Shown here: positions 1-64,000 of the stretch, piece after piece
Layout of the letters: every line of letters starts with the position of its first letter
How positions within the stretch are numbered: position 1 is the stretch's first letter
Assembly (NCBI RefSeq): GCF_013391105.1
Contig: NZ_CP058335.1
Coordinates: forward strand, 434,001-498,000
Length of the DNA stretch: 64,000 bases
Reading direction: 5' to 3'
From: Natronomonas salina
GTDB taxonomy: Archaea > Halobacteriota > Halobacteria > Halobacteriales > Haloarculaceae
The notes under the pieces: model-generated
The model's database searches: none
The model's input: only the letters and a program-made list of their open reading frames with translations
Told to the model about the DNA's origin: nothing
Translations under genes and position numbers: made by a program

Positions 1-938
1 TCGAGTCGGAGGTCCCGGAGCCCGGCCCCCACGAGGTGCTCGTCCGGACGCTGTACATGTCGGTCGACCCCTACATGCGCGGCCGGATGCGCGACGCCGA
101 GTCGTACGCCGAGCCGTGGGACGTCGGCGACCCGATGAAGGCCGGCGTCGTCGGCGAGGTCGAGACGTCGAACCATCCCGACTTCGAGGCCGGCGACGTC
201 GTCACCGGCCAACTCGAGTGGGCGGACTACGCCGTCGCCGAGGGACGGGACCTGCGGACGGTGAACCCCGAGCACGGCCCCGTCTCGACGGCGCTGGGCG
301 TGCTGGGGATGCCGGGCGTCACCGCCTACTTCGGGACGACCGACGTCGCCGAGCCGAAGCCCGGCGACACGGTGGTCGTCAGCGCGGCCGCGGGCGCCGT
401 CGGCAGCGTCGTCGGCCAGATCGCCGACCTCACCGGCTGCCGCGTCATCGGCATCGCCGGCGCCGACGAGAAGATCGAGTGGCTGGAGTCCGTCGGCTTC
501 GACGAGGGGATCAACTACAAGGAGGAGGACGTGTCCTCGCGGCTCCGCGAGGCCTGCCCGGACGGCGTCGACGTCTACTTCGACAACGTCGGCGGCCCCG
601 TCACCGACGCGGTCTGGCCGCTGCTGAACGTCCGGGCGCGCGTCGCCGTCTGCGGGCAGATATCGCTGTACAACGAGACGGAGGTCCCGACCGGACCGCG
701 GAAGCTCGCCAAGCTCATCGAGAGCCGCGCCCGCGTCGAGGGGCTGCTCGTCCGGGACTACGAGGACCGGTGGGGCGAGGCCCTCCAGCGACTCTCGACG
801 TGGGTCGCCTCCGGCGACGTCGAGTACCGCGAGAACGTCGTCGAGGGCCTCGAGAACGCCCCCGACGCCTTCCTCGGGCTGTTCGAGGGGACGAAGATCG
901 GCAAGCAACTCGTGCAGGTCGGCGAGCGGTCGGACTGA
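1..938 (+). CDS. NADP-dependent zinc-free MDR oxidoreductase (5'-truncated)
   Basis: The gene enters from outside the window. The frame is open from base 3 and the first in-window GTG at 36 is not the start. About 311 residues are visible, so roughly 25-30 N-terminal residues are missing compared with the usual ~335-345. The nucleotide-binding loop SAAAGAVGS is clear, and the early YMSVDPYMRGRM segment is typical of the CurA/YncB/prostaglandin-reductase branch. No zinc-ligand cysteines are present. It probably reduces an enone or quinone with NADPH in the cytoplasm; the substrate cannot be inferred. Confidence 0.88.
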   Translation, partial: ESEVPEPGPHEVLVRTLYMSVDPYMRGRMRDAESYAEPWDVGDPMKAGVVGEVETSNHPDFEAGDVVTGQLEWADYAVAEGRDLRTVNPEHGPVSTALGVLGMPGVTAYFGTTDVAEPKPGDTVVVSAAAGAVGSVVGQIADLTGCRVIGIAGADEKIEWLESVGFDEGINYKEEDVSSRLREACPDGVDVYFDNVGGPVTDAVWPLLNVRARVAVCGQISLYNETEVPTGPRKLAKLIESRARVEGLLVRDYEDRWGEALQRLSTWVASGDVEYRENVVEGLENAPDAFLGLFEGTKIGKQLVQVGERSD

Positions 939-990
939 ACTGGCCCGCAGTTTCGCCGACGCCTCGCCGGCCGGCCGCCGCGCTTGACAA

Positions 991-1000
991 GCGTTAAATG
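991..1000 (+). promoter_or_regulatory. TATA box for the zinc-ribbon gene
   Basis: GCGTTAAATG is centred about 27 nt before the ATG at 1023. This predicts a leaderless transcript, which is common in haloarchaea. Confidence 0.5.
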
Positions 1001-1022
1001 GCGCGCCGACCGACCACGACGT

Positions 1023-1205
1023 ATGAGTAGCGAGAGTACCCGGCGGGACGTGCGGAAGTGCATCTCCTGCGGGATCAACATCTCCGGGACAAGCGCCGCC
1101 CGGTTCAAGTGCCCCGACTGCGGGCACCTGATCTTCCGGTGTTCGAAGTGTCGCAAGCAGAGCAACCTCTACGAGTGCCCCGACTGCGGGTTCACGGGTC
1201 CGTAA
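1023..1205 (+). CDS. Small four-CxxC zinc-ribbon protein (HVO_2753-like)
   Basis: A 60-residue protein with four CxxC pairs (CISC, CPDC, CSKC, CPDC), enough to bind two zinc ions. This matches the compact haloarchaeal zinc-finger family typified by HVO_2753 of Haloferax, which is conserved beside the aEF1B gene. The ATG at 1023 sits a leaderless distance from a TATA box. The stop lies 2 nt before the ATG of the aEF1B gene, so the two are probably co-transcribed. A nucleic-acid-binding role linked to translation is an inference from context. Confidence 0.88.
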
Positions 1206-1207
1206 CG

Positions 1208-1474
1208 ATGGGGAAGGTAGCTGCCAAGATGAAGGTCATGCCGCAGAGCCCCGAGGTCGACCTGGACGAGCTCCAGGAGCGCCTCGAGAACTCCCTGCCG
1301 GAGGGCGCGAAGATCAGCCGCGTCGACCGCGAGGACGTCGCCTTCGGTCTCATCGCGCTGTTCCCGACGGTCGTCATCCCGGACGAGGCCGGCGGGACGG
1401 ACGCCGTCGAGGACGCCTTCGGCGACGTCGAGGGCGTCGAGAGCGTCGGCGTCGACGAAGTCGGCCGCATCTGA
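1208..1474 (+). CDS. ef1b: Translation elongation factor aEF-1 beta
   Basis: An 88-residue protein, the normal length of archaeal aEF1B, which is the guanine-nucleotide exchange factor for aEF1A. It starts with [19 protein letters not shown] and ends with the family's [13 protein letters not shown] beta-strand, forming the ferredoxin-like exchange domain. It follows the zinc-ribbon gene after 2 nt. The pairing of the two genes is conserved in haloarchaea and supports both calls. Confidence 0.95.
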
Positions 1475-1670
1475 CCGACACCGACCGTCCAACTTCTCAC
1501 CGCTCCGCCGCACCCGACAGCGGCGGCGCCGTCGCGTCCGTCCGCGCTTCGGTGACGTTTGGGCGCTGAGCCGGTCGGTACCTTGATAGCCGAGAACCCG
1601 AATACCTCCGACGCGGTCGCTACGTCGCCCACCCGTCCGGGCGAAGGGGAAGGAGCGCGGCCGGAACGCA

Positions 1671-1680
1671 CCTTTTATGT
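1671..1680 (+). promoter_or_regulatory. TATA box of the rpl21e operon
   Basis: CCTTTTATGT lies 28-37 nt before the L21e ATG at 1708. It gives a short or absent leader. The rest of 1475-1700 shows no convincing gene. Confidence 0.5.
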
Positions 1681-1707
1681 GTCGCACCTGATTAGGGCTC
1701 TTCAAGA

Positions 1708-2001
1708 ATGCCCAGTTCGAACGGTCCACGGAAGGCGACCCGGAACAAGCTGAAGAACAGCCCCCGCGAGCGGGGCACCTCCCCGCCGCAGCGCTCCGTC
1801 GAGGAGTACGAGAACGGCGAGAAGGTCCACCTCAAGATCGACCCCTCGGTGCCGGGCGGTCAGTTCCACCCGCGCTTCAACGGCCACACCGGCACCGTCG
1901 TCGGCGAGCAGGGCCGCGCGTACAAGGTCGAGATCACGGACGGCGGCAAGCAGAAGACCCTCATCGCCCGGCCCGCCCACCTCCGTCACCAGCAGGAATG
2001 A
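1708..2001 (+). CDS. rpl21e: 50S ribosomal protein L21e
   Basis: A 97-residue archaeal/eukaryotic-type L21e, full length, with the basic N-terminus ([19 protein letters not shown]) and the SH3-like core ([18 protein letters not shown]). It is a structural component of the large subunit. Its stop overlaps the RpoF start in ATGA, so the two are translationally coupled. The order L21e-RpoF-DUF655-RsmA is conserved in archaea. Confidence 0.97.
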
Positions 2002-2354
2002 CGATCTTCAAGGAAGTCGTCGACGAGGAGTTCCTCACCGTCTCGCAGGCGAAGGAACTGCTGGCCGACGTCGAGGAGGAGCGCGCGCTCGACGAGGAGC
2101 GGGAGATGCAGTACGAACTCGCCCGCGCCATCGAGCACGTCAACCGGTTCGCGGTGCTCGACCCCGAGGAGTCCGTCGAACTGGTCGAGGAACTCGTGGA
2201 GCTGGAGAAGGTCGACGAGGCCACGGCCTACAAGATCGCCGACCTCCTGCCAGGCGACCGCGACGAACTCCGCTCGGTGTTCGCCCAGGAGCGGTACTCG
2301 CTGTCCGGCGACGAACTCGACGAGATCCTCGACATCGTCGTCAAGTACGCCTGA
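1998..2354 (+). CDS. rpoF: RNA polymerase subunit Rpo4 (RpoF, Rpb4 family)
   Basis: A 118-residue Rpb4/CRP17-family protein. With Rpo7 (RpoE) it forms the stalk of archaeal RNA polymerase, which acts in open-complex formation and transcript binding. The N-terminal segment pairs with Rpo7 and the C-terminal half ([20 protein letters not shown]) is the HRDC-like helical domain. It overlaps L21e by 4 nt in an ATGA junction. Confidence 0.95.
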
Positions 2355-2386
2355 CCGGGTCCGCCGAACCGGCGTCGCGGCCCCTG

Positions 2387-2397
2387 TTTTAAATATC
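2387..2397 (+). promoter_or_regulatory. TATA box before the DUF655 gene
   Basis: TTTTAAATATC ends about 21 nt before the ATG at 2418, giving a short or no leader. DUF655-rsmA may therefore also be expressed apart from rpl21e-rpoF. Confidence 0.5.
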
Positions 2398-2417
2398 GGC
2401 TTCCCGTATGCCAGGAC

Positions 2418-2996
2418 ATGAGCGACGCCGGAGCCGACGACCCCTCCCCCACGACGGCCGTCGTGGTCGACTTCCTGCCTCGGGGCCGCCCCGAGGACGA
2501 CCGCCCGCAGTACCAGAAATCCCCGGTCGCGTTCGCCGTCGGCGAGTCCGACTTCCGGCTCGTGGAGATCGCGCTGACCGACGACGCCGGCGTCAACATC
2601 GGGGACCGCGTCGAGATCGACCCCCCGGGTGACAACGTCAAGACGCTCCGGGACGTCGAGTACGACGCCCTCTCGAGCACCGGCGAGTCGGAACTGGAGT
2701 ACGCGGTCGACGAGATCATCGACGCCGACGAGCAGCGGTTCGTCGACTTCTACAACGACGCACAGCCGATCACCACGCGGCTGCACGTCCTCAACCTCCT
2801 GCCGGGCATCGGCAAGAAGCTGCGGAACAACATCCTCGACGAGCGGAAGCGCAAGCCCTTCGAGAGCTTCGAGGAGGTCGAGGAGCGCGTCTCCGGGCTG
2901 CACAACCCCCGCGAAGTGCTCGTCGAGCGCATCATGGAGGAGCTCCAGGAGGAGGACCTCAAGTACCGCATCTTCGCGCGCCGCGAGGAGGCCTGA
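2418..2996 (+). CDS. DUF655 family nucleic-acid-binding protein
   Basis: A 192-residue DUF655 protein. It has an N-terminal OB-like part (residues ~10-75) and a C-terminal helix-hairpin-helix region (LHVLNLLPGIGKKLRNNIL, residues ~120-140). The family sits between rpoF and rsmA across archaea. A role in RNA binding or ribosome maturation is inferred from the HhH motif and position; the exact role is unknown to me. Confidence 0.93.
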   Translation: MSDAGADDPSPTTAVVVDFLPRGRPEDDRPQYQKSPVAFAVGESDFRLVEIALTDDAGVNIGDRVEIDPPGDNVKTLRDVEYDALSSTGESELEYAVDEIIDADEQRFVDFYNDAQPITTRLHVLNLLPGIGKKLRNNILDERKRKPFESFEEVEERVSGLHNPREVLVERIMEELQEEDLKYRIFARREEA

Positions 2997-3018
2997 GCCG
3001 CCGCACCGGCGAAGGGTG

Positions 3019-3028
3019 AACCATATAC
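3019..3028 (+). promoter_or_regulatory. TATA box of rsmA
   Basis: AACCATATAC lies about 28 nt before the rsmA ATG at 3053. This predicts a leaderless transcript. Confidence 0.45.
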
Positions 3029-3052
3029 GGACCCGGGGCCTACGCGGCGCAC

Positions 3053-3874
3053 ATGCGCGACCCCGACGCGCTCATCGCCCGCGCCGGCGTGCGCGGCGAC
3101 CCAGAGCGCGACCAGCACTTCCTCGTCGACGACCGGGTCCTCGACCGGCTGCCCGGCTACCTGCCCGACGGGACCGACACCTCGCACGTCCTCGAGGTCG
3201 GCGGCGGCGCCGGAGCCCTCACCGACCGCCTGCTGTCCGTCGCCGACCGCCTCACCGTCGTCGAGCGCGACGAGACGCTCGCGGAGTTCCTCGAAACGGA
3301 GTTCGCCGACGCCGTCGACGAGGGGCGGTTGACGGTCCTGCACGGCGACGCCCTCGAGGTCGACCTCCCGGAGTTCACCGCGTCGGTCTCGAACCTCCCG
3401 TACGGCGTCTCCTCGGAGATCGCCTTCCGGCTGCTGCCCGAGAAGCGCCCGCTCGTGTTGATGTTCCAGAAGGAGTTCGCCGAGCGGATGGCCGCCGATC
3501 CGGGGACCGACGAGTACGGCCGCCTCTCCGTGACGGCGGGCCACTACGCCGACGTGGAGGTCGTCGAGCCGGTGCCGAAGGAGGCCTTCGCCCCCCCGCC
3601 GGCCGTCGAGAGCGCCGTCGTGCGGACGACGCCGCGGGACCCCGACTACGAGGTGCCCGACGACGAGGCGTTCATGGCGCTCGTCCGCGCGGTGTTCACC
3701 CAGCGCCGGAAGACGATGCGCAACGCCGTCCGGAACACGACGCACATCTCCGGCATCGAGGACGCCGACGCCGTCGTCGAGGCGGCCGGCGAGGAGCTGA
3801 TGAGCGACCGCGCGGGGAACGTCCCGCCCGCGGAGTTCGCCCGGCTCGCGCGCATCGCCGCCGAGGTCTCGTGA
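3053..3874 (+). CDS. rsmA: 16S rRNA dimethyladenosine methyltransferase RsmA/KsgA/Dim1
   Basis: A 273-residue SAM-dependent rRNA adenine N6-dimethyltransferase that modifies two adjacent adenines near the 3' end of 16S rRNA during small-subunit maturation. Visible motifs are QHFLVD, the SAM loop LEVGGGAGALTDRLL, and the catalytic NLPYGVSSEIAF. The C-terminal helical domain has the usual FTQRRKTMRNAVR. It is full length and downstream of DUF655 as in other archaea. Confidence 0.96.
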   Translation: MRDPDALIARAGVRGDPERDQHFLVDDRVLDRLPGYLPDGTDTSHVLEVGGGAGALTDRLLSVADRLTVVERDETLAEFLETEFADAVDEGRLTVLHGDALEVDLPEFTASVSNLPYGVSSEIAFRLLPEKRPLVLMFQKEFAERMAADPGTDEYGRLSVTAGHYADVEVVEPVPKEAFAPPPAVESAVVRTTPRDPDYEVPDDEAFMALVRAVFTQRRKTMRNAVRNTTHISGIEDADAVVEAAGEELMSDRAGNVPPAEFARLARIAAEVS

Positions 3875-3973
3875 TAAGGGGTCGTTCGAGGAACGGGACG
3901 GTACGCGCCGATTTCGTGAGGGATTTGACCCCGGAGGCGGAACCCGGCGACAACGCGGCCTGACCGCTCCACC

Positions 3974-5458
3974 ATGTCCCCCTCACCAGCTTCCCACGCG
4001 CCGCAGGTCCTCTTCGTGGTCGAAGGGATAGGAGAGGTCGTGGACAACAACCCGGTCGAGCAGTCCCTCGCGACCGTCGCGCTCGCGCTGTCGTTCCTCG
4101 TCGCCGTCTGGGTCATCTTCCTCGGTGGGCCGCCGCTGAAGCGGCGGTACAGCGACGAGATCGTCGACATCGCGCGAACGCTCACCATCATGGTCGCGGC
4201 GCTGGCCTCCGCCGGCGTCTTCGTCGTCATCTGGCGGGTCCAGGGCCGGGTCCTGACGGCGATGGGGACCCTCCTGCCGGAGAACCCCGAGCGGATGGGC
4301 CTCCTGCTGTTCGTCGCCTTCCTCGTCCTGCTGGGGACGTACGTCCTCACGCGCGTCACGAAGCGGACGGTCCGCCACTGGTCGAAGTCGGGGCGCATCT
4401 CCCCCCACCAGCGCGAGGTCGCCCACCACGCCATCCAGATCGGGCTGTTCGTGGTCGCCCTCGTGTTCATCCTCGGGCTGTTCGACTACAACCCGCGGGA
4501 CCTCTTCCTCGGGGCCGGCGTCATCGGCGTCATCGTCGGCTTCGCCGCCCGGAAGACGCTCTCGGGGGTGCTCTCGGGGTTCGTCATCCTCTTCGGCCGG
4601 CCCTTCGAGGCCGGCGACTGGATCGCCGTCGGCGACCGGGAGGGGATCGTCACCGAGATCACCCTCTTCAACACGCAGATCCGGACGTTCAACGAGGAGC
4701 ACGTCCTCGTCCCGAACGACAGCGTGACCGACCGGGAGGTCACCAACTACTCGAAGACCGACCGGCTGCGGATCATCACGGAGGTCGGCGTCGACTACGA
4801 CGCCGACATCGACGTCGCGGCGACCATCGCCAAGGAGGCCATCGAGGGCTGCGACTCCGTGGCCGACACCCCCGGGCCCGACGTCATCCTCGACTCCTTC
4901 GCGGACAGCTCCGTCGTGCTGCAGTTGCGCTACTGGATCGACAAGCCGACCATCCAGCGGAAGCTCGGCGCCCAGAACGAGGTCATCGACACCGTCAAGA
5001 AGGCCTTCGAGGAGGAGGACATCAAGATCCCCTACCCGCAGCGCGAGCTCATGGGTCGCGAGGAGACCGACGGCCTCCAGCTGTCCTCCGAGCCCGACGT
5101 GACCGTCGAGAACGAGGTCCAGCCGGCCGTCCGCCGCGTGAGGGCCGACTCGACGGCCGTCGAGGAGCCCGTCGAGGACCGGTACCGCACCGACGACGAG
5201 ATGGAGGGCCGGCCCGAGGCCGCCCGCGACGACGACGTCGAGGCAGAGGTCGAGATGGAGGCCGACGACGAAGAGGGCGACGGCAGCGAGAGCGGAGGCG
5301 ACGAAGGAGAGACCGATCCGGAGACAGAACCAGCGCACCCGGAGGACGGCGCCGCCCACGACGGAGACGGTGACGCCGACGGAGAACCAGCGGAGGAAGA
5401 GGCCCCCGACGAGGAGGTCCCCAGTGAGGGGCCCCCCGAGGAGGAGACCGGACGGTGA
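3974..5458 (+). CDS. MscS-type mechanosensitive ion channel with long acidic C-terminal tail
   Basis: A 494-residue membrane protein. Hydrophobic helices lie at about 35-55, 68-92, 105-125, 155-172 and 178-205. The last leads into the MscS pore and beta domain (VGFAARKTLSGVLSGFVILF, then RPFEAGDWIAVGDREGIV). Residues after ~385 form an Asp/Glu/Gly-rich, probably disordered cytoplasmic tail. It should release solutes on hypo-osmotic shock. The stop overlaps the GTG of the next gene. Confidence 0.93.
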   Translation: MSPSPASHAPQVLFVVEGIGEVVDNNPVEQSLATVALALSFLVAVWVIFLGGPPLKRRYSDEIVDIARTLTIMVAALASAGVFVVIWRVQGRVLTAMGTLLPENPERMGLLLFVAFLVLLGTYVLTRVTKRTVRHWSKSGRISPHQREVAHHAIQIGLFVVALVFILGLFDYNPRDLFLGAGVIGVIVGFAARKTLSGVLSGFVILFGRPFEAGDWIAVGDREGIVTEITLFNTQIRTFNEEHVLVPNDSVTDREVTNYSKTDRLRIITEVGVDYDADIDVAATIAKEAIEGCDSVADTPGPDVILDSFADSSVVLQLRYWIDKPTIQRKLGAQNEVIDTVKKAFEEEDIKIPYPQRELMGREETDGLQLSSEPDVTVENEVQPAVRRVRADSTAVEEPVEDRYRTDDEMEGRPEAARDDDVEAEVEMEADDEEGDGSESGGDEGETDPETEPAHPEDGAAHDGDGDADGEPAEEEAPDEEVPSEGPPEEETGR

Positions 5459-6033
5459 CCCTCCAGGACCGCCGGGAGATGCCGACGGTGTACGAGGCCG
5501 CCGAGGACTCCCGCCTGCTCGCCGAGACGGTCGTCGACCGCATCGGGGGCGACGAGCGAGTCCTGGAGGTGGGCGTCGGGTCGGGCTACATAGCCGGTCG
5601 CGTCGCCGAGGAGACGGGCGCCCGTGTCGTCGGCTGCGACGTCAACCCCGAGGCCTGCGAGATGGCTCGCGACGAGGGCGTCGAGGCGGTCCGGTCGAAC
5701 CTCGCGGACCCCTTCGCCGCCGACAGCTTCGACGTAGTGCTGTTCAACCCGCCGTACCTCCCGACGCCGCCGGAGGAGGAGTGGGACGACCCCCTCGAGC
5801 ACGCCCTCTCGGGGGGCGAGGACGGCCGGCGGGTCATCCGGCCGTTCCTCGCGGACGTGGGACGCGTCCTCCGTCCCGACGGGCGAATCTACCTCCTGAT
5901 TTCGTCGTTGACCAACGTCGACGCCGTCTCGGAACTGGCCGCCGATGCGGGCCTCGCCGCTCGCGAGGTGGCCGAGAAGTCGTTCCCGTTCGAGCGGCTC
6001 GTCGTCCTGGAGATAACTCACGAGCATTCGTGA
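5455..6033 (+). CDS. HemK2/Mtq2-family protein-(glutamine N5) methyltransferase
   Basis: A 192-residue SAM methyltransferase with VLEVGVGSGYIAG (SAM loop) and the catalytic NPPYLPTPP motif of glutamine and adenine N-methylases. The archaeal HemK2/Mtq2 group methylates the GGQ glutamine of aRF1. The GTG at 5455 overlaps the MscS stop (GTGA). An ATG at 5479 is possible but would remove the N-terminal residues before VYEAAEDSRLL, so the GTG is preferred. Confidence 0.88.
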   Translation: MTLQDRREMPTVYEAAEDSRLLAETVVDRIGGDERVLEVGVGSGYIAGRVAEETGARVVGCDVNPEACEMARDEGVEAVRSNLADPFAADSFDVVLFNPPYLPTPPEEEWDDPLEHALSGGEDGRRVIRPFLADVGRVLRPDGRIYLLISSLTNVDAVSELAADAGLAAREVAEKSFPFERLVVLEITHEHS

Positions 6034-6039
6034 GTAGGA

Positions 6040-6049
6040 AATATTAAAC
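6040..6049 (+). promoter_or_regulatory. TATA box of the methionine synthase pair
   Basis: AATATTAAAC is centred about 29 nt before the ATG at 6074. This predicts a leaderless transcript. Confidence 0.5.
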
Positions 6050-6073
6050 GCCGTCATTGCGTAGCGGCGGGCA

Positions 6074-7057
6074 ATGACAGAGGTAATCGCCACGACACCC
6101 GGGCTGTTCCCGCTGCCCGACTGGGCGAAAGACGAGCTGTCGGACCTGAAGGGCCACCAGAAGGACGACCTCATCGCCGGCGACGAGAGCGGCGAGATCG
6201 CCGCGGCGTACGGCCGCGCGCGCACCGAGGTCGTCGACCGGCAACTCGAGGCCGGCCTCGACCGCGTCGTCGAGGGGCAGCTCCGGTGGGACGACATGCT
6301 CGCCCACCCGCTGTCCGTCCACGACAGCGTCGAGACCCGCGGCATCGTCCGCTACTACGACAACAACAACTTCTACCGGGAGCCGGTCGTCACCGGCGAG
6401 CTGGACTTCGACGGCGACGTCGCCGCCGAACTGGACGCCAGCGCCGACGTGAACCAGGCCGTCCTCCCCGGCCCCTACTCCCTCTCGGAGCTCGCGACCG
6501 ACGAGCACTACGAGGACGACGCCGCGTTCCTCGACGCCGTCGGCGAGTTCCTCGCCGGCGAGGCCGAGGCTTTCCCAGAGGTCGAGACCCTGTTCCTGCT
6601 GGAGCCGTCGCTCGTCACCGAGGCGCCCGACGACGGCGAGGACGAGCGGGCCAGCCGGGCCATCGACGCGGTCGCCGACGCCGTCGACTGCGAGGTCGTC
6701 GTCCACACCTACTGGGGGGCCATCCCGGAGAAGCCCTACGCCCACCTGATGGACGCCGACGTCGACGCCATCGGCTTCGACTTCGTCTCCGACCACGAGG
6801 AGAACCTCTACAACGTCCAGGAGTACGGCACGAAGGACTCCGTCGCCCTCGGCGTCGTCGACGGCCAGAACACGCTGGTCGAGACGCCCGAGGAGATCAA
6901 CGAGCGCATCGACTGGGTGCAGGACAACGTCCCCGCCCAGGACTTCGACACCGTCTACGCGACCGCCAACACCGAGCTGTTCTACCTGCCCGTCAACAAG
7001 GCCGAGGCGAAGCTCGACGCCCTCGCCGACGCCGCCGCCACGGAGGTGCCCCAATGA
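6074..7057 (+). CDS. MetE-like methionine synthase, N-terminal-type subunit
   Basis: A 327-residue protein of the cobalamin-independent methionine synthase (UROD/MetE-like) fold. It lacks the HxC...C zinc signature of the catalytic half, so it corresponds to the first of the two MetE-like genes that haloarchaea carry in tandem. PGPYSLSELATDEHYEDD parallels PITGPYTLASWSFNEHYE in the next gene. It overlaps that gene by ATGA. Methyl donor and partner role are not visible from sequence. Confidence 0.85.
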   Translation: MTEVIATTPGLFPLPDWAKDELSDLKGHQKDDLIAGDESGEIAAAYGRARTEVVDRQLEAGLDRVVEGQLRWDDMLAHPLSVHDSVETRGIVRYYDNNNFYREPVVTGELDFDGDVAAELDASADVNQAVLPGPYSLSELATDEHYEDDAAFLDAVGEFLAGEAEAFPEVETLFLLEPSLVTEAPDDGEDERASRAIDAVADAVDCEVVVHTYWGAIPEKPYAHLMDADVDAIGFDFVSDHEENLYNVQEYGTKDSVALGVVDGQNTLVETPEEINERIDWVQDNVPAQDFDTVYATANTELFYLPVNKAEAKLDALADAAATEVPQ

Positions 7058-8139
7058 CCGCCAACCTGCTCGCCGACACCCGCGACCAGTTCCGCCCCGA
7101 GGACCACCCGACAGACCACTTCCTGCTGACGACCGTCGTCGGCTCGTACCCGAAGCCGAAGTGGCTCAACCGGGCGAAGGAGCTCGCGGAGGACGACGAC
7201 CGCGACTTCGACGACGAGGACCTCGACGAGGCCCTCGACGACGCCGCCCGCGTCATCACGAACGAGCACGTCCGCTCGGGCCTCGACGTCGTCGTCGACG
7301 GCGAGATGCGGCGCAACGAGATGGTCGAGTACTTCGCCCACCGCATCGAGGGCTACGAGTTCAACGGCCCCGTGAAGGTCTGGGGGCACAACTACTTCGA
7401 CAAGCCCTCCGTCGCCGACGAAGTCGAGTACGACGAGCCGTGGCTCGTCGACGAGTTCGAGTTCACCACCGGCGTCACGACCCGCCCGGTGAAGGTGCCG
7501 ATCACCGGCCCATACACCCTCGCCTCCTGGTCGTTCAACGAGCACTACGAGACCGAGGAGGAGCTCGCCTACGAGCTCGCGGACCTCGTCAACGAGGAGA
7601 TCGAGGCCCTCGTGGAGGCCGGCGCCCGCTACATCCAGATCGACGAGCCCGCCCTCGCGACGACGCCGGACGACCACGCCATCGTCGGCGAGTGCCTCGA
7701 GCACATCGCCGACGGCGTCCCGGAGAACGTCCGCCTCGGGCTCCACGTCTGCTACGGCGACTACTCCCGTATCTACCCCGAGATCCTCGACATGCCGGTC
7801 CACGAGTACGACCTCGAGCTCGCCAACGGCGACTACGAGCAGCTCGACGTCTTCAAGGAGACGGAGTTCACGAAGGACCTCGCCCTCGGCGTCGTCGACG
7901 TCCACACCACCGACGTCGAGACCGTCGAGGAGATCAAGGAGAACATCAAGCGCGGCTTCGAGGTCGTCCCGCCGGAGCGGCTCACCGTCTCGCCGGACTG
8001 CGGCGTGAAGCTGCTGCCCCGCGAGGTCGCCTACCGGAAGATGGAGAACATGGTCCAGGCGGCCCGCGAGGTCGAGGCGGAGCTCGACTCCGGCGAGATC
8101 ACGGTCGGCTACGCCGGTAGCGCGCCCGCCGACGACTGA
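7054..8139 (+). CDS. MetE-like methionine synthase, catalytic subunit
   Basis: A 361-residue MetE C-terminal-type methyltransferase that transfers a methyl group to homocysteine. The zinc signature is visible: LHVCYGDYSR supplies His and Cys, and VSPDCGVKLLPREVAY supplies the late Cys. VVGSYPKPKW, DGEMRRNEMVEYF and QIDEPALATTPDD are family hallmarks. Archaeal MetE proteins are this short form, without the bacterial N-terminal domain. The ATGA overlap with the upstream gene implies coupled translation and perhaps a two-subunit enzyme. Confidence 0.9.
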   Translation: MTANLLADTRDQFRPEDHPTDHFLLTTVVGSYPKPKWLNRAKELAEDDDRDFDDEDLDEALDDAARVITNEHVRSGLDVVVDGEMRRNEMVEYFAHRIEGYEFNGPVKVWGHNYFDKPSVADEVEYDEPWLVDEFEFTTGVTTRPVKVPITGPYTLASWSFNEHYETEEELAYELADLVNEEIEALVEAGARYIQIDEPALATTPDDHAIVGECLEHIADGVPENVRLGLHVCYGDYSRIYPEILDMPVHEYDLELANGDYEQLDVFKETEFTKDLALGVVDVHTTDVETVEEIKENIKRGFEVVPPERLTVSPDCGVKLLPREVAYRKMENMVQAAREVEAELDSGEITVGYAGSAPADD

Positions 8140-8155
8140 CGAGCGACTCCCCCTT

Positions 8156-8344
8156 CTAGGCCAGCGTCAGCACCGACCACAGCAACGACACGACGAACAG
8201 CGCCATCGCCGCCACGAGGCTCCAGTCGCTCCACCTCGTCTCCGTCCCCGAGGCGTCGTCGGTCATGATCACCACGTAGGCGGTACCCAGGACCGCGAGT
8301 GCTCCGGCCACGACCATCCCGGCGAGTTCGAACGTTCCCACCAT
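8156..8344 (-). CDS. Small two-TM membrane protein, function unknown
   Basis: 62 residues with two hydrophobic helices (FELAGMVVAGALAVLGTAYV and LVAAMALFVVSLLWSVL) separated by a polar loop. The start ATG at 8344 lies about 30 nt downstream of a TATA-like GTTTTATTA (8370-8378, minus strand). No family recognised. Confidence 0.6.
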   Translation of the reverse strand: MVGTFELAGMVVAGALAVLGTAYVVIMTDDASGTETRWSDWSLVAAMALFVVSLLWSVLTLA

Positions 8345-8424
8345 GTGTAAATCGTTAGCACGCGCCGGTAATAAAACCACGCGCCGCCGGAACCGTAATG
8401 TGGTTGCCCTCGATACCCCAGGGT

Positions 8425-8826
8425 ATGCGAATCGAACTCAGGGTGTGCAAAAACTGCTACGAGGGTGAACACGGCAACCCCCAGAAGGGGGACGTGACGC
8501 GCGACGCCGTGAAGTGCGCGAGGCAGGTCCGGGAGTACAAGGACCTCATCAGCCTCGACGCGGTGTACGTCACGATGGTCGAGGAGGGCGACGCGGGCGG
8601 CAGCGAGGAGCTGCCGGTCGTCGTCGCCAGCATCGAGAACGACCAGGTCGCCCTCACCGACACCCAGCTCGTCATGGAGGACGACGACGGCAACATGCTC
8701 GTCTACCCCGAACCCGAGGACATCCTCGAGGTGCTGAGCCGCAACCTCGACCAGATCCAACAGCAGACCCGCCAGGACGTGATGGTCGAGCTCTCCGAGG
8801 TGGGCGCGGAGCTGCTGACGGGCTGA
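8425..8826 (+). CDS. Conserved-looking hypothetical protein with N-terminal Cys motif
   Basis: 133 residues, acidic, starting MRIELRVCKNCYEGEHGNP. A CxxC pair at residues 8-11 and a third Cys near residue 30 suggest a possible metal site. The C-terminal part (VYPEPEDILEVLSRNLDQI) is probably helical. An upstream in-frame ATG at 8398 would add nine poorly halophilic residues and is less likely. Function unknown. Confidence 0.65.
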   Translation: MRIELRVCKNCYEGEHGNPQKGDVTRDAVKCARQVREYKDLISLDAVYVTMVEEGDAGGSEELPVVVASIENDQVALTDTQLVMEDDDGNMLVYPEPEDILEVLSRNLDQIQQQTRQDVMVELSEVGAELLTG

Positions 8827-8873
8827 GCGAGCGAAGAAGGAGCGGAACGGGGCAGTTCCGCGGTCGCCCGACG

Positions 8874-9884
8874 TCAGTCGTCGGACTCGGTCCGTCCGCC
8901 GTCGGCCACCGCGCCGCCGGTCTCGTCTCGGATCTGCTTCTCCCAGCGGACCCGGACGAGGTTACCGTACATCGACAGGACGATGCCGACGAACAGCACC
9001 AGCACCGCGATGTTGATGCCGACGGTCAGAAGCAGGTTCGTCGGTCCGCCGCCGAGGACTAGCTCCCTCGGGACGGGGTAGCCCTCGTCGAAGATGCTGC
9101 CGACCAGCACCGAGACGATGCCGACGACGGTGAGCGTCCCCATGATGGTGCTCACCGAGTGCCAGGACGGCGAGAGGGAGAGCCGCTCGATGCCGGTCCC
9201 CTCCCGGTCCTCGTCGTCGCGGTCGTGGGACTCGGGGATCATCGACCGGGGGATGAACGCCTTCGTCTCCACGGGGTAGAACGCCGGGTGGAACCCGTGT
9301 TCGAAGATGTGGAACATCACGCCCATCAGCATGATGATGCCCAGCAGGCCGTGGAAGACGACGAACCCCATCGCGACGGCCCGCGACTGGAAGTACATCG
9401 CGACGCCGGTCTTCGACCAGATGAGCAGCCCCGATATCGTGAGCAGGGTGAGCTCGATGGCGAAGATGGCGACGACGCCCTTCCCGACGTAGCTGAGCAG
9501 CGGCACCTCGTCGGCCTCGTAGCCGGCGAACTGCCGGGCGTTGGGGTGGCGCTCGTCGGCGCGGCCGAGCATGAACTTGACGTCCTGGATGAACGCCTCG
9601 ACGTCGGAGCCGTTCGGGAGGATCTGCCCGAAGTTGCTCCGGCCGGTCGGCGTGATGAGCATCAGCACCATCCAGAAGACGACCAGCGCGATGAGCCCGA
9701 AGCCGGCGATGCGGTGCAGCGCCGTCACGCCCGTCGCCCCGCCGAGCAGGCTCACCATCCACCACAGCTCGTCGTTGAACATGATGGCATAGCCCGTGAA
9801 GAACAGCAGGAACACGTCCAGGGCCAGCAGCGAGTGGAACGTCGTCGTCACCCGCGTGAACTTGCCGTGGTCGAGGTTCGTCAC
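8874..9884 (-). CDS. Formate dehydrogenase gamma-type cytochrome b membrane subunit
   Basis: A 336-residue integral membrane protein resembling FdnI/FdoI-type cytochrome b. Four core helices carry candidate haem-b histidines (FHSLLALDVFLLFFTGY, LHRIAGFGLIALV, FHGLLGIIMLMGVMFHIFEHGFHP). A soluble insert near residues 205-235 and two further C-terminal helices extend it beyond the ~220 residues of bacterial FdnI. It should pass electrons from the Fe-S subunit to the quinone pool. GTG start overlaps the upstream stop; last gene of the fdh operon. Confidence 0.85.
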   Translation of the reverse strand: MTNLDHGKFTRVTTTFHSLLALDVFLLFFTGYAIMFNDELWWMVSLLGGATGVTALHRIAGFGLIALVVFWMVLMLITPTGRSNFGQILPNGSDVEAFIQDVKFMLGRADERHPNARQFAGYEADEVPLLSYVGKGVVAIFAIELTLLTISGLLIWSKTGVAMYFQSRAVAMGFVVFHGLLGIIMLMGVMFHIFEHGFHPAFYPVETKAFIPRSMIPESHDRDDEDREGTGIERLSLSPSWHSVSTIMGTLTVVGIVSVLVGSIFDEGYPVPRELVLGGGPTNLLLTVGINIAVLVLFVGIVLSMYGNLVRVRWEKQIRDETGGAVADGGRTESDD

Positions 9885-10324
9885 GGTGTCTCACCCCCGT
9901 CGGGGCCGCCCGTCTCGTCGGCGCCGGGGCCCGACGACCCCGCCTGTTCCGGGCGGGTGTCGGCGCCGCCGTCGGTCGCGACCGCCTCCCGGCGGCGCTC
10001 GCCAGGCCGCCGCATCCGGCCGGCCAGCCGCCGGAAGCTGGCCCAGTGCAGGAACACCATGAACAGGATGAACAGGCCCATGATGACGTCGGCCGCGTGC
10101 GTCAGCGCGACCAGGAAGTCCAGCCAGGCGATCTGGTTGCCGACGATCCACTCGGTGCCGACGCCGCCGCCCTCGACGGTCGGGGCGACGCGGAACATCT
10201 CCTCCGTGGAGACGGTGAACCCCGAGGCCGCCCAGACGGCCAGGACGGCCGTGGCCAGGCCGACCACGGCGCTGACGAGCACCGCCCAGCCGGGGTAGCC
10301 GTCGACCTCCGGGTACTCGCTCAC
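9881..10324 (-). CDS. Accessory membrane subunit of the formate dehydrogenase operon
   Basis: 147 residues with two TM helices (WAVLVSAVVGLATAVLAVWA and AADVIMGLFILFMVFLHWAS), then a disordered Gly/Pro/Glu-rich tail. The GTG start overlaps the stop of the Fe-S subunit and its stop overlaps the GTG of the cytochrome b gene, so it is tightly coupled with both. His residues near the second helix (THAAD, FLHWAS) could bind haem. I do not recognise the family; an extra anchor subunit is an inference from position. Confidence 0.7.
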   Translation of the reverse strand: MSEYPEVDGYPGWAVLVSAVVGLATAVLAVWAASGFTVSTEEMFRVAPTVEGGGVGTEWIVGNQIAWLDFLVALTHAADVIMGLFILFMVFLHWASFRRLAGRMRRPGERRREAVATDGGADTRPEQAGSSGPGADETGGPDGGETP

Positions 10325-10992
10325 GAGAACTCACCGGCGTCCTCGCCGAAGACGATCTCCATCGACTGCTGGTTGAAGAACGACCCGCTGTCCCGACGGT
10401 CCAGTTCGTCGGCGATCTCTGCGGGGGTGCCGACGAGGATGGCGTCCGTCGAGCACTCCTCGGCGCAGGCCGGTCCCTTGCCAACGTCCTGGCGCTCCTC
10501 GCACATCGTACACTTGTCCATCTTGCCGCCGGAGCCGACGACCGACGCGGCGCCATCGTCGTCGTCCGGGAACTGCGGGGCCCCGAACGGGCAGGCCGAC
10601 AGGCAGTACTGACAGCCGACGCAGAGGTCGTCCTGGACCTCGACGAACTCGCTGTCGGACTTCATCAGCGAGTCCGTCGGGCAGACCGAGACGCAGGGGG
10701 CGTTCTCGCAGTGGTAACACTGCATCGGGATCGAGGTCTCCCCCGGCGACTCGCCCTGGTCCAGCGCCTCCGTGTTGCTGGCGTTCAGTCCCGCGGCGGC
10801 CTCCTGGCCCTCCAGCATCGTCGCGATGCTGATCCGCTGTTCGTCCCTGGGGACGTCCCAGGTGCGCTTGCAGGCCACGACGCAGCCCCCGCAGTCGATG
10901 CAGGCCTCGACGTCGGGGAAGATCCGCGTCCCCTCGCCGACGCTCATCACGCCGTCGCGCATGACTTCCTTGCTGTTGTCGGATTGTGACAT
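10321..10992 (-). CDS. Formate dehydrogenase beta subunit, four-cluster ferredoxin
   Basis: A 223-residue polyferredoxin of the FdnH/DmsB/NrfC family. Cys clusters are CIDCGGCVVACKRTW, CYHCENAPCVSVCPTD, CVGCQYCLSACPFG and CTMCEERQDVGKGPAC with CSTDAI, enough for four [4Fe-4S] clusters. Unlike E. coli FdnH it has no C-terminal TM helix, which may explain the extra small membrane subunit encoded next. It relays electrons from the Mo/W centre to haem b. It follows the alpha gene by 11 nt. Confidence 0.9.
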   Translation of the reverse strand: MSQSDNSKEVMRDGVMSVGEGTRIFPDVEACIDCGGCVVACKRTWDVPRDEQRISIATMLEGQEAAAGLNASNTEALDQGESPGETSIPMQCYHCENAPCVSVCPTDSLMKSDSEFVEVQDDLCVGCQYCLSACPFGAPQFPDDDDGAASVVGSGGKMDKCTMCEERQDVGKGPACAEECSTDAILVGTPAEIADELDRRDSGSFFNQQSMEIVFGEDAGEFS

Positions 10993-11003
10993 TCGTGATC
11001 ACC

Positions 11004-14000
11004 TCACTGGACGGTCTCCCCGTCGCGGACGTCGAAGCTCTTCTGCGTGCCGATGTCGTCGCGGTCCTGCGGGAACTCGATGTCGACGTCCATGTTGAGT
11101 TCCTCCAGCAGTTCCTCGGTCGCCGGCCGGACGGCCACCATCGAGACCTTCGTCTCCTGCATCTGCGTCTCCACGTCGTACCCCTTCGACGTGATGGCGT
11201 TGACGGAGTCGCCGATGGCGTACGGGACGTGCCCGTCGGGGTACTTGTCCTCCAGGCTCTTGCCCTTGAAGACGCCGCCCCAGTGGAACGGCAGGAACAC
11301 CTCGCCGTCGGCCGGCCGGTCCGTCACCCGGGCCTTCACGAGCACCGACCCGCGGTCCGTCGAGGAGACGACGATCAGGTCGCCGCCGTCGACGCCGAGT
11401 TCCTCCGCCCTGTTCGGCGTGATCTCGGCGTACATGTGCGGCTGCAGGTCGGCGGTGTGGATGTTCGACCGCGTCTCCGAACCGCCGCCCTGGTGTTCGA
11501 CCTGCCGGCCGGTCGTCATGATGGTGTCCAGGTCGGGCCCCGAGTCCTCCTCGTGGATGATGTCGTTGGCCCGCTGCTGTTCGACCGCGTTGTTCTGGTC
11601 GAGCCGGTAGAAGTTCTGCTGCTGGCCGTTGGCGGGCCACTCCTCGACGAGGTCCGGCCGCGGGCTCTCGATGGGCTCGCGGTGGACCGGCACCTTGTCG
11701 AGGAAGCTCCAGACGACCGCCCGCGCCCGGCCGCGCCCGGTCGGCGCGTCGGGCTGGGCGAAGTCGTACTGCTCGTAGAACGACGGATCGACCCCGCCGG
11801 CGATCTTGTCCTCGAGGTAGGCGTCGAACTCCGGGCTCCCCGTCTCCGGATTGGCCAGCGCCTGCGCGGCGGTGTACACCGAGCGCTGGTTGTCGAGCGC
11901 GTGCTGCTGGGGAATCGTCAGCTCGTCGGGCTGGACGTCCTGCGTCGGGTCGAGCAGGCTCTGCGGCGGCGTCGTCTTCCAGCCCGGGTACTCCGGGACG
12001 CCGTGGATCTGGCCGTCCGCGGCGGTGTCGTTCGAGTCGGCCCACTCCGGCTGGTACGGCGCCCGGAGGAGGTTCAGCGCCTCCTCCTGGCTGTCGTACC
12101 GGTCGGAGTTGACGGTCTCCTGGAACGGGTAGTCGTCGTCGGTGGGCATCTCGTCCCACTCCTCCGGCGTCGGCGCCTGGACGCCCCAGCGGGCCCGGAA
12201 GTCCTGGCCCCCGTCGTTGGGGTCGAGGTCGTCGTTCCAGATGATCGGCGTCCCCGGGTGGTCCTCGCCCCAGCAGGGCCAGGGGAGCATCCAGTACTCG
12301 CCCGCGACGGGCGTCCCTTCCGCGCCCTTCAGGTCCTCGTTCGAGAACGCGTAGTCGTACTCCAGGTGCTGCTGGAGCCGCTCGGGGGTCTGCCGGTAGC
12401 CGATGGTGTTCGTCCCGAGGTTGAACTCCCGGATGACGTTCTCGTAGGTCGACTTCCCGTTGTACAGCTCCGGGCCGGCCCCCCAGTCGAAGTGCTCGCC
12501 GAATCCGAGCGCGTCCGCCAGCTCCTGCATGATCTGCAGGTCCGGCTTCGAGTTGTGCGCGGGCTTGGCGACCGGCTCCGACCACTGGACGGAACGGTTC
12601 GTGTTCGTCAGCGAGCGGTAATGTTCGTACTGGCTCGAGGCGGGCAACAGCAGGATCTCCGGGCCCTCCTCGAAGTCCGGGAGCACGCTCGCGACCGAGG
12701 GGAAGACGTCGACGACGACGAGGAGGTCGAGGTTCTCCATCCCCTCCTTCATCTGGCCCATCTCGCTGATGGAGTTCGCCGAGTGCCCCCAGAAGAACGC
12801 GATCTTCACCTGGTCGGGCTGGTAGATCGGCGTCTCCTGGTAGCGGTCCTCCTGGTCGAGGGCCGCCTCGAACCAGCGGGCCACCGTCAGCCCGTTCTGG
12901 AACATCATCGAGTTCTCCGCCGGCTCCTCCGGCCCGTGGTCGGCGTTCGGCGGCAGCGAGTCGACGTCCTCGTTGCCCTCGTAGACGGGGCTCTGGCTGA
13001 CGTACTTCTCCGGGTCCATCAGCTCGAACTTGTCGTAGAGGTCGGCGAACGACGTCGAACCGCTCGCGTGTAGGGGTTCTTGTCCCAGATGTCGGCCCAC
13101 CAGGACCAGCCGCCGGGCGTGAGCCCGTAGTAGCCTGGCAGGATGTGGCTCGCCACGGCGAGGTCGGTCGCGCCCTGAACGTTCGCGTGACCGCGCATCA
13201 CCTGGAGGCCGCCGCCGCTGCGGGCGGCGCTCCCGGAGGCGAGGCTCGTGATCGCATAGGAGCGGATGTTCTGGGTGCCGTTGTTGTGCTGGGTGCCGCC
13301 CATCGCCCACTCGATCTGGACGTGGGGGCGGTTCTCGTGGATGAGGTCGGCGATGCGCTCGATGTCCTCCTCGGAGACCCAGGTGATGTCCGAGACGGTC
13401 TCGACGTCGTACTCGTCGAGTTCCACGTCGACGTCCTCCCAGCCCTGGACGCGGTCGGCGAGCATGTTCTGGCCGCTCTCGTCGGCGTCCGTATCGAGCG
13501 CGAGGCCGTGCTTGTCGCGCAGGACCTTGACGACGCCCATCATCAGGGCGACGTCGGTGCCCGGCCGGAACCGCATGTACTCGTCGGCGTGGGCCGACGT
13601 CTTCGTGAACCTGGGGTCCAGGCTCAGGATGGTCCCGCCGCGCTTCTGGCCCTCGAGGATGTGCTGCATCGCGATGGGGTGAGCCTCGGCGGGGTTCTGC
13701 CCGATGATGATGTTCAGATCGAAGTTCCGGTAGTCCTGGACCGTGTTGGTCATCGCGCCGTACCCCCAGGTGTTCGCCAGCCCCGTCACCGTCGTCGAGT
13801 GACAGATGCGCGCCTGGTGGTCGACGTTGTTCGTACCCATGAACGCCGCCAGCTTCCGGATGGCGTACGCCTCCTCGTTGGAGTGGTGGGCGCTGCCCAG
13901 GAGCATGACGCTCTCGCGGCTGTGCTCCTCCCAGACCCGCTCTATCTCGCCGGAGAGCAGGTCGTAGGAGGCGTCCCACGAGAGCTTCTCCCAGTCGCCG

Positions 14001-14350
14001 TCCCGGCGGATCATCGGGTGTTTGAGCCGCTTCTCGGAGTGCTCCGTCTCGTAGATGCCCGCCCCCTTCGAGCAGAGCGAGCCGGCGTTGATCGGATGTT
14101 CCTCCCAGGGTTCCATCCCGACGAAGGAGTCCCCGACGCGCTCGCCGTGGAACCCGCAACCGACCGAGCAGTAGTTGCAGATGGTCTTCGTCAACTCTCC
14201 CTCGGTGTCGGTCCCGTCTACCTGTTCCTCACCGTCTTGAGCGAGCGTGTGCCCGGCGGCACCGCCGCCCAGGGCGACGGTCCCGGCGAGGGCGCTCGCC
14301 TTCATGAACGACCTCCGGTCGAGGTCGAGTGATACTGGTTCGGTGCTCAT
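11004..14350 (-). pseudogene. Formate dehydrogenase alpha (bis-MGD catalytic) subunit, frameshifted
   Basis: A Tat-exported FdnG-type Mo/W enzyme of about 1115 residues. The N-terminus has a Tat motif (RRSFMKASALAG), then the [4Fe-4S] ligands (CNYCSVGC ... GSLCSKG) and the active-site segment VDHQARICHSTTVTGL. There Cys stands at the position of the FdnG selenocysteine, followed by GYGAMTN and AEAHPIA. The frame runs from 14350 to about 13070, residue 428 (DKNPYT). It continues in another frame from about 13067 (ASGSTSFADLYDKFEL) to 11004. A single missing base or two extra bases breaks it. Both halves are well preserved, so this is either a very recent inactivation or a sequencing error. Confidence 0.9.
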
Positions 14351-14382
14351 TTATTGTGTGTGCCCCGTTCGCTAGGTCATTT

Positions 14383-14407
14383 GGTAACGGTTCTCTAAGG
14401 GGTAACG
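14383..14407. promoter_or_regulatory. Direct repeat GGTAACG x2 in the fdh leader region
   Basis: GGTAACG occurs at 14383-14389 and again at 14401-14407, 18 bp apart. The copies lie between the fdhA start codon and its putative TATA box, around the predicted transcription start. They could be an operator for a redox or formate regulator (inference). Confidence 0.4.
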
Positions 14408-14414
14408 ACTGCAC

Positions 14415-14427
14415 TGTTATTAATATA
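14415..14427 (-). promoter_or_regulatory. Putative TATA box of the fdh operon
   Basis: The AT-rich TATTAATATACGG region (minus-strand CCGTATATTAATA) lies 65-77 nt before the fdhA ATG at 14350. It would give a leader of roughly 40 nt. Confidence 0.4.
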
Positions 14428-14490
14428 CGGGTATGCGAGGCACAAGAAAATTATAGTTGGTTGAAGTGTTCCCGTCCCCCACGGGCGCAA

Positions 14491-14500
14491 GGTCTATAGG
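14491..14500 (+). promoter_or_regulatory. TATA box of the HdrA/MvhD-like gene
   Basis: GGTCTATAGG is centred 28 nt before the ATG at 14524. This predicts a leaderless transcript divergent from the fdh operon. Confidence 0.5.
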
Positions 14501-14523
14501 TCTGCTACCGAACACCACAATCG

Positions 14524-16668
14524 ATGAACGTAGGGGCATTCGTGTGTTCGTGCGGGGGGTCCTGCGACGTGGACCTCGAGACGGCCCGAGACGGCGTCAG
14601 GGACGTGGAGGTCGTCGCCTCCTCGGAACTGCTCTGCCGGGACGGGCTCCCGGCGATGGAGAAGGTCGTCGACGAGTACGACCTCGACCAGCTGGTCGTC
14701 ACGGCGCCCGACGCGGGGTGTCAGGCGACCTTCGACGACGTGCTCGACCGCAAGGGCCTGCACCCGGACGCGGCGGCGTACGTCGACCACCGCGAGAGCG
14801 CCGCCTGGGTCCACGACGCCGCCGAAGCCACCGACAAGACCGCCAGACTGCTGAACGCCGAGGTCGCGGGCCTGAAGGAGGAGCCGGTCTCCCGGACCAT
14901 CGAGCGGGACGCCGGAGACAGCGTCGCCGTCGTCGGCGACCCCGAGACCGCCGCGGCACTTTCCGACTCCGCCGACGTGACCCTCGTCGCGGACGGCGAG
15001 GAGTACGCCGGCGCCGACGCGGACCTCGACGACGTCGCGTTCGCCCGCGGCGAGGTCGTCGCCGTCGAGGGCTCCTTCGGCGACTTCGAGGTGACGCTCG
15101 CCTCGCGGGTCACCGAGGACTGCATCTCCTGTCTGGACTGCGTGCGGGAGGGCCCGGAGGGCGTGACCGCCCGCCCCGTCCAGATCCCCGCCGACGCCCC
15201 GGACGGGGAGTGGACCGACGTCTGCCCGACCGACGCCATCGACCTCGACGGCGTCACCCGCACCCTGGCGTTCGACCAGGTCGTCTATCCAGGGGGGACC
15301 GCCCCCGCGCGCGGCGGCCAGATGGGATTCTACACCGGACCGGTCGACGCCGGCACCGTCGCCGCCGTCGAGTCGCTGCTCGGCGGCGTCGAGAAGCCGG
15401 CCCACCTCGACCTCGACATGGAGGTCTGCGCGGCGGGCGCCTCCTCCCAGGAGGGCTGTACGGCCTGCGTGGACGCCTGCCCCCACGAGGCGGTGTCCCG
15501 GCCCGCCATCGACGAGGTCGAGTTCGACCTGGCCGCCTGCCAGGACTGCGGCGCCTGCACCTCGGCGTGTCCCACCGGCGCCACCCGGCTCCGGGACCCC
15601 TCCAACGAGCGGATCGCCCGCGAGGTCGAGGCGCTGCTCACCAGCGAGGCGGACGACGGCGGCTGGCTGTTCTCCCGCGGCACCGACGGCATCGAGACGG
15701 AGGTCGTCGCCTTCGTCTGCTCGGAGCGGGCGGCCGACCGCCTCCGGGAGTACGGCCGGCGGGCCCGTCGGGACGACGATATCTCCTACCCGCCGATCCT
15801 CCCGGTCCGGGTCAACTGTACGGACACCGTCGGCGAGGCCCACGTGATGCACGCGCTCGCGGCCGGCGCCGACGGCGTCGCGGTCGTCGGCTGCGGCGAC
15901 AGCTGTCTCCACTCCGGCCCCGACCCGAAGGCCGAACTCGTCGAGCGACTGGACCGCGCGACCGCCGACCTCGGACTCGGGGAGCGCGTGACCTTCCTCG
16001 CACCCGGCCCCTCACCGGAGCCGTTCTGCGCGGACCTGGAGTCGTTCGTCGACGGCCTCGAGGATTCGCCCATCCCGTCCGGGGAACACGAGGCGACCGG
16101 CACCATCGACGACCCCGACCGCGAGAACGACCCGTTCGACTCCCACGCCTGGACGCTGGAGTCCGTCCGGGCGCTGCTCGAGCACGTCGAGCCAGAACGG
16201 GAGGTGATCCGCGGGCTGAAGGACTTCGGCCTGATGGAGGTCTCCGACGCCTGCAACCTGACGCCGACCTGCACGAACCTCTGTCCGACCGGCGCCATCC
16301 AGCGGACCGACGACGGCGACCTGCTGTTCAACCACGAGCGCTGCGTCAACTGCGAGCTCTGCGAGGAGGGCTGCCCCGAGACGGCCATCACGATGCGCCA
16401 GGGGCTCGACCTCTCGCTGCTGCCCGAGAACCGCACGGCCGAGGAGGCTCCCGAACAGGGCCCGGCCTGGTCCCGCGTCTACGAGGGGGAGATGGCCGAG
16501 TGCGTCCGCTGCGGGGACCCGTTCACCTCGCAGGGGTCGGTCGACAAGGTCCGCGCGGAGGTCGGCGACGTCGTCGAGGGCATCGCGCCCGACGCCTCCC
16601 ACTCGGTCTTCGAGTACTGCGGGGACTGCCGCTCGAGGCTGCTGTTCGAGGGAGGTGAGAAGCGATGA
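14524..16668 (+). CDS. HdrA/MvhD-like multi-domain polyferredoxin
   Basis: 714 residues. The N-terminus (AFVCSCGGSC) resembles HdrA, but no FAD-binding core follows. Ferredoxin-type clusters occur at ~200-240 (CISCLDC ... CPTDAI) and ~305-355 (CTACVDACPHEA, CQDCGACTSACPTGA). An MvhD-like domain lies at ~395-465 (VVAFVCSERAADRLREYG ... VNCTDTVGEA ... GADGVAVVGCGDSCLH). A last ferredoxin pair lies at ~575-620 (CTNLCPTGAI, CVNCELCEEGCPETAI), followed by CxxC pairs. There is no Tat signal, so it acts in the cytoplasm. Divergent from fdh and coupled to a TorD chaperone by ATGA. It is probably an electron-transfer hub for Mo/W enzymes; partners unknown. Confidence 0.82.
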   Translation: MNVGAFVCSCGGSCDVDLETARDGVRDVEVVASSELLCRDGLPAMEKVVDEYDLDQLVVTAPDAGCQATFDDVLDRKGLHPDAAAYVDHRESAAWVHDAAEATDKTARLLNAEVAGLKEEPVSRTIERDAGDSVAVVGDPETAAALSDSADVTLVADGEEYAGADADLDDVAFARGEVVAVEGSFGDFEVTLASRVTEDCISCLDCVREGPEGVTARPVQIPADAPDGEWTDVCPTDAIDLDGVTRTLAFDQVVYPGGTAPARGGQMGFYTGPVDAGTVAAVESLLGGVEKPAHLDLDMEVCAAGASSQEGCTACVDACPHEAVSRPAIDEVEFDLAACQDCGACTSACPTGATRLRDPSNERIAREVEALLTSEADDGGWLFSRGTDGIETEVVAFVCSERAADRLREYGRRARRDDDISYPPILPVRVNCTDTVGEAHVMHALAAGADGVAVVGCGDSCLHSGPDPKAELVERLDRATADLGLGERVTFLAPGPSPEPFCADLESFVDGLEDSPIPSGEHEATGTIDDPDRENDPFDSHAWTLESVRALLEHVEPEREVIRGLKDFGLMEVSDACNLTPTCTNLCPTGAIQRTDDGDLLFNHERCVNCELCEEGCPETAITMRQGLDLSLLPENRTAEEAPEQGPAWSRVYEGEMAECVRCGDPFTSQGSVDKVRAEVGDVVEGIAPDASHSVFEYCGDCRSRLLFEGGEKR

Positions 16669-17312
16669 ACGACGCCGAGATCTACGAGGCGCGCCTGGAG
16701 ATCGTCGACTTCCTCGTCGAGGTGTTCTACGACGCACCGAGCGAGGCGTTCGTCGACCGCCTGCTCTCCGACGACCTGCGGGTCCCCGAGGGCGAGGTCA
16801 ACGACCGCATGGACCGGGGCTTCCGGCGGCTGGAGCGGTTCGTCGACGCGAACCGCGGCCGCGACCCCGAGACCGTGGCGACCGAACTCGGCCGTGAGTA
16901 CACCCGGCTGTTCGTGGGGCCGCGACCGCCGGTGCTCCCCCACGAGACCTACTACCGGGAGGACACGGAACTCATCGGCGAGGGGCTCGCCGAGGTCGAG
17001 GCGTCCTACTCGGCGGCCGGGTGGGCGCCACCCGAGGACTACCCCGAGGAGAACGACTTCATCGCCGTCGAACTTGCGTTCCTGCGGAACCTGATCGACC
17101 GGCAGCGCACCGGCCACGAGGAGACCTTCGGCTTCGAGCGGGTGTTCCTGGACGAGCACCTCCTCGAGTGGTACGAGGCGTTCCTCGACGACCTCGAGGA
17201 CGAACTCGACCCCGACGAGGCGGAGGCGGACCTCTTCCTGGCCGCCGGGGAGGTCTTCGCCGGCCTCGTCGAGTTCGAGGACGAGATCGTCGCCCAGCAG
17301 GTCCCGTCGTGA
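16665..17312 (+). CDS. TorD/DmsD-family molybdoenzyme chaperone
   Basis: A 215-residue all-helical protein of the TorD/NarJ family. It keeps the diagnostic YTRLFVGPRPPVLPHETYYR segment, close to the family's F.GPG...PP.ES.Y motif, and the E..F...HL..W block (FERVFLDEHLLEWYEAF). Such proteins bind the Tat signal of Mo/W enzymes and hold them until cofactor is loaded. The FdhA Tat precursor encoded on the other strand is the obvious client. ATGA overlap with the preceding gene. Confidence 0.9.
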   Translation: MNDAEIYEARLEIVDFLVEVFYDAPSEAFVDRLLSDDLRVPEGEVNDRMDRGFRRLERFVDANRGRDPETVATELGREYTRLFVGPRPPVLPHETYYREDTELIGEGLAEVEASYSAAGWAPPEDYPEENDFIAVELAFLRNLIDRQRTGHEETFGFERVFLDEHLLEWYEAFLDDLEDELDPDEAEADLFLAAGEVFAGLVEFEDEIVAQQVPS

Positions 17313-17328
17313 GCCGCCGCTGGGCGGC

Positions 17329-17547
17329 TTAGCTCGCCCGGTAGACGACGACGAACCCGGCGAGGACCGCGATTCCCGCCAGGACAGTCGCGACGGGCGT
17401 GACGGCCGCGACGGCCCGCTCCATGAAGAAGTAGCTCCCCCAGTCGCCGCGCCACTCCGCGACGACCGCGACGCCGCCGACGCCGGCGACGACGAGCGCG
17501 AGGACGCCGAACGACAGCGTCGCCGCGGCGCCGAGACGGTCAGCCAT
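17329..17547 (-). CDS. Small two-TM membrane protein (fdh-linked)
   Basis: 72 residues: helix 1 (AATLSFGVLALVVAGVGGV), a loop with AEWRGDWGSYFFMERAV, and helix 2 (VATVLAGIAVLAGFVVVY). The loop resembles the IAEIKGTWHWAIHLES loop of the next gene upstream, so the two may be diverged paralogues. It overlaps that gene by 8 nt. Possibly a subunit of a membrane redox complex; function unknown. Confidence 0.6.
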   Translation of the reverse strand: MADRLGAAATLSFGVLALVVAGVGGVAVVAEWRGDWGSYFFMERAVAAVTPVATVLAGIAVLAGFVVVYRAS

Positions 17548-17809
17548 AGTACCACCGGCCGGCGACCAGGAGGACGAACCCGGGGACGAGCAGCGCGAGA
17601 ACCCGGCTGACGAAGACGCCCACGTAGCTGATGGTCGACTCGAGGTGGATGGCCCAGTGCCAGGTCCCCTTTATCTCCGCGATGACGGCGACGGTACCGA
17701 CGGTGAGCAGGGAGAGCGCGACCAGGGCGGCGAGGACGTACACCGCCACCTGGAGGTAGCCCAGCGCGGTCTCGGCGTCGGGGAACGTCCGGGCGGTGTC
17801 GGTGGCCAT
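17540..17809 (-). CDS. Small two-TM membrane protein (fdh-linked)
   Basis: 89 residues: helix 1 about 20-45 (VAVYVLAALVALSLLTVGTVAV), loop AEIKGTWHWAIHLESTISY containing two His, and helix 2 about 62-85. It shares the AE-x-(R/K)-G-x-W loop pattern with its downstream neighbour. It sits 2 nt after the 43-residue gene, so the three form one operon. No known family assigned. Confidence 0.6.
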   Translation of the reverse strand: MATDTARTFPDAETALGYLQVAVYVLAALVALSLLTVGTVAVIAEIKGTWHWAIHLESTISYVGVFVSRVLALLVPGFVLLVAGRWYYG

Positions 17810-17811
17810 GG

Positions 17812-17943
17812 TCAGGTGGAGCGCTGCTGGTAGGCGTCGTACGCGACGATGGCGACCACGATCAGGCCGACGAGGAGTATCGCCATCGCCGTCTCGGTCG
17901 CTAGCGGGAGGTCGAGTCCCGGGTGCAGTACGACGTCGAACAC
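17812..17943 (-). CDS. 43-residue single-TM protein, first gene of a small membrane operon
   Basis: GTG start at 17943. Short polar N-terminus, then one TM helix (TAMAILLVGLIVVAIVAY) and a polar end (DAYQQRST). It is shorter than usual gene-calling cut-offs. The 2-nt spacing to the next gene and shared membrane character support it. Codons after the start are GC-rich in third positions like the neighbours. Function unknown. Confidence 0.55.
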   Translation of the reverse strand: MFDVVLHPGLDLPLATETAMAILLVGLIVVAIVAYDAYQQRST

Positions 17944-18038
17944 GCTAGACCAGTGTGTCCACAGCGGCTAAATGCTTCTGTCGGACTCCGTGACACCTAG
18001 TACCAATACTTTTTGCCGGCTACCACCTACGGTCGGTC

Positions 18039-19262
18039 GTGTCGTCCAGACGGTCGGTGCTCCGGCGGCTCGGCGCCCTCGGCGCCGCGGTCAGCGCGGG
18101 CTGTGCCTCGCTGGTCGGCTCGGAACCCGAGGCGGAGCCGACGGTCGACCTGGGCGAGAACCCGAACGACCTCCCCGCGCGGCAACACGCCTGGAACGCC
18201 GCGCTCGCGACCGACGGGGACGGCAACCCGATGACCCCGCGGCACAGCCGCGTGCTCGCGCTCGACCTCGACGCCGAGCCGTCGCTCGACGCCGCCGAGA
18301 CCGTCGAGCGCGCGGTGCGTGAGGTCGAGGCCGCCTACCCATGGGGCGCCGACGGGCTCCTCCACGCGCTGGCCTGGGGCACCGGCTACTTCGAGCGCCT
18401 CGGCGAGCTGGACGCCTCGCCGATCCGATCGCCGAAGGTGCTCTCGCGCACCGACGACCCCGAGCTGCTCTCCTTCGACGCCGCGCTCGTGCTCGCCTCG
18501 GACGTCCCCGCCCACCTCGACCGGACCGAAGCCGCGATGTTCGAGGGTCGCGACGAACTGGCGGGCAGGCCTGTCGAACACCGGCTCGGCGACGTCTTCA
18601 CCGTCTCGTCGCGGCGGACCGGCTTCATGGGCGACGGACTCCCCGCCGAGCACGCCGACGCGGAGGGCCTCCCCGTCGACGTCCCCGACGACGCGCCGAT
18701 GTTCACCGGGTTCTTCTCCGGCCGCGAGAAGACGCAGGCCCCGGAGGACCGCGTGACCATCCAGGACGGCCGGTTCACCGGCGGGACGACGATGCACCTC
18801 AGCCACATCGTCGAGACGCTGGACGGCTGGTGGCAGATGTCCGAGGACGACCGCGTCGCACAGATGTTCTCCCCGGAGTTCGACCCCGCCGACGTCGAGG
18901 AGTTCGGGAAGAACGTCCCGTTCGCGAACGCCGTGGAGGACCACGCCGGCGACCACGGCGTGGTCGGCCACCACGAGAAGGTCGCGCGGGTCCGGGAGGA
19001 CGGCCGGCCCGTCATCCTCCGTCGGGACTTCAACACCACCGACGGCGGCGACCCTGGGGTCCACTTCCTGACGTTCCAGCGGTCGCTGGACGACTTCGAG
19101 AAGACGCGCAAGTCGATGAACGGCTGGTACCTCCGCGACGATCACCCGCAGATCCGCGACCGGGACAACAACGGCCTCCTCGAGTTCATCGAGGTGCGCT
19201 CGCGGGCGAACTTCTACGTCCCGCCGCGCGAGCGCCGCTCGTTCCCGGCGTTCAGCGAGTGA
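18039..19262 (+). CDS. Tat-exported DyP-peroxidase-like protein (DUF7405-like)
   Basis: 407 residues. The N-terminus has RRSVLRRLGALGAAVSAGC, a Tat signal with a lipobox-like Cys, so a lipoprotein outside the membrane. The C-terminal half has LRRDFNTTDGGDPGVHFL and FLTFQRSLDDFEKTRKSMNG, a pattern like the haem face of dye-decolourising peroxidases. The ending RANFYVPPRERRSFPAF is family-typical. I associate it with the haloarchaeal DUF7405 group from memory. Peroxidase activity is unproven. GTG start at 18039; divergent from the small membrane operon. Confidence 0.65.
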   Translation: MSSRRSVLRRLGALGAAVSAGCASLVGSEPEAEPTVDLGENPNDLPARQHAWNAALATDGDGNPMTPRHSRVLALDLDAEPSLDAAETVERAVREVEAAYPWGADGLLHALAWGTGYFERLGELDASPIRSPKVLSRTDDPELLSFDAALVLASDVPAHLDRTEAAMFEGRDELAGRPVEHRLGDVFTVSSRRTGFMGDGLPAEHADAEGLPVDVPDDAPMFTGFFSGREKTQAPEDRVTIQDGRFTGGTTMHLSHIVETLDGWWQMSEDDRVAQMFSPEFDPADVEEFGKNVPFANAVEDHAGDHGVVGHHEKVARVREDGRPVILRRDFNTTDGGDPGVHFLTFQRSLDDFEKTRKSMNGWYLRDDHPQIRDRDNNGLLEFIEVRSRANFYVPPRERRSFPAFSE

Positions 19263-19283
19263 CGCCGCCTTGAGGTGGCGACC

Positions 19284-19442
19284 TCACTCGTCGTCGGCGT
19301 GGTCCGAGTGGTCGTGGTCGTCGGCGTGCTCCGTGTCGCCGTGGTTGAACTCGTTCGGCCACACGCCGTGGTCCCACACCTCGAACCCGCCGTAGGTTTC
19401 GGTGGCCCCCTCCGGTCGCCAGCCGCTGTCTTCGTGTGCCAT
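19284..19442 (-). CDS. 52-residue protein with His/Asp-rich tail
   Basis: Starts MAHEDSGWRPEGATETYGG. The last 15 residues carry four His among Asp/Glu (EHADDHDHSDHADDE), a likely metal-binding tail. The start is an ATG at 19442. A TATA-like CTTAAGAG is present at 19465-19472 on the minus strand. No family recognised; a metal-handling role near metalloenzymes is a guess. Confidence 0.6.
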   Translation of the reverse strand: MAHEDSGWRPEGATETYGGFEVWDHGVWPNEFNHGDTEHADDHDHSDHADDE

Positions 19443-19516
19443 GGCATCACGTATCGGTGAGAGGCTCTTAAGCGTTTCCCACCCCGCGGTAGGAGACGGA
19501 CCGTCCCGTCCGGCCG

Positions 19517-19852
19517 TCAGTCCTTCGGCGGCGCGTTCGGTGGTCGCTCCTCGTCCTCGAGGAAGACCCGCGCGAACAGGTCGACGTACAGGTCGAGGAC
19601 GGTCGCCTCGTCGAGGCCCTTCGCCTCGGCCTGCCGTTCGAGGTACGCCGCCAGTTCCTCGCTCGGATCGAGGCTGACGGTGCGACCGTCGACGTCGAAC
19701 TCGACCTCGTGGGCGCCGGAGACGAGGTGTTCGATCTCCAACAGCGCCTGCTCGGCCTTCGTCTCCAGGGCCTCCTCGGTGTCCATCAGCCGCGCGTCGG
19801 CGAACTCGTCGGCGGCCGCGAGGAACCGGTCGCTGGCCTCGAAGGAGATCAG
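19517..19852 (-). CDS. Small acidic helical protein; start codon uncertain
   Basis: From the ATG at 19786 the product is 89 residues. The same frame stays open and protein-like upstream (ISFEASDRFLAAADEFADAR) up to a CTG at 19852, which overlaps the previous stop as CTGA. Translation from CTG would give 111 residues. It contains a short beta segment (VEFDVDGRTVSLDPSEEL) and helices (YLERQAEAKGLDEATVLDLY), rather like small haloarchaeal regulatory proteins. Function unknown. The downstream ATG at 19786 is the conservative choice. Confidence 0.55.
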   Translation of the reverse strand: MISFEASDRFLAAADEFADARLMDTEEALETKAEQALLEIEHLVSGAHEVEFDVDGRTVSLDPSEELAAYLERQAEAKGLDEATVLDLYVDLFARVFLEDEERPPNAPPKD

Positions 19853-19995
19853 AACGGGTCACCCCCCTGCGCCTCGAAGGCCGTCACCCAGTCGGTCTCG
19901 CGCTCGCAGACCGGACACTCCTGTCGGAGGTGGCTGCGCTCGAACTCCGAGAGGTCGGCCATCTGGCCGCACTCGTTGCACTCGAAGTACGTCAT
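19849..19995 (-). CDS. 48-residue zinc-ribbon protein
   Basis: MTYFECNECGQMADLSEF followed by RQECPVCERETDW: two CxxC knuckles make a single zinc ribbon, as in many tiny haloarchaeal zinc proteins. Its ATG overlaps the stop of the upstream membrane gene (ATGA), which fixes the start. Partner unknown. Confidence 0.72.
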   Translation of the reverse strand: MTYFECNECGQMADLSEFERSHLRQECPVCERETDWVTAFEAQGGDPF

Positions 19996-20249
19996 TCCGG
20001 CGGGAAGGTGTCCGGCCCCGGTTCGCCCTCGGCCAGCTCGGCGTACAAGACGACCAGCAGGCCGATCGCGACCGCCATCACCACCAGTCCGACGAGGCCG
20101 CTGTAGCCGTAGGTCCCGATCGTATCGTCCAGTGCGCTCCAGTCGATGCGCCCGAAGACGGAGAACCACGTCGCCATCAGCCACACCCCGACCGCCAGGA
20201 CGGCGAACGTTATCCACCGACTGTTCGAGAGCGCGGTTCTAGTGCCCAT
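19992..20249 (-). CDS. Small two-TM membrane protein
   Basis: 85 residues: helix 1 (WITFAVLAVGVWLMATWFSVF), a periplasm-like loop, helix 2 (LVGLVVMAVAIGLLVVLY), and a short acidic C-terminus. ATGA overlap with the zinc-ribbon gene. The ATG at 20249 is preferred over an upstream in-frame ATG at 20267. Function unknown; probably co-expressed with the following two genes. Confidence 0.65.
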   Translation of the reverse strand: MGTRTALSNSRWITFAVLAVGVWLMATWFSVFGRIDWSALDDTIGTYGYSGLVGLVVMAVAIGLLVVLYAELAEGEPGPDTFPPE

Positions 20250-20292
20250 CGATATCTCACCACACACCCGTTGGAGGTGCTACGTAAAAAAC

Positions 20293-21021
20293 TTACTCCA
20301 GGTCCCAGCCCGCCTTCTCGGCGGCCTCCTCGAGGGGGAGGAACTCCCAGTCCTCCGGGGCCCAGGACTCCTCGCCCTCGCAGCCGACGAGCACGAACCG
20401 CTCGGCGTAGAACATCGACCGCGGGCCGACGTCCGCGAGCCGCTCGCGCGGCCCCATTCCGGTCCCGTTGAAGAAGTCCGCGTCGATGGTGTGCTCGCGC
20501 TGGAACTTCGTGATGACGTGGGCCGGGACGTCGCCGACGATGCCGATCCAGTCGCTCCACCCCGAGGCGTCGTTGAACGCGTAGGCGGGCTCCGAGAGCC
20601 GCTTTGCGGCCTCGTAGGTCAGCGCCAGCGTCATGTCGTCCGCGTCGCCGCCGTGCGGCCCGGAGGCCTCCGGCTCCTCAGCGGCCTCGGTCCCTGTCGC
20701 TCCGTCACTCCCTTCCTCGCCCTCCGCTCCCTCCCCCGGCCCGGCGCCCGCACCGCCGCTCTCCTTCGGGATACCGACGGGCAGGTCCTTGGCTTCGCGC
20801 GGGACGTGTGGCACGCGGTCCGACGCCGGCTGGGCGCCGCCACCGCCGTTCGTGTCGGCGTCCGGGGTGGCCTCCACGGAGACGTCGTCGGCGGCCTCGT
20901 CGTCGGGCGCCGCTTCGTCCTCGGGGTCGCCCTCGCCGCGCCAGAACCAGTCGCCGCGGTTCGGTCGTTCTTCGGGCGGTTCCTCCGTCTCGACGTCGTC
21001 GAGGTCGATCCTGTCTGTCAT
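20293..21021 (-). CDS. Acidic-linker protein with C-terminal DUF7124-like domain, coupled to AOR-like gene
   Basis: 242 residues. The first 35 hold the motif RPNRGDWFWRGEGDPED, then an acidic Gly/Ala/Glu linker to about residue 125. The C-terminal ~110 residues (from MTLALTYEAAKRL) match the whole 133-residue protein encoded at 35604-36005. Both share (S/T)L.L..E....L, W...(I/V)GIV-like strands, (V/L).TKF.R.(H/N), a second F.ERFV/TDRFVF strand, and an A...AGW.L end. The ATG overlaps the AOR-like stop. I link the family to DUF7124 from memory; function unknown. Confidence 0.75.
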   Translation of the reverse strand: MTDRIDLDDVETEEPPEERPNRGDWFWRGEGDPEDEAAPDDEAADDVSVEATPDADTNGGGGAQPASDRVPHVPREAKDLPVGIPKESGGAGAGPGEGAEGEEGSDGATGTEAAEEPEASGPHGGDADDMTLALTYEAAKRLSEPAYAFNDASGWSDWIGIVGDVPAHVITKFQREHTIDADFFNGTGMGPRERLADVGPRSMFYAERFVLVGCEGEESWAPEDWEFLPLEEAAEKAGWDLE

Positions 21022-22748
21022 GGTTCTGCGGGTGCGTCGACCACTGGCGTCTCGTCGTCGGCGATCTCCAGGAGGTCGAGGCGGTCGAGCGTCGCCCGGG
21101 ACGGAATTCCCTCGTCGCTCCACCCCCGGGACGCGTAGTACCGGGTGAGCGTGGCCTCGAAGTCGACGGCCAGGTCGTCCGGGTCGATGGCCGCGGGCAG
21201 GGCGTCGTCGTCGCGGGCGAACCCTTCCCGGACGTTGAACAGCCGGATCAGGTTCCAGATGCGCTCGCCGGTCGCCCCGAGGTCGCCGTGTCGGGCGCCG
21301 ACGGCGTCCAGCCACTCGGCTCCGTCGTCGGCCAGCACCTCGCCGACGAAGTCGTCGGCGACGAGGCTCCACCGGACGGCGCGGGTGTCCTGGGCGGCGA
21401 CGACCGCCGCGACGGTCCGGTCGGCGGACCAGGGGCCGTCGAAGGCCTCCTCCTCGACCGGCCGGGCCCGCCGGTGGCAGGCGCCGCGGTCGCTGGTCGC
21501 GTACGCGAGCGCCATGCTCGCCGACCCGCGCGGGTCGTAGGCCGGCAGCGACATCGCCTTCACCGACGGGATGACGTCCTCGCCGCCGCGGCGCTCCGCG
21601 GCGACGGCGACGCCGTCGGCCAGGTCGTCGCCGAGCCCGGGCTCGCGGTCGGCCACTGCGGCGAGCAACTCGCGAGCGCCCTCGGGGTCGCCGAACTCGA
21701 CGCCGGCGTCGATGCGGCCTTCCTCGCTGGCCCGGGCGGCCCACGCGACGGCGTTGCCCCCCGAGATGAGGTCCATCCCGAGGCGGTTGCACAGTTCGCC
21801 GAGTTCGGCAACCGCGTCGAAGTCGTCGAGGGCCAGCCCCGCGCCGAGCGTCATCGCCGTCGCGCCGCGGGGGACGGACTCCCCCTCGGCGGTCTCCACG
21901 CGGAAGCCGCCCGGTAACGGCCCGTCGTGCTCCCGCTCGATGGCCCGCTCCCGGACCGCGCCGACGCCGACGTCCTCGGTACCGTCGAACCCCCGCTGGC
22001 TCCACCCCCTGGCCGCGAGCACGCCGGTCGCGTCCGCGAAGTCGACGGTCTCGACGGTCCCGGAGGCGCGTTGCCACCGGCCCGTGTCGTCCTGCCGGTA
22101 CCGCTCGGCGTACCGCTCGCGGAGGTCCGCCAGGGCGTCCGGCGGCTCGCCCCGGGCGACGACGGCCTTCAGCCGCTTCGACCCCATCACGGCGCCCGCG
22201 CCGCCGCGTCCGGCGTGGTGGTCGGCCTCGTCGGAGGCGATGGTCGCGTAGGCGACCTGCGACTCGCCGGCCGGGCCGATGCAGGCGACGGCGCCGTCGG
22301 TCGCACGGGCGGTCGCCACGGCATCCTCGCCCCAGGTCTCTGCGCGCTCGATGCGGGCCGTCCCGTCCTCGACCACCAGCCGCACCGGCTCGTCGGCCGC
22401 GCCCGTCACGAGGAGCCCGAGGTTGTCGCCGAGGGCGCCGGCCAGCCGACGGGGGAACTCCCCGCCCGCGTAGGAGTCCAGGAACGCCCCGGTCAACGGC
22501 GACTTGGTGACCGCGGCGTAGCGCGTCTCGCCCGGCAGTAGCCCCGAGACGGGCCCGAGCGCGAACATGAGGGCGTTCTCCGGTCCCAGGGGATCGGCCC
22601 CCGGGTCGAGCTCCTCGTACAGGTACCGAGCGCCGAGGCCCTTCCCGCCGAGGTAGCGTCGCCGCCACTCCTCGGGGACGCGCTCGCTCTCGACGTCGCG
22701 CGACGAGAGGTCGACCCGGAGCATCCGGTCGGGGGCGCGGCGTTCCAT
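21018..22748 (-). CDS. Aldehyde:ferredoxin oxidoreductase-family protein lacking Fe-S ligands
   Basis: 576 residues across the AOR fold: N-terminal pterin-binding domain (YLGGKGLGARYLYEEL, TKSPLTGAFLDSYAGG, HHAGRGGAGAVMGSKRLKAV), then ELCNRLGMDLIS and DRGACHRRA. Tungsten-pterin contacts look retained. However, the CxxCxxxC segment expected at about residues 285-300 and the late Cys ligand (expected near TRAVRWSLV) are absent. The protein has only three Cys, none at ligand positions. A ferredoxin-dependent AOR mechanism is therefore doubtful. Likely leaderless promoter at 22775-22783. ATG at 22748; ATG at 22724 is an alternative. Confidence 0.88.
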   Translation of the reverse strand: MERRAPDRMLRVDLSSRDVESERVPEEWRRRYLGGKGLGARYLYEELDPGADPLGPENALMFALGPVSGLLPGETRYAAVTKSPLTGAFLDSYAGGEFPRRLAGALGDNLGLLVTGAADEPVRLVVEDGTARIERAETWGEDAVATARATDGAVACIGPAGESQVAYATIASDEADHHAGRGGAGAVMGSKRLKAVVARGEPPDALADLRERYAERYRQDDTGRWQRASGTVETVDFADATGVLAARGWSQRGFDGTEDVGVGAVRERAIEREHDGPLPGGFRVETAEGESVPRGATAMTLGAGLALDDFDAVAELGELCNRLGMDLISGGNAVAWAARASEEGRIDAGVEFGDPEGARELLAAVADREPGLGDDLADGVAVAAERRGGEDVIPSVKAMSLPAYDPRGSASMALAYATSDRGACHRRARPVEEEAFDGPWSADRTVAAVVAAQDTRAVRWSLVADDFVGEVLADDGAEWLDAVGARHGDLGATGERIWNLIRLFNVREGFARDDDALPAAIDPDDLAVDFEATLTRYYASRGWSDEGIPSRATLDRLDLLEIADDETPVVDAPAEP

Positions 22749-22774
22749 CTCGCGGAATCGAGGTGCTTGACCCC

Positions 22775-22783
22775 GATAAAGGT
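22775..22783 (-). promoter_or_regulatory. TATA box of the AOR-like operon
   Basis: Minus-strand CCTTTATCG lies about 30 nt before the ATG at 22748. Confidence 0.45.
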
Positions 22784-22804
22784 TCCCCCGGTGGGTGCCA
22801 CCGA

Positions 22805-22823
22805 GGGGCAAGGCACTTGCCCC
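22805..22823. promoter_or_regulatory. Perfect 8-bp palindrome in the AOR-mobA intergenic region
   Basis: GGGGCAAG-gca-CTTGCCCC is a perfect inverted repeat, 21-39 nt before the mobA ATG. It is placed to act as an operator for mobA or the divergent AOR-like operon. A hairpin in a short leader is the alternative. Confidence 0.45.
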
Positions 22824-22843
22824 GCGGGTCGGTAGGCTCGGGC

Positions 22844-23443
22844 ATGCGCGCAGGGGTCGTCATCGCCGGCGGGCGGTCGACGCGGTTCGGCGACGCCGAC
22901 AAGGCCGTCGCCCCGCTGGCCGGGACGCCGATGATCCGGCGGGTCGCCGACCGGCTGGTCGACGTCGTCGACCTGCTGGTGGTCAACTGCCGGCGCGACC
23001 AGCGGACGGCCATCGAGGACGCCCTCGGGGGCTACCCGCTCTCGGTCCGGTTCGCACTCGACCCGACCGCCGACGAGGGCCCGATGTCCGGCATCCGGAC
23101 CGGGCTCCGGGAAGCCGAGTCGGCGGGGGCCAAGTACGCAGCCGTCGTGGCCTGCGACATGCCCTTCGTCGAGCCGTCGTTCCTCGAGGAACTGTTCGAA
23201 CGAGCGGCAGGCCACGACGCCGCCGTGCCGCGACCCGACGAGTGGTTCCAGACGACGCAGGCGGTCTACCGCGCCGAGCCGATGGCCGACGCCTGCGAGG
23301 CGGCTCTGGCGAACGGCGAGGGGAAGATCATCGCGCCGCTGTTCGAGCTGGACTACGTCGTCGTCGAGGACGCCCCCGAGGGGACGTTCCGAAACGTGAA
23401 CACGCGGGCGGAGCTCGAGACCGCCGAAGCGGAGTTCAGCTGA
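22844..23443 (+). CDS. mobA: Molybdenum cofactor guanylyltransferase MobA
   Basis: A 199-residue NTP-transferase that adds GMP to Mo/W-molybdopterin to make the MGD cofactor needed by formate dehydrogenase. It keeps the nucleotide-binding loop VVIAGGRSTRFG..DKA, the Mg2+-binding VACDMPF, and the late GTFRNVNTRAEL. Divergent from the AOR-like gene. Its 3' end overlaps yqeC by 8 nt on the opposite strand. Confidence 0.92.
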   Translation: MRAGVVIAGGRSTRFGDADKAVAPLAGTPMIRRVADRLVDVVDLLVVNCRRDQRTAIEDALGGYPLSVRFALDPTADEGPMSGIRTGLREAESAGAKYAAVVACDMPFVEPSFLEELFERAAGHDAAVPRPDEWFQTTQAVYRAEPMADACEAALANGEGKIIAPLFELDYVVVEDAPEGTFRNVNTRAELETAEAEFS

Positions 23444-24158
23444 CCACGTCGACCAGTTCGCCGCGGTCCATCCGGGTAAGCGCGACGCGGTCGACGGCGG
23501 TCGTCCGTTCGAGAATGCCGTCCGCGATCTCGCGGGCAGTTCGCCGGAGCGACTCGTCGTCGACCATGTTCACCACCGGGACGACCCTGGCGTCCCGGGG
23601 GACGTCCTTCAGCCCGCCGCGTTCGTTCGCGAGGACTGCGGCGACGTCCTCGGCGGTCAGTTCGTCGCCGACCTCGATCCCGGCCACCTCGGCGACGCGC
23701 TCGGGCCGGTGGACGTGCGTGTCGTCGAGCGACTTGCCGACGACGCGCGCGCTGGCCACCGGGAGGACGGTGTCGGCGTTCCGGGGGATCTGCGGCTCGC
23801 GGTCGTCGGGCGCTTTCAGCAATCGGCTCCGCGCGCCGTCGGCCTTCACCAGCACGGCGTCGACGTCGGCGTCGGCGAGGCCTGCAATAGTCGCAGGGTC
23901 GTAGCCGAGATAGCGGTCCTCGCGCTCGCGTTCCGGAACGACGCCGAGTGGCCACTCGTCGTTCGCCGCGACGGCGCCGACCGGGTCGTCGGTTACGACC
24001 ACCCGCTCGACGTCGTCGTCGAAGATGGGGATGCGGACGCTCGCGGTGACGACGGCGCGGTCGAGCCGGCCCGCCAGCTCGTAGATTGTCGACTTCTTGC
24101 CGCCCGCGCCCACCACCGCGACCAGTCCGTCGGCCGCCAGCGCCTCGACCAGGTCCAT
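23436..24158 (-). CDS. yqeC: YqeC-family Mo hydroxylase/selenium cofactor accessory protein
   Basis: A 240-residue P-loop protein of the YqeC family. The nucleotide loop is VAVVGAGGKKSTIYELAG, followed by VLVKADGARSRLLKAP and IPRNADTVLPV, both family hallmarks. YqeC is an accessory gene of molybdenum hydroxylases and labile-selenium cofactor systems in bacteria. Its place beside mobA fits a Mo/W maturation role; selenium use is not shown here. The ATG at 24158 gives the canonical start. Confidence 0.85.
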   Translation of the reverse strand: MDLVEALAADGLVAVVGAGGKKSTIYELAGRLDRAVVTASVRIPIFDDDVERVVVTDDPVGAVAANDEWPLGVVPEREREDRYLGYDPATIAGLADADVDAVLVKADGARSRLLKAPDDREPQIPRNADTVLPVASARVVGKSLDDTHVHRPERVAEVAGIEVGDELTAEDVAAVLANERGGLKDVPRDARVVPVVNMVDDESLRRTAREIADGILERTTAVDRVALTRMDRGELVDVVS

Positions 24159-24475
24159 ACCCCCCGCTCGGACCGCGGGCGAAAAAGGGTAGCGACGGTC
24201 GAAGTCGTTCGTCAGGACACCTTCCGCCAATCGAAACAGGCCGCCTACGCGAACTACTCGTGTGAATCGCGCTAACCGGCCGGTAAACAGCCTGCACTCG
24301 CCGGTTCTGTAAACGGAGTCGAGCATCCGCGCGAGCGAAGTGAGCGCGGTTCACCGGCGGCGACCGCAGGGAGCCGTCGGCAGAGTTTTTCCCCAAGTTT
24401 TTGCGAGGAGTGGTTCCCGCAGCGCGACCCCGAGGGTCGCGCGAGGAAACCCGACGAGTAAAAAGTGGGGATTCG
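24159..24475. other. Intergenic region between yqeC and ndk
   Basis: 317 nt. It holds a transcription-termination-like stretch for ndk (see terminator entry) and a GCGAGCGAAGTGAGCG-type imperfect palindrome at 24333-24348, common in haloarchaeal spacers. I see no gene. infB, which often follows ndk in archaea, is not here. Confidence 0.5.
24422..24462 (-). terminator. Probable terminator of the L7Ae-ndk operon
   Basis: On the minus strand a T5 run (24458-24462) comes soon after the ndk stop. It is followed by a perfect 9-bp stem GCGCGACCC/GGGTCGCGC with a 3-nt loop (24422-24442). T-rich tracts are the main archaeal terminator signal. Confidence 0.45.
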
Positions 24476-24931
24476 CTACTCGTACAGCCAGGTCTCGTCG
24501 ATGCGCTCGTAGTCGACGAGTTCCTCGTCGTCGAAGAACAGGTCGATCTCCCGCTCGGCGGAGCCCTCCTCGGTGTCGGAGCCGTGGATGACGTTCCGGC
24601 CGAGGTCGAGTCCGTAGTCGCCGCGGATGGTGCCCGGGGCGGATTCGGCGGGGTCGGTCTCGCCCATCATTCGGCGGACCTGCGCGACCGCGTCCTGGCC
24701 CTCCCAGACCATCGCGAAGACGGGCCCAGAGGTGATGAAGCCGACGAGGTCGTCGAAGAACGGCTTGTCCTCGTGCTCGCCGTAGTGCTCCTGGGCCAGT
24801 TCGTCGTCGATCTGCATGAACTTGCCCGCCACGAGCTTCAGGCCGCGGTCCTCGAACCGGGAGACGATCTCGCCGATGAGGCCGCGCTGGACGCCGTCGG
24901 GCTTGACCATGACGAAGGTTCGCTCCGTCAT
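24476..24931 (-). CDS. ndk: Nucleoside diphosphate kinase
   Basis: 151 residues, full length. It transfers the gamma-phosphate from ATP to NDPs through a phospho-His. The active site RNVIHGSD is intact, as are [13 protein letters not shown] and the late [11 protein letters not shown]. It is last in the conserved archaeal order L7Ae-S28e-L24e-Ndk. Its ATG overlaps the L24e stop. Confidence 0.97.
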
Positions 24932-25509
24932 TGCTCGGCCTCGACCTCCTCGTCGTCGGCGTCGCCCTCGTCGGACGTCTCGCCGTCGCTCGCGTCGCCA
25001 GCGTCCTCGGTCTCGTCGGTGTCGACGTCGTCAGCCTCCTCGACCCGCTCGGCTTCCTCGTCGTCCGGGACCTGGGTGTCCTCTGACTCCTCGGCCTCCG
25101 GCTGGTCGGTGTCGTGGGGCTCCTCCTCCGGGTCGCCCGCTCCGGCGGCCTCCTGGGCGCCGGCGTCGTCCGCCGCGACCTCCTCCGCGGAGGTCTCCTC
25201 GTCGGCGGCCGTCGGTTCCTCGCCTTCCTCGGCCGCCTCCTCGGCGGACTCGAGGTCGGGGGTCGCCTCCGGCTGCTCGGGGGCCTCGGGTTCGGCCTCG
25301 TCGACGTCGGCCTCGCCCTGCTCGACGGTGCCGCCGGTTTCGCCGGTGTCGGTCCACTCGAGGTCGCGCGGTTCGCGACCGAGGTCGGCGTTCTTCTCGC
25401 ACTTGCTCGAACAGAAGTACGTGATGGAGCCGTCGGTGGCGACGAACATCGTCCCGGTGCCGGGCTCGATGTCGGCGCCGCAGTAGTCACAGTCTCTCGT
25501 CTGGGGCAT
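24928..25509 (-). CDS. rpl24e: 50S ribosomal protein L24e with ~135-residue acidic C-terminal extension
   Basis: 193 residues. The first ~55 are a normal L24e with zinc ligands CDYCG and CSSKC and the family start [11 protein letters not shown]. Typical haloarchaeal L24e ends near 60-70 residues. Here an in-frame Glu/Asp/Ala/Pro-rich low-complexity tail continues to residue 193 with no aromatic core. The reading frame is uninterrupted and its stop overlaps the ndk start, so the tail appears genuinely encoded. Its function is unknown; it may be disordered on the ribosome surface. Confidence 0.92.
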
Positions 25510-25511
25510 GG

Positions 25512-25736
25512 TTACTGGCCTCCGATGGAGTCGGCCTCGCGAGCCGTCTCGCGAAGCTGCAGCACGTCGCCGACCCGTACCGGACCGAGGACGTTCCGGG
25601 CGATGATTCGCCCCTGGTTCTCGCCCTCCTGGATCCGGCACTTGACCTGCATGGCTTCACCGTGCATGCCGGTCTTGCCGACGATCTCGATCACTTCGGC
25701 GGGGGTCGCGCCGTCCCCTTCGTTTTCAGCGCTCAT
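25512..25736 (-). CDS. rps28e: 30S ribosomal protein S28e
   Basis: 74 residues, full length, with the OB-fold core [20 protein letters not shown] and the conserved C-terminal LRETAREA. It sits 2 nt before L24e in the conserved ribosomal operon. Confidence 0.97.
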
Positions 25737-25746
25737 CCTTGATCAC

Positions 25747-26109
25747 CTACTGGAGCTCCTCGACCTTCTCGGAGATGTCCTCGACGTCGCCCTCGGCGTC
25801 GCCGGCGTCGACGATCGCCGCGGCGGCGCTGCCGACCTCGAGGCCGGCGGCGTGTCCGACGTCGTCCTGGGTGCCGACGAACACGTACGGGATCTCCTTC
25901 TCGTTGGCCAGTTCGGGGAGGTGCATGACGACCTCCTCGGGGCTGACGTCCTCGGCGACGAAGATGAGCTCCGCGTTACCGCGCTCGACGGCCTTCGTCG
26001 TCTCGTTCGTTCCTTTCTTCACCGAACCTGTGTCCCGGGCGACCTCGAGGGCCTCGAGGGCGTCCTCCTCGAGGTCGGCCGGCACGTCGAAATCTACGTA
26101 CACTGACAT
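25747..26109 (-). CDS. rpl7ae: 50S ribosomal protein L7Ae
   Basis: A 120-residue kink-turn-binding protein of the large subunit, also a component of box C/D, box H/ACA and RNase P particles. Signature regions are [13 protein letters not shown] and [14 protein letters not shown]. The ATG at 26109 follows a strong Shine-Dalgarno GGAGGAG at 26119-26125 (minus strand), so this transcript has a leader rather than being leaderless. Confidence 0.97.
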
Positions 26110-26126
26110 TTGTATTAGCACTCCTC

Positions 26127-26279
26127 CTACGCGCGGGCTCGCGCTCCCCCGCCGTCGAACCGAATCGCCTCGCCGCCGGTCGGTGAGACGCGGTTCTCGC
26201 GCCCGCGACGGGCGCGCTTGTCCTTGTTCCGGCTAGGAGCATCACAACCCCACGTAGGCTGTACACCTTCGTACTGCAT
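26127..26279 (-). CDS. Possible 50-residue basic small ORF in the rpl7ae leader
   Basis: ATG at 26279, stop TAG at 26127-26129, just ahead of the rpl7ae Shine-Dalgarno. The product is Arg-rich ([17 protein letters not shown]), unlike the acidic neighbours. A TATA-like element (26283-26292) lies too close upstream for a standard leaderless start. It may be a real short gene, a regulatory leader or chance. Confidence 0.3.
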
Positions 26280-26440
26280 CACCGCATAAAAGCGCTTATG
26301 AACGCGTTCGGCCGTGCGAACCGGAGACAGGCCGGAACTCGTCGCCGATTGTCAGTGGAACAGCCGAAGAGACCACCGTGAATGAACGCAGTACGTGAAT
26401 ATTTCTTTTCGATTCGGTAAATGTCTTTTTCGGGGAGAAA

Positions 26441-26450
26441 ACGTTTAAGT
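26441..26450 (+). promoter_or_regulatory. TATA box of dpsA
   Basis: CGTTTAAGTG lies about 30 nt before the dpsA ATG at 26476. Predicted leaderless. Confidence 0.5.
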
Positions 26451-26475
26451 GGGTCGCGAGCCAATTGGGACCTGT

Positions 26476-27024
26476 ATGAGCACTCAGGAGACGGTCCTCC
26501 GGAAAGCCGGCAGCGTCGAGGAGAGCGAGGCGCTACGGATCGACGAGGACAAGGCCGAGCAACTGGTCGACGCGCTGAACACGGACCTCGCGGCGACGTA
26601 CGTCCTGTACCACCAGGTCAAGAAGCACCACTGGAACGTCGAGGGCGCGGAGTTCCTCGAGCTCCACGAGTACCTCGGCGACGTCGCCTACGACCTCGAG
26701 GTCGCGGCCGACGCCTTCGCCGAGCGCGCACAGGCCATCGGCGGCGTCCCGCTGTCCGGCGGCGCCACCTACGAGGAGCACGCCCCCATCGAGCCCGAGG
26801 GTGACGACGTCTATGACATCCGGACCTCCCTCCGCAACGACATGGAGGCGGCGGCGACGATGATCGAGACGATGCGCGACCACATCGCCTTGGCCAACGA
26901 CCTCGGCGACTTCGCGACCGAGGAGGTCCTCCGCGAGCACCTCGAGACCCTGGAGGAACACGCCCACCACTTCGAGCACTACCTCGAGGACGACACCCTG
27001 GTCCTCGAGTCGGCGACCAACTGA
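26476..27024 (+). CDS. dpsA: DpsA ferritin-like iron-storage and DNA-protection protein
   Basis: A 182-residue Dps-family protein, close to Halobacterium DpsA in size. The inter-subunit ferroxidase site is visible in YHQVKKHHWNVEG and LHEYLGDVAYDLEVAADAFAER, with a further His-rich end (EEHAHHFEHYLED). It stores iron and consumes H2O2 as a cytoplasmic dodecamer. It is convergent with a 46-residue gene whose promoter has an iron-box-like sequence. Confidence 0.95.
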   Translation: MSTQETVLRKAGSVEESEALRIDEDKAEQLVDALNTDLAATYVLYHQVKKHHWNVEGAEFLELHEYLGDVAYDLEVAADAFAERAQAIGGVPLSGGATYEEHAPIEPEGDDVYDIRTSLRNDMEAAATMIETMRDHIALANDLGDFATEEVLREHLETLEEHAHHFEHYLEDDTLVLESATN

Positions 27025-27083
27025 TCGGAGAGACGGAGCAGAATCGGCTCGGCTTTTTCGCGGTGCAGTATTCCTAACTCTGA

Positions 27084-27224
27084 CTACCGTCGGACCTCGA
27101 CGGTGAAGTCGGTCGCGAGCCAGCCGTCGCTGTTGTTCGGTTCCGTGAAGACGGTCTTCTCCGGGGACGTCGAGTGCGCACGGAGACCCGTGTCCGATTC
27201 GTGTTCCTCGGGAGTGGCTGCCAT
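27084..27224 (-). CDS. 46-residue haloarchaeal small protein
   Basis: Acidic N-terminus, then the conserved-looking block TEPNNSDGWLATDFTVEVRR. I recall similar endings in a haloarchaeal DUF of small proteins but cannot name it with certainty. Start ATG at 27224, with TATA CTTTTAG at 27250-27256 (minus strand), so leaderless. An iron-box-like sequence lies directly upstream. Confidence 0.6.
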   Translation of the reverse strand: MAATPEEHESDTGLRAHSTSPEKTVFTEPNNSDGWLATDFTVEVRR

Positions 27225-27256
27225 TACCGACAGGTCGGTCGCGACAGCGCTAAAAG

Positions 27257-27274
27257 GTTTTGGTCGGCCTAAAC
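27257..27274. promoter_or_regulatory. DtxR-box-like element upstream of the 46-residue gene
   Basis: GTTTTGGTCGGCCTAAAC matches 16 of 18 bases of the element at 33886-33903. Both resemble the DtxR/IdeR-type iron box. It abuts the TATA box on its upstream side and overlaps the last codons of the neighbouring gene. Confidence 0.4.
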
Positions 27275-27868
27275 CGACACCCACTCGCTGGTGGCGTCGG
27301 ACTCCGGGAGGTACCACTGCTGGTAGGTCGCCTCGCCGCGGCGGTTGAGCTCGACCACCGCGTCGACGGCACTCGAGAGCGCCTCGGGGACGGCGCCCGG
27401 CATCGCCGGCAGGTGGACGTGGACGACCGCGTCGAATTCGCGTGCGGTCTCCCGCAGCGAGTCGAGGAAGGAGACGAGCTCGTGGTCCGGCGTGGCGTCG
27501 ACGTAGGGTCGCAGGGAGTCGACGCAGATCCGGAGCCGGTGACCGTCCTCGGAGAGTCGTCGGACCGTCGACCGGATCTCCCGGTGCAGCGAGTCGAGGT
27601 CCGTCGGCGTCTCCGCGGGCGCCGGTCGCGCCGCGCTCCGGGTCTGGACGGGTCGGTCGACGACGGCCGCCGGGTCGGTCGCGCCGGTGACCGACCCGTC
27701 GGTGCTGACGAGGACCTCCGCGGCGTCGCCGCCTAGGAACCGCTCGCAGACGTCGGTGTGACCGGCGTGGGCGGCGCCGAGGACCAGCACCGACCCGCCC
27801 TCGCGCTTCAGCTCCGAGAGCGCCTGCGCGACGGCGGCGTCGGACGGCGGCTCGTCGTCGAATTTCAT
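27269..27868 (-). CDS. RecA/KaiC-like haloarchaeal protein with degenerate P-loop (DUF7504-like)
   Basis: 199 residues. VLVLGAAHAGHTDVCERFL sits where a Walker A would be but lacks GK(T/S). HRLRICVDSLRPYVDAT is like a Walker B strand, and the C-terminal VDAVVELNRRGEATYQQWYLPES is typical of the KaiC-like DUF7504 group as I recall it. It is therefore probably a non-catalytic signalling relative. ATG at 27868. Confidence 0.65.
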   Translation of the reverse strand: MKFDDEPPSDAAVAQALSELKREGGSVLVLGAAHAGHTDVCERFLGGDAAEVLVSTDGSVTGATDPAAVVDRPVQTRSAARPAPAETPTDLDSLHREIRSTVRRLSEDGHRLRICVDSLRPYVDATPDHELVSFLDSLRETAREFDAVVHVHLPAMPGAVPEALSSAVDAVVELNRRGEATYQQWYLPESDATSEWVSV

Positions 27869-27962
27869 GGTCGTACGTGCTAATAAAAAGGCAGCGCCGA
27901 CAATAAACGTTCGGGCTCGTTCGGGAGATGGTACTTTGGTCGTCCGGACCGTAGCGACGCCC

Positions 27963-28757
27963 ATGGACGACCGCGAGCGCGAACTGGACGAGAGCGTCGA
28001 CGACCTCGCGGCGACCCTGGAGGCGCTCCGCGAGGAGCTCCAGGACCCGCCGGAGGGACCGCTCGGCCTGCCCCGTCCCCCGACCCCGGGGGAGTTCCTC
28101 CGTTTCACCGAGCAGTACACCATCCCGGCGCTGATCTCGATCCTGGAGACCAGCATCCGCACCCTGGAGCTGCTGGCCGCGGCCCTCCGCGTCGCGGACG
28201 GCCGCCCGCTCGACGGGCCCTCGGGCGGGCGCCGCGGCGCCGACGACCCGCGGGCCGACCGGATCGCCTCGGCCAGTCGGCGGACGCTCCGTGCGCTCGA
28301 CGACGCGCTGGCGGACCTGCAGTCCGCCGCGGCCGGCGGCGAACCCCAGAACCCCGAACTCCAGCGACTCCTCTCGGAGGCGCGCGACCTCCGGGCGGAG
28401 GTCGACGACCGCCTCGCCGACGCGACCGCCGACCCGGCGGATCGCCCAGCAGAACCAGGGCCCGGTCCGGAATCGAGATCGGGACCGGAACCGGTGAACA
28501 TCGAGGTCAAGGGCGGTGACGACGAGGCCGAGGACGACGAGGACGACCCCGGGGAGCGCGACGTCGGCGTTGACGTCGACAGCGAACTCGAGTCCATCAA
28601 GCGCGAACTCGACGAGCCCCCCGAAGAACTCGACGGCGAAAGCCGACGCGACAGTGGTCTGGAGGAGGACAATTCGGACGACGACGGCGTCGGCGTGGAC
28701 GACACCCCCGCCAGCGACGAGAGCGACCCGGGGGACGACCCCGAAACTCCAAACTGA
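27963..28757 (+). CDS. Haloarchaeal hypothetical protein with helical N-terminus and acidic tail
   Basis: 264 residues. The N-terminal helix (ERELDESVDDLAATLEALREE) is followed by a conserved-looking LPRPPTPGEFLRFTEQYTIP and a hydrophobic helix ALISILETSIRTLELLAAALR. A second coiled region is centred at ~105-150. From ~165 the protein is Asp/Glu-rich and disordered. It is reminiscent of small haloarchaeal coiled proteins; no function recognised. Confidence 0.7.
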   Translation: MDDRERELDESVDDLAATLEALREELQDPPEGPLGLPRPPTPGEFLRFTEQYTIPALISILETSIRTLELLAAALRVADGRPLDGPSGGRRGADDPRADRIASASRRTLRALDDALADLQSAAAGGEPQNPELQRLLSEARDLRAEVDDRLADATADPADRPAEPGPGPESRSGPEPVNIEVKGGDDEAEDDEDDPGERDVGVDVDSELESIKRELDEPPEELDGESRRDSGLEEDNSDDDGVGVDDTPASDESDPGDDPETPN

Positions 28758-28759
28758 GA

Positions 28760-28771
28760 GTAAATTTATAC
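28760..28771 (+). promoter_or_regulatory. TATA box
   Basis: GTAAATTTATAC is centred about 29 nt before the ATG at 28795; strong and leaderless. Confidence 0.55.
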
Positions 28772-28794
28772 GGGTGGGCACCGTCCGTTACCAC

Positions 28795-29232
28795 ATGTCG
28801 AGCTTCGACGGCGTGCGGGTCGATCTGTATCTTCGCGACGAGACGTCGCCGGCGGTCGCCGACCAGCAGCGACGCGCCCGCTCGCGACTCGAGGACCGCC
28901 TCGGCGCAGCGGACGTCGCCGTCGAGGAACACTCGAAGCGCGTGCCGGCGGACGACGAGGACGCACTGTACTCGACGTACGCGGACGTGCGCGCGTGGGC
29001 GGACGACGCCGGGGTCTCGCTGTCGCCGTTCTTCCAGCGCCGGGAGTCCTACGACCCCACGGCCCAGCAAGTCCGGGAGATGGTGACGCTGCCGGTCCTG
29101 TGGCTCACCGTCTCCGAGCGATCCGCCCTCCTGGCGACGTACCCCCACGTCGACGGCGCGGTCGCGACCGTCTCCGACGCGGTCGACGACCTGGTCGACG
29201 ACCGACGACCGCCCAACTGGGCGGCGGACTGA
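28795..29232 (+). CDS. Haloarchaeal HTH-like small protein of unknown function
   Basis: 145 residues with MSSFDGVRVDLYLRDE at the start, two helical stretches, and a conserved-looking FFQRRESYDPTAQQVREMVTLPVLWL core. It has no transmembrane or metal motif. The ATG is fixed by the TATA box 29 nt upstream. The name is structural only; the function is not recognised. Confidence 0.7.
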   Translation: MSSFDGVRVDLYLRDETSPAVADQQRRARSRLEDRLGAADVAVEEHSKRVPADDEDALYSTYADVRAWADDAGVSLSPFFQRRESYDPTAQQVREMVTLPVLWLTVSERSALLATYPHVDGAVATVSDAVDDLVDDRRPPNWAAD

Positions 29233-29341
29233 AAGGTACTCGGCCGGACCGGGCCACTGATTTCCACCGGCGTTTCACGCCGTCGCACTCACTGGGTCGG
29301 TCCTTCAATCCGATTCGAGCCGACACTTCGCGCCGACGCGC

Positions 29342-29704
29342 TCACCCTTTCGGCTCGAATCGGTACCCGTCCCACTCCTGGCTCTCCGGCTCCCGGATCC
29401 CTGCCCCGGGCTCTCTGAGCTCCTCGCAGTAGACCGGCTCGACCTCGTCGCCGATCTCGACGTCGTCGGAGGTGACCTGCCCGAGCGCCCTGACGGGCGA
29501 GCCGTCGACGTCGAACTCGACGATGGCGAGGGTGTTCGGCTCGCGGACCCCCGGCGGCGTCGCGTAGGAGGTCGTCCAGGTGACGACCTCGCCGGTGTAC
29601 TCCGAGAGGTCGACCGTCTCGACCGGTTCGCCGCCGTCCGGGCCGATGGGGTGGCCCGGGTAGGTGATCGATCCGTCCTCGTAGCGGTAGGCTTCCATCG
29701 TCAT
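29342..29704 (-). CDS. OB-fold beta subunit of haloarchaeal beta-ketothiolase
   Basis: A 120-residue DUF35-type OB-fold protein (GEVVTWTTSYATPPGVREP, LAIVEFDVDGSPVRALGQV). Unlike ordinary DUF35 proteins it has no N-terminal zinc-ribbon Cys pairs. It is coupled by ATGA to the thiolase gene, matching the small beta subunit of the two-subunit haloarchaeal thiolases (BktB/PhaA type) described in Haloferax mediterranei. It probably shapes the acyl-CoA tunnel. Confidence 0.82.
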   Translation of the reverse strand: MTMEAYRYEDGSITYPGHPIGPDGGEPVETVDLSEYTGEVVTWTTSYATPPGVREPNTLAIVEFDVDGSPVRALGQVTSDDVEIGDEVEPVYCEELREPGAGIREPESQEWDGYRFEPKG

Positions 29705-30855
29705 CGTCGACCCTCCAAGATGGCGGTGGTGACGCAGTTGCCGAAGCCGCCGACGTTGCAGGCCAGGCCCGCGTCGGCGTCGACCTGCCGGTCGCCGGTC
29801 TCGCCGACGACCTGCTTGTATATCTCGTAGCCCTGTGCGACCCCGGAGGCGCCGAGGGGGTGACCCTTCGACTTCAGGCCGCCCGAGGTGTTGATCGGCA
29901 GTTCGCCGTCGATCTCGGTCGTGCCCTCGTCCATCTCCTTCCAGGCCTCGCCCTTCGGGGCGAAGTCGAGGCCCTCCATCTGGAGGAACTCGAGGATGGT
30001 GAACATGTCGTGGAGCTCCGCGACGTCGATGTCGTCCGGCCCGAGACCGGCCATCTCGTAGGCCTGCTTGCCGGACTCGACGACGCCGCCCATCGTCGTC
30101 GGGTCGGCGCGCTCGTGGACGACGTGGGTGTCCGTGGCGCCGCCGATCCCCGAGATGACGGCGTACTCGTCGGCGTACTGGTCGGCCACGTCGGCCGGAC
30201 AGAACATGAGCGCCGCCGAGCCGTCGGTGATCGGACAAAAGTCGTAAAGCCGCAGCGGGTCGGCGATCATCGGCGAGTCCAGCGCGGTCTCGACGTCGAT
30301 CTCCTTCTGGAACTGTGCATGGGGGTTCCGGGTCCCGTTCTCGTGGTTCTTGACGGCTACCTTCGCGAGACTCTCCCGCGGCGCGTCGAAGGTATCGAGG
30401 TAGAGCCGGGCGGTGAGCCCCGCGAACGACGGCAGCGTCACGCCCTGCTTGTACTCCACGGGGTGGGTGATGGAGGCGATGACGTCGGTCGACTCGCCGG
30501 TCGTGCAGTGGGTCATCTTCTCGCCGCCGACGAGCATGGTCATCTCGGAGGCCCCGCTGGCGACCGACTGCCAGGCGGCGTAGATGCCGGCGCCGCCGGA
30601 CGAGGAGGTCTGGTCGACCCGCTGGGTGTAGGCCGGCATCGCCGCGAGGTCGTGGGCCAGGGCGTTCGGGACGCCGGTCTGGCCCTCGAACTCGCCGCTG
30701 GCCATGTTCGAGACGTACAGGTGGTCGAGTTCGTCGGGCGTGACCCCGGCGTCCTCGAGGCACTGCTCGCCGGCCTGGGACAGCAGCTCCAGGACCCACT
30801 CGTCGCGCTGTCCGAACTTCGTCATCGAGGCGCCGATTACGGCTACGTCCGTCAT
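29701..30855 (-). CDS. Haloarchaeal-type beta-ketothiolase alpha subunit (SCP-x-like)
   Basis: A 384-residue thiolase-fold protein. The nucleophile loop reads VDQTSSSGGAG, with Ser where thiolases have Cys. GHPLGASG with its catalytic His is present. The late loop is LACNVGGFGNC. Ser-based thiolases are known from H. mediterranei two-subunit enzymes (Ser-His-His as I recall). It condenses acyl-CoAs for PHA or cleaves 3-ketoacyl-CoA. It lies 19 nt downstream of the PccX-like gene. ATG at 30855 starts the usual MTDVAVIGASMTKFG. Confidence 0.85.
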   Translation of the reverse strand: MTDVAVIGASMTKFGQRDEWVLELLSQAGEQCLEDAGVTPDELDHLYVSNMASGEFEGQTGVPNALAHDLAAMPAYTQRVDQTSSSGGAGIYAAWQSVASGASEMTMLVGGEKMTHCTTGESTDVIASITHPVEYKQGVTLPSFAGLTARLYLDTFDAPRESLAKVAVKNHENGTRNPHAQFQKEIDVETALDSPMIADPLRLYDFCPITDGSAALMFCPADVADQYADEYAVISGIGGATDTHVVHERADPTTMGGVVESGKQAYEMAGLGPDDIDVAELHDMFTILEFLQMEGLDFAPKGEAWKEMDEGTTEIDGELPINTSGGLKSKGHPLGASGVAQGYEIYKQVVGETGDRQVDADAGLACNVGGFGNCVTTAILEGRR

Positions 30856-30874
30856 CGGTCTCGTGGAAGCGGTG

Positions 30875-31207
30875 TCACGGGCACCGCGAGGCCGCCTTCC
30901 ACTCACCTCCGCGGCGGCACTGTCGGGGCAGTTCGTACCGGCGGCGCGCGCCGATGCGGCCGGCGAGGCACCACCGCTCGGACTCTTCGGGCGCAGACGA
31001 CGCCTCCGGGCCGTCCTCGCGGAGCCGGGCCGCCACCGCGGCGACCAGGGCCGCGACCTCGTCGGCGTCGGCGTCGGCCGGCAGTGTCACGCGGGCGCTC
31101 CCGGCGTCGGTCGGGACGTCCACGACGGTCGGGCCGGCCCCGTCGGCCGGCGCCGCGCCGGAGTCGGCGTCCGATTCCGTCTGGGGTTCGTATTCGAGTT
31201 CTGGCAT
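30875..31207 (-). CDS. PccX-like small subunit of acyl-CoA carboxylase
   Basis: 110 residues: acidic disordered N-terminus, then a segment AALVAAVAARLREDG and a Trp/Cys/Arg-rich end (RWCLAGRIGARRRYELPR). It follows the carboxyltransferase gene by 2 nt. Haloarchaeal propionyl-CoA carboxylase has an essential small third subunit, PccX, encoded in just this place; size and position fit. The assignment rests mainly on context. Confidence 0.7.
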   Translation of the reverse strand: MPELEYEPQTESDADSGAAPADGAGPTVVDVPTDAGSARVTLPADADADEVAALVAAVAARLREDGPEASSAPEESERWCLAGRIGARRRYELPRQCRRGGEWKAASRCP

Positions 31208-31209
31208 TG

Positions 31210-32781
31210 TCAGAGGGGGATGTTTCCGTGGTCCTTCGGTGGGCTGTCCTCGCGCTTCCGGTCGAGCAGTTCGAGGTCGTCGATGAGCCGGCGTCGGGTG
31301 TCGTTCGGCTCGATGACGTCGTCGACGTAGCCGCGCTTCGCGGGCTTGTAGGGGTTCGCGAACTCCTCGCGGAACTCCTCCATCAGCTCCTGGCGGCGGC
31401 GTTCGGTGTCGTCTGCGTCCTCCAGCTCGTCGCGGTAGAGGATGTTGACCGCGCCGCGCGGCCCCAGCACCGCCATCTCGGCGCTCGGCCACGCGTAGTT
31501 GACGTCGGCGCCGAGCTCCTTCGAGCCCATCACGATGTAGGCGCCGCCGTAGGCCTTCCGCGTGATGACGGTGAGCAGCGGGACGGTCGCCTCGGCGTAC
31601 GCGTAGATGAGCTTCGCACCGTGACGGATGATGCCGTTGTGCTCCTGGTCGGTCCCGGGCATGAACCCCGGGACGTCGACCAGCGTGACGATGGGGACGT
31701 TGAACGAGTCGCAGGTCCGGACGAACCGGGCGGCCTTCTGGGAGGCGTCGATGTCGAGGGTGCCCGCGTTGACGCGGGGCTGGTTGGCGACGACGCCGAC
31801 GGGCTTGCCGTCCAGCCGGGCGTACCCGGTGACGACGTTGCGGGCGTAGCCGTCGTGGACCTCGAAGAACGACCGCTCGTCGAACAGCTCGTCGACGACG
31901 TCGATGACGTCGTAGGGCTTCTTCGGCGCCTGCGGGACGATGTCGCCCACGGCGGCGTCGCGCTCGGGGTCGTCCCAGGAGTCGACGGCCGGGGGGTCCT
32001 CCATGTTGTTCTGCGGCAGGTACGAGAGGAGCCGCCGGATGTTGTCGAGGGTCTCCTCCTCGTCCGCGCAGGCCTTGTGGGCCACGCCGGAGGTGGTGGC
32101 GTGGGTGCGGGCGCCGCCGAGTTCGTTCATCGACACCTGCTCGCCGGTGACCGTCTCGATGACGTCCGGCCCGGTGATGAACGCGTGGGCGGTGTCGTTT
32201 ACCATGAACGTGAAGTCGGTGAGCGCCGGCGAGTACGTCGCGCCGCCGGCGCAGGGACCCATGATGGCCGAGATCTGTGGGACCAGGCCGGAGGCGTCGG
32301 TGTTGCGCTTGAAGATGCGGGCGAACCCGACCAGGGAATCGACGCCCTCCTGGATGCGCGCGCCCGCGGAGTCGTTCAGTCCGACGATGGGGACGCCGGC
32401 GTCGACGGCGCGGTCCATCGCCTTCGTGATCTTGTCGGCGACGACCTCGCCGACCGAGCCGCCGAGCACCGTGAAGTCGTGGGCGAAGACGAACACCTTC
32501 CGCCCCTCGACCTCGCCGTAGCCCGTGACGACGGCGTCGCCCGGGTACTTCTTCTCGTCCATGTCGAAGTTCGTCGACTGGTGCTCGACGAACGGGTCGA
32601 TCTCCCGGAAGGAGTCGTCGTCGAGGAGGTACTCGATGCGCTCCCGGGCCGTCAGCTTCCCCTTCTCGTGTTGCTTTTCGATGCGCTCGTCGCCGCCGCC
32701 CTTCTTGGCGACCTCGCGGCGTCGCCGGAGCTCCTCGAGGGGGTCGTCGGTCTCGACGTCGGGTTCGACGTCGGAGCTCAT
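31210..32781 (-). CDS. pccB: Propionyl-/acyl-CoA carboxylase carboxyltransferase subunit
   Basis: 523 residues, full length for PccB/MmdA. It transfers CO2 from carboxybiotin to propionyl-CoA (or acetyl-CoA). The oxyanion-hole glycines and CoA sites are visible in SAGARIQEGVDSL, GPCAGGATYSPAL, and VDVPGFMPGTDQEHNGIIRHGAKL. The biotin carboxylase partner (PccA) is not in this window. Next in the operon are pccX-like and thiolase genes; upstream (1 nt) is the SDR. Confidence 0.92.
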   Translation of the reverse strand: MSSDVEPDVETDDPLEELRRRREVAKKGGGDERIEKQHEKGKLTARERIEYLLDDDSFREIDPFVEHQSTNFDMDEKKYPGDAVVTGYGEVEGRKVFVFAHDFTVLGGSVGEVVADKITKAMDRAVDAGVPIVGLNDSAGARIQEGVDSLVGFARIFKRNTDASGLVPQISAIMGPCAGGATYSPALTDFTFMVNDTAHAFITGPDVIETVTGEQVSMNELGGARTHATTSGVAHKACADEEETLDNIRRLLSYLPQNNMEDPPAVDSWDDPERDAAVGDIVPQAPKKPYDVIDVVDELFDERSFFEVHDGYARNVVTGYARLDGKPVGVVANQPRVNAGTLDIDASQKAARFVRTCDSFNVPIVTLVDVPGFMPGTDQEHNGIIRHGAKLIYAYAEATVPLLTVITRKAYGGAYIVMGSKELGADVNYAWPSAEMAVLGPRGAVNILYRDELEDADDTERRRQELMEEFREEFANPYKPAKRGYVDDVIEPNDTRRRLIDDLELLDRKREDSPPKDHGNIPL

Positions 32782-32782
32782 C

Positions 32783-33526
32783 TTACCATTCCATCCCCCC
32801 GTTGACGGCCAGGATCTGGCCGGTCATGTAGCTCGCGTCCTCGCTGGCGACGAAGCGGACGATGCCGGCGATGTCCTCCGGCGTCGCGAAGCGATCGAGG
32901 GGGATGCGCTGGAGGATCTTCTCCTGGACGCGCTCGGGGACGGTCTCGAGCATGTCGGTCTGGACGAACCCTGGCGCGACGCAGTTCGCCGTCGAGTTCT
33001 CGGACGCCAGTTCGAGCGCGAGGGTCCGGGTGAAGCCGAAGAGGCCCGACTTGGTGGTCGCGTAGTTGGCCTGTCCGTAGTTGCCCTGCTGGCCGACGAC
33101 CGAGGAGATGTTGATGAGCCGCCCCTCGTCGGCGTCCCTGAGGTCGTCGAAGTAGGCGTTGCTGCAGTTGAAGACGCCGCCGAGGTTGACGTCCATCACG
33201 CGGTCCCAGTCCTCGCGGGTCATGTTGTCGAACTTCTTGTCGACGGTCATCCCGGCGTTGTTCACGAGGACGTCCGCCGGCCCGAACGCCTCCCGGGTCT
33301 TCTCGGCCATCGCCTCGACCTGGGCCATGTCGGAGACGTCGGCCTTGATCGGTACGGCGTTGCCGCCGGCCTCCTCGATGGCCTCGGCGGTCTCGTGTGC
33401 CTCCCCCTCGGAGGACCGGTAGTTCACGACGACGTCGGCACCGTGGTCGCCGAGCTCTTCGGCTATCGCGCGTCCGATACCTCTCGATGCGCCCGTGACG
33501 ACGCAGGTTCGGTTTTCCAGTGTCAT
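32783..33526 (-). CDS. SDR-family 3-oxoacyl/acetoacetyl-CoA reductase (FabG/PhaB-like)
   Basis: A 247-residue classical short-chain dehydrogenase with TGASRGIGRAIAE (cofactor loop), NNAGMT, the Ser-Tyr-Lys triad (INISSVVGQQGNYGQANYATTKS) and PGFVQTDM. In haloarchaea such FabG-like proteins make 3-hydroxyacyl-CoA for PHA. It is the first gene of the acyl-CoA operon, with the thiolase and carboxylase downstream. NADPH preference is likely but not certain. ATG at 33526. Confidence 0.88.
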   Translation of the reverse strand: MTLENRTCVVTGASRGIGRAIAEELGDHGADVVVNYRSSEGEAHETAEAIEEAGGNAVPIKADVSDMAQVEAMAEKTREAFGPADVLVNNAGMTVDKKFDNMTREDWDRVMDVNLGGVFNCSNAYFDDLRDADEGRLINISSVVGQQGNYGQANYATTKSGLFGFTRTLALELASENSTANCVAPGFVQTDMLETVPERVQEKILQRIPLDRFATPEDIAGIVRFVASEDASYMTGQILAVNGGMEW

Positions 33527-33881
33527 GGTTGGCTTCGCGGAGGGGACACCCACGCCCCTGGGGGTGATTCCACTCCCTGCTTCGTTCGTTAAACGGTGCG
33601 CAGGATTCTATAATAGTTCCCCTGATACATCCTAATATTTTTCGTACGATATACATACACTTTCGGCCTCCCATGGTCGGCCGCCGGATTCCTACGCCCT
33701 GAGACCTACTCCCGGAATCGACATAATAGTATGCCATTCAAACACACGGTCAGTAATCGGGAAAAAGGGGGGAGAACTCCACACCTCCCCTTCGGCGTTC
33801 GTCCCTCGCAGGGAGAAAACATAATATCAATAATATTCCTGACGCGACTGGTAACCAGCGGAACCCACGTCCGGAACGGAA

Positions 33882-33890
33882 GGTATTTTT
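33882..33890 (+). promoter_or_regulatory. TATA box of the ABC ATPase transcript
   Basis: GGTATTTTT lies 26-34 nt before the mini-ORF ATG at 33916. It overlaps the iron-box-like element. Confidence 0.45.
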
Positions 33891-33903
33891 GGTCTGCCTA
33901 AAC
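33886..33903. promoter_or_regulatory. DtxR-box-like element upstream of the ABC ATPase
   Basis: TTTTTGGTCTGCCTAAAC matches about 12 of 16 positions of the core of the DtxR box TTAGGTTAGGCTAACCTAA. It overlaps the TATA box and likely start site, where a repressor would block transcription. Near-identical to 27257-27274. Confidence 0.45.
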
Positions 33904-33915
33904 AATAGGAGACCA

Positions 33916-33969
33916 ATGAGCGCGGATCCGTCGGCCTTCGACCGACGCGGAGGTGACCGCCGTGTCTAG
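33916..33969 (+). CDS. 17-codon upstream mini-ORF coupled to the ABC ATPase
   Basis: ATG at 33916, stop TAG at 33967-33969. The product would be MSADPSAFDRRGGDRRV. The ATG is at leaderless distance from the TATA box. The stop lies 3 nt past the second GTG (33962) of the ATPase, and the mini-ORF contains that gene's Shine-Dalgarno. A translational-coupling leader is the likely meaning. Confidence 0.4.
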   Translation: MSADPSAFDRRGGDRRV

Positions 33970-35113
33970 CGATACTGTTGATGCCACCCCCGACGCCGGC
34001 GTGGACCTCCCGGGGTCCGACCGGACCGTCCTGGAACTCGACGGCGTCGGCAAGTCCTACGACGGGACCGCCGTGATCCAGGACCTCTCGATCTCCGTCC
34101 AGGACGGCGAACTCCTGACGCTGCTCGGGCCGTCGGGGTGCGGCAAGACGACCACGCTACGGCTCGTCGCCGGCCTCGAGCGGCCCGACGAGGGAACCGT
34201 CCGTCTCGACGGCCAGCCGGTCTCCGGCGACGACTTCGTCGTCCCGGAGGAACGCGACGTCGGCGTGGTCTTCCAGGAGTTCGCACTGTTCCCCCACCTC
34301 ACGGCCCGCGAGAACGTCGCCTTCGGCATCCAGGAGTGGCCCGCCGACGAACGGGAGCGGCGCGTCGACGACCTGCTCGAACTCGTCGGCCTCGTCGACC
34401 ACGGCGACAAGCCGCCGGGGGAACTCTCGGGCGGCCAGCAGCAGCGGGTCGCCCTCGCCCGGTCGCTGGCGCCCGAACCGAGCCTGCTGTTGCTGGACGA
34501 ACCGTTCTCGAACCTGGACGTCGACCTCCGCGTGGAGATGCGCGAGGAGGTCCGGGAGATCCTCAAGGAGGCCGGCGTCACCGCGATATCGGTCACCCAC
34601 GACCAGGAGGAGGCCATGTCCATCTCCGACCGGGTCGCCGTGATGCACGACGGCCAGATCGAACAGGTCGGCACCCCCGAAGCGGTCTTCCAGCAGCCGA
34701 AGTCCCGCTTCGTCGCCGGCTTCCTCGGGCACGCCTCCTTCGTCTCCGGCCACGTCGAACCGGACTGCGTCGAGACCGGCGTCGGCTGCGTCCCGCTGGA
34801 CCGAGTCCACGGCCTCACGGACGACTACGTCGGCAGCGACATCGACGTCATGGTCCGTCCGGACGACGTCTACGCTCGGCCGGCCGACCCCGCGGAAGCG
34901 AACGGCGAGGTCGTCCACCGGCGGTACCTCGGTCCGACCGTCCTCTACCGGGTGGAGATCGACTCCGGCGACGTCGTCGGCTGCATGCACAACCACGCCG
35001 ACGAGGTGTCGCTGGACGACCCCGTCCACGTCGGCCTGGACGCCGACCACGAACTGGCGTGGTTCCCCCGGGGCGAGCGGAAGATGGCCGACGGCGGCCG
35101 GTCCGGCCAGTAG
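33962..35113 (+). CDS. ABC transporter ATP-binding protein, PotA/FbpC type
   Basis: 383 residues from GTG 33962, chosen because GGAGGTGA (33949-33956) sits 5 nt before it; GTG 33953 is the alternative. Walker A GPSGCGKTT, Q-loop VFQEFALFPHL, signature LSGGQQQR, Walker B LLLLDEPFSN, and a C-terminal TOBE domain. The set resembles iron(III) and spermidine importers (FbpC/PotA). No permease or binding-protein gene lies beside it. The iron-box-like promoter element favours iron(III). Confidence 0.88.
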   Translation: MSSDTVDATPDAGVDLPGSDRTVLELDGVGKSYDGTAVIQDLSISVQDGELLTLLGPSGCGKTTTLRLVAGLERPDEGTVRLDGQPVSGDDFVVPEERDVGVVFQEFALFPHLTARENVAFGIQEWPADERERRVDDLLELVGLVDHGDKPPGELSGGQQQRVALARSLAPEPSLLLLDEPFSNLDVDLRVEMREEVREILKEAGVTAISVTHDQEEAMSISDRVAVMHDGQIEQVGTPEAVFQQPKSRFVAGFLGHASFVSGHVEPDCVETGVGCVPLDRVHGLTDDYVGSDIDVMVRPDDVYARPADPAEANGEVVHRRYLGPTVLYRVEIDSGDVVGCMHNHADEVSLDDPVHVGLDADHELAWFPRGERKMADGGRSGQ

Positions 35114-35181
35114 CCGACCCCCGCGGCCGATGATAACGGTGCGGCTCTTCTAGAGCGATTCCGGCTGTTCCGAGCGGTCCG

Positions 35182-35397
35182 TCAGCGGAGGTCAGAGACG
35201 AGCGGTTCGATCTCCGCCTCGTCGCGGGTGTACGGCGTCGCGTGGTCTGTCCGCGGCGGACGGTCGAAGGGCCGCTCCGGGGGACGGCGGCCTCCGTCGG
35301 AGGCCAGCGACCGCATCCGGTCGTTCGGAGACTGGTCGTCGGTCGGGTCGGTAACGTTCGGGACGATGGGTGCGTCGGTGGTGTCTGGTGACTGCAT
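35182..35397 (-). CDS. Possible small hypothetical protein
   Basis: A 71-residue frame from ATG 35397, starting MQSPDTTDAPIVPNVTDP, polar and disordered, ending DEAEIEPLVSDLR. It could start further upstream (35514). Composition is compatible with haloarchaeal disordered proteins but gives no family. Low confidence. Confidence 0.3.
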   Translation of the reverse strand: MQSPDTTDAPIVPNVTDPTDDQSPNDRMRSLASDGGRRPPERPFDRPPRTDHATPYTRDEAEIEPLVSDLR

Positions 35398-35453
35398 TGG
35401 TGTGGTGGGCGCGAGACGATCGGACGGCGATGCGACTGCCGGAGAATCAGGGG

Positions 35454-35471
35454 CGTACGCGTACGCGTACA
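35454..35471. repeat. (GCGTAC)3 short tandem repeat
   Basis: GCGTACGCGTACGCGTAC is three perfect copies of a 6-bp self-complementary unit. It is short and probably incidental, though it could form a hairpin. Confidence 0.6.
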
Positions 35472-35603
35472 GGCGAGGTGGACATCGCGTATCGACGTCT
35501 GGGACGGCATCCATAATAAACGTTCATGCTAGAGCAGCGTTCGCCGCCCGGCGGCCACTGCCGGAGAGCAAGGCTCAAATCCGTGCACCGTCGACCTGCG
35601 ACC

Positions 35604-36005
35604 GTGAGTCTCACGCTGGCGTTCGAACTGGCCGCGCTCCGGCGGCTCGCCGACCCCGAGGGCGCCGTCGCCGACGCCCGGACCTGGAGCGAGCACGTCG
35701 GCGTCGTCACCGACGACCCGCCGTACGTCCTGACGAAGTTCACGCGCGACAACCACGTCCGCAACGACTTCGAGCCGGCGAGCGAACCGGCCGCCGAGAC
35801 GCTCTCGCACCTCCTCGAGCACTTCGAGACCGACCGGTTCGTGTTCGTCGCAGCCGAGGCCGACGCGGCGCCCGACGGCTGGGAACGCCAGGCCGTCGCG
35901 AACGCGGCGGCCGAAGCGGGCTGGGCGCTCGCCCCGGAGGACACCGAAACCGAACAGCCCGGCGGGTCCGGGGGGACCAGCCGGCAACGCGACGACTGGC
36001 CCTAG
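35604..36005 (+). CDS. DUF7124-like small protein
   Basis: 133 residues from GTG 35604. The same domain forms the C-terminus of the AOR-linked protein at 20293-21021. It has MSLTLAFELAALRRL, VLTKFTRDNHVRNDF, TDRFVFVAAEADAAP and a final AAAEAGWALAP; the last ~15 residues are disordered. No function is known to me. It overlaps the convergent AzlD gene by 4 nt. Confidence 0.72.
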   Translation: MSLTLAFELAALRRLADPEGAVADARTWSEHVGVVTDDPPYVLTKFTRDNHVRNDFEPASEPAAETLSHLLEHFETDRFVFVAAEADAAPDGWERQAVANAAAEAGWALAPEDTETEQPGGSGGTSRQRDDWP

Positions 36006-36304
36006 AGCGACCGCAGTGCGACGACGGCGACCATCGCGACGACGAGCGCGGCCAGCAGATTCTCGGTCTTCCAGGCGACCACCGCCGCCAGCGCCGCTGC
36101 GGTCCACTCCGGCGGTCCGCCGTCGACGAGCTCCGGCGCGACGATGGCCACGATTATGGCCCCCGGGAGCGCATCGAGGCCGGCCTCCGTCCGCTCGCCG
36201 ACGTCGACGCGGCCGAGCAGCCAGAGGCCGCCGGCCTTCGTGGCGTAGGTCACGAGCGCCATCGCCACGACGACGCCGACGACCAGCGGGTCGAGGTCAA
36301 CCAC
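36002..36304 (-). CDS. azlD: AzlD-family branched-chain amino-acid exporter subunit
   Basis: A 100-residue protein with four hydrophobic segments and the AzlD start pattern (VGVVVAMALVTYATKAGGLWLL). It is the small partner of AzlC in branched-chain amino-acid export. The GTG start at 36304 overlaps the end of azlC by 8 nt, so the two are translated together. Confidence 0.88.
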   Translation of the reverse strand: MVDLDPLVVGVVVAMALVTYATKAGGLWLLGRVDVGERTEAGLDALPGAIIVAIVAPELVDGGPPEWTAAALAAVVAWKTENLLAALVVAMVAVVALRSL

Positions 36305-36980
36305 GGCGGACCACCGCCACGACGCTCCCGAGGACGCCGCCCAGCAGGATGTACCAGCGGCCGGGGAGCGCCTCCGCCCCGACGACCGCCACGCCCGCGG
36401 CGACGACCCAGGGGAGCAGGTCCTCGCGGCCCCGCCACAGCCCGACCGCGATGGCGACGAAGATGGCTGACAGCACGAAGTCGAGTCCGTAGCGCTGCGG
36501 GTCGCCGATGACCCCGCCGACGGCCGCCCCGGCGGCGGTGGTCGCCACCCACAGCACCCAGATGGCCAGGCCGGCCCCGAGGAGGAACGCCCCCCGGCCG
36601 GCGCCCTCGCGGAGGTCCGCGATGGAGAGCGCCCAGCTCTCGTCGGTCACGAAGAACAGGCTCCCGTACGCGCGCGCGGGAGAGATTTCTTTGAACCACG
36701 GCCGCAGCGACGCGCTCATCAGGACGTACCGGAGGTTGACGATCAGCGTCGTGACGACGATCGCGAGGACGGGCAGCGGCGCGTCCCACAGCTCGACGGC
36801 GATGAGCTGGGAAGCGCCGGCCAGCACCACCGCGCTCATCAGGGTGGCCTCGGCGACCGACAGCCCGGCCTGCCTGGCGAGGACGCCGAAGGCGATGCCG
36901 TAACCGCCGACGCCGACGGCCACCGGCAGGCAGGTCCGGAACCCCGCGACGACGCCGGACCGAGTGAAGGAGACCGACAT
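36297..36980 (-). CDS. azlC: AzlC-family branched-chain amino-acid exporter subunit
   Basis: 227 residues with multiple TM helices. AzlC features are RTCLPVAVGVGGYGIAFGVL, LAGASQLIAVELWDAPLP and NLRYVLMSASLRPWF. It acts with AzlD in the cytoplasmic membrane to export branched-chain amino acids or analogues. ATG 36980 is preferred; 36995 would add five residues. Confidence 0.9.
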   Translation of the reverse strand: MSVSFTRSGVVAGFRTCLPVAVGVGGYGIAFGVLARQAGLSVAEATLMSAVVLAGASQLIAVELWDAPLPVLAIVVTTLIVNLRYVLMSASLRPWFKEISPARAYGSLFFVTDESWALSIADLREGAGRGAFLLGAGLAIWVLWVATTAAGAAVGGVIGDPQRYGLDFVLSAIFVAIAVGLWRGREDLLPWVVAAGVAVVGAEALPGRWYILLGGVLGSVVAVVRRG

Positions 36981-37091
36981 ACGGTACAGTCTCACCGGCT
37001 CCCGTTTGGTCGTTCCGGGAGTGTGAGTACCACTGGCAATCGCCCGACTGCGACCCGACCGACTCCGACGACGCCACTCGCCGATCGCCGC

Positions 37092-37250
37092 TCAGCCGTC
37101 CCGGGGCGACCCGGTCGACGCCGGCGGGAGCGCCACGTGGAACGTCGACCCCTCGCCCGGCTCCGACTCCACCCAGATCTCGCCGTCGTGGCGGTCGACG
37201 ACCCGCTTGCACAGCACCAGGCCGATGCCGGTGCCCGACGAATCTTGAGA
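37092..37250 (-). pseudogene. C-terminal remnant of a sensor histidine kinase
   Basis: Only the last ~50 residues of a HATPase_c domain remain: [20 protein letters not shown] (G2 box), then [18 protein letters not shown] and a stop. There is no start, H-box or N-box. Upstream the similarity stops near 37243-37250 in AT-richer DNA. It marks a recombination breakpoint. Confidence 0.8.
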
Positions 37251-37334
37251 GTTGTTCGGGATAATAATTGCTCCGTTCGCGAATCGGCACGGGAAACGCT
37301 CGCAGCGCTGGCCGAACGATTGAGGAGCACGTGA
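37242..37334 (+). pseudogene. Possible C-terminal remnant of a HEAT-repeat protein
   Basis: The plus strand reads [20 protein letters not shown] then LAERLRST and a stop, the pattern of a final HEAT repeat helix pair. No matching N-terminal part lies before 37242. It begins where the histidine-kinase remnant ends. Confidence 0.4.
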
Positions 37335-38604
37335 GCCAGTTCAGAAAGATTCCGAACCCCCGATCAGGGGGTGTTGAGGGCCGTCTCGCGTCGTATTTGC
37401 GACAATCGCTCGAAGAGCCATTGTGTATATCGGCATATGGTTTATGAGTAGGGGGCTCCGACAGAGCCTTCGTGACACGTACTAATCATATTTTTCCTGC
37501 CATACTCGTGGCAGCCGATTTGGCCGGTTGCAGAAGACCGGATGGGGGAGCCTCTGATGCTACTGGTTTGAACCGCAGACGAGAGTCCAGAACCGTAGTA
37601 CCAGCAGTACAGAGCGGCAGCGAGTAGACTCGTTCGACCGTCGAAGACAGCGGCGAGGGGTAGGAACCCCATCAGCAACAGAACATCACTCTGGACGTTC
37701 TTCTAGCGGGATGCTGGCTACCTGGATGCGACTTCCGGAGGTCGATCTGCTGGGCCAGCTCCGGCTGTGCCCCATCCTGAGTAGAGTTCTCACGTAGTGC
37801 GGGCAAGATTACCCCCAGGATAGGCTTGCGGTTGGGCGCCTCGCCTCAGAGAAGGTTCGAGCGGCGACGCGTCTGCGTTCGGGAGCCTCCCACACTCGAA
37901 GCCCACTCTAATCATCTACAGATGTGTTTCAGTGGAGGTTGATCTGCCCGTAAGCCCAGTCTTGACCGCTGGTCAATTCTTGTATAGCTGTTCTTCGATA
38001 CTGTTAGCGAAAGCAGGGTCGAGAGTCTGGTGCTACTGGAAGTACCTGCTGTGACTGGCTTCCCCCACTGAGAAGACGTCCAGTGATCGATGGCAGTTAC
38101 GAGACAGATCACTGTTCTCCCCATTGAGCTTCGGGAGATGCGCACTTCTAATCCCGGACAGCGAGACAGATTCTCCGACAACGAGTGATGGACATCATCG
38201 AAGTAGGCGACCTCCGGACTGGGACACAGCTGTTCTTAGTGTAGGATGTGAGTGGCGAGTTCAATTTCCGACAATCTAGATTAGTGAGCTGATCGGCTCC
38301 GACTACGATTATCGAGATAGTCGAAATCAGAGCAGTGTATCATGACCGATGAAGAGTTAGGCTCCTCGGCAGAATCCCAGAGGCGATGTTGATAGGTGTG
38401 ACTTATCGTGGTAATTATTGACGTGGGTAATTTGCTAGCACCCATATTTTATATCGCCTGAGTTGCAGTAGAGGAGAATCTGGCGATTTAGATATATTGA
38501 TAAATCACTTAGTCACCCGTCATTACCAATGCACTTAGAGTGATAAGGGTCTTTATCGTGATGTCTGACGTAGATTGATATGGGACGGGTTCGTCGGCGG
38601 TCCT
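37335..38604. other. Lower-GC decayed island upstream of the integrase pair
   Basis: About 1.27 kb with clearly lower GC and many stops in all frames. Open frames at 37442-37678 (minus; MGFLPLAAVFDGRTSLLAAA, membrane-like start) and 37912-38181 (minus) look like relics. Plus-strand fragments near 38190-38285 (DIIEVGDLRTGTQLFLV) are also interrupted. The last 150 nt (38430-38560) are AT-rich, with an inverted repeat GATTTA/TAAATC at 38485-38506, and probably hold the promoter of the next gene. Confidence 0.6.
37418..37446 (-). repeat. Left copy of 29-bp imperfect inverted repeat
   Basis: Read on the minus strand it starts CATAAACCATATGCCG and ends in CAATGG. It matches 24 of 29 bases of 40194-40222 in opposite orientation, with the first 12 identical. 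Patchy similarity continues outward. Confidence 0.65.
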
Positions 38605-39024
38605 ATGAGCAGCGAAGGCGATCGAGTCTCGGTGCAGACCTACGTGTCGTCGGACCAGCGTGAACGGTGGCGGGCGGAGGCCGACGAACTCGACATGAGC
38701 CAGGCGGAGTACGTCCGATCGATGGTCCAGGCGGGCAGACGGAGCTTCTCTTTAAATACGGACGGCCGTTCTTTAAGTACCGAAGCGAGTAATCCTGCGG
38801 AAGGCGGTTCTCTGGACGCTACCCCTGGGGGAGAGGGCCTGGAAGACCGTGTCCTCGAGGTCCTCCGTGCCGAGGAGTTCGCCGATTGGGACGAACTGGT
38901 CGCCGGAGTCACCGACGACATCGAGCAGCGACTCGACGAGACGCTCGAGGAGCTACAGGCCGACGACCGGATCAGGTACAGCGGCCGGCACGGCGGCTAC
39001 ACGGTGGTGGACGATGGGCGTTGA
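38605..39024 (+). CDS. DUF5805-like RHH/wHTH protein coupled to the integrase
   Basis: 139 residues. The N-terminal ~45 resemble a ribbon-helix-helix (VSVQTYVSSDQRERWRAEAD, then LDMSQAEYVRSMVQAG). The C-terminal ~60 look like a winged helix (LEVLRAEEFADWDELVAG ... RIRYSGRHGGYTVV). In haloarchaea such DUF5805 proteins are commonly encoded just before a tyrosine recombinase, as here with an 11-nt overlap. A role in recombination control is likely. ATG 38605 chosen over 38575. Confidence 0.8.
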   Translation: MSSEGDRVSVQTYVSSDQRERWRAEADELDMSQAEYVRSMVQAGRRSFSLNTDGRSLSTEASNPAEGGSLDATPGGEGLEDRVLEVLRAEEFADWDELVAGVTDDIEQRLDETLEELQADDRIRYSGRHGGYTVVDDGR

Positions 39025-40048
39025 CGAGCGCGCCGGCAGTCCGTCACCCGACGACCCGGTGTCGTACTTCCTGCAGGACATGACCTTCCACGGGCGGACC
39101 GAGCGGACGCGCGCGGCCTACGAGCGGGTGCTGCGGGACTTCGAGCGGTTCGTCCGGGAGGACCGCGGGGCGACGTTGCAGGCCGCCACGCAGCGGGAGT
39201 GTATGGCCTGGGTGCACTCGCTGCGCGGCGAGCACGCCTCCAGCACCGTCGCCTCCTACGCCTCCTACGTCCACCGGTTCTACGCCTACATGACCCAGGT
39301 CGGGGCCTTCGACTCGAACCCGATGGCGCTGGTCACCGAGGAGATGGACGAGTCCATCGACACCGACCCCGCGCGGCGGGAGATCTCCGTCGCGGAGATG
39401 CGGTCGTTCGTCGCCGACCTGGGCCACCCGCTCGAGCGGGCCGTCGTCGGCACGCTGCTGAAGACCGGGATGCGTGTCGGCGAGTGCTGTAACCTCGATT
39501 TGCGGGACGTCTATCTGGACGACCCGGAGATACGGGAGGCGTATCCGGTGGACCCCCGCGGCGCTCTCGACGGTCGTCCTGACTCCGTCTACGTTCCGAG
39601 CGATCCATCCAGAGGCGAGGTGTACAACGGCGAGGAGCGGACGGCTTCGAACAAGCGCAAGCGAGACACCGTCGTGCCCGTCGACGACGAACTGAAGCGT
39701 CTACTGAAGGCCTGGCTGGCCATCAGACCGGATACGGACTCCCCGGCGCTGTTCTGCTCGACGAGCGAGTGGGGGAAACGGGCGACGCCCTCGATGGTCC
39801 GGGGCGTGGTTGCCGAGCGCGCCGGCGAGCGGGGCTGGTACAGGGAGGGCGGCGACGCCGAAGAGAACGTCACGCCCCACTACTTCCGGCACTTCTTCAC
39901 GACGCACCTCCGGGACAGGACCGGCGATAGAGGCGTCGTGAAGTACCTCCGGGGCGACGTCGCGACGGACATCATCGATACCTACACCCACAACTGGGGC
40001 GATCGCGTCCGGGACGTCTACGAGTCGAACATCTACTCGCTGCTGTAG
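39014..40048 (+). CDS. XerC/D-like tyrosine site-specific recombinase
   Basis: 344 residues. An N-terminal SAM-like DNA-binding domain (FHGRTERTRAAYERVLRDF) is followed by the catalytic domain. Residues visible: Arg in LKTGMRVGECCNL, the H-x-x-R box PHYFRHFFTTHLR, a late His/Trp in DTYTHNWGD, and a nucleophile Tyr among DVYESNIYSLL. Complete catalytic set, so probably active. It could be an element integrase or a resident Xer protein; the decayed island on its left favours an element. Confidence 0.9.
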   Translation: MGVDERAGSPSPDDPVSYFLQDMTFHGRTERTRAAYERVLRDFERFVREDRGATLQAATQRECMAWVHSLRGEHASSTVASYASYVHRFYAYMTQVGAFDSNPMALVTEEMDESIDTDPARREISVAEMRSFVADLGHPLERAVVGTLLKTGMRVGECCNLDLRDVYLDDPEIREAYPVDPRGALDGRPDSVYVPSDPSRGEVYNGEERTASNKRKRDTVVPVDDELKRLLKAWLAIRPDTDSPALFCSTSEWGKRATPSMVRGVVAERAGERGWYREGGDAEENVTPHYFRHFFTTHLRDRTGDRGVVKYLRGDVATDIIDTYTHNWGDRVRDVYESNIYSLL

Positions 40049-40193
40049 CGCTCTCGACGCATTTCTACGCCGCGAGGCGCAGCGAGAAGGTCGATCGACG
40101 AGTTTTCGAGGACCACCGGAATTCGGGAACCCCGGGAAATAAATCTGACAGGTGTGATATCTTACCGTTCGGCGGGGCGTCACATCCACAACC

Positions 40194-40222
40194 CATAAAC
40201 CATATAACGCTATATAGAATGG
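40194..40222 (+). repeat. Right copy of 29-bp imperfect inverted repeat
   Basis: CATAAACCATATAACGC followed by TATATAGAATGG, inverted relative to 37418-37446 with 24/29 identities. The ATG at its end opens the frame at 40219-40386. It may instead be a shared promoter element with a leaderless ATG. Confidence 0.65.
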
Positions 40223-40386
40223 TCTTACGAGGTTTCTGGGTCGATTTGTTCGAAATGAGACGGAGGAACGGCTCTACAGGCACTCCCTGCCCGCTCGGTC
40301 CGACTCGTCCAGGAGCCGACTCGACTGGCGATCGAGCGAACTGCCCGCGAATCGCTCAGGCCGGGCGTCGGCTCGTTTTCGTCTAA
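40219..40386 (+). CDS. Doubtful 55-residue ORF starting inside the repeat
   Basis: Starts MVLRGFWVDLFEMRRR and continues as a Pro/Arg-rich stretch to TAA at 40384. ATAAACC lies 19-25 nt before the ATG. The minus-strand counterpart at 37421-37341 starts MALRAIVANTTRDG. Weak support. Confidence 0.25.
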   Translation: MVLRGFWVDLFEMRRRNGSTGTPCPLGPTRPGADSTGDRANCPRIAQAGRRLVFV

Positions 40387-40448
40387 CTATCGGCCAGATG
40401 ACAAACCGTCGTCGGAGCAACTAACGGGTCTGGCGCCGAGATGCCGCC

Positions 40449-41990
40449 ATGGCCGAGGGCACCTACGTCGGCGCGATCGACCAGGGGACGACCGGCACCC
40501 GTTTCATGGTCTTCGACCATGGGGGGCGCGTCGTCGCGGAGGCCTACGAGCGACACGAACAGTACTACCCCCAGTCGGGGTGGGTCGAGCACGATCCCCT
40601 CGAGATCTGGGCGCGCACGAAGGAGGTGACGCGGCAGGCACTCGACGCGGCGGGACTGGACGCCAGCCAACTCGCCGCGATCGGCGTGACGAATCAGCGG
40701 GAGACGACCCTCGTCTGGGACGCCGCGACCGGCGAGCCGATCTACCCGGCAATCGTCTGGCAGGACAGACGCACCACCGACCGGGTCGAGGAACTCGAGG
40801 CGTCGGGCCTCGCCGGGACGATCCGCGAGAAAACCGGCCTGCAGGTGGACGCCTACTTCTCGGCGACGAAGGTGGAGTGGATCCTGGACAACGCCGATCC
40901 CATCGAGACGGACCGGGGCGACGGGAAGGACGTGCGGGAGCGAGCGGCTGACGGCGAACTGCTGTTCGGCACCGTCGACTCGTGGCTGATCTACAACCTC
41001 ACCGGCGAGCACGTCACCGACGTGACGAACGCCGCCCGGACGATGCTCTTCGACGTCCACCGCCTCGAGTGGGACGACGACCTGCTCGCGGAGTTCGGCG
41101 TCCCCCCGGCGATGCTGCCGGAGGTGCGTCCGTCGAGCGACGCCGACTACTACGGATACACCGACGCCGACGGCTTCCTCGGTACGGAGGTCCCGGTCGC
41201 GGCCGCGCTCGGCGACCAGCAGGCCGCACTGTTCGGCCAGACGTGCTTCGACCCCGGCGACGCGAAGAACACCTACGGGACCGGCTCGTTCTTCCTGATG
41301 AACACGGGAACGGAGGCGGTCGACAGCGACCACGGCCTGTTGACGACCGTGGGCTTCCAGCGGTCCGGCGAACCGGTCCAGTACGCCCTGGAGGGCTCCA
41401 TCTTCGCGACCGGCGCCGCCATCGAGTGGCTCGAGGACGTCGACCTCATCGACGAACCCGGTGATACGGAGCGGCTCGCCCGGAGCGTCGATTCGACGGG
41501 CGGCGTCTACGTCGTCCCGGCGTTCACGGGGCTGGGAGCGCCACACTGGGACGGTCGGGCCCGCGGGACCGTCGTCGGGCTGACGCGCGACACCGGGAAG
41601 GCCCACCTCGTGCGCGCGACCCTGGAGGCCATCGCCTACCAGACCCGAGACGTCGCGGAGGCGATGACCGCCGACGCCGGAATCGAGATATCCGAGCTCC
41701 GCGTCGACGGCGGCGCGGTCAAGAACGACTTCCTCTGCCAGCTCCAGGTCGACGTCCTCGGGACCGACATCGCCCGACCGGAGGTCGACGAGACGACGGC
41801 CCTCGGCGCGGCGTACGCCGCGGGACTGGCCGCGGATTACTGGGAAGACGTCGACGAACTCCGCGAGAACTGGCGGGTCGACCGGCGGTTCGAACCGTCG
41901 ATGGACCGCGCGGAGGCCGACCGGAAGTACGAACGCTGGGGCGAGGCCGTCGAGCGCTCGCTGGACTGGGCCCGGGAGGACGACGCCTGA
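40449..41990 (+). CDS. glpK: Glycerol kinase
   Basis: 513 residues, full length FGGY kinase. It phosphorylates glycerol to glycerol-3-phosphate, a main carbon entry in haloarchaea feeding on algal glycerol. Signatures: IDQGTTGTRFMVFD, GVTNQRETTLVWD, GDQQAALFGQ, GTGSFFLMNTG, and the ISELRVDGGAVKNDFLCQ block. It is followed 45 nt later by a GlpA-like oxidoreductase. Confidence 0.97.
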   Translation: MAEGTYVGAIDQGTTGTRFMVFDHGGRVVAEAYERHEQYYPQSGWVEHDPLEIWARTKEVTRQALDAAGLDASQLAAIGVTNQRETTLVWDAATGEPIYPAIVWQDRRTTDRVEELEASGLAGTIREKTGLQVDAYFSATKVEWILDNADPIETDRGDGKDVRERAADGELLFGTVDSWLIYNLTGEHVTDVTNAARTMLFDVHRLEWDDDLLAEFGVPPAMLPEVRPSSDADYYGYTDADGFLGTEVPVAAALGDQQAALFGQTCFDPGDAKNTYGTGSFFLMNTGTEAVDSDHGLLTTVGFQRSGEPVQYALEGSIFATGAAIEWLEDVDLIDEPGDTERLARSVDSTGGVYVVPAFTGLGAPHWDGRARGTVVGLTRDTGKAHLVRATLEAIAYQTRDVAEAMTADAGIEISELRVDGGAVKNDFLCQLQVDVLGTDIARPEVDETTALGAAYAAGLAADYWEDVDELRENWRVDRRFEPSMDRAEADRKYERWGEAVERSLDWAREDDA

Positions 41991-42035
41991 GGCGACATCC
42001 CCAGTCTCAATACGGGGCTGTCCCTACCGCGAGGC

Positions 42036-43232
42036 ATGTCAGACACGGACGTCGTCGTGGTCGGGGGCGGGTCGACGGGTGTCGGCGTCGCGCGGGACCT
42101 CGCGATGCGCGGCGTCGACGTGACGCTCTGCGAGCGCGGCGGCCTCGGCGCCGGCACGACGGGGCGCTCCCACGGCCTCCTCCACAGCGGCGCCCGGTAC
42201 GCGACGGCCGACCCGGAGGGCGCGTCCCACTGCATCCGGGAGAACAGAATCCTGCGGGAGATCGGCGGCGTCGCCGTCGAGGCCACGGGCGGCCTGTTCG
42301 TCCAGTTGGCGAACGACGACCCGGAACACTTCGCCCAGCGGCGTGACGCGTGCCGCGAACTCGACATCCCGGCGACGGAGCTCTCGGCCACAGAGGCACG
42401 CGAGATGGAGCCCGAACTGTCCGCCGACGTCGAGCGGGGGTTCCGGGTCCCCGACGGAGTGCTCTACCCCTCGCGACTGGTCGCAGCGACGGCCGAGAGC
42501 GCCCGACGCCACGGCGCCGAACTACGAATCGGGACTCCCGTCGAGGACGTCGTCGTCGAGGACGAACGCGTCATCGGCGTCGAGACCTCTGCTGGGCGGA
42601 TAGCCGCCGACCACGTCGTGAACGCCGGCGGCGCCTGGGCGGGCAAGGTCGCGGCCCTCGCCGGACTGGACGTCCCGATGGCTCCGACGAGGGGCGTGAT
42701 GGTCGCCGTCGACCTCGCCGGTGTCGACCGGGTCGTCAACCGCTGTCGGCCACCGGGCGACGGCGACATCGCGGTCCCCCACGCCGACCGCGTCGTCCTC
42801 GGGACGACCAGTGCGCCCGTCGTCGACCCGGACGACCATCCGACCGACGAGGCTGCCGTCGACCGGATGCTGGCGGAGGGCGCCGCGATGCTCCCGGCCG
42901 TAGCGGACGCGGCCGTCGAGGACGTCTACTGGGGCGTCCGGCCACTGTACGACGCCGGAGCTACGGGCCGGGCCGCTACCCGCTCGTTCCAGGTGTTCGA
43001 CCACGCCGAGGACGGTCGGCCGGGCATGACGACCGTCACCGGCGGGAAGCTGACCACCTACCGGCTGATGGCCGAGGCCGTCGCCGACTCGGTCTGTGAG
43101 CGACTGGGCGTCGACGAATCGAGTCGGACCGCGGACGAACCTCTTCCGGCAGATGACGCCCGAACCGTCGACGAACTCGTCGAGACGTTCGAGGCGGGCA
43201 ATCCCGCGGATGCGGACGTCGTCGAGAAGTAG
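42036..43232 (+). CDS. Short GlpA-like FAD-dependent oxidoreductase
   Basis: 398 residues. The N-terminal FAD fold (VVVVGGGSTGVGVARDLAMRG) and TTGRSHGLLHSGARYA, plus MTTVTGGKLTTYRLMAEAVA, are those of glycerol-3-phosphate dehydrogenase GlpA. Full GlpA is ~540-580 residues with a C-terminal [2Fe-2S]-type domain, absent here, and no glpB or glpC follows. It probably oxidises glycerol-3-phosphate or a related substrate, but as a variant. Confidence 0.85.
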   Translation: MSDTDVVVVGGGSTGVGVARDLAMRGVDVTLCERGGLGAGTTGRSHGLLHSGARYATADPEGASHCIRENRILREIGGVAVEATGGLFVQLANDDPEHFAQRRDACRELDIPATELSATEAREMEPELSADVERGFRVPDGVLYPSRLVAATAESARRHGAELRIGTPVEDVVVEDERVIGVETSAGRIAADHVVNAGGAWAGKVAALAGLDVPMAPTRGVMVAVDLAGVDRVVNRCRPPGDGDIAVPHADRVVLGTTSAPVVDPDDHPTDEAAVDRMLAEGAAMLPAVADAAVEDVYWGVRPLYDAGATGRAATRSFQVFDHAEDGRPGMTTVTGGKLTTYRLMAEAVADSVCERLGVDESSRTADEPLPADDARTVDELVETFEAGNPADADVVEK

Positions 43233-43247
43233 TCCTGTGGCTGACGG

Positions 43248-45557
43248 TTATTCGTTCAGGAGGATATCCAGCAGTTCCGTCGCGAGTCCCTTGTCGAGCG
43301 GGTCGTTCGCGTTCCCGCAGTGCGGCGACTGGACACAGCCGGGGCAGCCGTCCTCGCAGGGACAGCTTCCAAGCATTTCGCGGGTTGTGGACATTAGTCC
43401 CTCGACGTCCTCGTAGCCCGTCCGCGCGAGCGCGACGCCGCCCGGGTAGCCGTCGTAGACGAAGATGGTGGCGGCGCCGGTGTGTGGGTGCAGCGGCGTC
43501 GACAGCCCGCCGACGTCCCGGCGGTCGCAGAGCACCGTCGTTGGGAACATCGAGATCATGGCGTGCTCGGCGGCGTGGATGCCACCCGGGAGGTCGCCGC
43601 CCTCCTCAAGGGTGCGCTCGGCGTCCTCGGGGAGCGCGAAGTACAAGGCGCGCGTGTTGAGGCTGGTCTCCGGGAGGTCGAGTTCGACGGTCTCGAGGGG
43701 CTCGCCGCTGGAGCTGTCGAAGCGCTGGAAGCCGGTAATCTGCTTGCGCATCTCCACCTCGGCGAACCGGACGGTCACGTCGGGCCGGGTGTCGAGGGTC
43801 TGCTCGTGGAGGTCTTCCTCGACGGTGATCTCCTTGTCGTGGAGCGTCCGGGTGAAGTAGTCGGCCCAGGTGTTCTGGAGCTGTGCGACGTCGGTCCGGA
43901 GGTCCAGGTCCGTCACCTCGTAGGTCCGGCCCTGGTGGTGGTAGATGGCGCCGGGGTGGACGTCCCGGAGCGCGTCGCCGAACGAGAGCGTCGCCAGCGT
44001 GTCGCCGTCCGGCCCGAGGAGCTGGACCTCCCGTTCGTCGATGGTCCTGAGGCTCGTATCGTACTGCGGTCCGGAGCCGTCGTGGAGCCACCGGACGCCC
44101 TCGCTCGTCTCCCTTCGGGAGAGGTGACCCCGCTCGGTGAGGTCGGCGACGACGTCGGGGAACCCCTCGCCGAAGTAGCGGTCGTCCTCGGGGCGGAGCC
44201 ACGACTCGTCGGCGGCCGACCGGACGTGGTCGGGCAGGATGCGGTCGTTCTCGGGGTTGGTGACCGCCTTCTCGGGGGCGCCGTCGAAGAAGTCCCCGGG
44301 GTTGTTCATCAGGTACTGGTCGAGCTGGTCCTCGCCGGCCACCATCGCGACGAGCGAGGGGTCGGTGCCGCGGCCCGCTCGGCCCGCCTGCTGGTGGGCG
44401 GCCATCCGGGTCCCGGGGTAGCCGTCGAGGATTACGGCGTCCAGTCCGCCGATGTCGACGCCGAGTTCGAGGGCGTTCGTGCTCCAGACGCCGCGGACCT
44501 CGCCGGACTGGAGGCCCGCCTCGATCTCGCGGCGGCGCTCGTTCGTGAGCGCGGCCTGGTAGGCCTCGACGTTCCTCGCGAGGTCGTGCTCGCCGCGGTC
44601 CCGCAGGGTCTTCGCGCTCTGGGAGGCGTAGCGTTCCGCGGTCTGCCGCGCGCTCGTGAACACGAGCGTCTGGTAGCCTTTCGAGACGAGGTCGCAGAAC
44701 AGTCGCTCGGTCTCGGTGTGGCTGGACTTCCGGCGACCGCTACCCCACCCGTCGCCGCCGTACTCCGGGGGATTCCACAGCAGCCAGTGGGTCGGACCCG
44801 ACTCGCTCTCGTCGGTGTCGACCAGCCGGACGCCGTCGGGGTCCCGCCCGGTGACGGTCGCCGCGTGTTCGACGGGGTTGCCGATGGTCGCCGAGCAGCA
44901 GACGAACTCGGGGTCGGCTCCGAACTCCTCGCACATGCGCGCGAGGCGGCGGAAGACCAGCGAGACGTGGCTGCCGAAGACGCCGCGGTACTCGTGAACT
45001 TCGTCGACGACGACGGTCTCGAGCCGCTCGAAGAACCACTTCCACAGCCGACGCGCGTGCGGGAGCAGCCCGTAGTGCAGCATGTCCGGGGTGCACAGCA
45101 GGACCGTGGGCTGTCGCTCCCGGATCTTCGCCTTCTCGCTTCTGGACTGTCGGCCGGTGTACTGGGCGACGTCGACGCCGCTGGCGAACCCCAGGTCGCC
45201 GGCCAGTTCCGAGAGCGTCTCCGTCTGGTCGTTGATGAGCGCGACCTGCGGGGCGAGGTACAGCGTCGTCGCCCGGCGGTCCAGCGCCCGCTCGAAGGCC
45301 GGCACGGTGTACGCGAGGCTCTTGCCGCTGGCGGTCGCGGTCGCGACGACGGCGTCGTCGCCGTCCCTCACGGCCTCGATGGCGTCGACCTGGTGGGCGT
45401 ACAGCCGGTCGATGCCGCGGTCCTCGAGGGCGGATTCGAGGCGGGAGTCGAGTTCCACGTCGGCGAAGTTCGCCTCGCCACCCTCGAGCACCTCGTGGGC
45501 GCGGATCTGCCCCTCGTAGTACGGTCGGTCCCGCAGCCAGGCGACGGTCTCGTCCAC
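43248..45557 (-). CDS. MrfA/Hrq1-like superfamily 2 helicase with DUF1998
   Basis: 769 residues. Motif I ATASGKSLAYT, DEVH box VVVDEVHEYRG, motif III CSATIGNP, motif VI QQAGRAGRG. The C-terminal DUF1998 has a four-Cys zinc site CPCEDGCPGCVQSPHC. This architecture is that of Hrq1/MrfA (B. subtilis YprA), a 3'-5' helicase that helps repair mitomycin-type crosslinks. Transcribed alone; cytoplasmic. Confidence 0.9.
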   Translation of the reverse strand: MDETVAWLRDRPYYEGQIRAHEVLEGGEANFADVELDSRLESALEDRGIDRLYAHQVDAIEAVRDGDDAVVATATASGKSLAYTVPAFERALDRRATTLYLAPQVALINDQTETLSELAGDLGFASGVDVAQYTGRQSRSEKAKIRERQPTVLLCTPDMLHYGLLPHARRLWKWFFERLETVVVDEVHEYRGVFGSHVSLVFRRLARMCEEFGADPEFVCCSATIGNPVEHAATVTGRDPDGVRLVDTDESESGPTHWLLWNPPEYGGDGWGSGRRKSSHTETERLFCDLVSKGYQTLVFTSARQTAERYASQSAKTLRDRGEHDLARNVEAYQAALTNERRREIEAGLQSGEVRGVWSTNALELGVDIGGLDAVILDGYPGTRMAAHQQAGRAGRGTDPSLVAMVAGEDQLDQYLMNNPGDFFDGAPEKAVTNPENDRILPDHVRSAADESWLRPEDDRYFGEGFPDVVADLTERGHLSRRETSEGVRWLHDGSGPQYDTSLRTIDEREVQLLGPDGDTLATLSFGDALRDVHPGAIYHHQGRTYEVTDLDLRTDVAQLQNTWADYFTRTLHDKEITVEEDLHEQTLDTRPDVTVRFAEVEMRKQITGFQRFDSSSGEPLETVELDLPETSLNTRALYFALPEDAERTLEEGGDLPGGIHAAEHAMISMFPTTVLCDRRDVGGLSTPLHPHTGAATIFVYDGYPGGVALARTGYEDVEGLMSTTREMLGSCPCEDGCPGCVQSPHCGNANDPLDKGLATELLDILLNE

Positions 45558-45631
45558 GCCGCCCGTTGTGGGTCGGCGGCCCTAACGGTTGCGGGTCCGG
45601 GGCGGTCCTCGTCGGTCCGCCGACGGTTCCC

Positions 45632-46903
45632 TCACAGGACGTCCCGCGGGATCGCCCCGTACTCGGTGACGTGCGGCTGGGAGCCGACCGACGCGCGACC
45701 GACCTCCTTCGCCGCCTCGTAGTTGATGACGGCCACCTCGTCCTCGCCGCGGACGGGGACGAACGCGTGCTCGCCGTCCGGCGCCGTCCGGACCCAGTAG
45801 GGGTGTTCGCCCACCTCGATCGTATCGACCAGTTCGAAGTCGGAGCGGCGGACGATGGCGACGTACCACGACGTCGTGCCGGCCACGCAGACGTACTCGC
45901 CGTCGCCGGAGATGTCGATGCCGTGGTGGGCGGACTGCAGCGGGTAGTCGCCCTCGTCCTCGGGGACGTGCTCGGTCTGCGGGAGCTCCACCGTCCGCGT
46001 GATTTCGTCGGCGTCGATGTCGTACTCGTGGAAGCCGTGGAAGTAGGATATCTGGACGTAGGCTTTCCGGCCGTCGTGGGTGATCGCGATGGGCCGGACG
46101 CCCTCCTCGAACTCCGCCGTCCGGAGCGTCTCCATCGACTCGGGGTCGAGGAACGTGAGCCGATGGGGGAACGGGTCGCCGGTCTCGTGGTCCGGCAGCA
46201 CCATGTTCCCGAGGCTGCCGTTGACGAGGACCTCCCGGTCGAAGGCCGGCAGGTGGTGGTAGTGGATGCCGTGTGGGTGCTGGTGGACGTCGCCCGAAGC
46301 GACGATCTCGCCGGTCTCGGCGTCGATCTTGTGGATCTGGTCGACGGCGATGTCGGAGGTGTAGACGTACCGGCCGTCCGGGCCCAGCTTCTGGTGGTCG
46401 GCGCGGATGCCGGGGAGCTCCGTCTCCCAGCGCTTCTCGCCGGTCTCGACGTCGACGGCGACCACGTCGCCGACGTGGCCCCGGGAGGCGTACAGCGTCC
46501 GGCCGTCCGGCGAGACGTTGACGTGTTCGATGTAGTTCTCGCGGGCCCAGGCGTTCATGATCTCGGGTTCGACCTGGTCGACCAGCGCGTCCTCGAGGGC
46601 GTCCTCCTCGTCCTCGTCGGGGTAGACGGACACGGTCTCGATGTGCTCGTGGGTGCTGGCGTCGACGAGGCTCACCGAGCCGTCGGCCGCGTTGCAGGTG
46701 GCCATCACCTCGCAGGTCGCCGATCCGTTCCCGCCGGCCGACGCGGTCAGTCCGGCTACTCCGACGGCGCCGGCGGTCGACCGGATGACGTTCCGGCGGG
46801 TGAAGGCGGCCGTTCCGCCCCGGCTGGCTTCCTCCTCGGCAGTACCTCGGGTCGTTCTCCGGTCGTTGCGACGCACCGCTGGCGTCTCGTTGTCGTCGGT
46901 CAT
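45632..46903 (-). CDS. Tat-exported YncE-like seven-bladed beta-propeller protein
   Basis: 423 residues. Tat motif FTRRNVIRSTAGAVGVAGLT near residue 35, then repeated blade motifs such as HVNVSPDGRTLYASRGHVGD, KLGPDGRYVYTSDIAVD and HGIDISGDGEYVCVAG. Several His-rich loops (VHQHPHGIHYHHLP) could bind metal. Such proteins are extracellular in haloarchaea. It is divergent from an HTH regulator that may control it. Enzyme activity, if any, is unknown. Confidence 0.85.
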   Translation of the reverse strand: MTDDNETPAVRRNDRRTTRGTAEEEASRGGTAAFTRRNVIRSTAGAVGVAGLTASAGGNGSATCEVMATCNAADGSVSLVDASTHEHIETVSVYPDEDEEDALEDALVDQVEPEIMNAWARENYIEHVNVSPDGRTLYASRGHVGDVVAVDVETGEKRWETELPGIRADHQKLGPDGRYVYTSDIAVDQIHKIDAETGEIVASGDVHQHPHGIHYHHLPAFDREVLVNGSLGNMVLPDHETGDPFPHRLTFLDPESMETLRTAEFEEGVRPIAITHDGRKAYVQISYFHGFHEYDIDADEITRTVELPQTEHVPEDEGDYPLQSAHHGIDISGDGEYVCVAGTTSWYVAIVRRSDFELVDTIEVGEHPYWVRTAPDGEHAFVPVRGEDEVAVINYEAAKEVGRASVGSQPHVTEYGAIPRDVL

Positions 46904-47030
46904 GGTCAGTGGGGGTCGATCGGGTACTCGCATCGCGGTCGCGAGAGGCGACCGGCGTTCTCCGAACAGGACCCAATGGACCGAACGGACGGATGGTCGT
47001 TGTGCCGTCCAACTGAGACGCTTTATCCTC

Positions 47031-47050
47031 GATACGTATCCCGTACGTAC
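47031..47050. promoter_or_regulatory. Palindromic ATACGTAT/GTACGTAC sites in the propeller-regulator spacer
   Basis: GATACGTATC (47031-47040) and GTACGTAC (47043-47050) are perfect palindromes 2 bp apart. A related GGATACG follows at 47053-47059. They lie between the divergent propeller and HTH genes and may be binding sites of that regulator. Confidence 0.45.
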
Positions 47051-47149
47051 CTGGATACGACGGCGGCGACTACTCCGGCTCCCGCCCGGCTTAAAGCGGG
47101 GGAGATTCGCGGAGGTACAAACTTGGTGGTGTACGCGGTCCCTCCCAGT

Positions 47150-47845
47150 ATGCGGTTCGTCGAACTCCGAGTGCGACCGGGGGAGCGCTGGTTCCACCCG
47201 GTCGACCGGTACATCGCCGAGGACCCACAGCTCCGACACGGGCCGATCCACAACATCAACCGCCTCGCCGACGGGACGGCGGTCATCCTCTACGAGGTCG
47301 TCGGTCCCAAGGAGCGCATCGACGCCATCCTCGAGGAGCACGGCACCGGGATGCGCCGGGAGACCACCGCCGTGGGTGAGAACACGCTGGTGTGGGCGCA
47401 CGTCGACCCCGAGGACGACACCACGGCCTCGGTCGTCGCGGACCTCCTGGACGTCGCCGACAACTACAGCATCGTCGTCGACACGCCCATCGAGTTCACC
47501 GCCGACAACGAACTCGAGTTGACCCTGATCGGCGAGTCCAGCGTCATGCAGGAGCTGTTCGCCGATGCGCCCGAGAGCGCGCAGGTGACCGTCGAGCGGA
47601 CCGGGAACTACCAGCCGAAACAGGAGCGGCTGTTCTCGAACCTGACCGCCCGACAGCAGGACGTGCTGCTCGCGGCCATCGAGGCGGGCTACTACGACGA
47701 CCCCCGTCGGGCCACCTACGACGACGTCGCGGAGATCGTCGGCTGCAGCGCCACCACGGTCGGAGAGCACCTCAGGAAGGTCGAACGGCAGTTAGTCAGG
47801 GAGGTCGCGCCGGTCGACCGCGAACCGGCGGTGGCTCGACGCTAG
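47150..47845 (+). CDS. Bat-type HTH-10 transcriptional regulator
   Basis: 231 residues. The N-terminal ~150 residues are the ligand-binding-like part of haloarchaeal bacterioopsin-activator relatives. The C-terminal HTH_10 domain reads LTARQQDVLLAAIEAGYYD, then PRRATYDDVAEIVGCSATTV with GEHLRKVERQLV. A TATA-like CTTAAAG at 47091-47097 gives a leader of about 30 nt. It probably regulates the divergent propeller gene or itself. Confidence 0.88.
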   Translation: MRFVELRVRPGERWFHPVDRYIAEDPQLRHGPIHNINRLADGTAVILYEVVGPKERIDAILEEHGTGMRRETTAVGENTLVWAHVDPEDDTTASVVADLLDVADNYSIVVDTPIEFTADNELELTLIGESSVMQELFADAPESAQVTVERTGNYQPKQERLFSNLTARQQDVLLAAIEAGYYDDPRRATYDDVAEIVGCSATTVGEHLRKVERQLVREVAPVDREPAVARR

Positions 47846-48717
47846 GTGATCGGCGAGGTCTCCAGGCCGTCGACGAGCCGCCCGGCGAGGTCCTCGTCGG
47901 CGGCGTCGCTCTCGGCGGGGTTCTCGAGCAGCACCGTCTCGCTGGGGAACAGCTTCTCGCCGACGCGGAGGCCGTGGTCGCGGGCCGTCGAGCCCGTGAC
48001 TGTGAGGTAGATGCCGACGCCGACCGACGAGATGGCGGCCTCCTCCTCGCGCTCGTCGGGGTAGCGGAACTCGACGCCCTCCATCGCGCGGGTCCCGAGG
48101 ACGGCCCGGACGAGCCGCTCGTACCGGGGCGAGATGCACAGCGGCCCCTCGTAGTCGTCCACGAACTCACGGCTCGGGTCCTCGGCGACGTCCGGCGTCG
48201 CGAGCAGCGTGTGGTGGACCGTGTCGCCGAGGCCGCCCGCGACGCGGACGTCGGTGTCCTGCTGGTCGATCCGGTCGTTGAGCTCCGCGAGGCTGGCGAG
48301 CGGGTCGGGCTCCAGCCGGACGACCTCCTCCAGGACGAGGTCGGCGGCGTCGAAGCCGAGCGCGAACTCGTGCTTCCGGAGGGCGCGGAACGGCTCCTCG
48401 CGGCCGACCAGCTGGAGGTCGTACTCGCCGGCGTCGACGGTGAGGCTGTCGAAGACGACCCGGCGGGGCATCCCGGGGCGGGCGTCGCGAAGGAGCGTGT
48501 ACTCGGGGGCGTAGGGGTCGGTGTCGCTGTAGTCGGCCAGCCGCTCGTAGACGTCGCGGTCGGCCGCCTGGTCGCCCTTGGTGACCGCCTTCTCGTAACG
48601 GAGCGTCGAGGCCACCTCGTCGGCGACGTCCTCGACGGCCGCGAGCGCCGCGACCCGTTCGAGGACGGCCTCCAGCGGCCGGCCCTTCCGCGGCACGGCG
48701 ACGCGAATCGTCGTCAT
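47842..48717 (-). CDS. HisG-like (ATP phosphoribosyltransferase-fold) paralogue
   Basis: 291 residues. The start TTIRVAVPRKGRPLEAVLER resembles HisG's RIAVPNKGR. The C-terminal third (VGIYLTVTGSTARDHGLRVG ... ETVLLENPAE) parallels HisG's DIVSTGTTLRENGL...IL.SSA.LI. The middle differs strongly from HisG, and no his genes are nearby. It may be a substrate-binding-protein-like relative of unknown role. It overlaps the HTH gene by 4 nt, convergent. Confidence 0.6.
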   Translation of the reverse strand: MTTIRVAVPRKGRPLEAVLERVAALAAVEDVADEVASTLRYEKAVTKGDQAADRDVYERLADYSDTDPYAPEYTLLRDARPGMPRRVVFDSLTVDAGEYDLQLVGREEPFRALRKHEFALGFDAADLVLEEVVRLEPDPLASLAELNDRIDQQDTDVRVAGGLGDTVHHTLLATPDVAEDPSREFVDDYEGPLCISPRYERLVRAVLGTRAMEGVEFRYPDEREEEAAISSVGVGIYLTVTGSTARDHGLRVGEKLFPSETVLLENPAESDAADEDLAGRLVDGLETSPIT

Positions 48718-48801
48718 TGTCGAGACGTCGCCCTCGACGGATAAAACCGAACTGGTTCGCGCGAACGCGGCGGAAAACGGGTGTCGACCGGAGCGGTCTC
48801 G

Positions 48802-50160
48802 TCAGTTCTCGTCGTCCGCGTCGTCCTGCGGGGCGAGCCCGCCGAGCGCGCTGGCGAGGCGGTCGCGCATCTCGGCGACGTCCTCCAGTTCCTCGGAGAG
48901 CTCCTCGACCTCCGTCTCCAGCTCCGCGACGCGCTCGGTGGTGTCCTCGTCGACCTCCTGGCGGAACGCGCGGAGTTCGCTGGCGACCTCGTCGGCCTCG
49001 CTGGCGGCATCGTCGACGGCCGACCAGAGATCGTCGAGCTCCTCGTCCAGCTGCTCCTGGACGACCTCGTCGACGTCGTCCAGGTCCTCGAGGGCCTCGT
49101 CGACGCGGTCCTCGACGTCGGCCAGTTTCTCGTCGACGCGCACCTCCACGTCGCTGAGGCCCTCGTTGACGCGGGTCTCGAGGTCCTCGAACCGTGCCTC
49201 GAGGCGGTCCTCCATGGACTCGGCCGTCCGCTCCGCGGACTCGGCGGTCGTCTCGACGGCGTCGAGGCGGTCCTCGGTGTCCGCGATGTCACCTCGGACG
49301 TCGGCGATGAGCTGCTGGGCGTCGCCGTTCTCGTCGAGGAACTCCTCGAGGGCGTCCGTGTAGGCCTCGAGGTCCGCGACCTTGGACTGGAGGTGGTCGA
49401 TGCGGGCCTCCTCGCTGCCGGACGCGTCGTCGACGCCGAGGGCGTCGCGCAGGTCGTCGACCGCGTCGTCGTCCACGTCGCCGGAGCGGATCTCGTCGGC
49501 GAGCGCCGTGACGAGGTTCTCCGCCTCGATCCCCGTCGACGCGCCGCCGGCCGCCGCAGCGCCGGCGGCCGCTCCCGCGGTCTCCTCCTCGGGGTCCGGG
49601 AGGTCGATCGAGGTGTCCTCGGCCTCCTCGATGCCCGCGTCGGCCGGCGTCTCGTCGGCCTCGCCGGCGTCCGGCTCGGCGTCGGGGTCAGTCTCGACCC
49701 CGTCGACGGCGTCCGCGATGTCGTCGCCGGTCTCGGCGGTCTCCGCGGCGGCAGCGTCGGCCGATTCGTCCTCGACGTCCTCCTCGGGTTCGTCGAGCGG
49801 CGGGTCGACGTTCTCGATCGCCGGTTCGGTCATGAATTGCTCGACGTCGTCGGAGCCGCCCCCGCGCAGGCCGTAGATGGTCGTGAACTCCTCTCCGGGT
49901 TCGAACTCCCGCTCGAAGACGATGGTGTCGCCCTCGACGCCCCAGAACTCCGCGCCGAACTTCGGGTGGAAGCCGATGTCCTCGGGCGGGATGTGGCTGG
50001 GGACGGTGTCGACGAGGCGGACCGAGACGGTCTCCTCGCGGTCCGCGCGGATGACGAAGGTGATCGCCGGCACGGGGAAGTCGTCCGGCTCGAACGACTT
50101 CTCGACCGAGACACCGTCGCTGGACGCTGTCACGAGTTCTTCGGGGTCGGCGTTGCTCAT
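48802..50160 (-). CDS. Large acidic coiled-coil protein with N-terminal beta domain
   Basis: 452 residues. An N-terminal beta domain (residues ~10-110; FPVPAITFVIRADREETVSV ... FEREFEPGEEFTTIYGLRGG) is followed by an acidic Ala/Glu linker. A C-terminal coiled coil (~250-440) has regular heptads (DLETRVNEGLSDVEVRVDEK). There is no TM segment, signal or ATPase motif. It may be a scaffold. The leaderless TATA (CATAAGTTTATCAGG, minus strand, 50179-50193) is close to the ATG. Confidence 0.75.
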   Translation of the reverse strand: MSNADPEELVTASSDGVSVEKSFEPDDFPVPAITFVIRADREETVSVRLVDTVPSHIPPEDIGFHPKFGAEFWGVEGDTIVFEREFEPGEEFTTIYGLRGGGSDDVEQFMTEPAIENVDPPLDEPEEDVEDESADAAAAETAETGDDIADAVDGVETDPDAEPDAGEADETPADAGIEEAEDTSIDLPDPEEETAGAAAGAAAAGGASTGIEAENLVTALADEIRSGDVDDDAVDDLRDALGVDDASGSEEARIDHLQSKVADLEAYTDALEEFLDENGDAQQLIADVRGDIADTEDRLDAVETTAESAERTAESMEDRLEARFEDLETRVNEGLSDVEVRVDEKLADVEDRVDEALEDLDDVDEVVQEQLDEELDDLWSAVDDAASEADEVASELRAFRQEVDEDTTERVAELETEVEELSEELEDVAEMRDRLASALGGLAPQDDADDEN

Positions 50161-50234
50161 GCTTGGTAATGCAACTTCCGCCTGATAAACTTATGCGGGA
50201 ACTAAAGGGACTGAGCCCTCGGGGTAGGTCGGTT

Positions 50235-51062
50235 CTAGACGTCCGTCTCGTCGCCGATCTCCAGTATCTCGAGCGTTCGCGGGTGCTCGAAGCTCCTGAC
50301 GTGGTGTCGCAGCGCCTCGGGGTCGGCGGTGAGGCCCTTCCACATGTCCCAGTGGGTCGGCAGCAGTCGGTCGAGTTCCAGCTGTCGGGCCGCCTCCGCG
50401 ATCATGTTCTCGTCGGAGTACCACTGCGTGAGTTTCGGCTCGCGAGTCTCCTTGTCCGGAATCATGCCCGCTGAACCGAACGCGAGCGCGCCGAGGTCGA
50501 TATCGTACCGGTCGCCGACGGCCTCGAAGTCGTCGCTCGGTCGCGCGTCGCCGCCGTGGAAGAACGTCCCCGCGTCGTGTTCGATCACGTAGGACACGGG
50601 ATGGTCGGCGTCCGGATCGTGGGCCGGCTCGACCGAGACCGTCAGCGCGCCGATCTCGAGCGTCTCGCCCTCCTCGACGGTCACGAGGTCCTCGTCGTCG
50701 ACGTCGTACTCGTCCGTCCACCCGCTGGCGGTCTCGACGGACGGCTCCGCCCCGTAGAAGGTGGCGTTCGTCCCCTCCAGAATCGGCGCCTGTGACGGCC
50801 CGTCGACGTGGTCGGAGTGGTCGTGGGTCGCCAGGATCGCGTCGGCCTCCACGACGTCCGCCGGGTCGAACGGCACCGGGACCATCCGGACCGTCCGCGG
50901 CGGGTCTCCGGTCCCGAGGTACGGGTCGACGAACACCGTCGTCCCGTCGTCGGCCTTCAGCACGAAGCCGTTGCAACCCAGGTACCAGAGCCGCAGCCCC
51001 TCGGGGTCGGCGTCGGCGACCGCCCTCGGCAGCCAGTCGCCCCAGTCGGAGTGGACCGTCAT
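50235..51062 (-). CDS. Metallo-beta-lactamase-fold hydrolase, UlaG-like
   Basis: 275 residues. The metal site THDHSDHVDGPS is intact, and later FHGGDARPSDDF and a final PTHWDMWKG supply further His/Asp ligands. The core resembles L-ascorbate-6-phosphate lactonase UlaG and similar MBL hydrolases; the substrate is not inferable. ATG 51062 gives MTVHSDWGDWLPRAV. Confidence 0.85.
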   Translation of the reverse strand: MTVHSDWGDWLPRAVADADPEGLRLWYLGCNGFVLKADDGTTVFVDPYLGTGDPPRTVRMVPVPFDPADVVEADAILATHDHSDHVDGPSQAPILEGTNATFYGAEPSVETASGWTDEYDVDDEDLVTVEEGETLEIGALTVSVEPAHDPDADHPVSYVIEHDAGTFFHGGDARPSDDFEAVGDRYDIDLGALAFGSAGMIPDKETREPKLTQWYSDENMIAEAARQLELDRLLPTHWDMWKGLTADPEALRHHVRSFEHPRTLEILEIGDETDV

Positions 51063-51175
51063 GGTACGGAGTCCGTGAGCCGCCCTCAAAAAGCGGGCGG
51101 TCGGCCGCGCTCGTACAAAAAGCCCGCCGGATACCCGGCGGCAGGTACTTCCTGAATCCGTCCGAAGTCGGTCGC

Positions 51176-51682
51176 ATGTCCCACGAGGGCTGGGGGCCCG
51201 ACTCGAGTCACGACGACGCGACGGCGACCGGGCGGTCCCGCCGCGGACGCACACGGAAGCGGATGGACGACGACCACTGGTGGCTGCTGAACGGCGTCGT
51301 CAGGTTCTACGGGTTCGTGCTGCTCGCCGGGACGAAGCTGGCCGACGCCGTGACGACGGCGATCGGCGTCCGGTTCGTCCCCGGCATCGTCGAACTGAAT
51401 CCGGTCGCCGACGCCGTCTTCGTCGGGGGCGGGACCTTCGCCGGGCTGGCGGTCCTGAGCGTGGCGACCGTCGCCGTCGCGACGCTCACGGCGGAGTACC
51501 TGGCCGTCGAGATCCGTCGCCGCCTCGGCCTGGACCGACTCGCGCTCGCGTCGAAGGTCACCATCTACGGCGCGCTGTCGTTCCTCTTCGGCGCCGTCGC
51601 GGTGAACAACGCCCTGCTCATCTCGGAGCAGGTCCACGACTACGTCTCCGAAGCGATCCTCGTCACGTCGATCGCCGTCTGA
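51176..51682 (+). CDS. DUF5658-like four-TM membrane protein
   Basis: 168 residues. A soluble, basic-ended N-terminus (to residue ~35) is followed by four TM helices. The loop DAVTTAIGVRFVPGIVELNP(V) is the feature that suggests the DUF5658 group. Function unknown. ATG 51176. Confidence 0.7.
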   Translation: MSHEGWGPDSSHDDATATGRSRRGRTRKRMDDDHWWLLNGVVRFYGFVLLAGTKLADAVTTAIGVRFVPGIVELNPVADAVFVGGGTFAGLAVLSVATVAVATLTAEYLAVEIRRRLGLDRLALASKVTIYGALSFLFGAVAVNNALLISEQVHDYVSEAILVTSIAV

Positions 51683-51761
51683 GGCCGGACGCCGCGGACC
51701 AGGCGCCGTCGCTACTCAAGGTGCGCGTCGTCGATAGAAGCGAGCGGTCGGACGGTCGCCG

Positions 51762-52145
51762 TCAGTCCTCGCAGCAGCCGCCGGCCTTCTGGCCGAACTC
51801 GATCTCCAGCGGGTCGGAGATGAGCTGGTCGAGCTCCTGAAGTTTGAGCTCGATCTCGGACTGCGCCTGCAGGTACGCCTTCATCTTCGGCTTGCCGTGG
51901 AGGTCCTCCTGGGTGCTCTGCAGCTTCCGGAGGTCGTCGTTGGTCGCGTCGCCGGTCTGTCGGGCCATCATGAACTCCTCGCGGAGCTGCTCGAACTCCC
52001 GGATCTCCTGCTGGAGTTCCTCGTCGTTCTCGACGGCCGCCTTCGCCTCGACGAACTCCTGGTAGGCGGGCATCTCGGCGATCGCGTCGCCGAGGTCCTC
52101 GGCGAGTTCGTCTGCGCGCTCCGCGGGGGTCGTCTCGATACTCAT
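51762..52145 (-). CDS. YlbF/YmcA-family helical protein
   Basis: A 127-residue all-helical YlbF-like protein (EMPAYQEFVEAKAAVENDEE ... REFEQLREEFMMARQTGDAT). In Bacillus such proteins act with RNase Y or in competence and biofilm control; the archaeal role is unknown. It ends GGCCED, a Cys pair that could bind metal or form a disulphide. Confidence 0.85.
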   Translation of the reverse strand: MSIETTPAERADELAEDLGDAIAEMPAYQEFVEAKAAVENDEELQQEIREFEQLREEFMMARQTGDATNDDLRKLQSTQEDLHGKPKMKAYLQAQSEIELKLQELDQLISDPLEIEFGQKAGGCCED

Positions 52146-52201
52146 TGCCGGGCCGTTGGAACCGCCACCGTAAATGTATGCCGGAAGCGGGTGTCGACGC
52201 G

Positions 52202-53305
52202 TTACCCGCGGACGTACGCGACTGCGAGCCCGACGAGTACCACGAGCGCGAGTGCGACCAGCGGGAGCGAACCGAACCCGGCGGTCTCCTCCCGCATCTC
52301 GCTCTCCGACCGGTCTACGCCCGGGGCGTCGCCGGTAGCGCCGAAGCCGAGTTCTGCCGGCGCCGGATCGGAATCGTCGAGCGGGCCGTCGGTCACGACG
52401 TTCGTCCCATCCTCCGACGAAGTCGTACCGTTTTCAGCGCCCTCCGGGGCCGTGCTATTCGTTCCGTCTCCGTCGGTATCCTCGTCTGCCGACGACCCGT
52501 TCGAGGGTTCGCTACAGACGTGTGATTCGGCGCCGGTATCGGAGAAGCCTCCCCCAGGGGACGGTGAGGCGTCGGCGTCACCGTCCGAGCCCGTTTCGTG
52601 GTCGGAGGCGGAACCGTCACCTTCGGGTGTCTCTTCGCCATCCTCCTCATCGTCCTGGTTCTCCTGTTGTTCGTCTCCAGAGGTGTCGTCCCCCGTATCC
52701 GACTCGTTGCCTTCGTCCGGGTCCTCACCGGCCGAGCTCTCATCGTCTGTGTCCTCCTCTTCTGACTCGTCCTCGTCCCCGCGCTCGTTTTCGGAATCGT
52801 TCTCGTCGCTCCGATTGTCTTTCGAGTCGTCGTCACCGTTCTGGCCATCCCCCGGTCCTTCGTAGGTGCCGTTCTTCTGCTCACCCTCCTCGCCGTCCTC
52901 ACTTTCACCTGACCGGTCTCCGTCCTCGGTCTCGTTCTGTCCATCTCCGGCACCCGGGTCCTCGTCGTCGGAGTCGCCCGTACCGGGGTCGTCTGCCGGG
53001 GTATCGTCGGGGTCATCTCCGCTCAGTTCGTCGTCCTGTGGATCTTCGCCCTCCTCGGAATCGTCGTCCTGACCACCTCCGTCGTCGTTTCGACCGTCGC
53101 CATCGTCGTCGCAGTTCGCACCGCCGTGGTTCTTCGAGTTCTCGTCGACGCCATCGCTACGACCTGGATTGTCCTCGTCGTGGCCGTCGCAGTCGTTGCC
53201 GTGCCCCCGATCGTCGTCGGCGACGACGAACCCCGCGAAGCCCAGCGATAGCGTCAGCGCCAGGGCTACGACTACGGCTGCCGTCCGCACCCCCCGTTCC
53301 ATCAT
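52202..53305 (-). CDS. Secreted, extremely Asp/Ser/Gly-rich surface protein with C-terminal anchor
   Basis: 367 residues. N-terminal signal (TAAVVVALALTLSLGFAGFV), then about 280 residues of low-complexity Asp, Glu, Gly, Ser and Asn with many NxS/T sequons. The C-terminal helix (LPLVALALVVLVGLAVAY) follows TAGFGS, reminiscent of PGF-CTERM sorting tails. Two early Cys (GNDCDGHD, GGANCDDD) and a late Cys occur. It is probably a glycosylated cell-wall protein. Function unknown; codon use fits the host. Confidence 0.7.
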   Translation of the reverse strand: MMERGVRTAAVVVALALTLSLGFAGFVVADDDRGHGNDCDGHDEDNPGRSDGVDENSKNHGGANCDDDGDGRNDDGGGQDDDSEEGEDPQDDELSGDDPDDTPADDPGTGDSDDEDPGAGDGQNETEDGDRSGESEDGEEGEQKNGTYEGPGDGQNGDDDSKDNRSDENDSENERGDEDESEEEDTDDESSAGEDPDEGNESDTGDDTSGDEQQENQDDEEDGEETPEGDGSASDHETGSDGDADASPSPGGGFSDTGAESHVCSEPSNGSSADEDTDGDGTNSTAPEGAENGTTSSEDGTNVVTDGPLDDSDPAPAELGFGATGDAPGVDRSESEMREETAGFGSLPLVALALVVLVGLAVAYVRG

Positions 53306-53533
53306 ACTCCACCCTCGCAGCCGTTTCCAGTTAGTTACCTGTTTATTACCAACTCATTTCGAGTTTTTTCTACTCGTTTATCCGGTCGTTAACTCCTCGC
53401 CACCCGTCGGTTCGGCTATAGACCGGATCGAGGGCGCCTGGCGGTTGCTGGCTGCTCGTCGATTCGCTGCAGTCCGAACTGGGCACGACGCGAAGCACGC
53501 ACGTTTTACGGACGGACGGACAAGCGACTCGCA

Positions 53534-54589
53534 ATGAGCCAGGAATCGGACCCCGGGTACACGGAGGGAGACCTCCGGAACACCGGGCTGTCGCTGAAGC
53601 ACGACCGGACGTGGGACTACGAACTCGACCGCATAGTCGAGGCGGTCGAGGAGCGCGACGCCACCACGGTCGGTCTGCAGTTCCCGGAGGGACTGAAGCG
53701 CCGCGGCCCGCGCGTCGCCGACGACCTCCGTTCGGAGCTGCCAGACGACGTGAACGTGATGATCTCGGGGCAGCCCTGCTACGGCGCCTGCGACCTCGAC
53801 ACCTACCTGATGCGGCGGACGGACGTCTTCGTCCACTTCGGCCACTCGCCGATGAAGGAGTCCGAGAAGATCATCTACGTCCCGCTGTTCTCCAACGTCG
53901 AGGTCACGCCGATCATGGCGGAGGCCCTCGACGAGCTGACGTCGCCCGAGGAGGACGACCGCGTCGGCCTCGTGACGACGGCCCAGCACATGAACAAGTT
54001 CGAGGAGATGCGCGCGTGGCTCGAGGAGCGCGGCTACGCCGTCGAGACGCGCCGCGGCGACGAGCGGTTGACCAACGAGGGCCAGGTCCTCGGCTGCAAC
54101 TACGCCTCCGCGGACGTCGACGCCGACCAGATCCTCTACGTCGGCGGCGGGAAGTTCCACCCGCTCGGCCTGGCGATGGAGCACCCCGACAAGACGGTCG
54201 TCATCGCCGACCCGGTGAACAACTCCGTCCACATCGCGGACACCGAGAAGTTCCTCAAGCAGCGCTACGCCTCCGTCCACAAGGCGATGGACGCCGAGGA
54301 GTGGGGCGTCATCTTCTGTACGAAGATCGGCCAGGGCCGCTGGGAGATCGCCGAGGAGATCGTCGCGGAGAACGACGACGCCTACCTCATCACGATGGAC
54401 GAGGTGACGCCGGACCGCCTGACGAACTTCGGGCTGGACGCCTACGTCAACACGGGCTGTCCGCGCATCACGACCGACGACGGCCCGCAGTTCAAGAAGC
54501 CGATGCTCACCCCCCAGGAGTACCGCATCGCCATCGGCGAGGAGCCGCTAGAGAACCTGGAGTTCGACACCTTCCACGGTACCTGGTAA
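53534..54589 (+). CDS. dph2: Diphthamide synthase Dph2 (radical SAM-like 3-amino-3-carboxypropyl transferase)
   Basis: 351 residues. Archaeal Dph2 makes the first step of diphthamide on the EF2 histidine, using an atypical [4Fe-4S]-SAM cluster. The three Cys ligands lie in QPCYGACDLD, VLGCNYAS and NTGCPRITTDD. VGLQFPEGLKRRG is the family start. Full length and intact. Confidence 0.95.
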   Translation: MSQESDPGYTEGDLRNTGLSLKHDRTWDYELDRIVEAVEERDATTVGLQFPEGLKRRGPRVADDLRSELPDDVNVMISGQPCYGACDLDTYLMRRTDVFVHFGHSPMKESEKIIYVPLFSNVEVTPIMAEALDELTSPEEDDRVGLVTTAQHMNKFEEMRAWLEERGYAVETRRGDERLTNEGQVLGCNYASADVDADQILYVGGGKFHPLGLAMEHPDKTVVIADPVNNSVHIADTEKFLKQRYASVHKAMDAEEWGVIFCTKIGQGRWEIAEEIVAENDDAYLITMDEVTPDRLTNFGLDAYVNTGCPRITTDDGPQFKKPMLTPQEYRIAIGEEPLENLEFDTFHGTW

Positions 54590-54629
54590 CCACAGGAACT
54601 TTCTTCCACCCCATTTCAGAGGTCATCGT

Positions 54630-55391
54630 ATGCCCAGCCCTCCACTGCGCTACAGCCCCAGGCGCCTCGAACACGTAGTTCTCGGCACGATAGCGGGCGC
54701 GCTCCTGCTGTTCGCCGCTCCGGTCGCCGCCCAGCAGGCCCCCTCCGCTACGACGCCCGAAACGGGGCTGTCACTGACCGCCCAGGCGATTACGAGCGCG
54801 ATATTCACGGTGATCGTCGGCGGACTCATGCTCGCGCTCGCACCGGATTACACCGAGCGGACCACCGACCGTATCGTCGAGGACCCCGGTGAGACGTTCC
54901 TGTTCGGCCTCGGGATCTTCGTCGCGGCGGTGATCGGCATCGTCCTCCTGGCGATCACCGGCATCGGGCTCCTCCTCGCGGTCCCCATGTTGATCGCGAT
55001 GGCCGTGATCGGCGTGCTGGGGTACATCGCCTTCGGGCGCGCCCTCGTCGACGACCGGGGGGCGGCGCTGCTGATAGCCGTCGTAATCTCCGCCTTCACC
55101 GCCGGCGTCCCGATCCTCGGCGGTCTCGTCGGATTCGTCCTCGGCTGCATGGCCATCGGCGCCTGGTACCTGGAGTACAGGAGCGACGGGTCCCGCTCCA
55201 GCGGCCGGTCGAGAGGGGTCGAGTCAGTCTCTGGCGGAGCGTCGAGGGGTACGACGGCCCGAACTGGTGATACCGACGAGTGGGGCTCTTCGTGGGACGA
55301 CGGCTCCTCGTCGACGGCGAACAGCGATACGGACGGGACCGCCGACGACGGGTGGACGACCGGTTTCGACGACGACGCCGACCGGAACTGA
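54630..55391 (+). CDS. Polytopic membrane protein of unknown function
   Basis: 253 residues. Signal-like helix (LGTIAGALLLFAAPVAAQQ), then four hydrophobic helices between ~50 and ~175 (ITSAIFTVIVGGLMLALAP, FLFGLGIFVAAVIGIVLLAI and others). A Ser/Thr/Asp-rich C-terminal tail follows. It resembles the membrane domain next to bactofilin-like proteins. No motif for a known activity. Confidence 0.75.
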   Translation: MPSPPLRYSPRRLEHVVLGTIAGALLLFAAPVAAQQAPSATTPETGLSLTAQAITSAIFTVIVGGLMLALAPDYTERTTDRIVEDPGETFLFGLGIFVAAVIGIVLLAITGIGLLLAVPMLIAMAVIGVLGYIAFGRALVDDRGAALLIAVVISAFTAGVPILGGLVGFVLGCMAIGAWYLEYRSDGSRSSGRSRGVESVSGGASRGTTARTGDTDEWGSSWDDGSSSTANSDTDGTADDGWTTGFDDDADRN

Positions 55392-55430
55392 CCCGAAGAC
55401 GTATATTCCACGCCCCGATTCCATGTGACG

Positions 55431-56762
55431 ATGCCCTCCACACGCCGCCGGTTCCTCCTCGGCGCGGCCGCACTCGCCGGCGTCGCCGGCTGTAACGAAC
55501 GGTCCGCCCGGGCCAGCCGGGAGACTGTCACCCCGGTCGAGGTCCCCCGGACCGACCAGGAGATCGTCCGCGAGGCGATGGCGATCGACGCGCCGTCGGT
55601 CCCGTCGGCCATACGCGTCTCCGACGCCCACTGGGCCGCCGCCGTCGACCACGTCGAGACGCTCCGTGATTCGGTCGAGGAGTTGCTCGAGTCGACGGAC
55701 GGCTCGTCGGGCGAAAGGGACCGGAACCGACTCCAGGATGACGTTCTCGAGCGGGCGGACGACCGACTCGAGTCCGCCCGCGAGACGGGGCCGTCCGAGG
55801 AGGGGGTCCACCTCCTCCGGCGCATCGTCCGGGACCTCGCCAGGGCCGACGGCTACCTGCGAGCCGAACGCGGCACGCTCGACGCGACCGCCCTGCGCTC
55901 GGCGGTCGAAGCCGAACGCGAGGCGACCGACGCCCTCCTCGACGGCTTCGAGTACCGGATCGCCCGACCGGTCGAGGAGGTCCTCCCCACGGCCTTCGCG
56001 GCGGAACGCGCCCTCGAGATGGCCGACAGCCTCGACCACGTCGACGACTTCCTCGACGACGAGCGGGGTTCGGACGGCGACGCCCAGCGGCGCGTCGATC
56101 AACTCGCCTCGGTCTATCGCTCCCTCGAAGTGCATCGCCGCCGCCGCGACGACGCCGAGCGGTACATCGAGACCGCCACCGACCCGGACGAGCGGTCGCT
56201 CCGACCGGCGATCGACGCCGAACTGGACGACCTTGCGGACGAACTGGCCACAGTCGCCGAGCAGTTCCCCGACGAGGAGCGGAGCGCTCGCGAGGAGGAG
56301 ACGGTCGCGGACTACTTCGAGGAGATCCGGTCGAACGTGGGTCATCGCACGGGCCGGTTCCGCTCGCAGCTCTCGGAGCACCGCGAGAACGGTCGCCGCC
56401 TCCACGGCCTGTTCAGGGCCCAGCAGTTGCTGGTGGAGTACGAGTCGGTCACGGCGGCGATCGACCGGACGAAACCGCTCCTCGACGGGCCGGAGTTTCC
56501 GACGTCGCGGCTCCTCACGGAGAAACGACGGGCGGTCGAGTCGGTCGAGCGGGTCGCCGACGGGACGCCCATCCAGCGGTACCTGGCGCGCAGAGCCGCC
56601 CAGATGCTGGAGTCGGCGGACCACTACTCGAGAGGCGACGGCCTGAATACGAGGGCGCTCGCCCGGATGCACCTCATGTACGCCGGCGCCGCCGAGTGGG
56701 CCGAACTCGCCCTCGACCGGGGCGACGCACTCACTGAATCACTTCAGGCCCAACAGTCATAG
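55431..56762 (+). CDS. Tat-type lipoprotein, all-helical, function unknown
   Basis: 443 residues. TRRRFLLGAAALAGVAGCNE is a Tat signal with lipobox Cys, so a membrane-anchored extracellular lipoprotein. The rest is helical, rich in Glu/Arg heptads (DHVETLRDSVEELLES). No domain recognised. ATG 55431 (GTG 55425 possible). Confidence 0.75.
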   Translation: MPSTRRRFLLGAAALAGVAGCNERSARASRETVTPVEVPRTDQEIVREAMAIDAPSVPSAIRVSDAHWAAAVDHVETLRDSVEELLESTDGSSGERDRNRLQDDVLERADDRLESARETGPSEEGVHLLRRIVRDLARADGYLRAERGTLDATALRSAVEAEREATDALLDGFEYRIARPVEEVLPTAFAAERALEMADSLDHVDDFLDDERGSDGDAQRRVDQLASVYRSLEVHRRRRDDAERYIETATDPDERSLRPAIDAELDDLADELATVAEQFPDEERSAREEETVADYFEEIRSNVGHRTGRFRSQLSEHRENGRRLHGLFRAQQLLVEYESVTAAIDRTKPLLDGPEFPTSRLLTEKRRAVESVERVADGTPIQRYLARRAAQMLESADHYSRGDGLNTRALARMHLMYAGAAEWAELALDRGDALTESLQAQQS

Positions 56763-56785
56763 GCCCCCGCTCTAAAGGGGACCCC

Positions 56786-57667
56786 ATGTCGACCTCCGAA
56801 TCGAACCGCGGAACCGACCGACTCGTCGACGTCTACCGGGCGTACATCGGCGAACCGGACAGCCGGACGGACGTCTACCTCGGGTTCGCGCTGTTCTTCG
56901 CCGGGCTGGGGCTCGGCCTCGCGGGGCTGCTGCTGTTCGCCATCGAGCGCGGCGTCATAGCCGGCGAGGCGTTCTGGCTCCGGGAGATCGCCTTCGCCGG
57001 CGGCGCGCTGGGACTGCCGGTCCTCCTGGTCTCCGTCGTCGTGTTGCTGCCGGCGGACCGTCGGGCCGTCTACGTCGCCCTGGGCGGGCTGGCGATCACC
57101 GTCGTCGCCATCGGCTTCTTCGTCTCAGTGTACCCGAGCAACTGGAACTACGGGGCGGACTACAGCCTGCAGGGCGTCAGCGTCTACGCCGTCGGCCTGA
57201 TCAGCCTGCTGGCGGCGACCGGCTCGGCGCTCGTCGGCTACCACATCGAGCGGGTAGGCGGCGGTCCCGCGGCGGCCGCCGGGGCCGAGGAGGAACAGGG
57301 CGGCGACGACCCCGAGGTGACGGCGGCGCAGGTCCAGCGGGACATCGACGAGGCGATGTCGGGGACGGAGATGTCGTGGGGCGGCGTCGAGAAGGTCGAG
57401 ACCGAGCGGCTGTCGATCAACCCCGACGCCGACCTCGACGGGCACAACTTCGACCAGTCGAAGGCGAAGGTCCACCGCTCGAAGAGCGTCGACGACCAGC
57501 TGTCCGCGCTGAAGGGAATGAAGGGCGGCGAGCAGCGCACCGACAGCGGCAGCGGCGTCGACGACCAGGCCGACGCGCTGAAGCAACTGAGAGAGCAGCA
57601 GCGGAAGGACGCCGAGGCCGACCCCGACGGACTGGTCGGTCGACTGAAGGACCTCGTCGGGCGCTGA
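56786..57667 (+). CDS. Haloarchaeal membrane protein with long soluble C-terminus (salactin neighbour)
   Basis: 293 residues. An N-terminal amphipathic start (DRLVDVYRAYIGEPDSRTDV) is followed by four TM helices at ~35-150. The cytoplasmic tail has motifs such as INPDADLDGHNFDQSKAKVH and SKSVDDQLSALKGMK. Family known to me only as an unnamed haloarchaeal DUF. Upstream of the actin homologue by 73 nt; possible membrane partner. Confidence 0.75.
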   Translation: MSTSESNRGTDRLVDVYRAYIGEPDSRTDVYLGFALFFAGLGLGLAGLLLFAIERGVIAGEAFWLREIAFAGGALGLPVLLVSVVVLLPADRRAVYVALGGLAITVVAIGFFVSVYPSNWNYGADYSLQGVSVYAVGLISLLAATGSALVGYHIERVGGGPAAAAGAEEEQGGDDPEVTAAQVQRDIDEAMSGTEMSWGGVEKVETERLSINPDADLDGHNFDQSKAKVHRSKSVDDQLSALKGMKGGEQRTDSGSGVDDQADALKQLREQQRKDAEADPDGLVGRLKDLVGR

Positions 57668-57708
57668 GCGGACCGTTTATCCCTCGTACAGAACGTGTAC
57701 CTGGGGGT

Positions 57709-57718
57709 ACTTTTATTA
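57709..57718 (+). promoter_or_regulatory. TATA box of the actin-homologue gene
   Basis: ACTTTTATTA lies about 27 nt before the ATG at 57741. Strong and leaderless. Confidence 0.55.
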
Positions 57719-57740
57719 GACGCCAAGCAGCCGGTAAGGT

Positions 57741-58775
57741 ATGGCACGCGGCATCGACGTCGGGACGATGAACCTCGTCTCGGCCAAGCAGGAAGGCAAC
57801 GAAACGGTCTTCGTATCGCAGCGGAACTCGTTCGTCGAGATCGAGTACAGCGACATGGCCGAGCGCATGCTGAGCCGCTCGGACGTCCTCCACATCCGCA
57901 AGGACGACCAGGTGTACGTCGTCGGCGACGACGCCCTGAACTTCGCGAACATCTTCAACGAGGAGACCCGCCGGCCGATGAAGCACGGCATCCTCTCCTC
58001 GGAGGAGCAGTCCGCCATCCCGATGATCAAGCTCATCATCGAGCAGGTCGTCGGCGAGCCGGCCCGGCCCAACGAGCGGATCTACTTCTCGACGCCGGCC
58101 GACCCCATCGACTCGGACCTGTCGACGCTGTACCACCAGAAGACCCTCGAGTCGTTCCTCGGGGACGTCGGCTACGACCCCGAGCCCATCAACGAGGGCA
58201 TGGCGGTCATCTACTCGGAGCTGGCCGACCACAACTTCACGGGACTGGGCGTCTCCTTCGGCGCCGGCATGACGAACGTCTGCCTGTCGTACTACGCGGT
58301 CCCGGTCATGACGTTCTCCGTCGCCCGCGGCGGCGACTGGATCGACGAGCAGACCGCGACGGCGACCGGCAACAGCGTCGACAAGGTCACCTCCATCAAG
58401 GAGGACGAGTTCCGGCTGGACTTCACGACCGACGCCGGCGGCGTCGAGGGGGCGCTGTCCATCTACTACGACAACCTCCTGGACTACGTCATCGAGAACA
58501 TCGCCCGCGAGGTCAACGACGAGGACGTCGAGGAGGGTCTCGACGTGCCTGTCGTCGTCACCGGCGGCACCTCCAGCCCGCCGGGCTTCGAGAAGCTCTT
58601 CCAGGAGCGCCTCGAGAAGGCCGACATCCCGTTCTCGATCAGCGACGTCCGGAAGGCCGACGAACCCCTCTACAGCGTCGCCCGCGGCGCGCTCGTCGCC
58701 TCCCGGACCGAGGAGGAGGACGAGGCCGGCTCCGCCGACGCCGGCGAGGAAGCAGAGGAAGCCGCCGAGGACTGA
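57741..58775 (+). CDS. Salactin-like actin-superfamily ATPase
   Basis: 344 residues. Phosphate-1-type loop [15 protein letters not shown], central [20 protein letters not shown] (phosphate 2) and late [17 protein letters not shown] (adenosine loop) mark the Hsp70/actin/MreB superfamily. Salactin of Halobacterium is a dynamically unstable actin homologue of this size; the match is by motif and length. It ends in an acidic tail. Cytoskeletal role inferred. Confidence 0.82.
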
Positions 58776-58823
58776 CGCGACGACGCCGCGGCCGTCGCCG
58801 GCCGCCCGACCCCGCGATTCTCC

Positions 58824-59264
58824 CTATTCTTCGCCCGAGTGGACGGCCATGTGACCGTTGAGCTGGGCGACCGCGTCGAACCGCTTCCCACAGACGTCGC
58901 AGGCGACGCCGTCTCCTGCATCGGTTGCGCCGTCCTCGATAGCGTCGCCGTCGATGGCGGTGTTCTGCCCGGCTTCGACGGTCAGGTCCGACGCCGGCGA
59001 CGACACGCGGACGACCGTCGGCTGCGGATCGTCGCCCGCGTCGTCGAACTCGGGCGTCGGGGCGTCGCTCGTCTCGACGGTCCCGGCGCTGACGCGTCCG
59101 ACCTCGTTGAACCGCGTGATGGCGTCGTCCCACGACTCCCCGTCGCGCAGCTCGCCCCGGTGTTCGACGGGCACTCCGATGTAGCCGCAGCGGTCGCAGG
59201 AGACCGCCTCGCGGCCGCCCAGGGCGTACCGTTCCAGTCGGCCGTCACACCGGGGACAGTCCAT
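58824..59264 (-). CDS. Protein with N-terminal zinc ribbon and C-terminal C2H2 finger
   Basis: 146 residues. The N-terminal TFIIB-like ribbon is CPRCDGRLERYALGG ... CDRCGYIG. A variable middle follows, then a classical C2H2 finger CDVCGKRFDAVAQLNGHMAVH. C2H2 fingers are scarce in archaea but occur in haloarchaea. A DNA- or protein-binding role is likely. Confidence 0.82.
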   Translation of the reverse strand: MDCPRCDGRLERYALGGREAVSCDRCGYIGVPVEHRGELRDGESWDDAITRFNEVGRVSAGTVETSDAPTPEFDDAGDDPQPTVVRVSSPASDLTVEAGQNTAIDGDAIEDGATDAGDGVACDVCGKRFDAVAQLNGHMAVHSGEE

Positions 59265-59316
59265 GGCAGGGGGCTATACCCCGGGGTGGAAAGAAGCTTC
59301 CGCGTGTTTCAGCGCG

Positions 59317-60258
59317 TCAGTCCCCGAACGTCGCCGCGAGGCCGTCGGCGACCGCCGCGACGGCGTCGTCGGCGCGGTCGAGGTCGTCGAGCATGCTGGC
59401 GAAGCCGTGGATCATGCCCGGGTACGACTCGCGGCGGACCGCGACGCCGGCCTCGGCCAGCCGGTCGGCGTAGGCCTCCCCCTCGTCGCGGAGCGGGTCG
59501 AACCCGGCGGTGACGACCGTCGCGGGCGGCAGCCCCGAGACGTCGCGTGCGAGCAGCGGCGCGACGTAGGCGTTCCGGCGGTCCGCGGCGTCGTCGAGGT
59601 AGCGCTCGTAGAACCACGCGACGCTGTCCCGCTCGAGGAAGTACCCCTCGGCGTTCTCGACCTGGCTCTCGAAGGCGTGGATGCCGGGGGCGGCCACCGC
59701 CGGATAGAGCAGCGCCTGCGCGTCGATGGCGGGGCCGTTGCGGTCGCGGGCGGCGATGGTGACCGCCGCCGCGAGGTTGCCGCCGGCGCTGTCGCCGGCC
59801 ACGGCCACGCGGTCCGGGTCGCAGTTCATCCGGCCTGCGTTCTTCGTCGCCCAGACCGCCGCGGCGTAAGCGTCCTCGAAGCCCGCCGGGAACGGGTGTT
59901 CGGGCGCGAGCCGGTAGTCGACGGAGAGGACGGCCACGTCGCCGGCGTTCGCGAGCGCGCGGCAGAGCGGGTCGTAGGAGTCGAGGCCGCCGAGGACCCA
60001 CCCGCCGCCGTGGTAGAAGACGACCAGCGGCGGGTCGGTCCGCTCGGGGAGGTACAGCCGGACGTCGATGGACTCGTCGGGACCGGGGATGGAGAATTCC
60101 TCGACGGCGGCGACCGGGGCAGCAGACTGGTCCCCGAAGAAGGCGGCGAGGCGCTCGCGGGCGCTCTCGACCGACAACTCGTAGGTCGGCGGCACTGGGA
60201 CGGATTCGACGGCCTCCAGGACGGCGGCTGCCTGCGGGTCGAGTTCGCGGTCGGGCAT
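59317..60258 (-). CDS. HSL-family alpha/beta hydrolase (esterase)
   Basis: 313 residues. Oxyanion HGGGWVLGG, nucleophile GDSAGGNLAA, Asp in VTAGFDPLRDEG, and His in YPGMIHGFASML. A hormone-sensitive-lipase-type carboxylesterase acting on short acyl esters. No secretion signal. Confidence 0.92.
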   Translation of the reverse strand: MPDRELDPQAAAVLEAVESVPVPPTYELSVESARERLAAFFGDQSAAPVAAVEEFSIPGPDESIDVRLYLPERTDPPLVVFYHGGGWVLGGLDSYDPLCRALANAGDVAVLSVDYRLAPEHPFPAGFEDAYAAAVWATKNAGRMNCDPDRVAVAGDSAGGNLAAAVTIAARDRNGPAIDAQALLYPAVAAPGIHAFESQVENAEGYFLERDSVAWFYERYLDDAADRRNAYVAPLLARDVSGLPPATVVTAGFDPLRDEGEAYADRLAEAGVAVRRESYPGMIHGFASMLDDLDRADDAVAAVADGLAATFGD

Positions 60259-60325
60259 ACTCTCGACGTACGCGGGAGGGCGGATAACTCCCCGGTCGGG
60301 GCCGATAACCCGCTCGCATACACCA

Positions 60326-60334
60326 ACCTATAAG
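60326..60334 (+). promoter_or_regulatory. TATA box of the METTL5-like gene
   Basis: ACCTATAAG is centred about 30 nt before the ATG at 60360. It supports 60360 as the leaderless start over the ATG at 60336, which would lie inside the promoter. Confidence 0.45.
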
Positions 60335-60359
60335 CATGTCTGGCAAGTATTGCAGGCCG

Positions 60360-61001
60360 ATGACAGAGGGGAACGCGGGGTCGACGCGTCGCCGGCTGGC
60401 GCAGGAACTGGCAGTCGTCGCCGGGTTCGAGGACCCGCGGGCGCCGCTGGAGCAGTACCACACGCCGCCGGACCTGGCGGCCCACATCGTCCACGTCTCG
60501 GACCTCCAGGGCGACGTCGAGGACCGGACGGTCGTCGACCTGGGCTGCGGCACCGGGATGCTGGCGCTCGGCGCGGCGTTGCGCGGCCCCGACCGCGTCG
60601 TCGGCGTCGACGTCGACCCGGCGCCGCTGTCGACCGCCCGGGAGAACGAACGGCGGGTCGCCGCCCGGACCGACGTCTCGTGGGTCCGCGCCGACGCGAC
60701 GCGGGCGCCGCTATGTCCCGACGACCCGGTGACGGTGCTGATGAACCCGCCGTTCGGCGCCCAGTCCGGCAACGAGGGTGCCGACCGCGCCTTCCTCGAG
60801 ACCGCCGTCGACATCGCCGACGTCTCCTACTCCGTCCACAACGCCGGCAGCGAGGCGTTCGTCGAGTCCTTCGCCGACGACGAGGGCGGCGAGGTGACCC
60901 ACGCCTTCGCCGCTGAGTTCGACCTCCCCCGGCAGTTCGACCACCACGAGGACGAGTCGCGGTCCATCGACACCGAGGTCTTCCGCATCGAGTGGCGGTA
61001 G
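60360..61001 (+). CDS. METTL5-like RNA N6-adenine methyltransferase
   Basis: 213 residues from ATG 60360 (ATG 60336 also in frame). Family start AVVAGFEDPRAPLEQYHTP, SAM motif VVDLGCGTGMLALGA, catalytic LMNPPFGAQSG (NPPF). METTL5/Mj-type enzymes methylate an rRNA adenine; the exact target here is unproven. Confidence 0.9.
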   Translation: MTEGNAGSTRRRLAQELAVVAGFEDPRAPLEQYHTPPDLAAHIVHVSDLQGDVEDRTVVDLGCGTGMLALGAALRGPDRVVGVDVDPAPLSTARENERRVAARTDVSWVRADATRAPLCPDDPVTVLMNPPFGAQSGNEGADRAFLETAVDIADVSYSVHNAGSEAFVESFADDEGGEVTHAFAAEFDLPRQFDHHEDESRSIDTEVFRIEWR

Positions 61002-61004
61002 ACC

Positions 61005-62639
61005 TCAGTCCGACCGCCGGGCGACCCTGATCCGCGTCTCGTTGCGCTCGGCGAAGAAGTCGCGACCGTCCCGCTCGAACTCGACGCCGCCGACGGTCGC
61101 CGCGTTCCCGTCGACCGGGACGGACTGGCGGTCGAGCGTTTCGTTCTCCCTCGAGACGATAACGTCGAAGCCGTTGCCCTCCGGCTCGATCGAGACGTTC
61201 CGGCCGTCGATGCGGACGTCGGCGCTGGCTCGCTCGGCCCGGTAGACGACCGGTCTCGTCTCTGCCGTCGCCCGGCCCAGACGGACGTTGTACGTCGAGT
61301 TCCCGCCGGCGAGCGACCACGTCGTCCGCGACGCGCGGACGTCCGCGTTCCAGGTGAGGCCGCCGAGCCGGACGGTCACGTCGCCACGGGACGCCAGCTG
61401 CCGCTTCGATACCTCCTCCCACCAGATGTTCCGCTCCTCGGAGACCACGATGACGCCGCTGGCGTTGACCCGGTCGCTCCCGTTCTCGCCGGTGATGGGC
61501 GTCGCCGGGATGAACTGGTTCTCCACCTCCTCGGCGTAGAAGACGGTGTAGTCGCCGACCTCAGTGGGTTCGGCCTCCGCCAGTCCCGCCCGCGCGTCGT
61601 CGACGACGAAGAGGTTGAACCAGACGCCGACCAGCGACAGCGCCAGCAGGACGCACACGAGCAGTCCGTAGGCCGCCTCGCGCCGCGAGAGGTCGATCCT
61701 CGAGACGAGGTCCCGCGGCGTAGCGACGGCGCCGCCCGCGACGAGCGCCGCGAGGAGGAACACCAGCGCCGTCCCCAGCGCGCGGAACAGCGTGTAGGTG
61801 TCGCTGCTCTCGATTGTGTAGATGGCCCACAGGCCCCGGTCGATGGTGAAGGCCAGGGCGGCGAACCAGACGTGGCTGGCCTTCGGGCGGACGTCGCGGC
61901 GGTACAGCAGCGCGACGCTCGCGACGATCCCCAGGAAGAGCCCGAGGGCGTGGCCCTGGACCGCGACGTTCGCCCACCAGGGCCGCGAGAAGGACTCGCT
62001 GGCGATCTGCTGGAAGACGGGCTGCTGGACGGCGCTGAACACCTGCGAGACGATCCGGCTGACGAGGATCGCGACGACGGTCGCCACCGGGTAGCGGACC
62101 AGCGCGAAGCCGACGAGCGCGAACACGACGCCGGAGAACCCGACGACCGGGCCGAGCGCGAACGCCGCCGTGAGGATTGCGGCCACGAAGAGGCCGACGC
62201 CCCACGCGGCGGCGCGGACGATCGGGTTGGTGCGGAGCGACGAGAACGAGGCGCTGCCACGCTCCCGGGGGAAGTGTCCCCAGGCGTACTCGGCGACCGT
62301 GCCGAACACGAGCGCGCCGAGGAGGTTGCCCGTGAGGTGACCCAGGCCGGCGTGGGCGAAGCCCGCCGTGAGGATGCCGGTCGGGTAGAAGTAGCTCCAC
62401 GCGCGGAACGGCACGACGACCGGGTCGGTGGGATTCGCGAGGCCGTCCTGGACGAACAGGTAGAACGCGGCGACACCGGCGCAGGCGACCAGCGTGCCCC
62501 AGGGCAACCCCAGCAGGAGCCGTCGCCGCGCCAGCCGTCCCCAGCGGCCGTGCGGCTGGGCGAGGTAGTAGAGCGTGGCGAGCGAGACGAGCATCCCGGC
62601 CAGGAGGACGACGTACCAGACGGCGGCCGGGGATGGCAT
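61005..62639 (-). CDS. Rhomboid intramembrane serine protease with C-terminal soluble domain
   Basis: 544 residues. N-terminal helices; TGILTAGFAHAGLGHLTGNL (HxxxN loop), the nucleophile loop VVGFSGVVFAL and catalytic His in VAVQGHALGLFLG. More helices continue to ~residue 345. The C-terminal ~180 residues form an extracytoplasmic beta-rich domain (GEVENQF-like strands, NxS/T sites). Substrate unknown. Convergent with METTL5-like, 3 nt apart. Confidence 0.88.
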   Translation of the reverse strand: MPSPAAVWYVVLLAGMLVSLATLYYLAQPHGRWGRLARRRLLLGLPWGTLVACAGVAAFYLFVQDGLANPTDPVVVPFRAWSYFYPTGILTAGFAHAGLGHLTGNLLGALVFGTVAEYAWGHFPRERGSASFSSLRTNPIVRAAAWGVGLFVAAILTAAFALGPVVGFSGVVFALVGFALVRYPVATVVAILVSRIVSQVFSAVQQPVFQQIASESFSRPWWANVAVQGHALGLFLGIVASVALLYRRDVRPKASHVWFAALAFTIDRGLWAIYTIESSDTYTLFRALGTALVFLLAALVAGGAVATPRDLVSRIDLSRREAAYGLLVCVLLALSLVGVWFNLFVVDDARAGLAEAEPTEVGDYTVFYAEEVENQFIPATPITGENGSDRVNASGVIVVSEERNIWWEEVSKRQLASRGDVTVRLGGLTWNADVRASRTTWSLAGGNSTYNVRLGRATAETRPVVYRAERASADVRIDGRNVSIEPEGNGFDVIVSRENETLDRQSVPVDGNAATVGGVEFERDGRDFFAERNETRIRVARRSD

Positions 62640-62714
62640 GTGGCCGACGACGTGACGGATCCCTATAGAAGCCTGCGGTTTACCCAGGCCCCGAATCCGG
62701 GCCGGCGGTCCCGG

Positions 62715-63734
62715 TCACCGATCGGGCTCGACGACGAGTTTCCCGAAGGCGTCGCGCTCGCTCATGTCGTCGAACGCCCGGCCGGTCTCCTCCAGTGAGT
62801 ACGTCTCCCCGACCGGCGGCTCGAAGGCGCCGTCGGCGAGGAGGTCGACGAGCGTCTCCAGTTCCGGCTGGGTGCCCATCGTCGACCCGACGATGCGCTC
62901 GTGCCGGAGGAAGAACGGCGCGACCTTGAACTCCGAGGTGGGGCCGGCCGTCCGGCCGCAGATGACCATCGTCCCGCCGCGTTTCATCACCTCGAGGCCG
63001 ACCTGCGTGAAGTCGCCGGCGAGGTGGTTGACGACGGCGTCCGGCGAGCCGATCGACCGGACCTCCCGGACCAGCTCGTCGGTGTCCGCCGACCGGATGG
63101 TGTGCTCGCAGCCGAGCTCCGACAGCCGGTCGAGCTTGCGTTCCGAGGTCGAGGTGCCGATGGCGTCGGCGCCCCGGACGGCGGCGAGCTGCACGGCGGC
63201 GACGCCGACGCCGCCGGTGGCGCCGGGGACGAACACGAGGTCCGTCGGCCCGACGTCGGCGACCTTCAGCATCCGCCAGGCGGTGAGGTAGGCGGTCGGC
63301 AGCGCGGCGGCCTCCCGGAAGTCCACGCCGTCCGGCAGGGGAATCAGCCGGCTGGCGTCGACCGACGCCCGCTCGGCGAGGGCGCCGTGGTAGAGCATGA
63401 ACTGCTCGCAGAGCGTCTCCGGCCCCTCGCGGCAGAACTCGCAGGTCCCGCAGGTCTGGTTGGGACAGAGCAGGACGCGGTCGCCCGCCTCGACGCCGCG
63501 GACGTCCTCGCCGACCTCGCTGACGTAGCCGGCCGCGTCGAGCCCGGAGACGAACGGCAGGGCGCCCCCGGTCACCATCGCGGAGTCGCCCTGCAGTATC
63601 CAGAGGTCGTGGCGGTTGATCGAGCAGGCCTCGACGTCGACGACGGCCTCGCCGGGGCCGGGCTCGGGGTCGTCGCGTTCCTGGATCTCGACCGCGTCGC
63701 CGTCGCCGAAGTCGGTGAAGGCTGCGACTCGCAT
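62715..63734 (-). CDS. Zinc-dependent alcohol dehydrogenase (MDR family)
   Basis: 339 residues. Catalytic-zinc start VEACSINRHDLWIL, structural zinc CPNQTCGTCEFCREGPETLC, Rossmann loop VPGATGGVGVAAVQLA. NAD(P)-dependent; the substrate cannot be told. Single gene. Confidence 0.92.
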   Translation of the reverse strand: MRVAAFTDFGDGDAVEIQERDDPEPGPGEAVVDVEACSINRHDLWILQGDSAMVTGGALPFVSGLDAAGYVSEVGEDVRGVEAGDRVLLCPNQTCGTCEFCREGPETLCEQFMLYHGALAERASVDASRLIPLPDGVDFREAAALPTAYLTAWRMLKVADVGPTDLVFVPGATGGVGVAAVQLAAVRGADAIGTSTSERKLDRLSELGCEHTIRSADTDELVREVRSIGSPDAVVNHLAGDFTQVGLEVMKRGGTMVICGRTAGPTSEFKVAPFFLRHERIVGSTMGTQPELETLVDLLADGAFEPPVGETYSLEETGRAFDDMSERDAFGKLVVEPDR

Positions 63735-63784
63735 GCCTCCACCTGTTCCGGCGCGGGGTTATGCGTTTGGGAGACGGTGACGGG

Positions 63785-64000
63785 CTAGCGGCCGGTCGCG
63801 TAGTTCGCCGCGGCGCCGACGAGGAGGACCACGCTCCCGAAGTAGAGCCAGGTGACGAAGAGGAGGAGGGCGCCGAGGATTCCGAGCGCCTTGTACTGAC
63901 CCGCGTTGCTGGCGTAGACGACGAAGAGGACCTGCAGGACGATGAACCCGACGGCGGCCAGGAGCGCCCCCGGGAGCACGCCGCGGACGGTCTCCTCGAC
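63785..64000 (-). CDS. YihY-family membrane protein, C-terminal part only (runs off the window)
   Basis: 72 codons of the 3' end are inside the window; the start lies beyond 64000. Two helices (ALLAAVGFIVLQVLFVVYAS, then GILGALLLFVTWLYFGSVVLLVGAAANYA) with the family-typical LLFVTWLYFGSVVLLVGAAAN. YihY/BrkB-type integral membrane protein, function poorly known. Confidence 0.8.
   Translation of the reverse strand, partial: VEETVRGVLPGALLAAVGFIVLQVLFVVYASNAGQYKALGILGALLLFVTWLYFGSVVLLVGAAANYATGR

Follow-up and report, generated by a model that had tools for sequence, protein, structure and literature searches.

What can a protein of the AOR family do once it has lost every cysteine that holds the [4Fe-4S] cluster? 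The question is raised by a gene on the minus strand (22748..21018; ATG at 22748, stop 21018-21020) of the window, the 64,000-nucleotide stretch of Natronomonas salina DNA analysed here. The gene encodes a protein of 576 aa, whose best named relative, from Natronomonas gomsonensis, is 79% identical over the full length. A Pfam profile search with this protein matched AFOR_N (E 7.8e-64) and AFOR_C (E 4.8e-79), both exceeding the cut-off. Its AlphaFold model (mean pLDDT 89.9, pTM 0.92) gave Foldseek TM-scores of 0.90 against Pyrococcus AOR (1AOR) and 0.91 against FOR and an electron-bifurcating AOR. The two domains and the fold that define the AOR sequence family are therefore all present. A TATA-like box (TTTATC, 22775..22780, minus strand) lies about 29 nt 5′ of the ATG, a position which suggests that the transcript may be leaderless.

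Relatives 49-79% identical to the 576-aa protein were found across the haloarchaea, and 63 members of this clade were aligned to Pyrococcus AOR, whose numbering is used for the residue comparison; CxxCxxxC was scored by motif searches on unaligned sequences. The ligands C288, C291 and C295 (C288xxC291xxxC295) align to a short loop, EREHDGPLPGGF, at residues 272-284 (21897..21935, minus strand), and the fourth ligand, C494, aligns to Asp465 in 'WSLVADDF'. All four cysteine ligands are missing in 63 of 63 clade members. CxxCxxxC is found in none of the 63, whereas all of the sister proteins (7/7) have it, as do 4/4 haloarchaeal paralogues and 16/16 further relatives sampled from the phylum. The position of the late cysteine was at first uncertain in the pairwise alignment, and was settled as a Cys to Asp change by intermediates (VACDF in the sister, VADDF in the clade). 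The only cysteines of the 576-aa protein are C156, C320 and C424, of which C320 and C424 align to C337 and C447 of Pyrococcus AOR, neither of them a ligand. The first-pass annotation had reported an AOR-family protein with none of the four ligands and with three cysteines, none at a ligand site; both statements hold, and when the ligand positions were mapped on a structurally known AOR no equivalent cysteine was placed elsewhere. Relocated ligands were rejected, as there was no CxxCxxxC and no cysteine conserved at new ligand-like positions in the 63 sequences. With the ligands missing, the sequence excludes the known route of electrons to ferredoxin, as that annotation had anticipated.

The loss is not confined to the cluster. 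R294-G295-A296 (21861..21869, minus strand) stands in place of E311-Y312-E313: in all 63 clade members E311 is replaced by Arg and Y312 by Gly, and the catalytic Glu313 has become Ala, Gly or Ser. AOR enzymes have two pterin motifs, DxxGL(C/D). The first (D/N-x-x-G-x-D343) is kept as C320-N-R-L-G-M-D326 (21771..21791, minus strand; AOR C337-D338..D343). The second, which includes the late cysteine (D489-S-A-G-L-C494), is rewritten to W460-S-L-V-A-D465-D466 (21351..21371, minus strand), with the W and the first D, that is D489 to W and C494 to D, in 63/63. The pterin-binding domain had been described as kept; this is right in part, for the first motif with D343. The GRGG-AVMGSK motif, also noted earlier, is present as G180-R-G-G-A-G-A-V-M-G-S-K191 (22176..22211, minus strand), and AGRGGAGAVMGSK is retained in the protein. 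Thr243, Asp343 and His448 are retained in 63/63 and Tyr427 in 61/63, and V245 to E, I449 to R and K450 to R replacements are found in 63/63; His448 and the invariant arginines at AOR 449 and 450 lie in C424-H425-R426-R427 (21468..21479, minus strand). Four residues, Glu233, Arg294, Arg426 and Asp465 of the 576-aa protein, are invariant in the clade and not conserved elsewhere. By the alignment, then, the pterin contact on the Fe-S side (Asp489) is gone throughout the clade, and new invariant charges are found instead. Because the ligands, Glu313 and Asp489 are gone and the new residues are invariant, redox aldehyde oxidase activity appears unlikely for the Cys-less clade. The idea of a W-pterin enzyme short only of its electron exit is incomplete, as Glu313 and Asp489 have been lost too in 63/63.

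The AOR-like reading frame is under purifying selection, with dN/dS of about 0.19-0.32 against relatives, and dozens of columns are invariant among 61 sequences of the clade. The low dN/dS and the invariant new residues together indicate that the active site was rebuilt, not decayed; a degenerate single copy was ruled out by the clade-wide conservation and dN/dS. In the AOR family, with more than 4,000 members in a 2026 classification, the tungstopterin and Fe-S ligand residues vary very little, and Glu313 is one of the tungstopterin residues named as varying little in aldehyde-oxidising members (PMC13328260), so that the Cys-less clade is a clear exception. With Pyrococcus furiosus AOR and FOR and other WorL proteins it shares both AOR domains, the fold (TM 0.90), the GRGG-AVMGSK motif, T243, D343, Y427 and H448; it differs from them in having no [4Fe-4S] ligands, no Glu313 or Tyr312, Trp for Asp489 and Asp for Cys494, and an FDH-linked genome context. 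Haloferax volcanii WOR83 (PDB 9q1t) and a WOR83-like paralogue in the window genome, L001, are haloarchaeal proteins of the same family; L001, about 32% identical to the 576-aa protein, keeps the four cysteines and E313. The 576-aa protein is thus an AOR-family member by sequence and fold in which the enzyme-defining features, the cluster ligands and Glu313, are absent.

The survey for a Cys-less clade that the first-pass annotation had proposed was positive: in the tree, all 63 members form one group with support of 100/100 on a long stem (0.74). The sister group consists of seven haloarchaeal L030-like proteins with four cysteines and Glu313, and a single loss of the Fe-S cluster would be the most economical reading of this topology. 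The sister proteins resemble the clade (45-49% identity) in having Tyr at AOR N93, His-His at R182-A183, Arg at K450 and an aromatic residue at D489, but they retain CxxCxxxC, Cys494, Y312 and E313. With the aromatic residue already at Asp489 and the His-His pair, these proteins (L113-L119) look like an intermediate stage. The Cys-less protein is present in 112 of 213 haloarchaeal genomes, about half of a sample in which completeness was 90% or more; three more genomes carry the Cys-bearing sister type only.

The neighbours of the gene point to cofactor synthesis and to formate dehydrogenase (FDH). Divergent from it, across 95 bp, is a gene for a MobA-like molybdenum cofactor guanylyltransferase (22844..23443, plus strand; PF12804; TIGR02665 E 2e-28, under the equivalog cut-off), followed by yqeC (23436..24326, minus strand; TIGR03172, 167 bits against a cut-off of 73). 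At 4-10 kb from the AOR-like gene lies an FDH cluster comprising the alpha subunit of a Tat-type FDH (11004..14350, minus strand, frameshifted at about 13067-13070), a multi-ferredoxin FlpD/HdrA-like electron-transfer protein (14524..16668, plus strand) and a TorD/NarJ-type chaperone (16665..17312, plus strand; PF02613). The adjacency recurs. Of 40 clade loci, 25 have FDH no more than about 9 kb away, 18 have YqeC, 14 MobA, 11 TorD and 10 the ferredoxin protein; gene order varies among the loci, and three FDH architectures are involved, two of about 1100 aa (one exported, the other NuoF-associated) and one of about 720 aa. In contrast, none of these five was found within about 9 kb of the Cys-bearing sister genes (0/7), nor was any found in the 13 kb surrounding L137, the next relative.

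Co-occurrence across genomes gave the same picture. Two types of YqeC were told apart by the E-value of the best match. Type 1, which is independent of SelD, is present in 112 of the 112 genomes with the Cys-less protein, and the Cys-less protein is present in 0 of the 76 genomes without type-1 YqeC (Fisher p 3e-36, ignoring the relatedness of the genomes, so that the p-values are too small, although the pattern still spans about 40 genera). FDH, by stricter criteria, is present in 111 of the 112, and 62 of 64 genomes with an exported FDH carry the Cys-less protein. The link of the Cys-less clade to FDH and YqeC is therefore well supported. Type-1 YqeC is found without the Cys-less AOR in 25 genomes, nearly all with FDH, so the protein is not universally required; another 25 have FDH but no type-1 YqeC. 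Many genomes without the FDH-linked YqeC (about 25, for example G040, G078 and G085) have an FDH of about 760-800 aa; dependence on YqeC may thus be limited to some FDH types.

A neighbour of family TIGR03172 made the selenium-dependent Mo hydroxylase trait, defined by SelD, YqeB and YqeC (Haft and Self 2008, PMC2276186), an attractive candidate, and the locus in the window resembles that trait in pairing this YqeC family with a Mo-cofactor nucleotidyltransferase. The candidate was rejected: the window genome gave only a sub-threshold SelD-like match, and 95 of the 112 genomes are without SelD. SelD scored above cut-off in just 21 of the 213 genomes, 17 of them among the 112, and the trait therefore does not explain the YqeC of the window. 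Where SelD and YqeC were listed together, SelD adjoins a distinct second YqeC, unlike the type in the window. This second type, about 40% identical, adjoins true SelD in haloarchaea apart from the FDH-linked YqeC (G146:C2:348688-350700 and similar).

FDH activity in E. coli requires FdhD, which sulfurates the FDH cofactor; halobacteria have FDH without fdhD, and which proteins insert and sulfurate the cofactor in its place was an open question in a 2023 review (PMC10609526). We found FdhD in 0 of 213 haloarchaeal genomes at E ≤ 1e-20 and in 0 of 97 at E ≤ 0.01, in searches whose controls were positive in 8 of 14 control genomes. FdhD/NarQ is likewise undetectable in the window genome, which is one of the 213, most of which carry FDH. 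The 576-aa protein has no FdhD/NarQ domain, its Pfam matches being to AOR families only; it would resemble FdhD solely in the proposed role in FDH cofactor maturation, the two sequences being unrelated. No paper tying an AOR-family protein or YqeC to FDH maturation without fdhD was found in the open-access literature. For the question left by the review (PMC10609526), concrete candidates are offered by the Cys-less clade and the YqeC that partners it.

As the best reading of these results we lean, with modest confidence, towards an AOR-fold scaffold or carrier of the cofactor that was recruited to FDH maturation, and the Cys-less protein probably helps to mature FDH in organisms without FdhD. 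A scaffold or carrier is the simplest reading given that the GRGG loop on the phosphate side, His448 and the first pterin motif are kept, that MobA and YqeC are the partners, and that the client is likely to be FDH. A former AOR would have lost its redox chemistry, retained putative binding of the pterin cofactor, and been recruited with SelD-independent YqeC and MobA into the handling of the Mo/W-pterin cofactor that haloarchaeal FDHs use. It would most likely hold a bis-pterin Mo/W intermediate, a ligand suited to the AOR fold, which could be completed, sulfurated or protected while held and would then be handed to FDH, partly taking the place of the missing FdhD. We infer cofactor binding, the identity of the cofactor as that of FDH, and the direction of transfer. 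The fuller scheme, in which a former tungsten AOR acts as a Mo/W-pterin scaffold or insertase with SelD-independent YqeC and MobA in FdhD-independent maturation, is put forward tentatively, as a possibility short of an even chance. With one pterin motif of the two rewritten, the pocket may not accommodate a bis-pterin. C. difficile in which yqeC was deleted showed no clear phenotype (PMC11448449), which makes YqeC a weak guide to mechanism. The FDH-linked YqeC has no invariant cysteine and the two invariant cysteines of the AOR-like clade are both ancestral, so that a sulfur-transfer route is not evident. The widespread Cys-less clade, which is tied to FDH, breaks the near-invariance of AOR ligands (PMC13328260) in one coordinated event; if the scaffold or carrier reading is true, a redox enzyme family has been turned into a cofactor-handling protein.

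The main rival is that the protein works in C1 or formate metabolism as an active W/Mo-pterin enzyme without Fe-S: a hydratase, an isomerase, a dismutase, or an oxidase with a direct soluble acceptor or partner protein. The pocket residues T243, D343, Y427 and H448 are kept, the new polar residues are invariant, and the operon-like FDH adjacency could mean a step that feeds or uses formate. Yet the Glu313 of aldehyde-oxidising members (PMC13328260) is lost in 63/63, and the close association with YqeC and MobA points to cofactor biosynthesis, not to a substrate pathway; given this context and the lost Glu313 and Asp489, cofactor handling is a better fit than an oxidoreductase that uses an unusual acceptor, and we regard such an enzyme as unlikely, if a serious contender. 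Lower still we rate a Mo/W-pterin store or buffer, or a regulator of FDH expression or cofactor supply, with no direct hand-over to FDH. A cofactor fold with no redox route, the MobA/YqeC context and the several FDH types would suit such a protein, but the strong preference for FDH loci and the co-occurrence with exported FDH (62/64) argue for an FDH-specific role, and no DNA-binding domain was found in the Pfam search of the 576-aa protein.

Aspartate is able to ligate one iron of some Fe-S clusters. An ordinary AOR with its cluster on non-Cys or relocated ligands, such as Asp465/Asp466, would accordingly account for the Asp found at Cys494 in 63/63, but three of the four ligand sites fall in a shortened loop that has no conserved replacement, CxxCxxxC is absent in all 63 sequences and Glu313 is lost, and we consider this reading very improbable. 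The loss of catalytic and ligand residues is also what a degenerate or non-functional remnant would show; a dN/dS of 0.19-0.32, invariance of dozens of columns across 61 sequences and retention in 112 genomes make that reading scarcely credible.

Some further observations were made on the neighbourhoods. An AOR match near YqeC in a seemingly AOR-less genome (L126) proved to be an incomplete 35% paralogue at the region edge and was discarded. FDH alpha changes frame at 13067-13070 when compared with intact homologues (L089, 1125 aa), which reflects either an error in sequencing or a genuine frameshift; a second FDH alpha copy in the window genome, at G000:C1:2003438 and about 69% identical, is uninterrupted. 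In 12 of the 40 clade loci (for example L109:13217-13876) the FDH of about 720 aa is adjoined by a conserved protein, about 200 aa long, that matched nothing in Pfam or NCBIfam and is also present at one YqeC-only locus.
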